DNA from: Anaeramoeba flamelloides
Taxonomy: Eukaryota > Metamonada > Anaeramoebidae
Assembly: GCA_027625915.1 (NCBI GenBank)
Contig: JANTQA010000070.1
Coordinates: 5,399,001-5,463,000 of the forward strand
Reading direction: 5' to 3'
Length of the DNA stretch: 64,000 nucleotides
Positions 1 through 64,000 of this stretch are shown in pieces (the first letter of the stretch is position 1; every line of letters begins with the position of its first letter). The notes under the pieces were generated by a model, which saw nothing but the letters and a program-made list of their open reading frames with translations, was not told the origin of the DNA and did no database searches. The position numbers and the translations under genes are program-made.

Positions 1-1232
1 AATTATTAAAAGGGAAATTAATATTAAACATTGAATTGATAAATCCTGATTTAAAATGTAATAATAATTTGAATAAATTAGAATACAAATTTGATCCTTT
101 ATATATCGAAAGTATTTTAATAATATTATTGACCGATCTAAATCCAGAAATTAGAAAAAATGTTTTTAAAACTTTAAAAAAATTATCCAAATTGCAAAAA
201 TTATTAATAGATTCTCAAAATGAAACAAACGATCCTAATAAAAATAAATTTAACAAGATGAAGGGAAATGATCATGATAATGTAACATCAATACAAAATG
301 AAAGGGAACAACAAAAGGAAGAAAAAGAAGAAACGCATAAAGAAAAAGAAAAATATCCACTTAGAATCATAGATATTTTGGATAATTTATACCCAAATTT
401 AATTAATATAAATAAAAAAATTAATAATAGCAAATATAAGCCCGAAAAAATTTTAGACATTGAAGTTTTAACAAAATATTTATCGATTGACGAAATTAAT
501 TTGAATACTTTATCTATTGATTTCAAAAAAGAAAAAGAAAAAGAAAAAAATGATTTATCGGTTTTGAATCCAAATTCAAAAAATAAATTAAAAAAAAATA
601 CTTTATTTAATTTAATTTGTTCAAAATCAGAAAGCGATTACCAATGGTGGATCCGGTGCCTATTAAAAATCATTTTATTCATTAATAAAATCTATCCAGA
701 ATTGTCTCAAAATATAATGAATTTTTCATTAAAATTAGTAAAATCATTTGAAATTAATGTGAATTCAAAAAATATTAATGAAATATCCAATTTAGTTTCA
801 TTAAGATGGAGTTCTCTATGTTCATTAATTTTTTCTACTGTGCCAAAATTAAAGAATGATCAGAATAATAATAAAAAAATCCAAGAAAAGGAATGGTATA
901 AATTAATGAAATCAATTATCCCATTTTTAGATTGCGAAAATGAATCGATATCCTCTGGGGCATTATTTTCTTTATCGCAGACTCGGATTGAGTTCATTCC
1001 AAAATTGGTAATTGAATTCAGAACGTTAGTTGAAAAATTATTATTATCTAAAAATGAAGTATTAGCTAAACAAGTCAAGGGTACTTTATTAACGAGTATT
1101 ACAATTTTATATAAAATCGTTTCTGATCGATTAAAATTTATTTTTGAAAATTCTCAAAGGAATAATCAAGATCAAAATAATCAAAAGAATGATCATCACC
1201 AACAACAACAAGAACAACAGCAGCAGCAGCAG

Positions 1233-1278
<46 letters not shown>

Positions 1279-4200
1279 TCTCAAGGAATGGTAATAATGG
1301 TATTCAAAAAAGCAAAAAACAAGAAAAAGAAAAAAATTATAATTTAAATAATAAAGAAATCCAAGAAATTATTATTGCATTAATAGCACAATTAAACCAG
1401 ATACACAAGTGCTTTCTAAATCCAATCCTTTTGCCCTTGACAATTGATCAATTACCGTTAAGATATAATTTTTGTTTGTTTGTTGATCGTATAGCAGAGT
1501 TGTGCACAAATAATAATGATGACTTGCCCAAGGAAACTCGAAGGCAACTATTTTTAATGATGCAAGAAATGTGTGGTATTGGTAATTTAGGTGAATTGAA
1601 AAGAAATGAGGAATTAAAATTAGTCATTTCCCAAAGCACAGAAAGGATTAAGGAAATTGATTTGCAGATGAAATTTAAAAGAGAGTTTTTAAATTATAGA
1701 AAGTCTGTCGAGTTTGCTGCTTGTAAATGTATGTCATCTTTATTATCGGGTCAATTATTTTATGAAAACAATTTGAAAACAGATAGTTTAATTTTTAGTT
1801 GGATAAATGAATTATTAAAAACCAAAAATGAAAATTTGAAAAAAATCGGTTTGTTATCAATCAAGAATTTTTATTCTCAAAATTATAATTCCTTATTGAT
1901 TCCTTATTTAGATTTGTGTTATTCTGTAATTTCTTCGATCTCGAAATCTTATACAATTATTTTGATGAAATCATTATTAGACGATGATAAACAAAGCGAT
2001 ATTAATATAAAATCTGAAGAATTATTACATTTAATTATTTATAAATTAGGTAGCTCTCATCAGGAAATCAGAAAGATTACAAAAAAATTATTACAAAAAA
2101 TTTCAAAGCATTATCTTAATAATAGTATTGCTATTGATCTTGCCTTAAATAGTGATACAGACCATGATGGTAACAATAGCGATCAAGAGAAAAATGAGAA
2201 TGGTTATGATGATCATAATGATAATGATGATGATGATGATTATAATGATGATGATGATGATAATGATGATGAGGATGATGATGATGATAACAATAGTGGT
2301 GATGAGGATGATGATGATGATGATAAAGATGAAAAAAAAAATAATGATAAAGATGAATTTAAATCTAATAACTTGAAAAATGAAAATGAAGATGCATCGA
2401 TTATTAATAATATTTATCCTGAACGTTGTACAGTGCCAGAAACTTATAAATTAATCCAATATAAAATTTCAATTTTATTTGCAAAGCAAAAGCGTGAATT
2501 AATTTTCCCCTTTTTTAAGGAATTAATTAAAAGATATTGGCGTTTGCATTCAATGAAAAAGCAATATAAAGAAAAAATGTCTGGAATATACGCAAGGAAG
2601 GAATCCCTTTTAGTTTATTTAATACCCTGGCTAAAAGATATCCAATATGAAAAGGATAATGAGCAATGTGTCAAAAATTTTAATACCGTTTTGGAAGATC
2701 TATTGGAAATCACAATAAATGAAGTTGATTCCTATTCTCTAATAATTGAAAACATTTGGGAAACCATTGGCAACAAAAAGGAAAATATTTTGGCCATTTT
2801 GGAATTTTTAATAGTTTCTGGTTCAAATTGCCAAATACCTAGCTATATTTATGTTTCTAAAAAAATTGTTAAATGCTTATTGAGAAATTCACCACATATC
2901 GTACATATTTTAATGAATGATATCAACCCATTAATAAATCTTTATTTAGATTATGAAAAAAATAATTTACAAAAAGACCAAGAAAAGATCGAAAAGAAGG
3001 AAAATACCAAAGAGAAAGAAAAGGAAAAAGGAGAGAATGTAGATAAAAAGGGTAAAAAAATATTAGTGATCGAAGAGGAGGATAGCAATAAAAAAAAAAA
3101 AAATAAAAAAAAAAAAAAACGAAAAATTGAAAAAATAGATAAATTAAGTATCGTAATAAAAGAATTAGAAAACCAAAATATTGAATACCAATTATCACCA
3201 AAAACAATCAAGCCATATAATAGTTTTGAATTTGTTAAAAGAATTGAAAAAAAGAAATTACGCAATGGCTTTAAATGGGATGTGCCAGGTTTCAGAAATG
3301 GAAATGGCGATGGTAATCAAAACAATTGGAATCCTTATAATAGGAATAGGAAAACAAATAAATCAATAAAAATTAGAGAAGAATTATTAAATGAATTGCA
3401 AAAGATCTCTGAGTCAAGAAATAAAAACTATTATCTTGATCAAAACTATAATAAAATAAAAATAAACTTAAAATCAAAAACGAATAAAAATATAAAAAAT
3501 AAGGAAAAGAGTGTAAATGAAAATGAAGAAAATAATGAAAAGGACTTTAAATTTAAATCAACATTTATGAAACGTAATGAATTTGGTATTATACTATTGT
3601 CTGAAATGGTAAAGGAAAATTATCAATTATTTGAAAATTATTTGCCTTTCTTGATTCATATTATTTTTATTATGATGGATAATAATTCTTCAATAGTATT
3701 TGAGCATTGTAAATTATTGTTAGTAAATTTAATTATAACCTTTATTATTGAAAATAATGATGATGATCATGATGATGATGATGATCATGGTGATAATGAC
3801 AATGATAATGATAATGATGATGACAATAGTGATGATGAAAATAAAAAAGAAGAAAAAGAAAATGATAAAAATAATGAAAATAAAAAAATGGGAATGAAAA
3901 ATATGGAAAGCAGGCAAAAGAAAGAAAGAAAAGATAAAAAAGAAAAGGTTAATAAATTAGCATTACATTTTATTGAGGAAGTATCCAATTATAAAAATAA
4001 GCCATTATGGAAATGTGAAAAAATTAATGAAAATAATTTTACTTTGCAATCAGAAAAAAAAATCAAATATTTTACTAATAAAATATTAAAAATCTTTTCG
4101 ATCGTCAATCCAAAATTAAAAGAAAAATGGTGTTTAATAGCTCACCAATGGTCAAATTCGATTTATTTGTTAAACAAAAAAAACAAACAAGCAAATTTAA

Positions 4201-6971
4201 AAATCTTTTCAAGATCTTTTCAAATATATAGAATCCTAATAGGTAAAGTTACAAATTATCAACTTAAAGATATTATTAAATCTTTATTAATTGGCTTTGA
4301 AAATAACCTCTTAATAGTAAATTCAATGGAAGAATTTAAAACGGGTTTTAATTGGTTTATTTTTGAAATTATGCATACTTTGAAAAAAATCATTTCACAA
4401 ATGGATTCATTATTTTTATATCCGCAAATATTTTGGACAATCATTACTTTATTATATAGTAAAAATGACGATACTTTATTATATACATTAAAAATTTTAG
4501 AAAAAATATTAGAATTTAATTTAAATGATCAGGATACAATCAGAATTTTGGAATCTACAAAGCCAAATAATTGGGATCCTAAGTTTAATGGCTTATTACC
4601 AAAAATTATAAATTCATTATTTTATCCAAAATCTCAAAATTTAGCTCTAAAAATTTTGATAAAATTATTAAAAATCGATAATAATGAAATTATTGAACCA
4701 AATTTAGTAACTCAAATTTGGTCTTTAATTATAATTTTATTGCCAATTTTAACATCAAATTTAAATATTAGTAGTGATAGTGGTAGTGGCAGTGGTAGTG
4801 GTAGTAAATTAAAAAATCATAATGATAATAATCATTTTAATTATAATTTTAATATCAATATTGATGATGATGATTATAATGATTTTAATTATGTTGAAAA
4901 TATTGATGATGATGAAAATCAGTATAATATCGATGATGAAAATATTAACATAGAATATCCTGATGGCGATAAGCAATTTTTAAAAACAATAAATACGGAA
5001 AATTTATCAAAGCAATTAAGTAAATTTTGTAGGAAATTTAAATATGAAAAGATTGCAAAGATTTTTGATAAATACACAAATAAAGAATTCCAAAACAATA
5101 AAACCCAATTTATCCAAAATCTTAAAAATGAATTTTCTAATACCTTTTTAACAAATTATAATTGTGAAATAATCAACTTTTTATTAAAATATTCTGGGAA
5201 TGGGCCAGAGTATTTGCGTTCAGAAATTTTTCTAATAACACAGATTTTTTTAAAAGATATCGATTTGTCTCTTAAAAAAAATTCAAAAGTTGACAAACAA
5301 TTATTTGATAATTTAATATTATATTCAATTGGCGATTTGAGAGACTTTGTTTTGCCAGTGTTGGAAGTATCCTTAAATGGTGCAGATTTTTCAATGACAA
5401 AATTCGAAATAAAAGCAATTGATGAAGAACAAATCGAAAAGAATATTAATATTTTAAACAAGGGTAAACCACTTTCTCCTAGAATCAATTTAAATAATAG
5501 TGGTGGTGGTGGTGGTAAATCTTTTTTTATGGAAAAAAATCAAAAACAAAAAAATAATCTTAAAGATTTACAATTGCAATTAAATGAAACAGAAATTGAG
5601 AATTATCAAAATGAAAACGGTATCAATGAAATAATTAATAAATTGACTCAGTTGTTAAAAAGTTATAAACTTGATACTAATGTGAATGTGAATGTGAATG
5701 TGAATGTAGATGCTAATGTGAATATGGATGTTACAAATAACGATTTAATTAATTTTAATAAAAATTTGCAAAATATCAATAAGAGCAATATTCTAAAAAT
5801 AAAGAAAATTAATTCTGGAAATGAAAAGGAAAAAACAAAGAAAGATAGGGAAGAATTGAAGGGTGTTGATAATGAAGGCGTTAATCAAAAGGGTGGTGTT
5901 GTTGATTTCAATAATAATTATGATGACGATGATGAAGCGAATGTAACCCATAAAGTAAATGGAAATGAAACAAAAATGGATGAAAATATGGATCCAAATA
6001 GAAAGGAAAGGGTATTTGAAAATGAAAACAAAACAAATGAAATTATTGAAAAAATGAATGAAAATGAAAATATAAATGTGAATGAGCTTATCAATGGAAA
6101 AATGCTTGTGACCGGAAATGAAAGGGAAAGAGCGAAGGGAGGGGAAGATCTAAATAAAATGATAAATGATCTTCAAAACGAAAAACCCAATGTTCAGATT
6201 AATAAAATCTTTGAAAATATCGATCCAGAGCAAATGACTATTGAAGAATTGGACAAATCTAGAAAGCTAGTTAATGAAGAAGTCAAAAATTGGTCGAGGG
6301 TAAGAAGAAGGAAAAGAATACGTGATGTGCCCGAGGTTTTAAATATTTATAACTTGGGATTCAATTTGTCAAAAATAATTATTAAAGACTTTACATTAAT
6401 TTTACAGAAGGTTTATTTATTATTGGAAGGTGAATACGAAAAAAATGTCTTAAATAATCTGCCCTTCCAAACCTTAATCAATCAGATTGAATCGATTCGT
6501 TCAGCCTATGATGAAAAGCAAGATGATCGATTTGTGAAAATTGAAAACATTATCAAGCAAAATATCGAGCAAAATAATGACTATTTGATTATAATTAAAG
6601 AACAAATTAGAAATTTTGCTAATAAAATTGAAAAGGAAAGAATCACTTACCTAGAAAAGCAACGAGCAACTTACGATTCAATATCCACTTTAGATGAATT
6701 CTTAAAATCAAATACACAAAATTTAAACATTAAAAAAAAGACAATAGCTGAAAACCAACTTTGTCTTACATTGGTGGAACAGCAACGTTATTTATTAAGT
6801 TTCTCAATAGCTTTAATTCAACTTGCGAAAATCGTTAATCAACTTATTCCAATCATATTAATTGACTTTGATTTTGATAATCAGAAATTAATTTTCTTAA
6901 AATTAATTAAAGATCTTGAGAATCTACAAAATATTTTAGAAAATAGAGAAAGAGATCTTAGATTTAATTAA
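1..6971 (+). CDS. fry: Furry/Mor2/Tao3-family cell morphogenesis protein (5' end outside window)
   Basis: Giant HEAT/armadillo-like scaffold. In the known family, Furry proteins bind and activate NDR/LATS kinases and govern polarised growth and microtubule organisation. The frame is open from base 3; the first apparent start at 36 is TTG, so the true start lies upstream and more than 2,320 residues are seen. Family-like blocks: RWSSLCSLIFSTVPKL (~nt 810-855), LLSEMVKENY...VFEHCKLLLVNL (~3595-3735, matching the 'YEHCKRLLLHL' block of Furry), PLWKCE (~4000), and WCLIAHQWSNS...SRSFQIYRIL (~4125-4240, matching the 'RSFQIFRAL' block). Low-complexity inserts: poly-Q from CAA repeats (~1195-1276), Asp/Asn-rich acidic tracts (~2160-2335, 3760-3835, 4860-4945), Lys-rich (~3090-3130), Gly/Ser and NVNV repeats. 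The last ~230 residues are coiled-coil-like. No intron is needed over 6.9 kb; stop TAA. Family assignment is by motif memory, not a search. Confidence 0.8.
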
Positions 6972-7140
6972 TTTTTTTTTTAATTTTATTTTATTTTTAT
7001 TTAAATATATTTATTATTTCTGTTGTTGGTATCAATACTATTAATAAAAACTTTATATTAATATTTAGAATTATTCCTTTTTGTTTGATTGTGTCAATAA
7101 TCACAGTATTTTCAATATTGCATATTTTTTTTTTTTGTTT
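6972..7140. other. 3' flank of the Furry gene
   Basis: AT-rich sequence after the TAA stop, with T-rich runs and ATAAATATATTT-like stretches. No specific polyadenylation motif can be assigned. Confidence 0.3.
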
Positions 7141-7440
7141 TGTTTTGAAGGGAGGAAATTAATTTCCTGTTACAGCAGTTAGGTTTTTTTTAATTTAAAA
7201 TAATGGAGTAAAATCAAAGAGATTTTATTTAATTCTTTCTGAAATTAAAAAAAACCGCCGTTAGCTTTTCTCTAATTTTCTGTTTATTGGGAAAATCGAT
7301 AGATTTTAGTTAGGTTTTTATTACTTTTTGAAATCTAAAGAAAATTTAATAAATTTTCTTTCCATAAAACAGAAAACTTCAAGAAAACATTGGCACTCTA
7401 TGATACTCTACGACCCTCTACGGCACTTGAAGTCACTTTC
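7141..7440. repeat. Hairpin-array repeat, copy 1
   Basis: Contains adjoining short palindromes: AAATTTAATAAATTTTCT (~7340), AGGTTTTTTTTAATTT pairing with AAATTAAAAAAAACC, and a tail of CTCTACG/CACTTGAAG motifs (~7394-7432). The same vocabulary recurs near 14.4-14.6 kb and 18.2-18.5 kb, so this is a dispersed repeat made of foldback units. No coding capacity. Confidence 0.5.
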
Positions 7441-10144
7441 CTAATTTCGAAATTTTGGTTTAGAATTTTTAATATCGAATTATCATTTTCTTCGCCATTA
7501 ATCAATCACAACATAAAAAATAATTTTTAATTTTGAATAATAACAAAGATAGTATTCATTCGTTGTTCATTCTATAATTTAAATGAATTCTTTCATCCAG
7601 ATTTTTCTATGTTTTTATAGAATGGACAGTCCCATAAAAAATGATCTGGTATCTTCTTTCATTTCTATTTTTGAAATTTTTTTTACTAAAAGGTTTATTG
7701 TTTTTTTTTATTTTATTCTTGTCAAAAAGATAAGAATTTTCATCTAGCTGGTTTTTAGATTTTCTTGAGTTTAAATATACAAGTGTAATTTTTACCTTGA
7801 ATATTTTTTTTCATGTTTATTGCTATTATTGTGTGAATATTTATTCTCATATATCGGTGTTATATGGATCGGGTAGTTATTTATTTATAGTGTTTTTTTT
7901 TTAATGGGTTTTGAGTTCCATCTAATAATTTGAAGTTATCTATTTCCTAATTAAAAATTTGATATATATTATTGAAAGAATATTATATTTTATGATATAT
8001 GTATGAAGCTAAGAAATTGTAAATTCTTTTAAAGTTAATTGCTTCTTTAATAAATTGAAATTCAGAATTGTTCAATTTTTAGTTCAGTTGTAAAAATTAT
8101 TTATGGATAATTGTTTCGTATTTTGTAACTGTTATATTCTTTTGATTGGAGAATAATAACTTTGTTATTATCTGAGTTTGACCTGGAATAACAAAAAAAA
8201 ATGATATTGTCCGAAATGACATAAGTGGATCTTGATGGATTCGAAGAATGATGATTAAGTTGGTCTTAGCACCAGACTAATAGCATTATTTTGGGTCTGG
8301 GGGGGGATTAAAAATAAATAATTATAACAAGTGTTTTTTTTGTGTACAAATGTAACAGTGTCAGTTACTGTGTATTTTCGGAATTTATGATCTTACTTGT
8401 CTCAACAATTATGACAATAAAAACGAAAATAATTACTTTTGTTAAATTTTAATATTGCTTTGAAAAACTTATTTTTTAAAGTATCTTTTTTTTTCTCAAT
8501 GAATGATTAAAAATGACAGAACTTTAATTTAAAAATTATATAATTCGGCTTAAAACCTGGTATGATTCCATCGTTGGCAAAATAGATTATCGGAATTTGC
8601 AAAGGTATGTATTTCATTTTTTCTTTCAGATATGTTAAGAAATATACAAAAGTAATTGAATTTAAAAACTCATATTGGTTCATTAACTTCAAGGCAGTGA
8701 CTGATATTAATCATACTGATAAAATTAACTTGATTTAGTCTTTTAATTACGTAAAAAATGATTATATTTTTTATCAAATTATAATTTTCTTGTTTTTTCT
8801 TTTTGATTTCCTCAATAAATATTTTTTTTCTCTTGTTTTCTTTAATGAAAAGAATATGTTATTATTTTTTTTTTTGAAAATAAAGAGTTCTTACTTTTTC
8901 AAAACAAGATAAAAACTTTATTTGAATTTAGATGTTTTTTTAACAAGGAAATACAATTTATTCTTTTTCAAGACTTTATCAAAAAAATGTAGAGAATTTT
9001 TAATTATAATTGGAGAAATATTTCGGTTTATTGAATCAATAATCTGTTTTCTTGATAATTTTCATAGTTGATTTATTAGATAATCACAGGGTTTTAAGAT
9101 GGAAAATCATAAAAAAAATTGTACAAGTCTTCAAAATTTACCTCAAATATATATATTTTTTTTTTGAGTTAAATTTAGTCGTAAAATACTTTTTATTTTG
9201 CTATAATAGATTACGGAATTAAATTTTCCCAAACTCACCAATAATTATCCAATAATTTAATGAATGACTCGAAAAAAATATTTAATAAATACAATGCTGT
9301 CTTTGACTCTTGAGAAATCTAATCAGTTTTTTATATTTGTTTATTTAAGACAGTAGTATTTTTTAATAATAAAATGAAATCTTTTTTTTTTTTTATTGTA
9401 ATTTAAATAAAATGAAATCTTGTCAAATTTTTTTTTTTTTTTTTTTGGAATTTGTATTTCGACTTAAGAAATTGATGAGTTAACCTCATTTAAACAATTT
9501 AATAATTTGATTCTCTTTTTTGAAATCCACAATTTGCATGTTTCCAATATAAAACGAAAAAAAAGAAATAACGATTTATTTATATTAACAATTAAGTTAA
9601 TTTTTGAAATTGGGAAAGCATATTTTTTCGGTTTGTGTTGCAAAGTATTGTTTTCGATTAAAAATTTTTTATTTAGTGTTATTTTTTTTTAATGGTTAAT
9701 ATCTCATTTTAAATCTCAGTCAATAAAACTAATTGTGGTATTGGTGATTAAATACATGAATATTTGATAGAAGCTTAACAAAATTTTATTGATTAAATTC
9801 AGATCTATTAAGCAAAAAAAATTTTTCTACTTAAATGATTTAAAAAAGTTGTTTTCTGGTTTTCAAAAATTGAAAAAAAATTACAAAGTAATTTTCATTC
9901 TGAAAAATTTTTTTAAAAAATTGTTTGGTCTTATTCATAAGAATCCTTATAACAATTCAAATCATTTTTGGCAGAAAAAAATTGATTTGGAATTTTGAGG
10001 ATAAAATTTACCAATTCCAAAATTTCTTCAAGAATAATTTTATTTTGAAAAAAACTAAAATTATCTTATACCAAAAATAAAATTTCTCTTAGTAAAATTT
10101 TAAATGGCTTTAAAAGTTTAATGATTATAACTATCATTCTTAAT
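7441..10144. other. Non-coding AT-rich stretch, nothing recognised
   Basis: Long poly-T and poly-A runs with only very short open frames. I see no conserved protein, RNA gene or terminal repeats. It lies between the Furry gene and a truncated LINE copy. Confidence 0.4.
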
Positions 10145-10998
10145 AATAATACAATTTTTTTTATTATGGTCTTGAAATATTTGACTTGAAACAAAATGAT
10201 TTTGAAAGAATTGATAGATTTATCAATAAATCAGTCACAAATTTCTTACAAATTAATATCCATTCACCTCGATTAATTTATAAAACTGAAGCAAAAATTG
10301 ATCTCGCTAGATTAAAAAATATACCGAAGAAAATATAAATTGATAGAAAAATTAGATTTCTTAAATTTAAAAAAAATTAAAAACAATACTAAATTTTCGA
10401 AAATTGGAAAATGAAAATATTAATTGGCACACTAAGGGATTAAAATTATTAGATTTAGAATTAAAAGTTTTTCGATTAACCGAATTGGAAAATTCACCTA
10501 GTTGGAAAGTTCAACAATATCTAAAAATTATAAAACAACAAAATTGCAATTTCAAACAACAAAAATATTTAAACTGGAAAGCTTCAAAAACAATTCTAAT
10601 TTCGAAATTTTACTAATTGTTTAAATAGGTACTCTTATGTAACAAGTAAAAATAAAAATAAAAATTGTGATTTATGTAAAGAAACGTTAAATATTGATAT
10701 CATTGAAGATTTCGATCATTTTTTATGGGACTGTCCGGCCTATAAAATAAATCGAAAAATCTGGATATCTGAATTTTTGAAAAAAATAAAAAATTAATAA
10801 TATCAGAGATATTATTAATAAAAAGAATTCATCATATATATTATCATTAGTAAGTGATAATAAAATTTGTGATTCTTTAACAAAATTTCTAAAAAAAAGT
10901 TTAGAAATTAGGGCACACAGGAGAAAAGCAATTTTCTCTCTTCAAAAATAAAAAAAAAAAAAAAAAAAAATAAAAAAAAAAAAATAATACAATTTTTT
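10145..10998 (+). mobile_element. 5'-truncated LINE copy 1 with 16-bp target-site duplication
   Basis: The body (10161-10982) encodes the C-terminal end of a non-LTR retrotransposon ORF2, now broken into several frames. Visible are YYGLEIFDLKQNDFERIDRF, then a terminal Cys-His motif (CDLC...DHFLWDCP), then a 3' tail ending in a long A-rich run. The element is bounded by an exact 16-bp duplication, AATAATACAATTTTTT, at 10145-10160 and 10983-10998, the classic mark of target-primed reverse transcription. It is closely similar to the 3' part of the copy at 50810-51926, differing mostly by homopolymer indels and a few substitutions. The 5' truncation lies downstream of the RT active site. Confidence 0.85.
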
Positions 10999-11659
10999 CG
11001 AATCTGTAGAATAGATCATTTTTTTGGTTAACCAAAAGAATTATCTCAAAAAGTAAAAAATAATCTTTATTTTAATAATCCTGGTAACTAAGAATTGGTG
11101 TTGTATGATAATGATATAAATGGTAAAAAAACGCAGTCAAGAATTGTTATAATGTGAGAAAAAAAAAAAAATTATTATTTTTTCTTTTTGGTAAAAAATG
11201 GAAAAAAAAATTGATCTCGCTAAACTAATTTTCTTTTCTAGCTTTCTTAGTAGATCAGAATTTTTTGAAACTTGGTATATAGAGAATTTGTAATTAGAGA
11301 ATTAAACCAATAAAATCTTTTAAAATTTTGCTTTGTTATCGTAGAAGAGTGTTCCCTTAATTGAACTTTTTGTCTTGCAATTTCACAAATAAAATGTTTA
11401 TATTAAACAAAGATGGCATAATTGTGACTGATTTTCTTAATTCGGGTGTCTATTGAATAGAAGCATTTGTTACTGTAATCAATTTTTACTAGGAACACAA
11501 ATTATTTTGTTTAGTTTATTGTTTTAAATGTTTCAAGTTTGGTTACTTTGATATACATTATTTTTTAAAAAAATTATCTTTTACTTTTTTGAACTTTAAT
11601 ATTTTATTTTCAATATTTTTAAGAAATTGGGTTTTTTGTGTGTTGATTAATTTATTATA
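10999..11659. other. Non-coding stretch, nothing recognised
   Basis: AT-rich sequence between the LINE fragment and the first palindromic MITE. No gene seen. Confidence 0.35.
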
Positions 11660-11857
11660 TACAGTCAGTTCCACTTTTTAGACACAAACTTTCAATGAAA
11701 TTTAAGGCACAGAAAAATCTTAAATTAAGGCACAAAATTTGGAATTTTTTTTTGTGATTTATTTTACTATAATTCTGAATTTTGTGCCGTAATTTGAGAT
11801 TTTTATTGTGCCTTTAATTTCGTTGAATGTTTTGTGTTAAAAGTGGAACTGACTCTA
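11660..11857. mobile_element. Palindromic TA-bounded MITE, old (TTCCAC) type, copy A
   Basis: Starts TACAGTCAGTTCCACTT and ends AAGTGGAACTGACTCTA. The two arms are inverted copies carrying AAGGCACA-type iterons. Several mismatches between arms indicate age. Non-coding. Confidence 0.85.
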
Positions 11858-11944
11858 AATATTCCTTAAATTTCATAATTCTTTTAACTTGAAGATATAA
11901 AGAAGGTATTTCCAATAAAGCGGGACATTTTTTTTTTTTACATT

Positions 11945-12490
11945 TTATAAAAAAGCATCTTTGTTAGTAAAGGTATTTGTAATCAATAATACAAAATTCA
12001 GTTTAATATTAATACTGATTAAATCAATGACTAAGGTATTTATTTCAAAATATGTATTTTGAAAATATTTCCAAAAAACGAAAAAAAAATAAGTACTTTT
12101 TTCGAGAAAACTATGTATGATCAATTTCAATACAAAACTGGATATATGGGAAAGGGGTTATTATTTTTTTAAACAATAAAATGTAATTATATGTTTTTCA
12201 TTTCTATTGGAAAATTTTTCAAGATTAAAAAAGTTTTGAAAACGATTTTTTCAATCAAAAAGAACATAAGAAACCCCAATTATCACTCCTTTAAAAATAT
12301 CAGATGAAATCGAGATCAGAAAATATAATTTAGATTTTCTGTTATTTATTATAATATTAAGAAATAAATTGAATTATTATTAAGAATCAATAACTGGTAT
12401 TTTTTTATTTTGGATATTTAGATACTTTTTTAAATATCTATTTTTTTAGATATATTTTAAAATAAATTTGCCCCACTTTCTTGGAAATAG

Positions 12491-12492
<2 letters not shown>
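11945..12492. other. Non-coding stretch
   Basis: AT-rich; a 61-residue minus-strand frame here has no recognisable family and looks like chance. Confidence 0.3.

Positions 12493-12555
<63 letters not shown>
12493..12555. repeat. (TA)n microsatellite
   Basis: About 63 bp of perfect TA dinucleotide repeat, directly abutting the left end of a palindromic MITE. This fits TA-targeted insertion into, or expansion from, the TA flank. Confidence 0.95.
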
Positions 12556-12557
<2 letters not shown>

Positions 12558-12750
12558 GGTTCCGCTTTTAAGGCACAAACTATAAACGAGAATTAATAAA
12601 TAATAAAAATCTCATTTAAGCCACAAAATTCAGAATCTAGTAAAATTACTTTGTGAATTAAAAAATTCCAAAAAGTGTGCCTTAATTTGATATTTTTGTG
12701 TGCCTTAAATTTCTGAGAATGTTTGTGCCTTAAAAGTGGAACTGACTGTA
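12554..12750. mobile_element. Palindromic TA-bounded MITE, old type, copy B
   Basis: The left end is eroded (TCTGGTTCCGCTTTTAAGG); the right end is intact (GTGGAACTGACTGTA). The arms still pair. Its left flank is the (TA)n tract. Confidence 0.8.
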
Positions 12751-13299
12751 TATTAATATATTTCATTTTATCTTTCGGCTGAGTCATGATTTTTGAAATT
12801 GGGTTTAGAATTTGAAATTTATTATTTTCTATTTAATTTTTATAAGGTTTCTTTTTTTTCTCTCTTAAAAAAGAATTTTTTTTTTTTTTTTTTTTTTTTG
12901 AAAATTAATCAGTGGAGAAGAAGAAGAAGAAATTAATAGTGTACTTTGGATTAAATGTACAATGAATTGAAGAGGGGAAATGGAGATAATTTAGTTTCTT
13001 CTTATAAACATTTTTTAATGTGATTGTGTTTTTATAGTAAGGCAACAATGTCTTATATTAGGATCAAAAACCCTCAAATACAGTATTAAGTGAAATATAC
13101 GAAAACCTAGTGGTAGTTTTGAACTTTTCCAGTAAATATAAATCAAAAGAAACAACCAACAACACATTCAACACTTGTAGTGAAAATTCTTAATTTTTAA
13201 TTAAGTTCATACTTTTTGCTTTTTTTTTTTACTCTCTTTTCTACTGGTTTTTTGTCTTTGGTTAAAAATTAACATATTTTTTTCTTTTCTTTTTTAAAA

Positions 13300-13499
13300 T
13301 ACAGTAATTTCCGCTTTTAAGGCACAAACTTTCAACGAAATTTAAGGCACAATAAAAATCTCAAATTAAGGCACAGAGTCCAGATTCTAGTAAAATAAAT
13401 TGTAAAAAAAAAATTCCAAATTTTGTGCCTTAATTTGAGATTTTTTTTGTGCCTTAAATTTCGTTGAAAGTTTGTGCCTTAAAAGTGGAACTGACTGTA
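13300..13499. mobile_element. Palindromic TA-bounded MITE, old type, copy C
   Basis: Starts TACAGTAATTTCCGCTTTTA and ends GTGGAACTGACTGTA. 200 bp, with inverted arms around a T-rich centre. Confidence 0.88.
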
Positions 13500-13869
13500 A
13501 AAGATATCTTATTGGATATAGTATTGGCTTCATTATAATTATAGTAGGGAAAATATTCCTTACAAGATTTTAAATTGTGAATATTATGAAAATTGTTGTG
13601 TAACTTTCTTTTATAAAAAATCAAATCCTATTTATAAATAACCAATTTTTTTATGGGGATAGCAATAAATATACCTAAAGTTAATTAAAGAAGGGTTTCT
13701 ATAGAATATCAAGTAATTTTTTGAACGTCTAATTAGATCAACGTTTTTGAAACACAATAGACTTTTTGAGAGGTTTGCTAGAGTTTGGAAAATCATGATA
13801 ATTTTTATTCTTGGTTTTTTGATTGATTGAATATTGTGTGAACAAGGGTAATAACATTAATCATCATTC

Positions 13870-14073
13870 TACAGCCAGTTCCACTTTTAAGGCACAAACT
13901 TTAATCGAAATTCAAAGCATAAAAAAATCTCAAATTCAGGCACAAATTTTGTAATTTTTTTTTTTTTTTACTATTTTTTTTACTGGAATCTGAATTGTGT
14001 GTCTTAATTTGAGATTTTTATTGTGCTTTGAATTTCGATGAAAGTTTGTGCCTTAAAAGTGGAACTGACTGTA
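13870..14073. mobile_element. Palindromic TA-bounded MITE, old type, copy D
   Basis: Starts TACAGCCAGTTCCAC and ends GTGGAACTGACTGTA. Internal iterons are partly decayed (AAAGCATAAA for AAGGCACAAA). Confidence 0.87.
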
Positions 14074-14384
14074 ATAAGTGGGTGAGTTATAATAATTATA
14101 AGTTTGATTCATAAAAAGCGGATTTGATTTTAAATAAAAAAAAATTACACAACAATTTTCATAATCTTTCAATTAAAAATCTTTTCAAGGGTTTTTTTTT
14201 ATATCTGTCATTTTTTACATTACTTTAAGACTAAAAACTTTTAATATGCGTTTATTATTGAAGAAATGTAGTTGTGTGCTGTAACGTGTCTTCTAGTTCG
14301 GATTTTTTTTTTTTTTAATCGTTTAAATGAATTTAATATTTAATAAATTTTCTTGTTATTCCAAAAAGAAATTTAAACCAACCG

Positions 14385-14640
14385 TGTTTTTCTTATGGTT
14401 TTCTGTTTCATCTATAAACTCAAATGATTTTCCTTATGTTTTTTTGAGTTTTCTATTTATTTAGAAAATCAATCGATTTATGTTAGGTTTTTTTTTACTT
14501 TTTGAAATAAACAGAAAATTTTAATAAATTTTCTGTTTATTTCGAAAAGTAAAAAAAAAACCTAGAACACTTCAGAAATAGAATAGAAAACCTCAAAAAA
14601 ACCTAGAACACTTCACAAATATTGAGAAAACTTAATAAAA
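14385..14640. repeat. Hairpin-array repeat, copy 2
   Basis: Best-preserved foldback of this family. At 14482-14563 an arm running from TAGGTTTTTTTTTACTTTTT to AACAGAAAATTTTAAT is followed by its near-exact reverse complement ending AAAAAAAAACCTA. AGAACACTTC-type tails follow, as in copies 1 and 3. Confidence 0.6.
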
Positions 14641-15342
14641 TCAAGCAAAACTTTTCCAGAATTCAAAAAAATATATTAAAGTTTTATATTTTACCTCATT
14701 CTGTTAAAATCAGGAAAATATTTTGATGATTTTTTTAATTTTTGAAATCAACTAAAAATTAAATAATTTTTTGGTTAATTACTGAAATCAAAAAAAAACT
14801 AATGACAAATAAGAGAAAAATTTTTGATTTATCCCACATCAAAAATGAATAAATAAAATTTATAAATCTATTATTGTTTTTTAAGTCTCTCTTTTTGAAA
14901 TTAATTTGGCTTTTTATTATTTATTCTTGATTTTTTTTTTTTTTGATGAAAGATTTAATAATTTTTACAAAATTCTCAAAAAATAATTTTTACTCGAGAG
15001 TAAAGTTAGTATTTAATATTAAACAACAGTTTCTTAAATACAGGTGAATTTTTGATTTTATTTTTTCATTAAATTAGAACAAACTCTAAGAAAATTTCAT
15101 TTGTTGATAATTCAATTCAAAAACTCATAAATTAAAGTCAAAATTTTGAATAAAAAGAATAAAAAAAACAATTGAAAAAAAGAATTATCAAAGTTGACCA
15201 TTTATTTAATAAGAAGAGAGATGTTATTTTAATTTTCAAATCACGCAAAAAAATAATAAAAAAAAAAAGTGAATGTATAACAAGAATAAAACCATGACAA
15301 TTTGATTTGTTTATGTAGAGTAGAAATAAAAGAATGGTTAGT
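14641..15342. other. 3' flank of the ubiquitin-like gene; nothing else seen
   Basis: AT-rich non-coding sequence. A 70-residue minus-strand frame at 15138-15350 overlaps the end of the next gene and has no family signature. Confidence 0.3.
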
Positions 15343-16314
15343 TTAATCAATATGATACATCACATTTTTTGCCTTCTTGACATTGTCTTGAACATAGTCT
15401 GTTAATATCGAGCACATTTTTGAGTTTGGTTCAACAACAATGAATTTTAAATTTCTCCAATTAATTGATCCACTTTTTTTTTCCTCAAAAGTTTCGTATT
15501 CATTGCCAACAGTGGACATTTCACTGTTATTTTTAACAAGCTCATTATTTTTGATAAAGCTTCCTTGAAATAACCATTGACAATTATTAAACCCACAATT
15601 CGATGACTCGACGAGTGTTTTACATATTGGGCATTTACATTTTTCAATTACTTGATCACTAAAAATATTAAAAGCACCAAACCCCAGATTCATAATAACA
15701 TTATGGTCATAAGCTTCACACTTCTTGTTTGAGCATTTACCTTCTAAGCAGAATCCTTTTTTGGTAATTCTCCATTCAGGTGCACTTTGAGACCATTGTC
15801 TTTTAATTTTCCCTTCATTATTACTTACATCAACAAATTTTCGTGCTACGAATCCTCCTCCTCTTAATCTTAAAACAAGATAAAGGGTTGATTCTTTTTG
15901 GATGTTGTAGTCTCTTAAAGTTCTTCCATCTTCTAATTCCTCACCAAACCTGAGTCTTTGTTGGTCTGGTGGGATTCCTTCTTTATCTTGGATTAAGGAT
16001 TTGACCAGTTCAATGGTATCACTTGGATCAACATCCAATATAATGGTTTTTCCAGTTAAGGTTTTGACAAAGATTTTCATTTTGTTACGCAGATCCCTCG
16101 TCCTTAACTTGATAATTGAAGAGCTTGTGATATTGTAAGATCTAAAAGTCTTTTTTCGATCTAGTTGCTGTTTTTGATAGTACAGTTTTTCGAAAATGCT
16201 GATTTTTCGATTCAGTGAAACATAAAGTAACAATTCAACAAGGGATATTTTATCCATAGGTTTTACTTTCAAAGCCAAGGTTTGGCTACCCTGAATTTCG
16301 ACTTTTATTTTCAT
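15343..16314 (-). CDS. Tandem ubiquitin-like protein with Cys-rich C-terminal domain
   Basis: 323 residues. Residues 1-75 (from MKIKVEIQG) form a divergent ubiquitin-like fold. Residues ~79-153 are an almost canonical ubiquitin, from [12 protein letters not shown] to LVLRLRGG, followed directly by GFVARKF. The remaining ~170 residues carry a Cys-rich, probably zinc-binding module ([19 protein letters not shown], then CKCPICKTL and [10 protein letters not shown]). In the ubiquitin copy, I44 of the hydrophobic patch is Arg (RLRF for RLIF) and the AGKQ loop is one residue short and lacks K48. K6, K11, K27, K33 and K63 remain; K29 is Leu. I start at the Met opening the first Ubl (16314); a frame extends 30 hydrophobic residues further (to 16404) but looks like translated flank. 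It may be cleavable after RGG, or may act as an uncleaved fusion. Confidence 0.85.
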
Positions 16315-17247
16315 AATAATTTTTTGAAAAAAATGTAAAAAAGAAAAAAATAAATTTTGAAGTATTGAGAATTCCCAAAAAAAAACTTGAAAATTTGAAT
16401 TCATAATTACTTTAGGCTTTACAGTTGACTGGGTTTAACTTACAGATTTTCTCAAAGTGGTCATGTTTACCTCATTTTTTCCTTTCGTATTTAATTACAA
16501 AAAAAAATTAGTCTGATTTGTGTCTTCTAATACAAAAAACTTTAACAGAATTAAAAGTTGGTTGTCAAAATTAAGTTTATAATTTGAAAAATAAAATGAA
16601 ATAGTTAAAATTTCGTTCCTCATACAAATCACGAAACCATTTAACACAATAGAGATCAAATTCTCAATTTCAATATTTTTCGATTAGTCTTTTTAAAATA
16701 ATTAATTAGATTTTCATCAACGAAAATCAAAAAAATTAAAAGAACTTTTCAAGTTTCTTGAAAAACAAAAAACTCTCAAACATTCTTGATACAGCCGTTC
16801 CAACCCTACCGTGAAATCTATGATAAACAGAAAATTCCTTTTCTATCTCACACTTTCATTTCTCTCACAGGATTTTATGGTCTTGTGATAGCCTATTACA
16901 AACCATGAAATTTTTTAAGAGAGCAAAAATTTCTCATAGAGAAAAAATTTAAATTTGAATTTTTCAACTTCAAACATTTCTCTATGATCAACAATTTCCA
17001 AAAATTTTTCAATTTTTTTCAGGATCCTCAATTTCTAAACACCTAAAAATCAAAAGGCAGACCATTTTAAAGAAATTACTAAATTGTATCTCCATTCTTT
17101 GTAATTTTTGTTTTGGATTTTTGAATTTGTTTCATAAACAACAAGATTTTTTTCTCAGTTTGATTCACACTAGAATTTTTAAAAAAATAAGATGTCAAAC
17201 CATAAAATCTGTCATAGCGTATAATAGAAGATTTTTTTTTTTTGTGT
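16315..17247. other. 5' flank of the ubiquitin-like gene with a dispersed repeat end
   Basis: No gene seen. At 16793 a stretch beginning TACAGCCGTTCCAACCCTAC resembles 36889 (TACAGCTTGTTCCAGCACTA). Both continue with CCGTGAAA and then similar AT-rich text, so both are probably left ends of one TA-inserted element whose right end I could not find. Confidence 0.35.
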
Positions 17248-18007
17248 TTAAGGGATTAGCGTCACCATAGATTTCTCTATAATCAAAGTATGTTGTAATT
17301 GGGTGTAAATGGTATTAGGGCACCATGGCTCAAATAGCTCTAAAAAATCTATTATAAATCTTATTGCACAATAAATTATTACATTTATTACTAATCATCA
17401 CAATTAAAAAATTTCATTTTGAAAAATTTTTTTTTTAATTCCTTTTCCAAATCTAAAAATAAAAACCCAAAATACTGTATTCCGTATATTTAATAATTTG
17501 GATTTAGAACTTCCAAAAGTAACTATTATTAGAATTTTTGAATTTCAAAGATTAACTCAATAATCATCAACATAAAAGTACAAAGACTGATTTATTTTGT
17601 TTGCTTTTGATAAATCTACTTGTAGCACCAATATATTTGCATGATTTGAGAAATAATTTAACAAAAAACTTTATTTGTTAATTATTAAATTTTTAAAAAA
17701 AAACGAATTTTTTAGTAACTAATCTACATTTCACCATAAATTTAAGATAGATATTTTATGACTTTGTAGTCTGAATATTGATAATTCAATCTTTAAATTT
17801 ATGGCGAAATGCAGATTTTATTCTGAATTTGCTGGGTTTTTTACTTTTACATACAATGGATTATTTTTAATTGATAAGATCAAAAAATATTACTACTTCG
17901 CAATCGATTTTTTAGAGACATTTGAACCATGTAGCACGAATGTGATTTGGTCCAAGAACAACATACTTTGATCCTAGGCTTCTCCTAGGTAGACGCTAAT
18001 CCCTTAA
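17248..18007. mobile_element. TTAA-flanked TIR element (TTAAGGGATTAGCGTC ends)
   Basis: The left end TTAAGGGATTAGCGTC is matched by the reverse complement at the right end (GACGCTAATCCCTTAA). Similarity between the arms continues inward for ~110-130 bp (ATCAAAGTATGTTGT; CATGG/CTCAAAT; CTCTAAAAAATC). The ~760-bp body has no coding frame. TTAA at both ends suggests TTAA targeting, but the superfamily is not clear. Confidence 0.7.
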
Positions 18008-18224
18008 ATATAAAAAATTTAAAAAAATTTTCTTCACAGCCAAGAGGTCATTTTATTATATTTTAAAAGTATTTTTAATCCAATGAATAACTTTCAAATA
18101 GGGAATCAATTATTTATACCTTTTCAGAATTATTTGTTCTTTTAAATTGGAAAAAATAATTTTACTTTGATTTTTCTTTAGGTTTTTCAGAATATAAAAG
18201 AACAGGGCAAAATCAAGGATTTTG

Positions 18225-18520
18225 GTCAATTCTTTTGAATTTTGGAAAACTGCCTTTAGCTTTTTTTTAATTTAAGAAATAAAAAGAAAATTTTTGAATT
18301 TTTTTTTTAATTTCTTAAATTAAAAAAAAGCTAGGCACTCTACGGACACTCTTGTTAGGTTTTTTTTTATTTTTTAAAATAAACAGAAAATTTTATAAAT
18401 TTTCGATTTATTCCAAAAAGTAAAAGACAACGCCATTAGCTTTTCCAAAATTTAAAAGAATTTAGTAAAATCAAAGATTTTTCTCTATTCTTTTATAGTC
18501 TGGAAAAGCTAGGCACTTGA
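18225..18520. repeat. Hairpin-array repeat, copy 3
   Basis: Series of foldbacks: TAGCTTTTTTTTAATTTAAG with its reverse complement, the AAACAGAAAATTTTATAAATTTTC unit, and AGCTTTTCCAAAATTTAAAAGAA mirrored ~50 bp later. GCACTCTACGGACACTC and GGCACTTGAAGG motifs match copy 1. The element looks like several short palindromes in tandem. Confidence 0.5.
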
Positions 18521-19728
18521 AGGATGCACTCAATATTTATCATCAGTTATTTTTTTTCCTTATTTGAGTTTTTTTAGATGAGTAGGATGTTTTCAAAACT
18601 ATTAGTTAATTTCTCTTCAAAAAAATATCCCAAAGTTGAATTTAAAGAAAATATATTGTCACATCCATTTAAAATATTTTACCCCAAAATAAACCTTTTT
18701 TTCTAGACTAGGGACTTTTAAAAACTGTAGTTATACTATTAATACCAATAAATACAACACCCTCGAGATTTTGAAGAACAGGAATGTTGATTATAATATG
18801 GATAAGCTCAATTAACAAATATGAAATGATAGTTCTAGTAATCATTTTGTCTAACTTTTTTTTTTCGCTTTTATTTTTTCATTCTAGTGTATACAAAGTA
18901 TCACAATACATATCTTTTGAAACATCGGCATTTTACTTGGAAGTGGTGTGCTTTGTATTTTTACCTTTAAAATGTTAATCCCTTACACATAGTTTGTGTC
19001 TGGATGGATTGGTTCAGAAAAAAATTGATTATGTTGGATTTTTTGTTTGAATTAGAAAAAGATTTAAGTATTGGTTTCAGAAATGGTGTTAATAGTACAT
19101 AGATCTTAACTCGGAATAATCCAAAAGAGAACTTTGAATTTATTTCTCAAAATATTTAAACATAAATTCTGGTTCTATATTGGTTGTGTGTCAAATTTGA
19201 CATGTATCTTCACAAAACCTGTTTTACTTACGTTTATTTTCAGAAAAAATCAAATTTTTTTAAAAACCAAAAAATTTTAAAAAAAAACTTTTTTTTTTAA
19301 TTTTTATTCTATTTGGACTTTTGCTCCTTGTTCTGATTTACCAACATATTTTTTTAGTGGGTTATATAGCCAATTGGTGGTTATATTTTTAAAATTGTGA
19401 GAATTGTAATTTTTCTCAAAAAAAAAAATACAGAAATGCTATCAGGTAAGCAATATCTATATATAAATAAAAAAAAAATTAAAACAAGATCAAGAGATGA
19501 AGAAAAGGTAAACCAATGTCAAGAATATGATAATGGGAATTGTTCTAAGGTAAAGGCAATGCTAAACCAATACTTGACCCATGATATATATATATATTTC
19601 AGTAATCTTAACTATAAATGAGAATTGAAATAAAAGTATGATTCAAATAAGGAGCATTATGATCAAAATTATCATTCATTTATTTCAATTATTTTTTTTT
19701 TTTCAATTCTTTGACAATTTGATTTTTT
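18521..19728. other. Non-coding stretch 3' of the LRR gene
   Basis: AT-rich. Two frames of 64 and 74 residues (18784-18978, 19397-19621) have no family signature and are probably chance. No RNA gene seen. Confidence 0.35.
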
Positions 19729-22137
19729 TTATAATTTTGAAAATTTTTGAGATAAAGTATATAAATTAGAAACAAATAAGAGTGAATTTGTTTGATAGAA
19801 ACCAGAAACATCGTTTTCTAAAAAGAAATCAATTAACTTCTTGACATTATTTTGATTAAAAGTATTTAAAATAGTTTTTGTGTTTGTAGTTGTTAAGATT
19901 AATTCCTCTGTTGATTTTTCAATGGTGTTTTCTGTTTTTGACTTTTTCTTCTTATTATTATTATTAAATTTGTTGTTGTTGTTGTTGTTTTTATTATCAA
20001 AACCAAATGTAAAAGTAAATGGGTTAATATTTAAATTATAAAATTCTGAGAGAAAAAATGGATAAAATTCAGGAATTGAAGAGAAATAATCGGTTGTTTG
20101 ATTGGTTGACAGATTTTGTTTTTCATTTTCAATTTCAATTCCCTTTTCTTTGTCTGTTTCTGTTTCTGTTTCAGTTCCAGTTTCTGTTTCCTTTTCCTTT
20201 TCCTTTCCATTTCCCTTTTCATTTTTCTTTTGGGATGGAACAGTATTTAATAAAATCCAATCTCGAAACAAATTTGATCTTAAACAAAGAATAAATTTAT
20301 TGATTTGTATTGATTTGATTTGAAGGTCATGATTTTTATTTTCATTATTGTTCTTATTCTTTTTTTTTTTATTTATATTTATTCTAAAAAATTTTTTTTC
20401 AGAATTTGTATATTTCTTGATATAATTTTGGAAATCATTTAATAATTTTTCGTTTGAAAATAACTCTTGTTTCTCCGATTGGAAAAGATTGAACAATTTG
20501 AAAATCTCAAGAATTATTTGCTTTTCCTGATAATTGAAAGAAACAGGACAATATAACCATTTTAAAAAGAATTGTTTTTGATTTTTATTTAATTCATTTT
20601 GGAATACTTCTTTGATTGACTCCCATTCAACGCCAATTCTCATCAACATTATTTCTTCTTCTGCAATGAATTTATTTGGGAAATTATTCGATAATTCATT
20701 ATTATTGGAATGAGATGAAGATGTTGAAGATGAAGAAGATGTTGAAATAAATTGATTATAATAATTCTTAAAATCTTGAATTAAAATGTCATTTGGATTT
20801 AACAAATCAAGTACACTTTTTTTTGTTTTTGGGCATTTGATATTCACTAAAAGATTTCTTTTTGAAATAATTTCTTGGTCTGTTTTTTCATTATTTGCAA
20901 ATAATAAATAGAATAGAAATTCTGTTTGATTATGAAAAATGGCTGTGTGGAAAACTGTGTTTTCCCCATTTATTATTTCTCTATCCTCTATAGATGGTAT
21001 GTTTAACAAATCAGAAGATTGGTTTATTAGTGGTATTTTCTCAATTTGAATTAATTCTTTGAATAATTGGAAATTTCCATCTTTGACTGATTTGGTTAAC
21101 TTTTTTTGAAAATTGAGATTTCTTTTTGCTATGTTATCTATTTTGATTTGATCTTTTTTATTAATCTTATTTCTATCAATATGTAGTTTGATAAGAGATT
21201 TATTGCTTTTTACAGATTGTAGAAAATCTTGAACATTTTTCTCTTTATTGGTTTTATTATAATAGTATCCGATTTTAATCTCACGAAGAACCAACGAACA
21301 AAGTGTTTTGTTTTGCTTTAATGCCTCACCGAGATTTTTGACTCCTTTTGATCCAATTTTATTATTAGAAAGATCCAATCGGGTCAGTGATTGGTTCTTC
21401 TTTAGTGCTTCACACAGAGATGTGCTTCCCTCTTCTTTAATTTTATTCAGAGAAAGGTCCAATTTGAGAATTGTTTGGTTCTTCTCAAGTGCTTCACATA
21501 AAGCTTTGATTCCATCACCTTTAAATTGATTTAAAGAAAGATTAAGGAAGATAATGGTTTGGTTTACCTTGAGGGCTTCACTCAAAGCTTGCATTCCCTT
21601 GTCTCCAATCTCATTATTATAAAGGTTCAATTTGGTAATTGTTTGGTTTACCTTGAGGGCTTCACTCAAAGCTTGCATTCTCTTGTCTCCAATTTCATTC
21701 GTATAAAGGACCAATTCAGTAATTGTTTGGTTTACTTTGAGGGCTTCACTTAAAGCTTGCATTCCCTCGTCTCTAAATTGATTATCAGTAATATTAAGGA
21801 AGGTAATGGTTTGGTTTACCTTGAGGGCTTCACTCAAAGCTTGCATTCCCTTGTCTCCAAATTTATTCCTATAAAGGATCAATTCAGTAATTGTTTGGTT
21901 TACTTTGAGGACTTCACCTAAAGCTTTCATTCCCTTCTCTGTAATTTTATTCCCTGCAAAGATCAATTTGGTAACTGTTAGGTTTTTCTTGAGGGGTTCA
22001 ATTAGCAATATTATTTTCTCATCTGTACTGATTTTACCCCAGCAGAAGTCCAATAAGGTAAGGGTTGGGTCATTTAAAGTTACCCTTTCCAATATGTTTA
22101 CATGATTTTGATTTTGGTTCATTTGTAATTTATTCAA
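19729..22137 (-). CDS. Leucine-rich repeat / ankyrin-like / BTB-like protein
   Basis: 802 residues. Residues ~25-345 form about ten 28-residue ribonuclease-inhibitor-type LRRs (NLRC3-like), pattern KVNQTITxLxLxxNxxGDKGMQALSEAL. The middle five are almost identical. Residues ~355-460 resemble ankyrin repeats (SVKDGNFQLFKELI; GENTVFHTAIFHNQTEFLFYLLF). The C-terminal third is read as a split BTB/POZ fold: INKFILCLRSNLFRDWI matches the BTB 'HKxxLxxRSxxF' block, and NNVKKLIDFFLENDVSG...LFVSNLYTLSQKF matches the late BTB helices. Between them is a long Glu/Thr/Lys/Asn-rich insert. Intronless. BTB proteins usually recruit Cullin-3 ubiquitin ligases; that role here is inference, and the BTB call is weaker than the LRR call. 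Confidence 0.85.
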   Translation of the reverse strand: MNKLQMNQNQNHVNILERVTLNDPTLTLLDFCWGKISTDEKIILLIEPLKKNLTVTKLIFAGNKITEKGMKALGEVLKVNQTITELILYRNKFGDKGMQALSEALKVNQTITFLNITDNQFRDEGMQALSEALKVNQTITELVLYTNEIGDKRMQALSEALKVNQTITKLNLYNNEIGDKGMQALSEALKVNQTIIFLNLSLNQFKGDGIKALCEALEKNQTILKLDLSLNKIKEEGSTSLCEALKKNQSLTRLDLSNNKIGSKGVKNLGEALKQNKTLCSLVLREIKIGYYYNKTNKEKNVQDFLQSVKSNKSLIKLHIDRNKINKKDQIKIDNIAKRNLNFQKKLTKSVKDGNFQLFKELIQIEKIPLINQSSDLLNIPSIEDREIINGENTVFHTAIFHNQTEFLFYLLFANNEKTDQEIISKRNLLVNIKCPKTKKSVLDLLNPNDILIQDFKNYYNQFISTSSSSSTSSSHSNNNELSNNFPNKFIAEEEIMLMRIGVEWESIKEVFQNELNKNQKQFFLKWLYCPVSFNYQEKQIILEIFKLFNLFQSEKQELFSNEKLLNDFQNYIKKYTNSEKKFFRININKKKKNKNNNENKNHDLQIKSIQINKFILCLRSNLFRDWILLNTVPSQKKNEKGNGKEKEKETETGTETETETDKEKGIEIENEKQNLSTNQTTDYFSSIPEFYPFFLSEFYNLNINPFTFTFGFDNKNNNNNNKFNNNNKKKKSKTENTIEKSTEELILTTTNTKTILNTFNQNNVKKLIDFFLENDVSGFYQTNSLLFVSNLYTLSQKFSKL
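21550..21910 (-). repeat. 84-bp tandem repeats encoding the LRRs
   Basis: On the + strand the phrase GGTTTACYTTGAGGGCTTCA followed by CTCAAAGCTTGCATTC recurs every ~84 bp, about five times with few changes. The protein-level repeats are therefore recent DNA duplications, or are homogenised. Confidence 0.85.
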
Positions 22138-23307
22138 AAAAGTAAAAAACTTTCTTTATTTAAATTTTTTCTTTGGAAAGTCTTGTTTTTGTGAAAACTC
22201 TTGAGAAAACGAAAAAGAGAGAATTGTAATAAAAAATGAAAAACAGATTAAATTCGTGAAAGGACTATCCTATTTTTTTGGATTGTTGATATTTACTCGA
22301 ATAATAAAAATGCATTTTTATTATTCAATGATTGTAAAGTCTGAGAGTCCTGTTACCTAACATTTAATTTGCATTTTTTTGGAAAAAAATTTTTCTTGTT
22401 TGAGCAAAAACATGTTTTATAAAGCCAAATGTGTAATTTTGCAAGGAAATGTATTGTAATCAAATCCAGAAAGTTTAAACTTACAATCTTATTCAAATTA
22501 AAATATTTTCGAGTTGAGAAAAAATTTGAAAAAGACGATCAGATCAAGCTAAAAGTGGTTAATAAGGGGAAAAAATTTCAATTTTAAAATATCTTAATTT
22601 TTTTGTTGGGAATTTCGAAAAGTGATTAAATAAAAAAATAACGATAACCAAAAAGCCACAAAATAAACAATACAGTTGAAAGGTTTGTACCACTAGTGGG
22701 TTAAGTATAAACGAAGTTAGTTTCAAGAAATCTACAGAAGATTAAAAATCACCTGTTTTTCTTATTTTGAAACAAAAGACAGCTAAAAGTAAAATTAAAA
22801 ATAAAGTAAAATAAAACCTTTTTTTTCTCCTTTACAACCGATTTTGAGAAGATCTCATGATTTTTTCTCATCCAATAAAATACTCAAATATTTGGATATT
22901 TTAATAAAAATTTGACATTTTCTCAAAAAACTTTTACAAAAATAACCTTGAACAGCTTTTAAAAAGAAATATTCCAAGTTTACTTTTTTTCTTCTTTCTA
23001 TTATGAAAGATGTAATTTACTGACTGATAGTATATCTACATTCAAATCGATTTTGATTGTATAACAATCAAATTTTTGTTTAAATTGTAAATTATGATAG
23101 AAATTTATCTTTGAGTTTTAAAAAATAATAATCACTGCATCGATTATTAATTGTTCTTCTTAGTGAGACTGTTTTGTTTATTGCTTCATAATTTCTTTTA
23201 TTGAAGGATCAAACTTTATAAATTATAACTTAATTCTTATTAGAACGATCATTAATAAATGTAATCTTGATCAAAATGATCATTCCCACAAACAAAAAAC
23301 AGTTTTA
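22138..23307. other. 5' flank of the LRR gene; non-coding
   Basis: AT-rich sequence upstream of the LRR-gene ATG, up to the first MITE of the TE cluster. No gene or clear promoter motif seen. Confidence 0.35.
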
Positions 23308-23507
23308 TTGTCAGTTCCACTTTTAAGGCACAAACTTTTAAAGAAATTTAAGGCACAATAAAAATATCAAATTAAGACATAAAATTCAGATTCAAGCAAA
23401 ATAAATTGAAAAAAAAAAAAAATTACAAATAATGTACCTTAATTTGAGATTTTTTTGTGCCTTAAATTTTGTTGAAAGTTTGTGACTTAAAAGTGGAACT
23501 GTCTGTA
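23308..23507. mobile_element. Palindromic MITE, old type, copy E
   Basis: Left end TTGTCAGTTCCAC, right end GTGGAACTGTCTGTA. Central arms carry diverged iterons. It lies just outside the pogo-like element. Confidence 0.85.
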
Positions 23508-23805
23508 AGATATCTTCAAGGAAACTGTTTCAACAAATCTTTTTATGTTACTGTTGTGGAAAAAAAGTGAAACAGGGAAAAAATGTGAAATAGATCTTTT
23601 TTTTCATTTTTTCTACTTTTTTTTTAATTGGGGGTTTTTCAACAATTGTGTTTTTAAAAATGATAACAAAAATTATAAAGAGAAACGCATTGAGTTCTTC
23701 AGTCAGAAATTGTTCAACAAATATTGAAAAGGCCTTTGAAACTTGGAAAAGTATCAAAAATATGGAAAACAGGGTAGTTCGAGTTAGCGCCATTTCCAAT
23801 TATTT

Positions 23806-24008
23806 TACAGTCAGTTTCACTTTTAAGGCACAAACTTACAACGAAATTTAAGGCACATAAAAAATCTCAAATTAAGGCACAAAATTTGTAATTTTTTTTT
23901 TTTTTCAATTTATTTTACTAGAATTTGAATTTTGTGCCTTAATTTGAGATTTTTTTTGTGCCTTAAATTTCGTTGAAAGTTTGTGCCTTAAAAGTGAAAC
24001 TGACTGTA
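23806..24008. mobile_element. Palindromic TA-bounded MITE, young (TTTCAC) type, copy F, in transposase
   Basis: Starts TACAGTCAGTTTCAC and ends GTGAAACTGACTGTA. It sits between codons for ...ISNYF and NVSRTT..., and leaving one TA restores AAT TAT TTT AAT GTA. Confidence 0.95.
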
Positions 24009-24143
24009 ATGTATCAAGAACAACGTTAGGTAGATGGGTTAAAAAATTTATAGAAAATGGAATTGTAACCAGAAAAGGTCGGCCATTAAAGTTGAATGAA
24101 GAACAAATAAAGAAATTAAAAATGTGTTTAAATAAAAAACTTT

Positions 24144-24346
24144 TACAGTCAGTTTCACTTTTAAGGCACAAACTTTCAACGAAATTTAAGGCACAATAAA
24201 AATCTCAAATTAAGGCACAAAATTTGGAATTTTTTTTTTTTACAATTTATTTTTACTAGAATTTGAATTTTGTGCCTTAATTTGAGATTTTTTTTGTGCC
24301 TTAAATTTTGTTGAAAGTTTGTTCCTTAAAAGTGAAACTGACTGTA
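24144..24346. mobile_element. Palindromic TA-bounded MITE, young type, copy G, in transposase
   Basis: Same ends and size as copy F. The downstream frame is offset by one base in an A-run directly after the right end. Confidence 0.95.
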
Positions 24347-24572
24347 GAAAAAAAAATGCCCCGAGTATTATTGAGATATTAGACGAAGCTAATCACTTAA
24401 TACGGGAATTTAATCTTCAAAATTTTGGAAGTCGGATAAAACAAAGTGAGATTCTTTCCAGAAAATGGGTATATGGTTGGGTAAAAAGAAATCACTGTTT
24501 CATTTTGGATTGTAAGCAAACAAAAAAAGAAAAACCACAAATAAAAGAGCAAGAACTGACAAAATATTTTTT

Positions 24573-24774
24573 TAAAGTCAGTTTCACTTTTAAGGCACAA
24601 ACTTACAACGAAATTTAAGGCACAAAAAAAAATCTCAAATTAAAGCACAAAATTCAGATTCTAGTAAAAATAAATTGTAAAAATTAAAATTTAAAATCTT
24701 GTGCCTTAATTTGAGATTTTTTTGTGCCTTAAATTTCGTTGAAAGTTTGTGCCTTAAAAGTGAAACTGACTGTA
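24573..24774. mobile_element. Palindromic TA-bounded MITE, young type, copy H, in transposase
   Basis: The left end is TAAAGTCAGTTTCAC (C to A at position 3); the right end is GTGAAACTGACTGTA. Removal joins ...TKYFF to NLRFLIQKH in frame. Confidence 0.95.
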
Positions 24775-24850
24775 ACTTAAGATTCTTAATCCAAAAGCAT
24801 AGATATAAAACCGGTCTAATTTTCAATATGGATGAAAACACTGTTTATAA

Positions 24851-25052
24851 TACAGTCAGTTTCACATTTAAGGCACAAACTTTCAACGAAATTTAAGGCA
24901 CAAAAAAATCTCAAATTAAAGCACATTTTTTTAGAATTTTAATTTTCACAAATTATTTTACTAGAATTTGAAATCATGTGCCTTAATTTGAGATTTTTTT
25001 TGTGCCTTAAATTTCGTAGAAAGTTTGTGCCTTAAAAACGAAACTGACTGTA
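24851..25052. mobile_element. Palindromic TA-bounded MITE, young type, copy I, in transposase
   Basis: Starts TACAGTCAGTTTCACATT and ends AACGAAACTGACTGTA. Removal joins MDENTVYN to NTSTEKIKV in frame. Confidence 0.95.
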
Positions 25053-25520
25053 ATACCAGTACTGAGAAGATTAAAGTGGTTACTACTGACTTAACAAACA
25101 ATCCAATTCGAAACATTCCACAAATCAACTTCCATATCACTGCTGTTGTCACAGTAGCAAATGATGGAACAAGTATAAATACCCTAATGTTGGATAAAAG
25201 AAGACCAATTAAACAAGACTTAGTTGACAACTCCAATTATACAAGGCTCTCATTTGTTCAATCGAATTCGGGAGAATATGACAAAAAATCTTTTTTCAAA
25301 ATGGTTAAAAAATATTTTTATCCCTGCTGTTGACCTCAAGAGAAAAAAAATAGGTGAAAATGAAAATGCATTACTAAAAATAGACGGTGCTCCTTCTCAT
25401 AGACCGGATGAAGGGCATTTATTATGTGAAAAACCCAAAATACAAATTTTATTTTTGCCAGCCAATAGTTCCCATTTACTCCAACCCTGCGATGTTGTTA
25501 TTTTTAAAGGATTACAATCA

Positions 25521-25605
25521 TACAGTCAGTTTCACTTTTAAGGCACAAACTTTTTGTAGTAATTTAAGGCACAAAAAAATCTCAAAATAAGGCACATTTG
25601 TTTTT
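25521..25605. mobile_element. Left half of a palindromic MITE (copy J)
   Basis: Starts TACAGTCAGTTTCAC with two good iterons, then breaks off into unrelated sequence with no right arm. It marks the right boundary of the truncated pogo element. Confidence 0.85.
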
Positions 25606-25884
25606 CCCCAAAATTTTTCAAAAAAAAAATCGATTTTTTTGAAACAAAAAAATTTTGTTTAATTTACTGTAAAAAAACTTGTTTTTTTTTGAAATATATT
25701 AAAATCGTTCCTAAATACAAGTAATTTTAATGTCTCGTCAGAACTCGAAAAGTAAACATTTTTGAGACTCCGGAGTTTTAAAAATCGATTTTTCAGACGA
25801 TTTTAACACAGATCAAATAATACTGAGTGTATGAAATCAAATAATTGATCAAAAATCACGATCAGAAAAAAATTTTTTAAACAC

Positions 25885-26190
25885 AAAGAAAAAATGACAA
25901 AGGAATTGAATTTTCTTTGTCATTTTTTTTTCAAAAATAACAAAGCACCTTGTAAAAATCCCCATGTTCGGAAAAAAAAAATAACAAAGGAATTAAATTT
26001 TTTTAAAAAATAACAAAGGAAATAAAAAAATAACAAAGAAAATTTATTTCCTTTGTTATTTTTTTATTTCCTTTGTCATCTTATTCAAAAATGACAAAGA
26101 GTCCAAAAAATAACAAAATTATTTTTTAAACTCTGTTTCTTATTTTTTTTTATCATTTTTGACACAGTCAATTTTCTTTGTCATTTTTTG
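25885..26190. repeat. Array of AATGACAAAG / CTTTGTCATT short hairpins
   Basis: Variants AAATGACAAAG, AATAACAAAGG and their reverse complements alternate about a dozen times, separated by A/T runs, just upstream of the LINE ORF1 start. They could form serial small hairpins and may be the element's 5' UTR. Confidence 0.6.
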
Positions 26191-26212
26191 ACCTTTAAAC
26201 CACAACTCTTGC

Positions 26213-27235
26213 ATGCAAGAAATGAACACAACGAGATTTACCAACACTTTATTGGTGTTGGGAGTTCCCCTTGCTCACAAAATTGAGTATTTTAGGGAAG
26301 ATCTATATGAACATTTCCACCGTACTAACACCCAAATCGGAGATATAAAAATTTTCCGCAACCCTCCCAGCAACAAAAATAGCAACATATACAAGGGGAG
26401 GAGTGACGAGGGGAGCTACGAGGAAAAATATGAGAGAATTTTTGAAAAAAATTATCGAGGAACCAGGATTCGAACAAGGGACATGTCGAATAGACCCAAA
26501 CACAAGGAGATTCTGATAGAATTTGAACATCCGAGACAGGCTACTAGAGCTTACTGGGCCATAAACGACAGATACCAACCCTTAAGGGTTAAAAATAGTA
26601 AAATTCAAGCTTCTTTTTTTAATCTTAATTTTACCCCTCAGAAATCACATCGTACCACACATGATGGGAATTTTAGAGGTCATAGGCAAAGGTATCCCGA
26701 CTCTCGCCACCTGGTAAATAAAGACTACAGTCCCAACCAGGTCTTGAAAGAGAAGTATGACCCTGAAAAACAAGGTACAAGGGTATACTATAACCAATAC
26801 CATGGAAACTCTAATGCTGAAGGTGAAAGGCCCTCTCAACGCTCATCTAAGAGAAACGAGACGGACAAAAGAAACCTTCGGAGAGAAAGAAACAATAATA
26901 CAAAGACCGAGAGAAACTATAACTACAAAAAAAAATGGAAATCCCTCCCAAATGAGTTACAGGAATACACTCAAATACAAACCAAGAAAGAAAAATTCGG
27001 AAAAAAAAAAGAAAAAAATAAAAAAAAGATCAACAAAGAAAAAAATACTCAAAAATCAGAGAAATTTTCAAAGAATGCTCTTTTTTTAATAGGAAAAAAA
27101 GAAAACATTCAAGAAAATATCAAGATCGAAATCATAGAAAAACACTACATGAGTTTCAACCCTAGAAAGATAGAAAGAAAAATATCAAAAGCAGGGAAAA
27201 TATATACATTATTTATTTTAAAAATGAAAAAATGA
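26213..27235 (+). CDS. LINE ORF1 (nucleic-acid-binding protein)
   Basis: 340 residues starting MQEMNTTRF. The N-terminal ~140 residues include NTLLVLGVPLAHKIEYFREDL and IEFEHPRQATRAYWAINDRY, which look like an RNA-recognition-type fold (a beta strand, then a helix with conserved aromatics). The rest is very basic (Arg/Lys/Asn), as in many LINE ORF1 proteins that coat the RNA. It is free of MITE insertions, unlike everything downstream. Similar sequence continues past the TGA stop in other frames (27240-28150, Lys/Glu-rich coiled coil). Confidence 0.6.
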   Translation: MQEMNTTRFTNTLLVLGVPLAHKIEYFREDLYEHFHRTNTQIGDIKIFRNPPSNKNSNIYKGRSDEGSYEEKYERIFEKNYRGTRIRTRDMSNRPKHKEILIEFEHPRQATRAYWAINDRYQPLRVKNSKIQASFFNLNFTPQKSHRTTHDGNFRGHRQRYPDSRHLVNKDYSPNQVLKEKYDPEKQGTRVYYNQYHGNSNAEGERPSQRSSKRNETDKRNLRRERNNNTKTERNYNYKKKWKSLPNELQEYTQIQTKKEKFGKKKEKNKKKINKEKNTQKSEKFSKNALFLIGKKENIQENIKIEIIEKHYMSFNPRKIERKISKAGKIYTLFILKMKK

Positions 27236-28153
27236 GAAATAAAGCTCTCATAATGGAAAGCACAGAAATAAACAATAAAACAATATTAGTAAAAAAGGCT
27301 CTAAAAAAATTGCTCAATATAACTCTAATATAGTCGAAAAAAGAACTAAAACATTAGAGGAAATATCAAAATTAATAACTGATATTAAAAAAGAACAGAA
27401 AGAAAATTTGAGTATAATTCAAGATAAAATAAAAAAACTAAAAAAAGATAAAAAAAAAATCAAAGAAGACTCAGAAAAAGAACTAAAAAAATTATACCAA
27501 AATAAAATAAGACTTAAATTAGAATTAGAATTTGGAGTACATTTACAACCCAATTCAAAACTAACACAAGAAAAAAATATAAAAACTAAAAGTGAAATTG
27601 ATAATAACAAAAAAATAATTGAAATAAATAAATAGGAGAACACTAAACCAAAAATTCAAAAAGATTAAAAAGATCAAAAAGAAATAGAAAAAGATATAAA
27701 AAATAAAAACTTGGAAAGAAAAAATAAAATCTCAAAGAATAAAAACCAAGAAAATGAAAACTCAAATAATAAACAAGGAAAAAATAAAAACACTAAAATA
27801 AAATAAAATAAAACTAAACTAATACAAGAATAAAATACTCTAACATAAAAAACCAAGATAAAGAAAAGACTCTTGATCAAAAGGGAATAGTTGAAACAAA
27901 CTCTAATTTAAAATTAGGACAAACTGAGAAAAGAGACTCTCTTTGCTGCGGAAGCTCAAACCCACGAGGGGAACAATCTCTTTCACCAGACTCTAATTTG
28001 GAAGATTCCACTCTCATCAATGAACTGAATTCCGGAGTTCAGGGAGAGGACAGCAAATTAGATGAAATACAGGGAGAATTTCTAAAAAATCAAGAGTTAA
28101 AACAAAAAGAAAAAGAAAAAGAAAAAGAAATAGAAAAAGAAAAAGAAAAAGAA

Positions 28154-28356
28154 ATACAGTCAGTTTCACTTTTAAGGCACAAACTTGCAACGAAATTTAA
28201 GGCACAATAAAAATCTCAAATTAAGGCACAAAATTCAAATTCTAGGGAAAATAATTTGTAAAAAATAAAAATTCCAAAATTTGTGCCTTAATTTGAGATT
28301 TATTTGTGCCTTAAATTTCGTTGCAAGTTTGTGCCTTAAAAGTGAAACTGACTGTA
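28154..28356. mobile_element. Palindromic MITE, young type, copy K, in LINE
   Basis: TACAGTCAGTTTCAC...GTGAAACTGACTGTA. Removal keeps the Glu/Lys/Ile-rich frame (GAA ATA GAA ATA). Confidence 0.95.
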
Positions 28357-28375
28357 GAAATAGAAAATGAAAATG

Positions 28376-28577
28376 TACAGTCAGTTTCACTTTTAAGGCA
28401 CAAACTTTCAACGAAATTTAAGGCACAAAAAAATCTCAAATTAAAGCACAAAATTTGGAATTTTTATTTTTTACAAATTATTTTCCCTAGAATTTGACTT
28501 TTGTGCCTTAATTTGAGATTTTTATTGTGCCTTAAATTTCGTTGAAAGTTTGTGCCTTAAAAGTGAAACTGACAGTA
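28376..28577. mobile_element. Palindromic MITE, young type, copy L, in LINE
   Basis: Separated from copy K by only 19 bp of LINE sequence. Right end GACAGTA instead of GACTGTA. Removal of both copies leaves one continuous acidic reading frame. Confidence 0.95.
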
Positions 28578-29074
28578 AAAGAGAAGGAAAAAATTGCTAA
28601 ACTAACAGAATCAACAATAATTCAGACGCTATCAGAAGACAATACGAACTTAGATTCAGAACCAGAATCAGATCTAGACACTCTCTCAGAAGAAACGTCA
28701 AGTGATGAATCTGAGTAAAAAGAATCAGAGTCGCAGTCATAAGATGAAAACTATAAGTTTTATAGTAAAAAAAAAAAAAAATTGGATAAACTAGAAGAAA
28801 GACTAAAAGAGAAGTACGATTTGGAGGGAGAACTAAAAATCAAGACCAATTCTCAAACGGGATACTTCCATTCAATAAAATGCCCAAAATGTGGCACATG
28901 GTCAAGATCCAAGAGGAAAATCTTTTGCGCAAACTGTTCCACCAAACAAGATGAAATAGAGATTAAATATTTCACAAGATTTAATGAATTGGTGGACATT
29001 GGGCCCGGAAGGAAGAAGAAAAATTATTGAACAAAAAATAATATACCAAAAAAAATTGGGAGAAATTTGGTAGA

Positions 29075-29276
29075 TACAGTCAGTTTCACTTTTAAGGAAC
29101 AAACTTTCAACGAAATTTAAGGCACAAAAAAAATCTCAAATTAAAGCACAAAATTCAAATTCTAGTAAAAATAAATTGTAAAAAAAAAAATTTTTAAATT
29201 TTGTGCCTTAATTTGAGATTTTTTTGTGCCTTAAATTTCGTTGAAAGTTTGTGCCTTAAAAGTGAAACTGACTGTA
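29075..29276. mobile_element. Palindromic MITE, young type, copy M, in LINE
   Basis: TACAGTCAGTTTCAC...GTGAAACTGACTGTA. Removal joins NLVD to RIGGDINSQ in frame. Confidence 0.95.
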
Positions 29277-30069
29277 GAATAGGAGGGGATATAAATTCCC
29301 AATCTCCCAAAAATAAAAAGAGCAACTCTTCAGACAGAGAGCCCCAAAGAGAAGCTCTTTTCACAAAGTTTAAGGAAAAAAAAAAAAAAATATTTTCCTT
29401 AAACAAGATGACTATTTAAAATGGTATAGAACTGATTTTGAAAATCCACTCGGCCAACCTATAATTCTTAAAATAGAGTTTGACCGAAGAAAAAAAAATC
29501 AAGAATCACACCAAAAATAGATGAATCTTTAAAAAAATAAGAAAAATCTTAAAAAATGAAATAAAAAGATGGAAGATCAATACCATCAACTGTCACCAAC
29601 TGCGAGAATGGCTCTCACAATCGATAAGGTACTCGTACTTCAGAACTTACGAAACCAGACAAACAGCAGTATACAGCAAAGAAAAATATCACCGAAAGAA
29701 ATACCCAAAAAAAGCAAAAATTCCTAAACTCTATAGAAACCTTTACAACTTCACAATCAAGGAAATCAGAAAAAACCTCAAAACAACTTTCACCCATAGC
29801 AAGAAAATAATGAAATATGGGAATATAAGTACATATGAGGAAAGAAACTTCGGACACATAAATGAAGTAGGAAGGAAAAATAAATTGATCCTTAAGACTA
29901 CTGAAGAATTCTTATCAGTCCTAGAAATTTTCTCACTTATCAATAACCCAATCCCACTAAGAGTATTGAGAAGAGGAGAAAAAGAAATAGAAATTTGGGA
30001 TGAATTATTCAATATTTTAACATACCAGGAAACATTTTTAAGAAAGATTAGAAAAATTCATCAAAGTAT

Positions 30070-30270
30070 TACAGTCAGTTTCACTTTTAAGGCACAAACT
30101 TTCAACGAAATTTAAGGCACAAAAAAAATCTCAAATTAAAGCACAAAATTCAAATTCTAGTAAAAATAAAATGTAAAAAAAAAATTTCCAAATTTTGTGC
30201 CTTAATTTGAGATTTTTTTGTGCCTTAAATTTCGTTGAAAGTTTGTGCCTTAAAAGTGAAACTGACTGTA
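30070..30270. mobile_element. Palindromic MITE, young type, copy N, in LINE ORF2
   Basis: Lies just upstream of the endonuclease. Removal reads ...IHQSIKMLKYDRK. Confidence 0.95.
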
Positions 30271-30427
30271 AGATGTTAAAATATGACCGAAAAAACAGAC
30301 CAAAATTCATTGAGAAAGGAAGATCCCCACAAGAAAACAGCGAAATCACTCTTAAAATAGCTACTTTAAATGTGGGAGGAATTGGAAGGGATGAAAAAAT
30401 TCTAGAAATGGAAAAATTCATCTTTAC

Positions 30428-30626
30428 TACAGTCAGTTTCACTTTTAAGACACAAACTTTCAACGAAATTTAAAGCACAAAAAAATCTCAAATTAAAGCA
30501 CAAAATTTGGAAATTTTTTTTTTTTACTATTTTTACTAGAATTTGAATTTTGTGCTTTAATTTGAGATTTTTTTTGTGCCTTAAATTTCGTTGAAAGTTT
30601 GTGCCTTAAAAGCGAAACTGACTGTA
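30428..30626. mobile_element. Palindromic MITE, young type, copy O, in LINE ORF2
   Basis: Inside the endonuclease domain, between FIFT and NNIDIALIQS. Frame kept. Right end GCGAAACTGACTGTA. Confidence 0.95.
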
Positions 30627-31389
30627 ATAACATAGATATAGCGCTAATACAATCGACAAAAAGGAAAAATACTCCGTATCTAAGGAAATACAGAGCAATA
30701 TCAAAAAAATCATATGGTAATAATGGTACAAAGGGAGGACTAACAATCTTATTCAAACCCTTCCTAAGACTATTCATTAATGAAAAACTAATTGATCATG
30801 AAGACTTCATGGGAATTAACCTAAACAATATTACCATAATTAACTGCTATGGTAGACAAAAGGACCCAGATGGCAAAATTGACTTCGTTGGAATATTCAA
30901 AAACAAAATAAAAGAAATCAGTGAGAACTGGAAAATGGAGAAAATACTCATAGGAGGTGATTTCAACTTGAACAACGAACAAATGGGAAAAATAACTGAA
31001 ATAAGAAAAAATAATTTCCAAATAATTCAAAATGAAATCCCCTCTAGAGTTAGAAATATCGATCATTTGGTCATGAAAAATATAAGACTAAAGGAAAGAA
31101 TCAATAAATGCCTTATAACTCCACTGATACCAAAAGAAAAACAACGAATAAAAATTAAAAAAAAATAAAGAAAATAAAGAAAAAGAAAAAATTGAATTAA
31201 TCAGACTCTCAGAGCATAAAATGGTAATAAATGAGATCAAAATAGAAAAAGATCTTGAAATTAGAGAAATCTTCTCTTGCCGAGACGATTCCAAATTTCA
31301 AGAGGAATTCATCTCAAACTTCGAAAACGAAGAATTAAATAAAGAAAATTTCTCAAAATTTCAACAGAAATTTCGAAAAAAAATTCACC

Positions 31390-31591
31390 TACAGTCAGTT
31401 TCACTTTTAAGGCACAAACTTTCAACGAAATTTAAGGCACAATAAAAATCTCAAATTAAAGCACAAAATTTGGAATTTTTTATTTTACAATTTATTTTTA
31501 CTAGAATTTGAATTTTGTGCTTTAATTTGAGATTTTTATTGTGCCTTAAATTTCGTTGAAAGTTTGTACCTTAAAAGTGAAACTGACTGTA
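31390..31591. mobile_element. Palindromic MITE, young type, copy P, in LINE ORF2
   Basis: Between endonuclease and RT. Removal joins KKIHL to IQDIKYDDY in frame. Confidence 0.95.
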
Positions 31592-32521
31592 ATACAAGAT
31601 ATAAAGTATGATGACTACATTACATTACAAAAAATGATAGACTTTATATCAGACCCATCCACCAAAAAAATAATCATTAGAGAAAAAACAAAAAATTGGG
31701 AAAAAATTCTGAAAAAAAATCAATACGGAATTCAAACTCAATAACATAAACTGGTGGAAACACTACAATCAAATAAGAGGAAATAACCTCAAAATGATCA
31801 AAAATAACCCCAAAATGGAAAGAGAATACAAAGAACACATAGACACAATAAAGAAAAAAATCAACAAAAAATTCATCAAAGAAATAGAAAACACTAAACC
31901 CTTCTATGAAACAGAAAAAAAACCGTTGAAACCGTTAAACTTCTTCGAAAAAGAGGAAATAGAAGGACAATTGAAATGGATTAAAAATAAATCAGTTAAA
32001 CAATTCGACAAAATTTTTCTGTACAAAAAAGACACTAAAAAAAAAAGAAGATCAAAAATACCAGCAAAACTACTCAAAATTCATAACAACACTGCAAAGA
32101 ATCTTCCAAACTCGGATCAAGAATCCAAATAAGGATAACTTGAACTGTATTAAGGAAAGAGACCTACTCTTCATTCACAAAAAAGGAGATGAAGGAGTAA
32201 CTCTAAACTATAGACCAATCTCAATTAACAATGCTTTGGCAAGAATATTCCTTAAGCTCTTATACAAAAAAAATCGAACAGTCATGGGACCATATTGATC
32301 CCCTTCAATTCGGATTTAGGAAAAAATTCGACACAAGAATAGTAGTAAAAAACTACTTGGACAAGTTCAATGAAGAAAAAAAGAAAAGAAAAAAGAAACA
32401 CACTTGGGCAGTCACAATAGATTTAGCAAAATTTTTTGACTCAGTACCTCATAAACTAATTGTCAAAACAGCACCAAAGTTTATTAATGACCCCCTAATA
32501 AGAGAATTTATTAAACAATAT

Positions 32522-32721
32522 TACAGTCAGTTTCACTTTTAAGGCACAAACTTTCAACGAAATTTAAGGCACAAAAAAATCTCAAATTAAAGCACAAAAT
32601 TTGGAATTTTCTTTTTTACAATTTATTTTTACTAGAATCTGAATTTTGTGCTTTAATTTGAGATTTTTTTGTGCCTTAAATTTCGTTGAAAGTTTGTGCC
32701 TTAAAAGTGAAACTGACTGTA
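32522..32721. mobile_element. Palindromic MITE, young type, copy Q, in LINE RT
   Basis: Inserted just before the RT GVYQGDPLSP box. Removal gives KQYYTGNGTGVYQGD in frame. Confidence 0.95.
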
Positions 32722-32877
32722 TACTGGAAATGGGACAGGAGTATACCAAGGAGACCCACTTTCCCCCCATAATATTTGCTTATATTAGCCACTTCATATT
32801 ACAAAGAATCAAACCACATACAATACACACGCAAATGTATGCAGATGATCTGATCCTAATAATGGAAGGTAAATCTC

Positions 32878-33079
32878 TACAGTCAGTTTCACATTTAAGG
32901 CTCAAACTTTCAACGAAATTTAAGGCACAAAAAAATCTCAAATTAAGGCACAATTTTTTGGAATTTTAATTTTCACAAATTATTTTACTAGAATTTAAAA
33001 TCATGTGCCTTAATTTGAGATTTTTTTTGTGCCTTAAATTTCGTAGAAAGTTTGTGCCTTAAAAACGAAACTGACTGTA
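32878..33079. mobile_element. Palindromic MITE, young type, copy R, in LINE RT
   Basis: Inserted ~35 bp after the YADD box. Its arms (CACATTTAAGG; GTAGAAAG; AACGAAACTG) share private changes with copy I in the pogo element, so the two are close relatives. Confidence 0.95.
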
Positions 33080-33200
33080 CTAGAAATTGAAGAATTATTA
33101 AAAACAAAAATTTACCCAATCATCACAAAATATGGATTGACGGTAAATGATGATAAAACAGAAAAGGAGACTGAAAAAAACCTTAAAAAGATCAAATACC

Positions 33201-33401
33201 TACAGTCAGTTTCACTTTTAAGGCACAAACTTTCAACGAAATTTAAGGCACAAAAAAATCTCAAATTAAAGCACAATTTTTTGGAATTTTAATTTCAACA
33301 AATTATTTTACTAGAATTTGAATTTTGTGCCTTAATTTGAGATTTTTTTTGTGCCTTAAATTTCGTAGAAAGTTTGTGTCTTAAAAGTGAAACTGACTGT
33401 A
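33201..33401. mobile_element. Palindromic MITE, young type, copy S, in LINE RT
   Basis: Splits the conserved KYL|GIWLD block of LINE ORF2. Removal restores it exactly. Confidence 0.95.
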
Positions 33402-33711
33402 GGAATATGGCTAGACAAAAAAGAACACATTCAAAAAAACCTAGATAAAGCCAAAGACCACTTTTCTAGATACATCTACATTTACGCAAATGATAGACTC
33501 TCAAATGCGCTAAAGATCCAACTTTTTAAGGTAGTTATACTACCCCAAGTTCTCTATGACCTAGATGTTTTCAACCTGACGAAAACAGACTATGAGAAAA
33601 TAGAAACTTGGATTAATGTAAAGATAAAAAACATAATCAAAGTCAACATAGGCACACCAACCGATATCATAAGATGGGAGACTAGAACCGAGCCCACAAA
33701 ACATATGATAC

Positions 33712-34112
33712 TACAGTCAGTTTCACTTTTAAGGCACAAACTTTCTACGAAATTTAAGGCACAATGAAAATCTCAAATTAAGGCACAAAATTTAGAATTA
33801 CAGTCAGTTTCACTTTTAAGGCACAAACTTTCAACGAAATTTAAGGCACAAAAAAAATATCAAATTAAGGTACAAAATTCAAATTCTAGTAAAAATAAAT
33901 TGTAAAAGAAAAAATTACAAATTTTGTGCTTTAATTTGAGATTTTTTTTGTGCCTTAAATTTCGTTGAAAGTTTGTGCCTTAAAAGTGAAACTGACTGTA
34001 AATTTTTTACAAATTATTTTACTAGAATATGAATTTTGTGCCTTAATTTGATATTTTTTTTGTGCCTTAAATTTCGTTGAAAGTTTGTGTCTTAAATTTG
34101 ATACTGACTGTA
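33712..34112. mobile_element. Palindromic MITE, copy T-outer, itself split by another MITE
   Basis: The left arm is 33712-33798 and the right arm 34001-34112. The right terminus is more diverged (AAATTTGATACTGACTGTA). Removing the whole nest joins KHMI to LKRKAKFLKK in frame. Confidence 0.9.
33799..34000. mobile_element. Palindromic MITE, young type, copy T-inner, nested
   Basis: A complete copy inserted at a TA in the spacer between the arms of T-outer. It therefore arrived later, showing sequential activity of the family. Confidence 0.95.
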
Positions 34113-34768
34113 AAAAGAAAAGCTAAATTCCTCAAGAAACTGAAAAAATTGGAACTTGAGTACTTAGCTAAAGACCTCAAATTAGATGAAATCGAATGTA
34201 TACACTGGGAAAACATGGAGGAAAAAGAAATCAAAGAAAGACTCCATCAAACCCACATTAAAACCATACAAAATAAAGTCGATTCATCTATTGGAGAAAA
34301 GAATTGGAAACTGAAGAAATATCTCAAGATTGCTCAATTTCCAAATAACTTTGCGCAAAAAAACAACCATATCTAAGCTGGAAATCATCAACAACCCTAT
34401 TTAAGCTCAAATCCTTCTCAAATGGCTTATGTAGGTACATATACAAATGGGAACCAGGTATAGATACCAAAATATGCCCTTGTTGTAATAAAAAAGTTGA
34501 TGATGTTGACCATTTCATATGGAAATGCGAAAAATATGAAAAAACTAGGAAATTCTGGAAATATGATCTTAAAAACATCGAGGGGTTCGATTTTAGTATC
34601 ATTACCAGAGAAGATACAGATGAACTCTTCAGAAAAATGAACGTGAAAGTGATATATGACATCACGATTGAGTACCTTATAACCAACATGACTCAACATG
34701 CTATAAGGAAAAATGCACTCAAATCCAAATAAACTAGTCAAACCCATCTGAAAAATAGTTTACATTTA

Positions 34769-34971
34769 TACAGTCAGTTTCACTTTTAAGGCACAAACTT
34801 TCAACGAAATTTAAGGCACAATAAAAATCTCAAATTAAAGCACAAAATTTGGAATTCTAGTAAAAATAAATTGTAAAATAAAAAATTCCAATTTTTGTGC
34901 CTTAATTTGAGATTTTTTTTGTGCCTTAAATTTCGTTGAAATTTTGTGCCTTAAAAGTGAAACTGACTATA
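34769..34971. mobile_element. Palindromic MITE, young type, copy U, 3' of LINE ORF2
   Basis: TACAGTCAGTTTCAC...GTGAAACTGACTATA. It lies ~35 bp after the LINE stop, in its presumed 3' UTR. Confidence 0.93.
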
Positions 34972-35059
34972 ACACCCCTCAGATTTCTTTAACTCTCTTT
35001 TCTTATTTTTTTTTTTTTTTTCTCCATAGGTCTGACCTCTGGAACACTCTTCACTTTTT

Positions 35060-35222
35060 TTCTTCCCCCTTCTAATATTTTAGAAAACTAAATTAAGTTT
35101 AAAATTCCCCTAATGACTATATTATAGACATAGGTCTTAAATATTCTTTGAATTAGGAGACACAAATTTAGTCACTTCAAAATTCTCTCTTTAACAGTTT
35201 GTTTATTACACTTAACCCATAT
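35060..35222. repeat. Dispersed repeat, copy 1 (partner at 55258-55400)
   Basis: Shares TTTAGAAAACTAAATT, CTTTGAATTAGGAG, CACAAATTTA and CTCTCTTTAACAG in the same order and spacing with 55258-55400. Possibly a SINE or LINE tail. Confidence 0.6.
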
Positions 35223-35515
35223 CAATAAACCGGAAAACTCTATTTTTTGAAGAGAGCCATTGTTGAAAGGGCAAAACGCCAAGGTGTTGCCCGCTGGTCA
35301 CGGGTTCGAATCCTGAAACAAGAGCTTTCTTCATTTGTCTTAGAAAGCTGTTTACTTAAGTAACGTCTTCGGATGCCTGCACTCCGGTACTCGTTGATTC
35401 CAAAGTTTTAATAGACAGCCTCTTCATCTCTCTCTTTAACAGGTATAACATCTGCCGTCTTAGGATGTCATACTCTTCCCTATCTCAGGAAAACTCTATT
35501 TTTTAAGACATTCCA
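35195..35515 (+). repeat. tRNA-like (Pol III box) repeat, probable SINE head
   Basis: A perfect B box GGTTCGAATCC (35303-35313) lies 31 bp after an A-box-like TTGTTGAAAGGG (35260-35271), i.e. normal tRNA spacing. The T arm pairs 4 of 5. The acceptor and anticodon stems pair poorly, so a functional tRNA is unlikely. The tRNA-like unit is bracketed by direct repeats containing CTCTCTTTAACAG and GGAAAACTCTATTTTTT (35195-35250 and 35433-35508). The surrounding ~200 bp is less AT-rich than average. Fits a tRNA-derived SINE or tRNA pseudogene. Confidence 0.4.
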
Positions 35516-36886
35516 ATTAACACTTATTTATTACTAATAGAAAAGTCAGAATTTTGGTGGTTTCCACGTTTTCCAAACATTTCATAAAAATCTTTACCCA
35601 AAATTAATAATTTGTCTAATGTATTTAGATCTTTCGATTTTGGAAATTGTATCAATACAGTTCAACCTATCTGTTTTACAAAAACCCTAACAAACTGTGA
35701 AAATACTTACAATCGATATAAAATCTTTGTTTCTTGATATCTTTTAAGACTTGAAATTGTACACCATTATAAAGATCAACCCAATTACCTTATAATATAA
35801 GAAACTGAGATCTTATTTTTTTGTTGAAATTTTATTAAAATTACATTTTTTAAAAAAAAAATATTGACAAAAATGAGCAGTTGAGCAAACTTATAAGTTT
35901 CAACCTAATTCTGTAGATCAATAAAAATAAATCAAGAAAACAATTATAAATCAACAAGATCAAATCTTTTAAAAAGTAATTAGAAATCGAAAAACGACAA
36001 ACAATAGATCTTGTTGTGGCACCAAACAAGAGTGTATTGACTCTTTTCGATTTGGTAATTTACGTGTTAACAAAAAACTTTAAAGACGACGTTTGCAATT
36101 GAAATTTTAAGTATCAGTGTATTTTGAAGAGGGTTTGTTGGTTTGTAAATCTCACAAATTTTTATTCAGTGAGATCTGAGAAGGAAAAAATGTCAAATTT
36201 TTCCTAAAAAGGTCTGAATTTTTTAGACTCATATCTCAAAATAACAAAGAAGGTTGCGAAAAATCGACTTTTTGAAAAAAAGACCTTCTATGTCATTTTT
36301 TAAAACCCTTACACATTGTTGGACATTTAAATAGTTTATTTTTCTGATTCTGAGATAAGCTGAGAAGGTTTTAAAAAATGACATAGAGCGTCAAAAAGGA
36401 GAAAAGTGAAAAATTTTTGATGAAAAAGTCTGTTGTTTTACAAGAAAGACATTTTTTGAATTGTGTGTACGATAAAGTGTTTGGTAGTGGATTAAATCCA
36501 CTAAAATCCTCATTTCCCAAAATTGAATGATCATTTTTTCTCAACTGACACAATATTTTTTTTTGAAATAAAAAAAACTGACTAATTTTTGCAATTATTA
36601 AATCCAAATGATCCTAACATTAAAAATACTTCAAAACCTTTCCCACACAACCTCAACCCAATTTCTCTGGATACACCCAATTGGTTTTGAGAGAAACGAT
36701 CCAAACAAAAAAATTTTATCAAAAAAGCATTAAAAAAATGTGAAATACGTTTGGCATGGATCGTGTTGTTCCACAAACAATCAGAAGAGACTCTCCCCTC
36801 TTAGTAATGGCTGGGAGATTTAATTCAAGGAAAAACAAAAAGAACAAAAAGTAAAATAATACATAATCACACCGCTTTGTTAATTA
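35516..36886. other. Non-coding stretch with one hairpin
   Basis: No gene recognised; minus-strand frames at 36371-36776 have no family signature. At ~36285-36390 ATGTCATTTTTTAAAACC is mirrored by GGTTTTAAAAAATGACAT, a ~20-bp-arm hairpin with a ~65-bp loop, reminiscent of the motif array at 25.9-26.2 kb. Confidence 0.4.
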
Positions 36887-37813
36887 ATACAGCTTGTTCC
36901 AGCACTACCGTGAAAATTTATAAGACCTAGAAATTGATTTTCTATTCTGAAATTTTATTTTGTAGAACAACCCGTAAAAGGGTTATTAAAGCTCATCATA
37001 AACTATAAAATTTAAAATAGAAGATTAAAAACAAGTTATCCATTTTTTGCTTTGGGAAATTGACAAACAAATTCTTTAAAATACTATACATTAATGAAGA
37101 TCTTCAATTTCTAAAATTGTTAAAATCTCAGCTTTTTACAATTTAAAAACAAAGATCGAAAAATACTTTCAAGTTTCCATGGTTTCTGTGATTTCTTGAG
37201 ATTTCTGTGATTTCTGTGATTTCTTTTCTTTTGAGAAAATTTAATTTTTGTTTTTGTTTTTACAAAAACAATAACTCTAATGAAGTAAGAGAAGTTGAAA
37301 AATTTTGATCTTAAGATCGAAATTGAATTTGATATTGCAAAAAACATACTTTTATAATAGACAACCAATTTAGTTGTCTTATACTTTTTTTCTGGAGGGT
37401 TGGAGCGGGTTAGTTGTTTGTGGAGACAATGTAACAATTCAAAGTAACTCAATAATCAAAAATCTTTGACAACACTATCATTTAGATTTAAAGTTGTTTA
37501 TTCAGAAGTATTTTTTTGTGTAAGAAACTCGTGATACATTTTTCTTTTTCATTTTCACTTTCCTTAACAAGGTGTTCGAGTTTACGTATCTCAAAATTTC
37601 TTTTTCATTTTTCATCTAAAAATGACACAAAATGATTTTTTGATCCAAATTGGAGAATATTTTAAAGATCATTGAATCATAATATAAATGAGATTGGAAC
37701 ATAGTGGGTTGAGAAAAATTGTTGAATTGTAAACGTAGTCCTTAACAAAAAATCGACAAATTTATTCATTTTTTTCAATTTCAAGTTTAATCATAACTAT
37801 AAATCTTTTTAAA
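36887..37813. other. 5' flank of the LIM gene
   Basis: Non-coding. Contains the TACAGCTTGTTCCAGCACTA repeat end at 36889 (similar to 16793) and a short GATTTCTGT repeat at ~37178-37230. Confidence 0.35.
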
Positions 37814-40800
37814 ATGGAAGAGTGGACTTGCGTCAAGTGTAATAAAGTAGTTCAAGAAAATGTAGAAGTCTTTGCAATGGGTAATTGACTTTTTATTTTT
37901 AAAAACAATTTTCTTTCTGATGGAAGAGAACAATAAATTTGAAACATAAAACCACAAGAACAATTGAACAAGTTTTTTTTTCTTCTTTAACAATTTTTCT
38001 TCTTGAACAATTTTATTGAAAAACATTGGCACAACACCTGTTTTAGATGTGACAAGTGTAACATTGCCTTAAACACACGACAATTTGCTGTTGATAACGA
38101 CAAACCGTAAGAAGCCTTGTTTCCTTTATTAAATTTTTTTGTTTTTGTTTTTATTTTGAAACTCATGTACGCTTTGGTACTAATTGCTTAAAAACTTTAC
38201 CCACATTGTAATAGTTATTGTACCCAATGCTTTGAAAAAATGGGTCTCTCAAAAGGAAGCGGTGGCTTTTATGGCAAAAATTCCAATTACTCACAATCCG
38301 GAGGTACAATCGGCTTTACGGAAAAACAATCCCAAAACAGGAACCAAACTTATAGCGGCAAGTGTTATCGGTGTGGGGAAGATGTCATGGGCAATGTTTT
38401 GAAAGTGAACGGGAAAACGTTTCATAGAGAATGCTTTGTTTGTAAAGAGTGTCAGCAGGTTTTTGGAAAAGATGATTTTTATTTAAATCAAGATGAAGTA
38501 ATTTTTAATTTCTTTTCTCTCGCAACTAAATAAAATAAGAAAAATACAATTAATTTTTATGTGCACTTTAAGGACTCCACTTTCCGGTGGAAACGGTGAG
38601 AGTGTTGACAAAAACTCTCTTGAAAAGTGTCCCATAATCTCAGTTTAAATTGAGAAACTTTGAATGTCTTTTATAAAAAAATGTTAACAATTCTAACAAT
38701 TTTCTTCATTTTTACCTTTCGATCATGTAAAAATTTGATTTTATAATTTCATAATTTCCATTTCAAACCAATAAACACAAAAAATTTCCCAAGCTGTTCT
38801 AAATATTGTTTTTAGTTACTTTTAAAAGTTTGAAATGTTTTAAATTTTGAACTTGTACTTGAAAATCCCTTAAGGTTCTCGTCATTTACCTCGAATTTGT
38901 CCCATACTCAAAGGGCTACTTGAAAACAAAAAAAGGGTATTGTGAAATAGCCCTTCTTTTGGTTGTCAAAATTCAAATAACAAAAATAAAAATTTCATTG
39001 TATCCCTTTGACAAAAAATTCAACGAAGCAATAAAAGTTTAAAAGAGTTCTCAATTCCAAAAAAATGAAAATTTGAAAAAAAAATCTACATATTCTCATT
39101 TTCAAATTCCAAATGAGTTAAATTTCTTTAATTTAAAACAAATTGCTTTCTTAAAGATCGCAATCAATTTAATTCTGCTGAATCTGATATGTGGTTATTT
39201 TGTAACCTCTCTAAATTTGACCAAGTAAGGATTATGTAATATTCTTTTAAATAACAATAACTTCTTTTTAAAAATGAAAAATTGAAAAAAAAAAATCACC
39301 GAGATCTCAAAAAGTGCAAAAGAGCGACAGTTCAAAACTGACATTGTTGTTTTTAAAATTGTAATTCATAACCATTCTAATTGGAGATTGAGTGTCGCTC
39401 TTTGGCGCTTTTTTCTAAAAATGTCCACATCTTTGATTGTTGATTTTTGGAGATCGATCATACATCATAGGTTGGTTGGTTTTTGATTGGTGTTATGTGC
39501 TCATAAAAATTACTAAAAAGTTTTTTTCTATTTCAGAAAAAAAAATTTCACCGTAATGACTCGACCCTTAAAAAAAATAATTACTGGCTTCTTTTTTTTT
39601 TTATATTTCCAAATGTCTAAATTTCTTCAATTTAAAACCAATTGTTTTCTTTAAGGACACAATCAATTTAATTTGATTTAATCTAATTTCTGGTTAGATT
39701 ATAACTCTTTATATTTGACAAAGTAAGGATTTTGGAACATTCTGGAGAAAATAATAACTCATTTAAGAATTGTTAAAAAGGAAAAAAAAAAATTTATAGA
39801 TTTCAAAAACGCTAACGAGCTACACTTCAAAATCAACACAGTTATTTTCAAAATGATAAATCACAACCATTCTAATTTGGAAATTTACGTTTCACTCTTT
39901 GACGCATTTTACTAAAAATGTCCTCTTTTTTGATTGTTGATTTTTGGAGATTGATCACGCTTCACATGTTGGTTAGTTTTTTAATTGTTATTAGGCACTC
40001 ATTAAAATTCCAAAATTTTTTTAAATAATTTCAGAAACATTATTTTTAACCGTAATTACTTCACCACTTAAAGTCATTTATTTTTAAAAAAATTTTCATA
40101 AATCTATTTGAAAATTAATTTTTTATTTTTTTGTTTTTGATTGTTTTAACTTTGCAACAAGAGATCGAATTTTTAAACCAATTTCTTCAGAATGAAAATT
40201 CTTTTTGAGAAGTGAATGTAAAATAATACAATAACTAAACACCCTTCAGGGCTCGAATGTAGTCCTTAAGGGTCTGGTCATTTTGGCAAAAAAATAATTT
40301 TTTAAAAATGGAAAAAAAATTTTTGAGCAATTTTTATGAGAACCTAATCACAATTATAAAACTAAACAACACTTGATTTACAACCGATCTCCAAAAATCA
40401 AAAACTAGGACTTTTTTCGAAAAAAAAGATCAAAAGAGAGACACTCAATTTCCAATTTTGAATGGTTGTGAAAATACAATTTTGAAAACAACTATGCTAG
40501 TTTTAAAACAGGTGTTGTTCTTCGGCTCTTTTTGAGATCTCGAAGATTTTTTTTTTCCATTTTTTTTTCATTTTTAAAAAGAAGTTATTGTTATATCAAG
40601 AATATTCCATAATCCTTACCCTGTCAAATTTAGAGAGGTTATCAAAATAACGACAAATTAGATTAAATTGAATTAAATACATTGTGTACTTGGATAAAAA
40701 AATTGGTTTTAAATTGAAGAAATTTAACCCTTGAGAAATATAAAATATGAAAAAGATTGATTTTTTTTTTTAAAATTTTTATTTTTATTTTTTGAAATTT

Positions 40801-43681
40801 GGAATTCTTTTTAAATTTATTTCTTGATTGAATTTTTTGTCATTGAGATCTGTGAACTAATTTTTTTTTATTTGTTATTTGAGATTTTTCAACCAAAAGA
40901 AGGGCAATTTCACAATAACCTTTTAGTTCCAAGTCACCCTTTGAGTATGGAGCAAATATACCATAAATGACTCGTGCCTTAATTCAAAAATTGAACATTA
41001 TCTGATCCCGAAAAAAATTATTTTGTTCTTTTAAAATATATATACAAACTAAAACAATTTGAATTTTTGAGTTAAACTAAATTCCAAAAATTTGGACACA
41101 GTTTAAACAGTGAAAAGAGCATCGTTATCACAATTTAATTTCAATTTGGAAAGGATTTTGATTTTAGAAAATAATTCATTTTTTGTCTTTTTTGTTTTTT
41201 TTTCATTTCATTTCCTTTTTTTGCAGTTACGTAATCTGTTTCGTTAGATCTGAAAATTTTTTTCCATGGTTGATAGAAGGTTAGTGTTAAGTTTGTTAAA
41301 TTGGAAAATAACATACAATTGGTAGATGGTATCTTAACATTTGACTGATCAAAAATTGTTCGTGAAATTTCAACAAATTTACCAATACATTTTTTGTTCT
41401 CGCTCGTTTCATTATTTTGGGCACACCTTTTTTTATTTTTGAGTTTTATATTTTTTTCTTTTATTTGGATTAAAATGATTACTTATTAAAACATAAATAC
41501 TGGGTTACTTAAATGTTGTTTTATATTAGGTTTGGAAAAATACAATAAATTGAGTTTTTTTTTTTGCCTATTTTTAATTTTGGGTGTGTCCAAATTTTTG
41601 GAATGGGGTTTACAATAGACAATGAATATATTTAATATTTTCAAATTTTTATTTAAGGGACTAGTCTCTTTTAATTTTTTTTTTGACCAATAACTAAATA
41701 AGGAATCCTTATCTTGAAATATGTTTAAAATTGAAAATAGACAGGTTTTTTCAATGTTAGAACTTTTAGTTCTTGTTTTTTTAAAATTTTACAATTCTGT
41801 CAAAAAAAGTGACTTTAAAAAAATTTTTTTTAAAAAAATATCTTTAACGGATGAGAATTTTTTGATTAATTTTGAATTTAATTATTTTCTGAAAAATAAT
41901 ATTTATACTCATTTTGAAAAACGAAAAAATAATTTAAAACCAGTGAATATTTTCTCTTTCACTTCTGTTCATCCAACTTGACTCTATAAAGAACTCAATT
42001 TGTTTTATCAATAATTACTTTTTAAAAAAATAGTTCTTATTCTTTTCTTTGATTTTTTTTGACTCTGACAAAAACTTTTGGAATGATAATTTGGGAAAAC
42101 TTAAAAAAACTTCAAATTCAACAAAAACAAAAGAGTGTAAACTGAAAAAGTAGATTCATGAAAAAAAAGAATGGTACAAGAAAATAAAAAAAATATTTTA
42201 TCAAGAGTAAAGCATATATTGCATATTTTTTTCGAATCAAACTGTTTTTTCATGCAGATCCAAAAAAACCCTTTCAGGTTTATTTTTCAAACTATTTTTT
42301 GTACATCTTCCACAAACATAACAAGGTTTTACTTTCTTGCTCATATTTTTTTTTTATTTTTTGCATTTTTGCGAAAAGTTGAAAAAAAGCAACTTTCAAA
42401 AAAGTGAAAAAATGCAAAAATTTTTTATTTCTATAAAAACAATAACTAAATTTAATGAATGTCATTTAGCAAGATTTCATTACTATACTAAGAAGTTTTT
42501 CACTTTGATTTCAAATCTAAGTAATTGGCAAAAAAATTCTAAATCTATATTAAATTTACCTAAAAAAATTTAATATAGACTAGTCCCTTTAATAAGAAAT
42601 AAGAATCAAATATAACTTTCATTCACCCTTTTAATTTTTAACAACCAGTATCACTAAAAAAGAAGAATTTTGGATTATTTTTTTTTTAACATTTCCCTTT
42701 TTACAAATACACATTGAAATAAACAATCGACAATTATTATTATTATGTATGATTATTATTCTTTTATTATTATGTTAGCTCAACAAAATAAGTATTGATA
42801 AATAATTTTTATAAAAGAACTTTGAAATGGAAGTAAATTTTTGAGAAAACTTTTTTTATTGGTGAACAATTTTAAATTGAAGTCCGAATTTGGGTATAAA
42901 AATAAAAACTCAGCTATCTCCTTTTTTCAAAAATATTTTTTTAAAAACAAGATCGCCAAGTCAACTCCATTTCAAAATCATGGACCCACTAGAAATCAAA
43001 TTTCAAAAATAAATATTTTTATAAATCAAAGATATCTATTATAATAAAAAAATTACAATTTTAATATTCAGTTCTATACACTAGAGATATTTGTTTTTCA
43101 TTTAAAATTTAAAATAAAAATGAATAAAAATAAAATAAAAAAAAATAAAAAAAACAAATTGGGTTATTTATTATGAAATTTAGTTTATTTTCGATACCCA
43201 AAGTTGTAGAAAATCCAGAATTCAGGTTAAATTTAAAATTTTTAAATAAATTAGTTAGAAAGAGCCATTAAGTATACAAGAAAAATTCAAGAGTAAAATT
43301 CTATTTAAAAAAATTCTCATATGAAAAAAACTTTAAAAAATAAAATGAAAAAAATACAGATAACTTTTCTCAAAAAAAAATAGAAGGAAAACGATTCAAA
43401 ATAAAATGATATAATTAAAAAATGTGAATTTTATATAGAATATTCAATTTATTTTTAAAACCTTTTCCCATATTAAACTTTGATATTAATTTCTAAATTT
43501 AAATATTTTTTTTTGTTTTGTTTTATTATAATTTATACTTTTATTAAAACTATAGTTCTATTGCGAGAATTGCGTTTTCACAGTAACCGTTACAGATAGA
43601 ACTGGTAACAAATTCACTGCTTATACACCAGATATCAATAATAACTTACCAAAATATGATGGAATGCTAAAGAAAAAATAA
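37814..43681 (+). CDS. Two-LIM-domain protein, four exons
   Basis: Exons 37814-37880, 38019-38106, 38215-38497 and 43556-43681 sum to 564 nt (187 residues). LIM1: WTCVKCNKVVQ...KHWHNTCFRCDKCN...YCTQC. A Gly/Ser/Asn/Gln linker follows. LIM2: CYRCGEDV...KTFHRECFVCKECQQVF...|FYCENC. The last Cys pair of LIM2 is encoded by exon 4, which supports the distant exon. A 36-residue tail ends MLKKK. LIM proteins are zinc-binding adaptors, often on actin structures. Introns 2 (GTAAGA...TAATAG) and 3 (GTAATT...CTATAG, 5,058 bp) are canonical. Intron 1 (37881-38018) starts GTAATTG, but no AG precedes exon 2 (it ends ATTG), so the acceptor is non-canonical or mutated. Confidence 0.85.
38868..40983. repeat. 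Large foldback inside the LIM intron: ~700-bp inverted arms plus a third unit
   Basis: Left arm 38868-39570 and right arm 40264-40983 are reverse complements over ~700 bp with scattered differences (shared marks: CCATACTCAAAGGG, CCCTTCTTTTGGTTG, AACCTCTCTAAATTTGAC, AACAATAACTTCTTTTTAAA). A partial third unit (39590-40071) repeats the inner half of the left arm in direct orientation. Each arm begins near TTAAGG..TC..GTCATTTA and ends TAATGACTCGACCCTTAA, i.e. each arm is itself a TIR element. Non-coding. Confidence 0.8.
41653..42592. mobile_element. TTAA-flanked TIR element (TTAAGGGACTAGTCT ends) in the LIM intron
   Basis: Left TTAAGGGACTAGTCTCTTTT, right AATATAGACTAGTCCCTTTAA. ~940 bp. Frames inside (86, 78 and 78 residues) are Phe/Lys-rich without a recognised family. 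Confidence 0.65.
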
Positions 43682-44405
43682 GAAAAAAAATAACAAAGTT
43701 ATAAGGTTTTAACTTTTTCATTAATTAATATGAAGAAAATGAAATGAAACAAACCATTTTCATATCTGTTACAATATCTTTTTTTTTTTTTTTTTCTTTT
43801 TTATTCTCTCTTTTAATTTAATTCTTTATTTTATTATTTTGTTCTTTTTATATTAAATTTTGTTTTAATCAATTTATAATCAAATTTTCGATTTTATTAG
43901 TGACAAATCAAATGAAATCGCTTTATTGAAAAAAAAATTATCTTTTTTTTTTTAAAGTTTTTTTTTTATTCTTTATTTTATTATTTTGTTCTTTTTATAA
44001 ACAATCAAGAAATTAATCTATTTTTTGATAACTGTGATTTATTGAAAATTGCTAATAAAACAGATTTAATAAAAAAGAAGTTACTGGTAATTTTTTTTTT
44101 TTTTTTTTTCTAAAATAACAAAATAACAACACTAAATAAAAAACAAACAAAAAAAAAAAAATGGCGAGGTTTTTATTTTAATTGTAAACGATTGAAATAA
44201 GATAAAAAATTCTTTGGGTTATTATCCTCATAAAATATCCTAAGAAAAAAAAATAAATAATAAATACTAATATTAATATTAATAAATAATAATGGTGTAA
44301 GTTGTAAGAATAAGAACATAGGATGATATATGAAGGGGGAAGAGAAATATTTAATTTCAAAAAAAAAAAACAAAAAACATTTATTGGTTCAATAATGAAA
44401 ATATA
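43682..44405. other. Convergent 3' intergenic region between LIM and RPA1
   Basis: Very AT-rich, with long T and A runs and a repeated TTTATTATTTTGTTCTTTTTAT phrase (~43830 and ~43980). No gene. Confidence 0.4.
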
Positions 44406-46432
44406 TTAATTTTCACTAATTTTATTTATTTGCTCGATTATTTTTTTCGATTCCAATACATAATCCGTGATTGGTTTAAAGCTGGATAAAATGGATCTTT
44501 TAAAGGTTTTACCTTCGTATTCGCTTTCTGTGATTCTAATTCTGGCAAGGCCTTCAATGGGGACTGCCTTGTTGAAGATTTCGTTAAATTCGTCGTTTCT
44601 GCCTTGTTGTTTTAAGGTTTCCACGCGCTCTGCCTTAACTCCCAAAATGTCTTCACAAATTTGGTTAAAGGCGGTTGCATAGATTGAAGATGAAGAATCG
44701 GTCAATCTAATTTTTGGATTATACCTATAATTGGGCTTTTGGACCCTGTGGTTACATTTTTCGCCAACCCAGTGTGATCCCTGTAAGGTGACCTTCTTTG
44801 TGCAATTTTCAAAGGTGCACGAGGGGTAGCAAACGGGGTTATTTTCGTCATGTAAAATATGGGTAATCGTAACCTTACTTGTGACGTAGTCTGCCTTTTC
44901 CCCAGAGCCTAAATTAAGGTTAAGGATATTGCATAAGGGATCGCGATCACCTTCGATCCAATTGGTATTCCCGCTAAATGATTTGCCAATTGTTTTTCCT
45001 AATTGTTCTTGGGTTTTTTTACCACCGCCTCTGTACCACCAATCTCTAATTTCTTGGGCTTCGTTGATTTCTGGATCCAAAATGATTCTTACAGAGCTGG
45101 AAGCGCTGATATTTTTTTTATTGAGATATTCGCCCACGTTTGCTCCCTTGAGAATGATCACGGGGTTATCTGGGAAGGTATTTTTTTCGGCAATTTCCCC
45201 CCAGAAATTACAAGAAATTCTCAAATACTGATCAGCCAAAACACATTCGCGTTTCTTTAATTGCTTCCCAGTCCTTGATTTCACTTCGATCAATTCGCCT
45301 ACTTCTGCGATGATCCCTAAGACGTCTATTTTTGTTCCATTTTGTGTTTTTTCAATCTCGCTTAATTTCTTATAATGATAGGCCTCCTTGGGCAAGTCAG
45401 AGGTGTTCGTGCAAAGGGTAATGGTGGTGTAATTGTTGAAATTGATTTCGTAATCGCTTTGGATCGATGAAAATCGTCGATCTGCGGGCTTTAACATGCC
45501 ACCGGAGATATAATAACACTTTGACACTTGAAGAACTTTATCGAATTTTGTTACATTATCATTAAACATTGTTGCCCTCATCTCGTCGCCGTTGGAATCA
45601 ACCAAGGTAACATACATTACTTGCCCTTGCTTACCATTTTTGTTGTAAATTTTTGGTTCTGTTTTGTTTGTGACACGGACCTTGATTTTCCAGTTTTTGT
45701 TATAAGTATTCAGGTTTTGAAGTAAAGTAATCCCTGTTTCAAGAGGTTGTGTTTTAAATGGTTGTTCTTGTTCTTTTTCTTTTTCTTGTTCTTGTTCTTT
45801 TTCAATTTCGATTTCATTTTCTTGTGTTTCTTTTGTAAATTGTGTTGGTTCACCTATTTTATCGGTTTGGGCCGAGACGGATTCTAAATTGGATACGAGT
45901 AAAAAACTGTTTGTTGATCAGATTAAATGAGAGAAAAAGAGGAAATGAATTTTTTTCAAAAAAGTAAATATTTTTTTTTTTTTTTAACGGATATAATTTT
46001 TATTGTTGTTTGGGATATTTTATTGGGTTATTTGAGTAAGGTATAATAAAAAGACGGTGAAGAAAGTGGAAGAGATAGTGAAGATAAGTTGGGTTTGTGT
46101 TGGAGAAAAAAAAAATAAAAAAAGAGAAAAACTCATAGGAAAAAGAAAATATGTTACTCGGTATTTTTTATGACAGTTTTTTGATAGTTTAATAATTTAA
46201 CAAAGGAAAAGTTTTTGATTTCTTCGTTGGTCACCATTTCATTAAGCTGTCTGTTTAGTGTTGCCAAAAGATAGAATTTCCCATCAGAAAGTTTTAATCT
46301 ATATCTGACTGTTTCTTCATCTTGATTTTTTGAATGTGTTTCTTCAAGATCTATTACTTGGAGAATTGGATGTACACACTCTTCGTTTTGAAAAATTTTT
46401 GGGATTGATCCTTCTGTGAGTTGAGAAGTCAT
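44406..46432 (-). CDS. RPA1: Replication protein A large subunit, two exons
   Basis: Single-stranded-DNA-binding subunit of RPA, needed for replication, repair and recombination in the nucleus. Exon 1 (46158-46432) encodes the N-terminal OB fold (MTSQLTEGSI...HPILQVIDL...VRYRLKLSDGKFYLLATL). Exon 2 (44406-45906) encodes a Glu/Gln/Lys-rich linker, DBD-A (GITLLQNLNTYNKNWKIKVRVTNK...VTLVDSNGDEMRATMFN), DBD-B, and DBD-C with its zinc ribbon (CYPSCTFENCTKKV...CNH). Total 591 residues, close to the usual ~600. The intron (45907-46157, GTAACA...AACAG) is 251 bp and joins GA|T in frame. I prefer the Met of MTSQLTEG, which aligns with other RPA1 starts; an upstream in-frame Met at 46477 would add 15 residues. 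Confidence 0.93.
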
Positions 46433-46591
46433 TTGAAAACTTTTGTGGTTTTGTTTTTTGTTAATTTGTTTATTCAAAAAAATGAAGTGTAATTAATAAC
46501 AATAATAAAAAATGATATTTGTCAGAAAGGTTTTTTGATAAAAATCTTTGTTTTTTTTGAATTTGTTTGTTGAAGTCAATTTGTACATTTA

Positions 46592-47044
46592 CCATTTGGG
46601 AAAAAAAGTGAAACAAGACAATAAATGTAAAACACTATTTTTAATTGGACAATTTAATAGAACCTGAAAATGAAAAAAGATCAACTGATAAAAGAAAAAA
46701 TAAATAGTTAAAGACAAAACGGAGGAGTCAGTATAATAACATGGTTTCAGAATATTTTTTGCTAATGGTTTTTTCTTTGATTGATCGATTTATAAAAATT
46801 TGTTGAAACTATTTGACTTTTTTTGAAGATCTCCAAAAATACTTTTATACCATTTCGAGATAAATAAGCAGATTTGAATTGAGTTTTCTGTTTTGATTTG
46901 AAATAATATAATGGATTATAATTTGAAGTTTATTGGTTTCTTCTCTTAATTGAACTTATTTTTTGTCTTTCAGTTTCTATTAAGGTTACCAATTAAAAAC
47001 TATATTTCACTTTTTTTACCTGTTTCACATTTTCTCCTGAATGG
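46592..47044. mobile_element. Pogo-type element without transposase, copy 1
   Basis: Left CCATTTGGGAAAAAAAGTGA, right end reverse complement CCATTCAGGAGAAAATGTGA; preceded by TTA. Contains the shared subterminal TTTTTAATTGG...CTGAAAATGAAAA motif. ~450 bp, no coding frame. Confidence 0.65.
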
Positions 47045-47936
47045 TTGATTTTTTTATTAAATTTATTTTGATTTGATGATGGTATTTTCATCTTTAAGGG
47101 GGGTATAGAAACAATTAACTATAATATATATTTTTTTAAATACAATTACCTTGAAAAAAAAAAAAAAAAATTGGTACCCAAAGACTCTAATCCTTGTTAC
47201 AAAATTAAACCACTGTATTTTTTTCTTCTTTTTCTAATACAATGTCTTATTCATTTACAAAATAATATACATAACATCAAATCAATTTAGTAGGTAAATT
47301 GTTTGATGTTTTAGTAATATTTAAAATAGGAATGAAATATCTTGAATATTTTTTCAAATTTGTCACAATTTTTAAGTCATTTTTTCTTTTTTTAAGGGTA
47401 AATATTTATATTTTTGATATACTCTGTATTTTGAAAAAAAATTTTTAATTTGATATTTCATTTTTATAATTTCTTCTAAATAATATAACTTTTAGATCAC
47501 AATATGTCCCTGAGAACCCCAAATATCCTATTTTTCTTTGAAATAAAATGTCTAATTGAATTGTTATGAAAGGAATATCAGAAATAGAATTTAGAATACA
47601 TTATCTTGGAAAAAAAATTTTAGAATTAAAAATTGAATAAGTGACTACAATAAAAAAATAACTTGAAAAAAAGTTCTTGGTACTTTTAGTTTTATTATTC
47701 TACAATAGAAATATTGTCAAAAAAAAAAAAAAAATTATTTTTTGAAAAGTTTGTAGACGTATCAAGAACTTTTTATTTTTAATAATTAGAACACATCATT
47801 CTTTACTGGAAATTTTGTTTGAGACCCTTTACATCCTACCATTGCCTAAAATACTTTGATAAATAATTTTTTTATAACAAAAGATTTTTTGACATCACAT
47901 AGAAATTGTATTTAACCTATTGATTACCATTCAATG

Positions 47937-47984
<48 letters not shown>

Positions 47985-48940
47985 ATTCTATTTAATTTAA
48001 TAATAATAAAAAAATATAAATTAAAATTTAATAAAAAATAATAATTTTTGTTTCATTGAAAATTTGGAAATTTTTTCAACAAGATTTTTTTCAAATTTAA
48101 ACGATTTGGAAAATAGTTTGAATCAGATAAAAAATTGATTTTCTCTATAATTAATACTATTTTTTGATTTTGGACTGTTAAAAATATAAGTATACAAAGC
48201 AATTTTTTTGTATAAGAGACCATTTGTCACAAATTATTTCCCAAGATCCGTATAAATTTAGATTGTAAAATACAATTTTCTACTAATAACTAAATTCAAT
48301 TAAAAATTTCTTGGTTTCGGAGATTATTTTATTATTTTTGAATAATATTTAAGAATTATTTTTTATTTTTTTTAAAATTTAAGGCCGATTACTTTATCTA
48401 TTAAAAACGGTATTATTTGTCTAATTCCAATACAATAAATTGAATTATATATATATATATATATCAAGTATTTTCTAAAGTTAAAAGAAAAGTTTTAGAT
48501 AATTTTTCATATTTAAATTATTAAATCAGACCTCAAGAAATAAATTTCATTTTTACTATTTGTTCAATATTTATAATAATTTTATCCAAAAAAAAAAATG
48601 AAAATTTCTCAGTAAAAAATATTTTTATTAATTTGTTTTATCATAAAATTATAAACAATTTTGTTTGATTTTTATTATTTATAAACAAATATTTCGTTTA
48701 GAATTAGAATTAATGCAATAAAATTTCTGATTAAAAAAAAAAATAAATATAACTCATTAAAAAAATTGCAAAAATGAATTATTATTATTATTTTCCCAAT
48801 AACAAAAAAAATAATACAATAAAATAACTACTTCATCTTTTAATTATTTTGACTTTTTATTATCATTTCAAATCTAGATTAAAGACAAATAAGAAAATAA
48901 ATACTTTAGCATACCAATATCATTTTAAATATTTTCTTTT
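47045..48940. other. Non-coding AT-rich stretch
   Basis: No gene seen. Holds a (TA)n microsatellite at 47941-47981 and a shorter one near 48447-48466. Confidence 0.4.
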
Positions 48941-48944
48941 TATC

Positions 48945-49255
48945 TTGATGGAATTAAGAAAAATCAGGGGTGATAATGGATATAAACGAAATTTCATAAT
49001 AAATGGTCCATCTTACATTTGAATTTTGAATTGCTTTTGTATTGTTTTGAAGTTTTTCCTCTCATAATGAAAAGTTTGCAAATAAATCATTTTTTCTCTG
49101 TTTTTTTTTTTTCAACAGTGTTTTGTTAAAAGGGAATCTGAAAATGAAAAATTGAAAAGAAGTAACATATGAATTAATGAAAAAATTGGTTTTACATCTG
49201 AAAAAGAGATTAGATTTATTTATTCAAATGGAAGGAAAATCGATAAATGGGTAAT
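48945..49255 (+). pseudogene. Exon-like fragments of unknown origin
   Basis: 49121-49250 is preceded by a T-rich tract ending CAACAG and followed by GTAATTTT, like an exon. It reads CFVKRESENEKLKRSNI, then a TGA, then INEKIGFTSEKEIRFIYSNG. A second coding-like scrap (ELRKIRGDNGYKRNFIINGP) precedes it at ~48950. Could be a decayed host gene or TE relic; family unknown. Confidence 0.25.
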
Positions 49256-50793
49256 TTTTTAATTTTTTAATATTTATATTTTTTATGTAATGCTTCTTTC
49301 AAAATAAATGTACCAATTTTTTTAACAGTTTTTTTTATTTTTATTTCTTTTATTTTTAAACAAAAAATCAATATCTCTTGAGTATAGTATTGACTATTAA
49401 AATCGAATTTTTTATATTCTAATAGATAACTTCAATTATTAAAAAAATTTTTCTTTAAAAATTAATTTTTAAGGGGTTAATGATTTTGAAAGATAGGTTA
49501 TATTCACTTATGGTTTATAGCCTTTTATCTCATCAATTAATCTATATATTCTCTAAATTCCTTTTCAAAATTATTCTAAAGTCAATTTTTGCATTTAGGA
49601 ATTTTCTAAGTTCTTATTCTTGCATCTGATGAAAAAAAAATTCCAAATTTATTTAGTATGTGGTAATTTTTTATTTGATTTAAAATATCCTTTATTTCTT
49701 GAAAAAAAATAAAAATTAAATAAAAAACCTTGTAAAAAAAAAAATTCAAAAATTGCAATTAAAAAATATCTATCATAAGCTACATCCAAATATTTTGGTT
49801 TAATTTCTTTTGTGTTAATTGCAAAATAAAAAGATCAAAAATTTCATTCAGTTATCCAGAAAAAAAATACATCTTTTAGAGAATTATTATAAATCACCCA
49901 AAGAACCAATTCTAAAAGGGAAATTAAAAATTTAATCTTATTTTTTGAATTAAAAATTTGAAAAGTTATAAGAAATTAAAAAATCTTTTTTTATAAGCTG
50001 AATGAAAATTTTGTTCAATTTATTTTGCAACAAATAGTATAAAAGTATCTTTATTAAACCAAATCCAAAAAAAAAGTTAGAATACATCCCGAAGTTTTAT
50101 TTTTTTATTCATCAATTCTTAAAAATAACACAATTTATTTGTAGCAAGGTATTGTATAAATTAAAGACACATAGATTTTTTAAGACAATTTTAAATAATT
50201 TTTTTTTCCAATTACAAGTAATATATTTTTTTTTTATTTTGGATTTTTAAAATGTTTTATTAGATATTTAATTTCAAAAAAAAAAATTTACAGAGAATGA
50301 TTAACTTTAAAATGAATTTTATTGTTTAAAAAATCATTTTAAGGTTTAAATATTTCCAGTGGTTTATCGAAATTAGTTAAACCTCATTTTCTCCAAAAAA
50401 AAAAAGGTGAAATTTTTCACTTTTTCCTTTTTTTAGAAATATTTTTATGAATATATTTTATAATAAATACCAGAGCCGTTGATTCAATCAGTATTAATAT
50501 TTCACTCTATTTGATATTATCAATTTAAGGAATAGATCTACTAATAAAAATGATTTTTTATGAAACCTAAAGAAAAAAATTACCCACTTTTTTATGAATA
50601 ACCGATTTTTTTCTTACAAATTGGAAAAAAAAAAATATTAATAGCTAATAAAAAAGGGTACAAAAAGAAAAAAATATTGAAAACATTTGAGATGATTTTA
50701 ATGATACCAAAAAATATATATTTGAATAAATTATCTTGTATTTATTTCAACGAAAATTTGAAAAAATAAAAAACAAATTAATGATAATATCAC
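49256..50793. other. Non-coding AT-rich stretch
   Basis: No gene recognised. Very A/T rich with long homopolymers up to the LINE target-site duplication. Confidence 0.35.
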
Positions 50794-51942
50794 TAAATAA
50801 GTATTTTTTGATGATCTTATTCTTATTATGAAAGGGCCATTAATCTCTCTAAAAATTAATTTAGAAAGGATTTTTGAAATAATAAAAAGATTCGGGATGA
50901 ACCCACATAATAAAAAAAAACAAATATAAAAAAAGAATTAAAAGATATTTTTTTATCTTGGGATTTGGTTAGAAAAAAAACACACATCTTGAATATAATT
51001 TCAAAAAAGTGGAAAAGTCCTTGGAAACACTTAATCGATTGTTTCAACAAAATAAACTCAACAATGGAGTCAAAATAACTTCTTTCAAAGCTCTCATTTT
51101 AAGTCAACTTTATTATGGTCTTGAAATATTTGGCTTGAAACAAAATGATTTTGAAAGAATTGATAGATTTATCAATAAATCAGTCACAAATTTCTTACAA
51201 ATTAATATCCATTCACCTCAATTAATTTATAAAACTGAAGCAAAAAATTGATCTCGCTAGATTAAAAAGTATACCGAAGAAAATATAAATTGATAGAAAA
51301 ATTAGATTTCTTAAATTTAAAAAAATTAAAAAACAATACTAAATTTTCGAAAATTGGAAAATGAAAATATTAATTGGTACACTAAGGGATTAAAATTATT
51401 AGATTTAGAATTAAAAAGTTTTTCGATTAACCGAATTGGAAAATTCACCTAGTTGGAAAGTTCAACAATATCTAAAAATTATAAAACAACAAAATTGCAA
51501 TTTCAAACAACAAAAATATTTAAACTGGAAAGCTTCAAAAACAATTCTAAAATTTCGAATTTTTACTAATTGTTTAAATAGGTACTCTTATGTAACAAGT
51601 AAAAAATAAAAATAAAAATTGTGATTTATGTAAAGAAAAGTTAAATATTGATATCATTGAAGATTTCAATCATTTTTTTATGGGACTGTCCGGCCTATAA
51701 AATAAATCGAAAAATCTGGATATCTGAATTTTTTTGAAAAAAATAAAAAATTAATAATATCAGAGATATTATTAATAAAAAAGAATTCATCATATATATT
51801 ATCATTAGTAAGTGATAATAAAATTTGTGATTCTTTAACAAAATTTCTAAAAAAAAGTTTAGAAATTAGGGCACACAGGAGAAAAGCAATTTTCTCTCTT
51901 CAAAAATAAAAAAAAAAAAAAAAAAATAAATAAGTATTTTTT
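50794..51942 (+). mobile_element. 5'-truncated LINE copy 2 with 16-bp target-site duplication
   Basis: The body 50810-51926 starts inside the RT active-site region (DDLILIMKG). It continues with FEIIKRFGMNPHN, a YLGIWLEKK block, SQLYYGLEIFGLKQNDFERI, and the terminal Cys-His motif (DLCKEK...NHFF.MGLSG in shifted frames), and ends in an A-rich tail. The exact duplication TAAATAAGTATTTTTT flanks it at 50794-50809 and 51927-51942. It shares its whole 3' part with copy 1 at 10161-10982. It differs from the 26-35 kb LINE, so two LINE families are present. Confidence 0.88.
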
Positions 51943-52384
51943 AATTTTATTTTATTTATTTTTTTTTTTATTAGGGGATTATTATTAGACATTTTAAAAA
52001 ATCCAACAGAAAAACTTTCAAAAGAATCAACAAAATGGTTGTTCAACTCCAACAAACCCATTTAGAGTGTTATATTAACACCCTTTTGACACTTTTTTGT
52101 AAAATGCCTTTATCTCCTCTTTTTTTTTTAATTTTTAATTTATGAAAAATTGATTGTTTAAATTATTTCCCCAAAAAAGGAATAAAATAAAATACTTTAT
52201 CACTTTTAAAAAAGTGTGACAAAAAAGCTTTCCAAAATGACCTAAAAATGGTTCTGTTGTGGTTTATTGACACCTATAGAGATCCTTTTAAAAACTTTTT
52301 TACCACACCATTATAAAGTAACATTTTTGAGCTTGTAAATCTGTGTCATCGATCCAAATCTTGATTAAAATTAATTTCTTGTTC
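51943..52384. other. 3' flank of the coiled-coil gene
   Basis: Non-coding AT-rich; no feature seen. Confidence 0.35.
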
Positions 52385-53839
52385 TTAATTGTCCAGCAAT
52401 TCCTCAGCTTGTAACCATTGCTCGTCTTCATCACTTTCATAATTAACAACTTTTGTCATCAAAATTTTTCTTCTTTTTCTTTTTCTTTTTCGTTTTTTAT
52501 TTTTCGAATTATGATTAATTTCATCTTCTTCAAATGGAAGCTCGCTAAGGATAAAGGTCTGAGATCGAGGGCCGAATTTTCCTGTTTGGTACTGCTTTTT
52601 TGTTTTTTTTTTTTTTTTAGATTCAAGTATAAAATCATTAAAGTCGACACTGACATTGGCAATATCTTTTCTTAATTGTTCGAGTGTCAAGTGCTGTTGC
52701 TTTTTGACTCTTTCCTTTTGAAGTTTCTTTTGGTATTCCAGCTCCTGCTGTTCCAATAGTTTCCGCTTTTTGTTGATCTCCTCACTTCTCCTTTTAAGCA
52801 TTTCTTCCCGCTCCTTGAGTTCTCTTTCCAATTGAAGCTTTCTTTCGTTTTCATGTTTCAATTGCTTGCGGAATTTTTCGTCTTCCAATTCTTGATCCAT
52901 TTGATCCAATAATAATTTTTTATTGAGCAATTCCTGCTCCTTTTTTTTCAGTTCCTCTGCTCTCCTCTCTAATTCTTTGTTCCATTTCTGCTGCCTTTGT
53001 TTCTTTTTCAATTCCTTTTCCTTTCTTCGCTGATCAGCTTCACGGATTTTTTGTTCTTGCTCAATGCGCTCCAATTCTTCCTCTTTCCTTTTTTGTTCCT
53101 TTAGCAGCCTTCTTCTTTCCTTTTCCTCAAGTTTCTTTTGCTTGACTTGCCTCTTTTTTTCTTGTGACTTTCGCTTCCTTTGCAATTCACGCTCTTTTCT
53201 CTTCAGCTCCAATTCCTTTAGCCGGAGCGCCTCTTCTTTCTTCTTCTGCTCTTCCTTCTTTCGCCGTTTCTCCTCCTCTATAACACGCTGCTCGTCAAGA
53301 AACCTTCCCTTCTCTTCGTCATAGAACTTGTTTTTATATACGGACCCGCTCACCTTTTTGATCGCGCCCAAAACACGGACTCGGTCTTGCTTCATGATCA
53401 GGATCTTCCTCGCTTTCTCGCTGTCGTCCCTCCAGCTTCCCTTAGTCTCAAAGATCCTCTTAAGAAAGGCCAACGAATTAACGAGCGATTTAAGAGCAAT
53501 ATCAGATGTGGAAATCAATGATGAGATATCAAAATGGTTTTGCTTCGGATAGCCCAATTGGTTGGTTAAAATGGTCTGGAATAATTTGAGATTTTCAATC
53601 TGTTGTTTCTGCAAAAAGTTACATTTCACAACATCAATATTCTTCGTTGGCAACAGCACATTCAAAATGTTAATCAATTGAAGCCCATTAGGATTCAGTA
53701 AACTTTCTTCAGTTAAATTCTCATCCATTAACACATCAGAATAAAACGGTATCAGCTGTAAGATCGTGTTTTGGTACATTTTCTTTTTGTTTTTGTTGAC
53801 CATAATCGTGACACTGTTTTTCATTTTATAGCGTGACAT
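52385..53839 (-). CDS. CH-like domain plus long coiled-coil protein
   Basis: 484 residues from MSRYKMKNS. Residues ~20-145 look like a divergent calponin-homology-type helical domain (LIPFYSDVLMDENLT...LLNPNGLQLINILNVLLP...LQKQQIENLKLFQTIL...SLVNSLAFLKRIFE). Residues ~185-395 are an almost uninterrupted Lys/Glu/Arg/Gln helix (RKKEEQKKKEEALRLKELEL...), predicted coiled coil or single alpha helix. The tail has a basic patch (KKKKKTKKQ; KRKRKRKRRK) and an acidic end (YESDEDEQWLQAEELLDN). This plan suggests a cytoskeletal, perhaps microtubule- or actin-associated, protein; function is inference. The 12 residues before the chosen Met are poly-Lys from a T-run and are probably untranslated. G+C is higher than in flanking DNA, as expected for an expressed gene. 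Confidence 0.8.
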   Translation of the reverse strand: MSRYKMKNSVTIMVNKNKKKMYQNTILQLIPFYSDVLMDENLTEESLLNPNGLQLINILNVLLPTKNIDVVKCNFLQKQQIENLKLFQTILTNQLGYPKQNHFDISSLISTSDIALKSLVNSLAFLKRIFETKGSWRDDSEKARKILIMKQDRVRVLGAIKKVSGSVYKNKFYDEEKGRFLDEQRVIEEEKRRKKEEQKKKEEALRLKELELKRKERELQRKRKSQEKKRQVKQKKLEEKERRRLLKEQKRKEEELERIEQEQKIREADQRRKEKELKKKQRQQKWNKELERRAEELKKKEQELLNKKLLLDQMDQELEDEKFRKQLKHENERKLQLERELKEREEMLKRRSEEINKKRKLLEQQELEYQKKLQKERVKKQQHLTLEQLRKDIANVSVDFNDFILESKKKKKTKKQYQTGKFGPRSQTFILSELPFEEDEINHNSKNKKRKRKRKRRKILMTKVVNYESDEDEQWLQAEELLDN

Positions 53840-54582
53840 TTTTGTTTGTTTTTTTTTTTTTTTCTTTTTGATCAAAACTTTGTTTTATTTTTGAAAAAAT
53901 TTTTGGAAACAAAAGATAAATAATAATAAAATGAGAAAAAAATGATCAACCAAGAAAGTTATTAGGAAATTATAACAAAGTCATCTGTCTTTAATTAAGC
54001 TTTCAAGATAATCTTCAAGGCTTTCAAACACTTTTCAAACTTGAAAAGCTTTATTAAAAGGAGAAAAGCTTTGTTCTAGTTCTTAGAGTTTTGTTGTTGC
54101 AAATGAGAAAAGGTTCTTTTTTTTTTTTAAAAATTCTGTTTTTTTAATCTTGAATAATTGTCATATGTTCCAGAGGTTTTGAAGAAAAGTAACTCAAAAG
54201 TTTTCAAAAGTGTATGTGAAAACAGACAACAAACTTCTGTTTACTAATTTTAAGGGTGTTATGAAAAAATTTTTTTGATCAAACTTTATTCCAAAGCTAA
54301 AACTTATTTATTTGTTCAGCTGCAAAATTTAACTTTTGTTAAAGAGTAAGGAATTTGGAAAGGGAATTGTCAAATTTGTAATTTTCGTCTTTTTTAAATT
54401 GTCTGTTTATTCACTAAAGATAATTAGTATTTTTTTTATTTTGATGAAATTTGTTTTGTAATTTTAAGGTAACTAGAGAGTATATTTAAGGTTTATAGTT
54501 AAAGAAAAATGAAAAAGAGATTATTGTATGTGAGGTGTGACAAGTTATTATTTATTTGATTATTTGATTGGTCTAGGACTTA
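53840..54582. other. 5' flank of the coiled-coil gene
   Basis: No gene. Around 53995-54110, AAGCTTT and TTTCAAACACTTTTCAAAC-type short inverted motifs occur, of a kind also seen near 57.8 kb. Confidence 0.35.
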
Positions 54583-54997
54583 CTGTTCAGGAAAAAAAGT
54601 GAAACAGGAAAAAAAGTGAAGCAAGGTTTTTAATCGTGAACATTGCTGAAAATGAAAAGTAAAATCAATTAAAAGAAGAAACCAATTAACTTCAAATAAT
54701 AACCCATTATATTATTGCCAATCAACCAAACAAATACAATTTAAATCTTCTTGATTCTCGAAATTGTTGGTTTGGTTTTGGAGATCTCAAAAATAGTCAA
54801 TTTTTGGAACAAATTTTTAATAATTGATCAATCAAAGAAAAACCCATACCAAAAGATAGTATTAAAAAAATTGTTATTGTGGTGAATACTTCATTTTGTT
54901 TTTATTTATTTATTTATTCTTTTTTTAATTGATTTTACATTGAATTTTCAGTAATGTTCGCAATTAAAAACCGTGCTTCACTTTTTTTCCACAATGG
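54583..54997. mobile_element. Pogo-type element without transposase, copy 2
   Basis: Left CTGTTCAGGAAAAAAAGTGA, right end reverse complement CCATTGTGGAAAAAAAGTGA. Flanked by TTA on both sides (54580-54582 and 54998-55000). Internal arms share GGTTTTTAAT and GAACATTGCTGAAAA. The ends match the transposase-bearing pogo element at 23551, so this is probably its non-autonomous derivative. Confidence 0.8.
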
Positions 54998-55257
54998 TTA
55001 GTTTGAATTATAATGGTTGTGAAAAAATTGTAGTTTTTGAATTTATTTTTTTTTTTTAAATTTCTGAAATCGAAATTGATGAGTGTAAGACTAATAGATT
55101 AGAAGATATTTAATAAAATAGTAGATTTTTTTGGTGGCAATGTATATATTTTCTACTTGAAATGAAATAGCTATCAACCCAGTCAATAGTTGGAACAAAA
55201 TAAATGCTTTATGATATAATTTTTTTTTTTATTTTTTTAATTTCTTTTATTATTTAT

Positions 55258-55400
55258 TAGAAAACTAAATTGGGTTTAAACTATTTCTAATAACTGTAAT
55301 AAAAAATTTCTTTTGATTACTCTTTGAATTAGGAGTCACAAATTTAACCACTTTAAAACTCTCTCTTTTTAACAGATTAGGAGCTCATGGGCACTTAACA
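55258..55400. repeat. Dispersed repeat, copy 2
   Basis: Partner of 35060-35222: TTAGAAAACTAAATTGGGTT, CTTTGAATTAGGAGTCACAA and CTCTCTTTTTAACAG in the same order. The 35-kb copy leads into the tRNA-like unit; this one does not. Confidence 0.6.
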
Positions 55401-55599
55401 CTTACCAATAATCCCTTAATTCCTTTTTTTTCTTGTCTTTTCAAAAAAATCATTTTATTTGATTATAATCTTTTTCTTTCAAAATTAATTTAAAGAAATA
55501 TAATAATCTTTCTTCCATCGTAACTGGCTAAAACTATTCTAAATATATTTTGGATTTTTTGGTAAATAGGAGAGAATTTTGTTGAATTATCTTCTTTCA

Positions 55600-55639
<40 letters not shown>

Positions 55640-56803
55640 AAAAAATGTTAATATCTATTTGGCTATTGATTGATAAATTAAAAATCAAGATTCAAAAAAA
55701 AATGGAATTAACTGTATAATATGTAAATTTTTTTTTTATATACAATATGAATTTTTCTTTTAAAAAATATCTTAGAGTTATTATAAAATTTATCAATTAA
55801 GCATTAATAAGAGATTTTGATTATGATTTTTGGGCATTTATAAGACTTTTTAGACTATCAGCAAGATTTTACACATAACAGGATATAGATAATTGGTGAT
55901 ATTCCTTAAAAATTATAATTATATAGAATATTAGATTTACTAATATAAATAATTATTATGTAAACTTTTTTGGAGATTGATTAGGATATTCTAAAATTAT
56001 CTACTTGGTATATTTTTCTTAATTAGTGCCCTTTAAATAGATGTTTCATTAATTTGATATAAAAACTATATTCTAAACTATCTTTTTATTTTATTTTTTT
56101 TTTATTTTGAATGAAATATTTATCCCCTAATTTTTCAATACTTTTTTAAACACAATTTCTATTTTAAAGTAAATTTATATATTTTAAATAAGAAAAAAGT
56201 TTGAAAAGTTATTAAAATAAATCAAATTTCTGAATATTTTGAAGTTATTATATCAATCTGGTTAGATGTTTTGAAATATAGATTAAAACTGAATAATTTC
56301 AGATTTAAAATTTATCATTTAAAAATATTATTCAAATTTAAAAATTATGTAAACGAATACCATTGTTTTTGGTAACACGGTTCAGAAATTTGAAATTATA
56401 TATTTATCAAATAAAATGGGTTAGAATACCTTTCAGGAAAATAAAATATTTTTATTATGTTTATTAAGAATTTGACAAAATAATTGAGTATTCAACTGTT
56501 AATCTTAAATTTTACGAAATTATGATACCAATAAAATACAATTTTAAACATTTTTTATTGGTAAAACATATACATTTACTAACTATTTGGGGACGTGATT
56601 TTTATAATAAATAGCCTAAATTTTGGTACTCGCTTTTTTTTTTTCATCAATTATCATATTTTAAAGTGTACTTGATGATATGTAAATATTAATGGTTCCT
56701 AAATATTATTTAAAATTCATCTTACTCTAAATTTTACTTTATTGTTTTGGCTATAATTCTAGTCAAAAAGACAATCCACAGGGATAAAAAATATTGAAAA
56801 AAT
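55401..56803. other. Non-coding AT-rich stretch
   Basis: No gene. (TA)n microsatellite at 55604-55636. Confidence 0.4.
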
Positions 56804-57003
56804 TACAACCAGTTCCACTTTTAAGGCACAAACTTTCAACGAAATTTAAGGCACAAATAAAAATCTAAAATTATAGCAGATTATTTGGATTCTAGTAAAA
56901 TAATTTGTGAAAAAAATTCCAAATTTTTTGTGCTTTAATTCAAGATTTTTTTGTGCCTAAAATTTCGTTTAAAGTTTGTACCTTAAATTTGAAAGTGATT
57001 GTA
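56804..57003. mobile_element. Palindromic MITE, old type, copy V
   Basis: Left TACAACCAGTTCCAC; the right end is decayed (GAAAGTGATTGTA). 200 bp, arms clearly diverged from each other. Confidence 0.82.
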
Positions 57004-57630
57004 AAATAAAAAAATCTTCCAATAAATCTAATAGCAAATTCAAAAAAAAAATCCCCTCTTGAAATAACAAAACAAAGTAAAAATTTCGATAATTACCTAA
57101 ACAAAACTCACTTTTAATACTATTTTTTTAAATGAATTATAGTTTTTAAAAGTCTGATCCATTTTTTTTATTTTTCAAAAGTTCAAAAAACAACATATTT
57201 CTAAATTATTTCAAAAAAATTATTTTCTTTAACCGAAAATTGAAATCTTATTGCCTGTAAACGAAAATGTACTAAAAATACACTTTTAAAATAAAACTAA
57301 AAGTTCTATAATAATCTAGTTTAAAAAGTCTACTAAATTACAAAAAAAAAATTACAATAATTATTTAAAACTTTAAAAAAAATATAATTTTTTGATTCAA
57401 AGAACAAATCGAATCAATTATTTTTTCTTTTTGTTAAACAAAAAAAATATACGAGATTAAAACTAAAAAATCATTAAATTAAAAAGGTTTCCCAAAATAC
57501 TTTTTTTAAATCCCTGGAAAGTCAACTCATAATCTAAAAAAAGAATTTTGAATTTGATATTTTATAATCAATAATTAACTAAACCCAATCTTATTTTTTT
57601 CAATGAGTCATTACCAACCCAAAGATTAAA
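57004..57630. other. Non-coding AT-rich stretch
   Basis: Nothing recognised. Confidence 0.35.
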
Positions 57631-59312
57631 TAGAGGTTTTGATGATAACATATATTATCTTGATATTAACAATAAAATTGCTATAATTTAAAAAAATCGC
57701 GATTAGTCCAAGTTTATTGCGATACTCAACATTATCGCGATATTCATCATTATGGCGAAAAAATGAAAAATTATTTTTTTGAGATGACCTTCAAAAAATC
57801 TCTTGATTTTTACAACACTTTTCCCCTTTCATAAATGTTTGAAAGTGTTTGTAAGTGCTGTGTACTGCCTTCAAGTGTTTGAAAGTTTTAAAAGACAGAA
57901 AACTTTTATAAAGGGAATGATTTTTGTTTGTAATGGAAACAGAAAATTTTTTTCTTTTCATTTTTTTTTTTTAATAAAATATCAAATCTCACCAAATTTT
58001 ATGATCAAACTAATAATTACCCATTGCAACAATAAACTTGAATATAAGATAGATATGTTTTCTTACAATGGAGTTTTTACATTCACCAATTATTAAGATT
58101 TTTTGGATTTATCTTCTTGTTCTTTTTCTTCTTCTTTAAGCATCTCTGTATTCGATGGAAAACATAATTAGAGCTTAGAGGTTTTTGTTTGATCGATCAT
58201 AAAATAAGAAGGAAAATTATTCTTTATTCTTTTTGGTTATTTAAAATTGTGATCATCTGGCAAGGTTGTTGTGAAAGCTTTTGAAACTTTATCCAACCCT
58301 TTTTTAGCTTTTTGAGAATTTTGAAAATGTTTTAACCCAAGATCACATTCTTTAAAGAACGGATAAAGGGTTGGTTATTTTATTTGGTCTTTTATTCAAC
58401 TCAATTCCCAACACCACGATTAACTGAAAAAAATATTTATTTCTATTTATTTCTTATTGTTGTTGACATTAAAGGACTGATAGGTTTGTCAAACAAATAA
58501 AATGAAAACACAATAAAACTCTTTGATTTGATCCTTGATTGGATCAAGTATCTTTTTTGTTGTTTTTTCAAAGAATTACTTTTTTTCACCTAACTGTTGA
58601 GAGAAAAATGTTGGACACAGAAAAATGGTTGGACACCATTTTTAATTGGGAACATTACTGAAATTGAAAATCAAATCCTATTGATAACTAGGTGAATTTT
58701 ATATAAATCCAGGTTTAAAGGTGTTAAAAGTTCATTAATCTGTGGTTTGTGGAGAATACTCATTTGAATGGTTGATAACTCAAGTAGATCATGCTATTTT
58801 AACAAAAACCCAAGTTTTAGTAAAGTTTACTATTAATTCTGAAAATGGTAATTTTTAAACTTGATTTAGATTATAAGAGATAAGGTTTTGAAAAAGTAGA
58901 ATTACATTAAACGTTATTCTAATAAGTAGATTATTGTTATTTTCTTTAGTTATTTCACAAATGATTGAAATTAAAAATCATTTTCAGTAATGTTCCCAAT
59001 TAAAAATGCTGTCCAACCATTTTTCTGTGTCCAACATTTTTCTCTCTACAGTAATTTATTTTTTGATCAAAAAAAATTTTTTTGTTTAAATATTTCTCAA
59101 TTAACCCAAAAATAGATCAACTATTTTATCGCAATTACTTTTTAATCGCGATATTTTGGCATTTATCACGATTTTATAGAATTATCACGATTTGTTATAT
59201 TATTGCTATAATATTGAATAGCGCGATTTTCTGATATATCGCGATTTGAGGGAAATTATTGTGTTTTTTGTAACTTTATTGTGAATTAAGTATGTTATCA
59301 TCAAAACCTCTA
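57631..59312. mobile_element. TA-flanked TIR element with CGCGAT subterminal motifs
   Basis: Exact 20-bp terminal inverted repeats GAGGTTTTGATGATAACATA at 57633 and, inverted, at 59291-59310, each flanked by TA. Subterminal zones hold repeated ATCGCGAT/ATCGCAAT/TATCACGATT motifs (57695-57750 and 59120-59250), as in transposase-binding arrays. No transposase is visible; a 97-residue frame (57803-58096) has no family signature. A pogo-type element (58594-59051) is nested in the right part. Confidence 0.8.
58594..59051. mobile_element. Pogo-type element without transposase, copy 3 (nested)
   Basis: ~70-bp near-perfect TIRs: CTGTTGAGAGAAAAATGTTG..., with GGACACAGAAAAATGG and TTTTTAATTGGGAACATTAC matched at the right end. 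Flanked by TAA on both sides. Nested in the CGCGAT element. Confidence 0.8.
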
Positions 59313-60512
59313 ATATATCTAATAGAATGTACAATTATTTCTCAATTTTTTGAAGATTTTCAACAAGTTAAACTAAATTCAAATACATATTTCTAATTAA
59401 AAAAAAAAAAAAGATATTATCAAATAACTGATTTTAATACATACAGTTACTTGTTTATACTCTTGTTATTTGAAAAGGGATATTGAATAATCTTTTAAAT
59501 TTCAAAAACTATTTAATAAATATTTGTGAATAAAAGAAATGATCAATTTTTTTAGATCTTCCAAGGATTTAATATTTGATTTATTTTTATTCTATTTTTT
59601 AAAATAAGATTAAAGTTTCAATGGTTACTTGTTCGTAAAGACTCTCGGAAATTACTAAAAGTGAGATTTCTTCAAAATACAATTGTTTTGTGGAATTTTT
59701 TTTTTCTAATTTGATCCAAAAACCCAAACAAAAAAGGATCTTGATCTTTTGACTGAAACATAATTGGTTAAAATGAACTTTTTTTAAAATGATAACTCAT
59801 TTCTCCAAAGTTGATAAATGAAGTTGATCTATTGGGTTTATTATACCCAAATGTAAATAATTACTCTATTATCTTTTAGGATAAGAAAAAATAAATAAGA
59901 GTTACTAGTTCCTTAAACTTAAATGGGTTAACAATCTCATAAACTGGGAAATGTGTGAACTTTTTGCAATTAAAAACTTTTCAAGAGATTCTAAACTCGT
60001 TTTACTTTTAAAAAACCACTGTGTTGGTTTGTTTCCGAATGATCTAAATCAATGTGACACCCTTAAAAAGATCTTTTATTTTTCTTGTTAAAAAATATCG
60101 ATCCAGATCAGCAGTATAGATTTGCATCCATATATATTATTCGTACAATTGGGTAATTCGCAATTGAAAGATTTCTCGTGGTTCACCACAATTTAGTAAT
60201 GAACAACTAAGAAAGATTTGTGATTTAGAATACGTTTTTTTTAGCAAATCAAAAAAAAGATAAAAATAACTATCTTTTGTTCGAGAAAGGGGAGTGTTTC
60301 ATAAAAAAATTTTGTTTAATGGTACCGTCATTAAATTATATTTGGAAACTACTCAACTACTTCATCTTCATCGAAAACCAGGCTTGGAAAAGTCTTAATA
60401 AAAATTGTTTACTGACGAATTACGATTCTTGTTGTGTGTTTGTTATTTCTTTTTAAAAAAATTCTTTAAAACGACTCAAAATTTTTATTTCCAAAAAGTT
60501 TGTTTTATCAAA
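59313..60512. other. Non-coding AT-rich stretch
   Basis: No gene recognised. Patches with mixed composition (60100-60400) show no long frame. Confidence 0.35.
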
Positions 60513-60638
60513 ATGTTTTGTTCACAAAACCGTTCTGAACAAAGTTTCGAAATTAGCTTACACACCAAAAATTACTCAAACATTGATCAAACCTTTCAAA
60601 TAAAATTCGAAAAAATTAATTATCAACAAAAAATTTAG
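60513..60638 (+). CDS. Possible 41-residue ORF
   Basis: MFCSQNRSEQSFEISLHTKN... ending in TAG. Composition is more coding-like than its surroundings, and it lies 240 bp upstream of the small acidic gene on the same strand. No family; may be chance. Confidence 0.2.
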   Translation: MFCSQNRSEQSFEISLHTKNYSNIDQTFQIKFEKINYQQKI

Positions 60639-60877
60639 AAAAAATTTCTTTTTTTATTAATAAACGTATACTTTTGTTGAGCCCATACAAACTTTTGACT
60701 TTGTTAATTCTCACTTCTTTTGTTACTTTGCAAGGTTTTTTTTTGAACTTTTTCATAGTTTTTTTTTTTATTTTTTTTTAGTGCACTTTTTATTAAAAAA
60801 AAATAATCAAGAAAGAAAAAAAAAAAAATTAAATTTATTTTTTGTTTATATCGATCACAAAATCCCATATTTCCCTT

Positions 60878-61279
60878 ATGTTTTCAATAACAAGTACTTT
60901 TCAACAAAACCAAACACCCAAAGATCACTCTTTTACACAAGTGTCTGTCTTTGAAGAAGACTCACGCTTTGAAAGCATTGAATTCGAAAGTGAAAGCGAA
61001 GAATGCTTCAACTTTCAGATCGACAGCCGAATGATCAACAACGAAGAACAGAACGAACAAGGACAAATGATTATTGAAGAATCTGAAATGAACGAAACAA
61101 GCTGTAAAGAAATCGCACGCAATTTCTTCGTCAAAGAAAAACTTCAAGAAGAATTACACGAAGAACAAATACAATTAAATTATATCCTTGAACAAAAACA
61201 AAAAAACAATTTTTTAAAAGAAAAAAGATTTAATTCCAACACATCCGATCAAACAAACAAACTATCTTTGTTGAACTGA
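60878..61279 (+). CDS. Small acidic protein of unknown function
   Basis: 133 residues from MFSITSTFQQNQTP. Rich in Glu/Ser (FEEDSRFESIEFESESEE), then a likely coiled-coil C-terminal half (KEKLQEELHEEQIQLNYILEQKQKN). Codon content and G+C stand out from the flanks, and long T- and A-rich tracts precede the ATG. The frame extends 12 codons upstream to a TTG, which is not taken as the start. No transmembrane segment or known domain seen. Confidence 0.6.
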   Translation: MFSITSTFQQNQTPKDHSFTQVSVFEEDSRFESIEFESESEECFNFQIDSRMINNEEQNEQGQMIIEESEMNETSCKEIARNFFVKEKLQEELHEEQIQLNYILEQKQKNNFLKEKRFNSNTSDQTNKLSLLN

Positions 61280-61858
61280 TCGCCTCATCCTAATTTATTG
61301 GACTTCAGTTGTAATGTTTTTTGTTTCATAAATTTGGAAAATGGGCATTACACATTTTTTGTTGGAGTAAAATAAAAACCTTATCATTTTGCCTTGTGAA
61401 ATTAATCCTTTTCCAACTTTTATTTTGTCTTTTTTTTTTTTTTTTAATTTTTTTCAAAAACTTTTTCAAATTCTTTTTTGCGTGAAGTTAATTGATCTGT
61501 TGTCTTTTGTTTTCTCTCCAAAAAACCTCATTGACTTTTTCTAAGATTAGAACTTTTACAATGCTTTTTCCCTTTAAGTTGGAATGTGCTTGGAAGTTTT
61601 GTAAATTATCTTCAAGTCTTTGAAAGACACAAGCCTTCAAAAAAAGTCGTGTGATTTTTTGTTGTTTAAAAAATTTTTGATTATTTTTTTTTGTTGTAAG
61701 GACTCTCTGAATTTTCTGGAAGTGAACACCTTTTGTGACGAAAATTACATTTCTTAAATTTAAAGTATGTTGATACAAGAAATCTTGTTAAAATTTGAGT
61801 TCTTTTTTGGTTTTTTCGAAATTTTTGTAATTGGGTAAAATCCTTTCCACAATCCTAA
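61280..61858. other. 3' flank of the small acidic gene
   Basis: AT-rich. A 96-residue minus-strand frame (61488-61778) shows no domain and is not supported as a gene. Confidence 0.3.
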
Positions 61859-62731
61859 CTGTTGCGGAAAAAAATTGGGATGAGGAAAAAAAAGGGACGA
61901 TTATTTGGTCAAAAATTAAAAAATTAATTGAAAACAGTAGTAAGACAGATCAAAACCAACAGAATTTTTTCAAGATAATAGGAATCTAAATGGGGGTTAA
62001 AGTCTTTTAAGAAGTAAAGTATCTAACGTATTTTACTGTGATTTCAATTTCATCAAGATTTTTAAAGAATAATGCTGTTAAAATCAATTTTGTAGAATAG
62101 AATTAAATCTTAATAGAAATGATATATTATCACAATTTTTTATCTTTTCCATTTTAAATGTTATTTTAAAAATAAGAATTTCCTGGATTAATTCTTTGAC
62201 TTTTAAATTTATTTCTTTGCACCTTTAATCTTTAATCTTTATATTCAATACTATTTTAAAAAAATAAAGTTTTTAGGTTCTCTTAAGATTTACTATGAAA
62301 AATCGAAAAATTAGAAATTGGTGATTTTTACATTAGCTTTATCTTAATAAAAAATAGAGTTTTATCCTGTACTCACAAAATAACCCAAAGTAAATATTAA
62401 GGATTATCTCTGAAAATTGTAATTTACCAAATATAAATTGTGTAAAAAAATGTACTTTTTACTCTTTTTTACCACTTTTTACAATTAAAAAATAAGAATT
62501 TGATTTTTATAGCATTCTTCTTTAAACTATCTTGATGTAATTGAAATAAAGAAAATATAAGTTTGGCACTATGTTTATTAAATGCTTTTAAACTCAATTT
62601 GGAAACTTATTATCTTTTATTAATTCTGGAGGTTTTGGTTCTGTCCTAATACTGTTTTCAATTAAATTTTTTAATTTTTGACAAAATAATCGTCCCTTTT
62701 TTTTCCTCATCCCAATTTTTTTCCACAACAG
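61859..62731. mobile_element. Pogo-type element without transposase, copy 4
   Basis: ~88-bp near-perfect TIRs: CTGTTGCGGAAAAAAATTGG, then GATGAGGAAAAAAAAGGGAC, GATTATTTGGTCAAAAATT and GAAAACAGTA, all mirrored at the right end. Flanked by TAA on both sides. ~870 bp, no coding frame. Confidence 0.8.
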
Positions 62732-63150
62732 TAATGTGGAATTTATCTTCAAAAGTTTCTAAAATCAAAATACTCTTCCCACACATCCTTTACAGTTCAT
62801 ATTCGAATATTATAGAATCGATGAAAATGATTTAAATACATTTTCCAAAAAAGTAGAAAGCAATAAAAGTAAAAATAAAAAAAAAATATATTTTTTTGTA
62901 TTTAACTAGATTTGCGTCATGAATCTGGAAAATTTCTTTATCTTTTTATGTTTTTTTTTTGATTTTCTGAAAATACCCAAAAAAACCAAACAAAATTACC
63001 ACTATTTCTTATCTTGTCTAAACAATTAAATTTTAAATATTTATTTCAATGAAAATTTATTTGAAACCCCTTTTAAAAAAATCTCTTTGATAAAGGTTCT
63101 TCAGGATTAAGTAAAAAACTTGAAGGGTAGTTACCAAAGTAAAAAATAAT
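62732..63150. other. Non-coding AT-rich stretch
   Basis: Nothing recognised. Confidence 0.35.
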
Positions 63151-63350
63151 TACAGTCATTTCAACTTTTAAGGTACAAACTTTCAGGGAAATTTAAAGTA
63201 CAAAAAAATCTCAAATTAAGGAACAAAATTTGTAATTTTTATTCTTACAATTTATTTTACTAGAATTTCAATTTTGTGCTTTAATTTGAGTTTTTTTGGT
63301 ACCTTAAATCTTGTTTAAAGTTTGTGTACGAAAAGTGGAATTGATGTTTA
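63151..63350. mobile_element. Palindromic MITE, old type, copy W
   Basis: Left TACAGTCATTTCAACTT; the right end is decayed (GTGGAATTGATGTTTA). The iterons are mutated (AAGGTACAAA, AAAGTACAAA). One of the oldest copies here. Confidence 0.8.
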
Positions 63351-64000
63351 GAAATTTTGAAAAACAAAGATTTTAAAAATTGAAATTCATTCTTCATGGA
63401 ATATTTTTACATATAATGAAAAGTAAATTTTGCCTTTATTCAAAATATTTATAGACAAATTAAAACATCAAATCGTAAAAAAACAGTTTACTATTTACTC
63501 TCAAACCTCTCCTCAGTATATTTATAAACTTCAGTAATTCCAGGTTTTTTTCACACAAATTATTAAAATAATCTCAAATTGATTTTAGTTTTAAAGTAAT
63601 AAATTTGTCTATCCCGATAAATAAAAATCTAAATATTGAGAAAAAACAAACAGTGTTAATTTTTTTCTAACAATTGAAAATAATATAATAAATTACCATT
63701 TATAATTATATATATATATATATTGAACACCAAATATAACAATCCATATTTTTGGTGGTAGATGGATTTATATAAAAGTGAAAAATCAATTAAAACAGTT
63801 TGATAGATCCTCAAAGTAGGAGAAGGTAAAATTGTAAACTATTTATGATTTTTATGGATTTTTATTGAAAATTAAAAAAAAAATCATCGATCAAACAAAT
63901 TTCTATATTTTTACTATAATTTTCAAAAGTTCTTCCAAATTTTTTGTTTCCAGAGAGTTTAAATTCAATAACATTAATTTTATATCCCAATTTGACACAT
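63351..64000. other. Non-coding AT-rich stretch to window end
   Basis: No gene; short (TA)n near 63707-63722. Confidence 0.35.

Follow-up and report, generated by a model that had tools for sequence, protein, structure and literature searches.

A cluster of palindromic TA-bounded MITEs in an old LINE and a pogo-type transposon of Anaeramoeba flamelloides

Short palindromes crowd two transposable elements of Anaeramoeba flamelloides, and excising a palindrome together with one TA restores its flanks on paper. This locus raises the question of whether the palindromes are MITEs nested in other elements, IES-like elements removed precisely from DNA, or hairpins removed from RNA, the three models put forward in the original prediction. 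In the window (the whole stretch of 64,000 nucleotides analysed), we recovered exactly the number first counted, 16 complete palindromes of about 198 bp and one half copy, which lie within 23806-34971 and span 23808-34969 (Table 1). As had been described, TA stood at both sides of all 15 uninterrupted copies and of the outer copy of the nested pair. The TIR was CAGTCAGTTTCACTTTTAAGGCACAAAC and the target duplication TA. In the 15 uninterrupted copies, an ungapped comparison of the arms over their outer 75 bases gave 58-75 matching positions. The sole copy folded as an RNA strand (32524-32719) gave -127.6 kcal/mol (z = -26). A 34-mer of TA plus TIR found 4,330 matches in the genome against 0 for the reversed control, so chance is excluded as the origin of the palindrome family.

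Table 1. Features of the locus, with positions in the window and the state of each MITE site in other genomic copies
Feature	Position	Strand	Evidence or remark
MITE, extra and more diverged, just left of pogo element	23308..23505		outside 23806-34971
pogo-type transposon, left TIR and most of transposase	23550..25522	+	about 94-98% to copies L040-L042 and L044
MITE, TA duplication	23808..24006		empty in 5/5 other pogo copies
MITE, TA duplication	24146..24344		empty in 4/5 other pogo copies; the fifth, L043, unscored, with another MITE nearby in a different TA
MITE, TA duplication	24575..24772		empty in 5/5 other pogo copies
MITE, TA duplication	24853..25050		empty in 5/5 other pogo copies
Left end of 6.2-kb transposon	25523..26142	+	94.7% to C24 element positions 86-650
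LINE (endonuclease and reverse transcriptase), 12 MITEs inside	26143..35232	+	inserted in the 6.2-kb transposon at its position ~650
MITE	28157..28354		empty in 7 scored copies, one junction spanning this MITE and its neighbour 20 bp away
MITE	28378..28575		empty in 7 scored copies
MITE	29077..29274		empty in 7 scored copies
MITE	30072..30268		empty in 7 scored copies
MITE	30430..30624		empty in 7 scored copies
MITE	31392..31589		empty in 7 scored copies
MITE, arms 100% complementary	32524..32719		empty in 8 scored copies
MITE	32880..33077		empty in 8 scored copies; a ninth, C68, below threshold yet aligning across without the MITE
MITE splitting KYL/GIWLD	33203..33399		empty in 10 scored copies
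MITE interrupted by a second MITE (outer copy)	33714..34110		empty in 11/11 copies
MITE nested in the preceding MITE, in a TA	33801..33998		lies within 33714-34110
MITE in LINE 3' untranslated part	34771..34969		empty in 10 scored copies; TA both sides

The two host elements have sister copies elsewhere in the genome. The LINE copy on contig C57 matched Pfam RVT_1 (2e-29) and, weakly and below its cut-off, Exo_endo_phos. The pogo element, a class label given by the earlier reader from sequence alone, holds four MITEs and is ended by insertion of a 6.2-kb-type element. The 64,000-nt window yielded no 3' end for the pogo element, whose TIR and ORFs are visible in sister copy L042. A survey of these copies, proposed earlier as a check, revealed that all 15 tested sites were empty with a single TA left, each supported by 4-11 scored sister copies ("empty" denotes a junction score above threshold, copies below it being counted neither way). 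No scored sister shared a filled site with the window at these 15 sites, and in no sister, sub-threshold ones included, were both flanks present but unjoined. MITEs did occur in sisters at other sites: near 31225 in C70b (L056), near 32778 in C68 (L019) and in pogo copy L043. Because sister LINE and pogo copies lack the palindromes at the tested sites, no special removal from DNA or RNA is needed to account for restored frames. These within-genome controls, in which the tested sites are seen empty, settle the claim and support the model of nested MITEs. The empty sites lie in other genomic copies, which is half of the outcome named earlier as leaving ordinary nested insertion, the other half concerning molecules from the locus itself. 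We conclude with high confidence that the palindromes are non-autonomous MITEs of Tc1/mariner-pogo type within an old LINE and a pogo element, most likely mobilised in trans by the transposase of the 6.2-kb element, and that their density stems from the landing site, in a genome in which such MITEs cluster.

The original prediction emphasised that frames are rejoined when palindromes are deleted. Joined flanks indeed give ORFs of up to 415 aa: insertion into a TA does no damage to either flank, so the frames can be rejoined on paper. This did not extend to every junction, there being no long sense-strand frame at 29077, 33801 or 34771. Where the palindromes are lacking, both conserved blocks named as split are unbroken: ORF2 of the C57 copy contains KYLGIWLD whole, and pogo copy L042 has an uninterrupted DENTVYN/N block. 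The split ORFs are not in the good state attributed to them: compared with an open copy, the joined window ORF2 still has 1 nonsense codon and 8 frameshifting indels, 6 of which lie in homopolymers of 4 or more. The idea that removal keeps the ORFs alive was rejected, since ORF2 of the window is broken even after joining.

Nor does TE coding sequence as such appear to be the target. In a sample of 15 MITEs from ten loci chosen via the MITE itself, one falls within a LINE RT frame, and no frame of more than 100 aa crosses the other 14 sites; the measure is a crude proxy, as introns are disregarded. The frame survey totalled 35 MITEs at 22 loci beside the window; 20 of these MITEs were in loci fetched through TEs, and four of the 20 lie in frames of more than 100 aa. 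Pogo copy L043 accounts for two of these four, L081 for one (in a frame with no Pfam family over the cut-off) and a ubiquitin-hydrolase (UCH) gene fragment, L082, for the last. The absence from host exons holds in the window (0 of the 7 copies outside the interval) and carries little weight, because the four long non-TE ORFs make up 12% of that outside sequence, which gives P = 0.40. Elsewhere, the UCH fragment, at about 157 kb on C19, contains two palindromes.

The closest known system is Bogo/BogoMITE of Blepharisma, in which MITEs of this kind are excised according to PMC9942856. As portrayed there, Blepharisma stoltei resembles the present case in having a few-copy Pogo/Tigger-type transposon with thousands of short non-coding derivatives that share its TIR, together with recent proliferation, some nested insertions and palindromic relatives in the same genome. 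By analogy, the palindromes might be IES-like elements (MITIES) that a domesticated excisase cuts precisely from somatic DNA, restoring expressed frames. A TA-bounded palindromic MITE with thousands of copies and a DDE partner, as in Blepharisma (PMC9942856), would suit such a reading, as would the exactly restorable flanks and the two palindromes in the UCH fragment. BogoMITE is about 389 bp long with TAA/TTA duplications, against about 198 bp and TA here, and is germline-limited and excised. Against the IES-like reading, about 70% of the predicted Blepharisma IESs are intragenic in the same account (PMC9942856), whereas MITEs here lie mostly outside long frames by the crude proxy and small sample above (14/15), and sister copies are filled at different sites. 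We consider IES-like excision highly improbable.

Cutting of hairpins from transcripts, for example by an RtcB-dependent route like the SOS splicing of animals (PMC13247085), was weighed as a further rival. Its known substrates are likewise DNA transposons in transcribed sequence, the copy folded here forms a near-perfect hairpin, and six RtcB genes over the Pfam cut-off occur in the genome; the endonuclease of SOS splicing is given as unknown in the review (PMC13247085). Against removal from RNA, none of the long LINE copies descends from the window LINE through a processed transcript: the 43 substitutions private to the latter are, as the count itself defines them, missing from the other seven. 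ORF2 remains broken after joining, and the TIR/TA ends have no GT-AG register for exact removal; this reading is extremely improbable. CAAP1, a factor of the SOS splicing system, gave no match in the genome, but the same search was also blank in every control genome, which makes the negative uninformative. Introners, as described in PMC9860276 and PMC7789003, are also multi-copy mobile elements, some with inverted repeats, whereas the MITE here lacks a GT-AG register and falls in a frame of more than 100 aa in 1 of 15 sampled cases. A GT-AG introner reading was rejected, the three exact-removal registers beginning with TA, AC or CA. It is likewise very unlikely that removal of the hairpins from RNA (or somatic DNA) at the TA is what lets the genome tolerate palindromic MITEs in transcribed sequence. 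If true, hairpin removal would explain the two palindromes in the UCH fragment and the restorable frames across others, and, were it to act on RNA, the six RtcB genes would be candidate ligases. The removable, IES-like interpretation is not supported, and somatic or RNA-level removal at this locus is improbable.

Nested insertion agrees with a familiar pattern: Tc1/mariner and pogo MITEs of animals, fungi and plants are non-coding, have TIRs and a TA duplication, nest in other repeats and are thought to be mobilised in trans. The palindromes share the TIRs, the TA duplication, the nesting and the lack of coding capacity, and we found clean empty sites and a partner with a DD(E/D) transposase and the same TIR. 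They differ from the usual members in being near-complete palindromes with a short unique centre and in their great density in single TE copies, and their 6.2-kb partner has a long non-transposase C-terminal region. What had been taken for a half copy at 25523 is present, but its identity is corrected to the left end of this transposon. The 6,239-bp element has TA ends and TIRs that match the MITE, the first 20 and 19 bases being identical at the two ends. Its transposase matched Pfam DDE_1 (5.7e-10), and its acidic residues, placed by eye, show a spacing of 97 positions followed by one of 35 intervening residues (DD35D). The genome contains 25 or more left ends, counting the one in the window, and eleven right ends (the query's own included) that are 98-100% identical over 799 bases; an element-type TIR is followed by differing flanks at 7 of 10 right-end loci. 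As its copies are nearly identical, the element was probably active recently, and its full-length C24 copy is itself rearranged. A solved-structure search returned 0 matches for the transposase and 8 weak ones for the C-terminal ORF (best E 0.12), and the C-terminal part had no Pfam family over the cut-off. On the strength of the shared ends, this transposase is likely the mobiliser of the palindromic MITEs, which would give a MITE family numbering in the thousands a probable autonomous partner. The pogo element was rejected in this role, since its TIR (ACTGTTGTGG...) differs from that of the MITE.

At the locus, the 6.2-kb-type element sits in the pogo element, and the LINE is inserted within it at position ~650. 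The order of events would be as follows: 1) a pogo element occupied the locus; 2) the 6.2-kb element entered it; 3) the LINE entered the 6.2-kb element; and 4) MITEs, in all likelihood mobilised in trans by the DDE transposase of the 6.2-kb element, whose TIRs and TA duplication they share, entered the LINE and the pogo element at TA dinucleotides, and one landed in another MITE. Their density would reflect an old, tolerant, repeat-rich landing site and the clustering of MITEs in the genome, and not removability.

The density called striking at the outset is borne out, as 0.21 copies are expected in 11.2 kb at an estimated mean of 0.019 copies/kb, a calculation that took 17 copies, the neighbour at 23308 included, of which 16 fall inside 23806-34971. 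The 254-Mb genome holds roughly 4,900 copies by estimate, a figure obtained by dividing the 4,330 exact ends by twice the share of ends that are exact; genome DNA searches score best candidates only, so copy numbers are lower bounds. This share (40/90 ends) came from 17 window and 28 outside copies, leaving out 4 older window copies (0/8 exact ends) as well as 9 copies at L002-L008, loci that had been retrieved for their similarity to a window copy. MITEs cluster elsewhere too: of the gaps between the 77 elements in the initial 6.57 Mb of C1, 14 measure at most 1 kb, where 0.89 would be expected. These elements come from the first 100 matches listed out of 4,330, all in C1. We infer that relaxed selection or local chromatin causes this clustering. 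Alternatively, one or two founder MITEs might have jumped to nearby sites and formed the cluster. The nearest relative lay within the cluster for 11/17 copies against 6.2 expected (P = 0.09), or for 7/17 against 4.8 with the similarity-fetched loci kept in, and close pairs exist (24853/32880, 97.5%; 28157/28378, 96.5%). Mean identity is 0.919 within the cluster, however, as against 0.913 when cluster members are compared with 28 copies from outside (permutation P = 0.25) and 0.919 when they are compared with all 37. Such local hopping is therefore unlikely, and founder duplication as the main cause was rejected on these identity and nearest-relative comparisons, while the slight excess of mutual nearest relatives (P = 0.09) makes a minor local component possible.

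The density also reflects the age of the host LINE copy. Among eight long LINE copies, the window copy is the oldest, with 43 private substitutions against 20 in C19 and 0-4 in the other six. These six youngest copies carry one MITE in total in the parts fetched, indicating that the LINE spreads without MITEs. The window LINE accounts for 54% of terminal branch length but for 12/13 insertions, the nested copy included (P = 0.004). Age thus explains only part of the MITE load and something local also acts, be it chromatin, a hotspot or weak local transposition. The contrast left by the analysis is that of one TE copy saturated with MITEs and sisters that are nearly free of them.

The original prediction counted 16 complete palindromes and one half copy in this cluster, and we recovered all of them. 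The palindromes (195-199 bp each, within 23808-34969) start with CAGTCAGTTTCACTTTTAAGGCACAAAC or a near variant, end with its inverse and have a TA on either side, and one (33801-33998) is nested within another (33714-34110). The genome measures 254 Mb; the window, 64 kb of contig C70 from 5399001 to 5463000, has a GC content of 25%, and the standard code leaves several long host-like ORFs open in it.

The original prediction also suggested surveying other LINE and pogo copies for filled and empty sites. We compared seven other long LINE copies and four shorter ones, 10 of these 11 being 93-99% identical to the window over a 308-base probe and the remaining one matching across just 69 bases, together with five other pogo copies at 97-98%, one of which is split by another insertion. 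At all 15 sites tested, the nested sixteenth palindrome lying outside this test, every sister copy that scored was uninterrupted with a single TA. Empty pogo copies numbered 5, 4, 5 and 5 across the four sites in that element; among LINE copies, 7 were empty at every one of the first six sites, and 8, 8, 10, 11 and 10 at the others. No sister copy had both flanks unjoined at any of the 15 sites. Sister copies carry MITEs of their own elsewhere (a second LINE copy on this contig near window 31225, the contig C68 copy near 32778, and pogo copy L043). Such a pattern, along with the empty sites, is that of an inserting mobile element. These sister-copy controls document that the palindromes are ordinary nested MITEs, the first of the three models originally proposed.

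The other two models, that the palindromes are excised from DNA or cut out of RNA, are jointly very improbable. Six RtcB genes in the genome score above the Pfam cut-off, many for a eukaryote. A ubiquitin carboxyl-terminal hydrolase (UCH) gene fragment on contig C19 is also broken by two palindromes (Pfam 2.1e-7 for the first piece and 2.6e-4, below the cut-off, for the second), and its flanks joined at the first MITE share one reading frame. According to a review (PMC13247085), SOS splicing in animals removes transposons from RNA and RTCB ligates the ends, but RTCB is present in all domains of life. PMC9942856 makes Blepharisma a true precedent of excised MITEs, although it places about 70% of predicted IESs within genes. 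Had palindromes been removed from RNA before retrotransposition, a palindrome-free daughter of the window LINE could have arisen. Over 2,475 aligned columns, private substitutions number 43 in the window LINE, 20 in the C19 copy and 0-4 in each of the remaining six long copies; none of the window's private changes was found in the seven other long copies, indicating that no long copy is such a daughter.

Reading frames were said to be restored by palindrome deletion. Many single junctions do read on after their flanks are joined, and the conserved blocks cited are unbroken in palindrome-free copies; window ORF2 as a whole, however, stays broken. With palindromes joined out, comparison with a 1,189-codon open copy gives one nonsense codon and 8 frameshifting indels, 6 of them in homopolymers; against the same open copy, six other long LINE copies (loci L054-L060 with L011-L014 and L016-L018) have 7-27 frameshifting indels each. 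Five of those six are nearly identical to the open copy in substitutions. The homopolymer share of frameshifting indels ranged from 11/16 to 11/11 in five copies and was 3/7 in the C19 copy. Because frameshifts are this frequent despite near-identical substitutions, and fall mostly in homopolymers, part of the ORF2 breakage may be assembly error or rapid slippage. Palindrome removal is neither proven nor required by the window frames.

A 34-mer of TA plus TIR gave 2,161 + 2,169 genome matches (reversed control, 0), from which we estimate roughly 4,900 copies, or 0.019/kb, using an exact-end share of 40/90 among the copies used. The cluster holds 16 MITEs in 11.2 kb against 0.21 expected, a calculation run with 17 copies, the neighbour at 23308 included. 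Such clustering is not unique to the window: the first 100 of 4,330 matches, which cover 6.57 Mb from the start of contig C1, give 77 elements, 14 gaps of at most 1 kb against 0.89 expected, and as many as 7 elements inside 6.5 kb. Eighteen loci fetched via a 6.2-kb transposon contain 15 complete MITEs in 65.5 kb (0.23/kb, about tenfold the genome mean). Elsewhere, three older or partial LINE loci carry 4 MITEs in 9.7 kb, and seven LINE 5' loci carry 1 in 23.9 kb. The eight other LINE 3' loci, 26.5 kb in all, have no complete MITE (one copy is truncated by the locus edge). The pogo loci have 2 in 20.3 kb. Among relatives, 4 MITEs lie within 69.1 kb from 21 loci with LINE relatives at 70-75%, and 2 within 21.7 kb from seven loci with pogo-probe relatives at 76%.

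Cluster members have a mean identity of 0.919 to one another and of 0.913 to 28 copies from outside (P = 0.25), and the nearest relative lay within the cluster for 11/17 copies against 6.2 expected, a slight excess (P = 0.09); by these comparisons the cluster does not clearly appear to be one family of local duplicates. MITE insertion is not limited to TE frames: L002-L008 and L090-L092 contain 15 MITEs, 14 of which sit where no frame above 100 aa crosses the site, and one lies in a LINE RT frame. The six youngest long LINE copies differ mutually by just 0.1-0.7%, indicating that the LINE spread recently, and these carry one MITE in the parts fetched. The window LINE represents 54% of terminal branch length yet has 12 of 13 insertions, the nested copy counted (P = 0.004). 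LINE age thus accounts for part of the MITE load, not the whole. On our reading, the density would reflect a combination of relaxed selection and some factor specific to the locus, such as chromatin.

The half copy (25523-26142) is a 94.7% match to the left end of the 6.2-kb transposon. On contig C24 this element is 6,239 bp long, TAs counted, and its TIRs match the MITE over the first 20 bases at the left end and 19 at the right. Its transposase matched Pfam DDE_1 above the cut-off (5.7e-10) and DDE_3 slightly below it (4e-6); of its three acidic residues, judged by eye, the first and second stand 97 positions apart, and 35 residues separate the second from the third. There are at least 25 left ends, the window's counted, and 11 right ends, the query's counted, 98-100% identical across 799 bases. 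At 7 of 10 right-end loci the last TIR match was an element-type TIR followed by differing flanks; at the remaining three, a neighbouring MITE provided it. Probably, the 6.2-kb element is the autonomous partner of the MITEs. The pogo element was rejected as partner, its TIR being different. The C24 copy is rearranged, as its two flanks correspond to different LINE positions, separated by about 2 kb, and not to a single site. The element also contains tandem repeats with a 65-bp period and, 3' of the transposase, a long C-terminal region that forms part of a 653-aa frame in locus L073. Its motifs CWFDS ... HYTSLVR ... WYHFND look, by eye alone, like those of a ubiquitin-specific protease; Pfam gave no match above the cut-off for this region.

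Locations of features in the window and in fetched genomic contigs (C) and loci (L)
Feature	Location	Remark
Further window MITE copies, some old or partial	11662, 12559, 13302, 13872, 23308, 56806, 63153	n=7, outside 23808-34969
LINE repeatedly at same point of 6.2-kb transposon	L080, L082, L013, L015, L017, L018, L019	
RtcB genes	C51, C13 (two), C37, C1, C33	Pfam above cut-off
UCH fragment with two MITEs	L082:400-1353 (oriented), C19 near 157 kb	
C-terminal region of 6.2-kb element	L065:1912-4072; L068; L073:1835-3793	(-) in L073

The LINE inserted into the 6.2-kb element at position ~650. Contigs C19 and C50 have both sides of the same junction; for C1, C33 and C68 it is the 3' side that is seen. 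Duplications resembling AACTCTATTTCTTA accompany it. The four LINE copies checked at the 5' side (C57, the second copy on this contig, C26 and C12) sit in other sequence; a similar motif, ACTCTATTT/ACTCCATTT, is present in C12 and C26. Given the repeated junction and this similarity, the LINE endonuclease may prefer that target motif. The window LINE is flanked 5' (26143) by the 6.2-kb element and 3' (35232-35256) by other sequence, and its two target duplications differ, with no exact match, indicating that this copy was rearranged or recombined. A tRNA-like stretch, GGTTCGAATCC, lies 3' of it at ~35302, where ARAGORN (bacterial code) called no tRNA. Inverted repeats around ATGACAAAGGAA/TTCCTTTGTCAT lie at 25890-26190, where the left arm of the 6.2-kb element gives way to the LINE.
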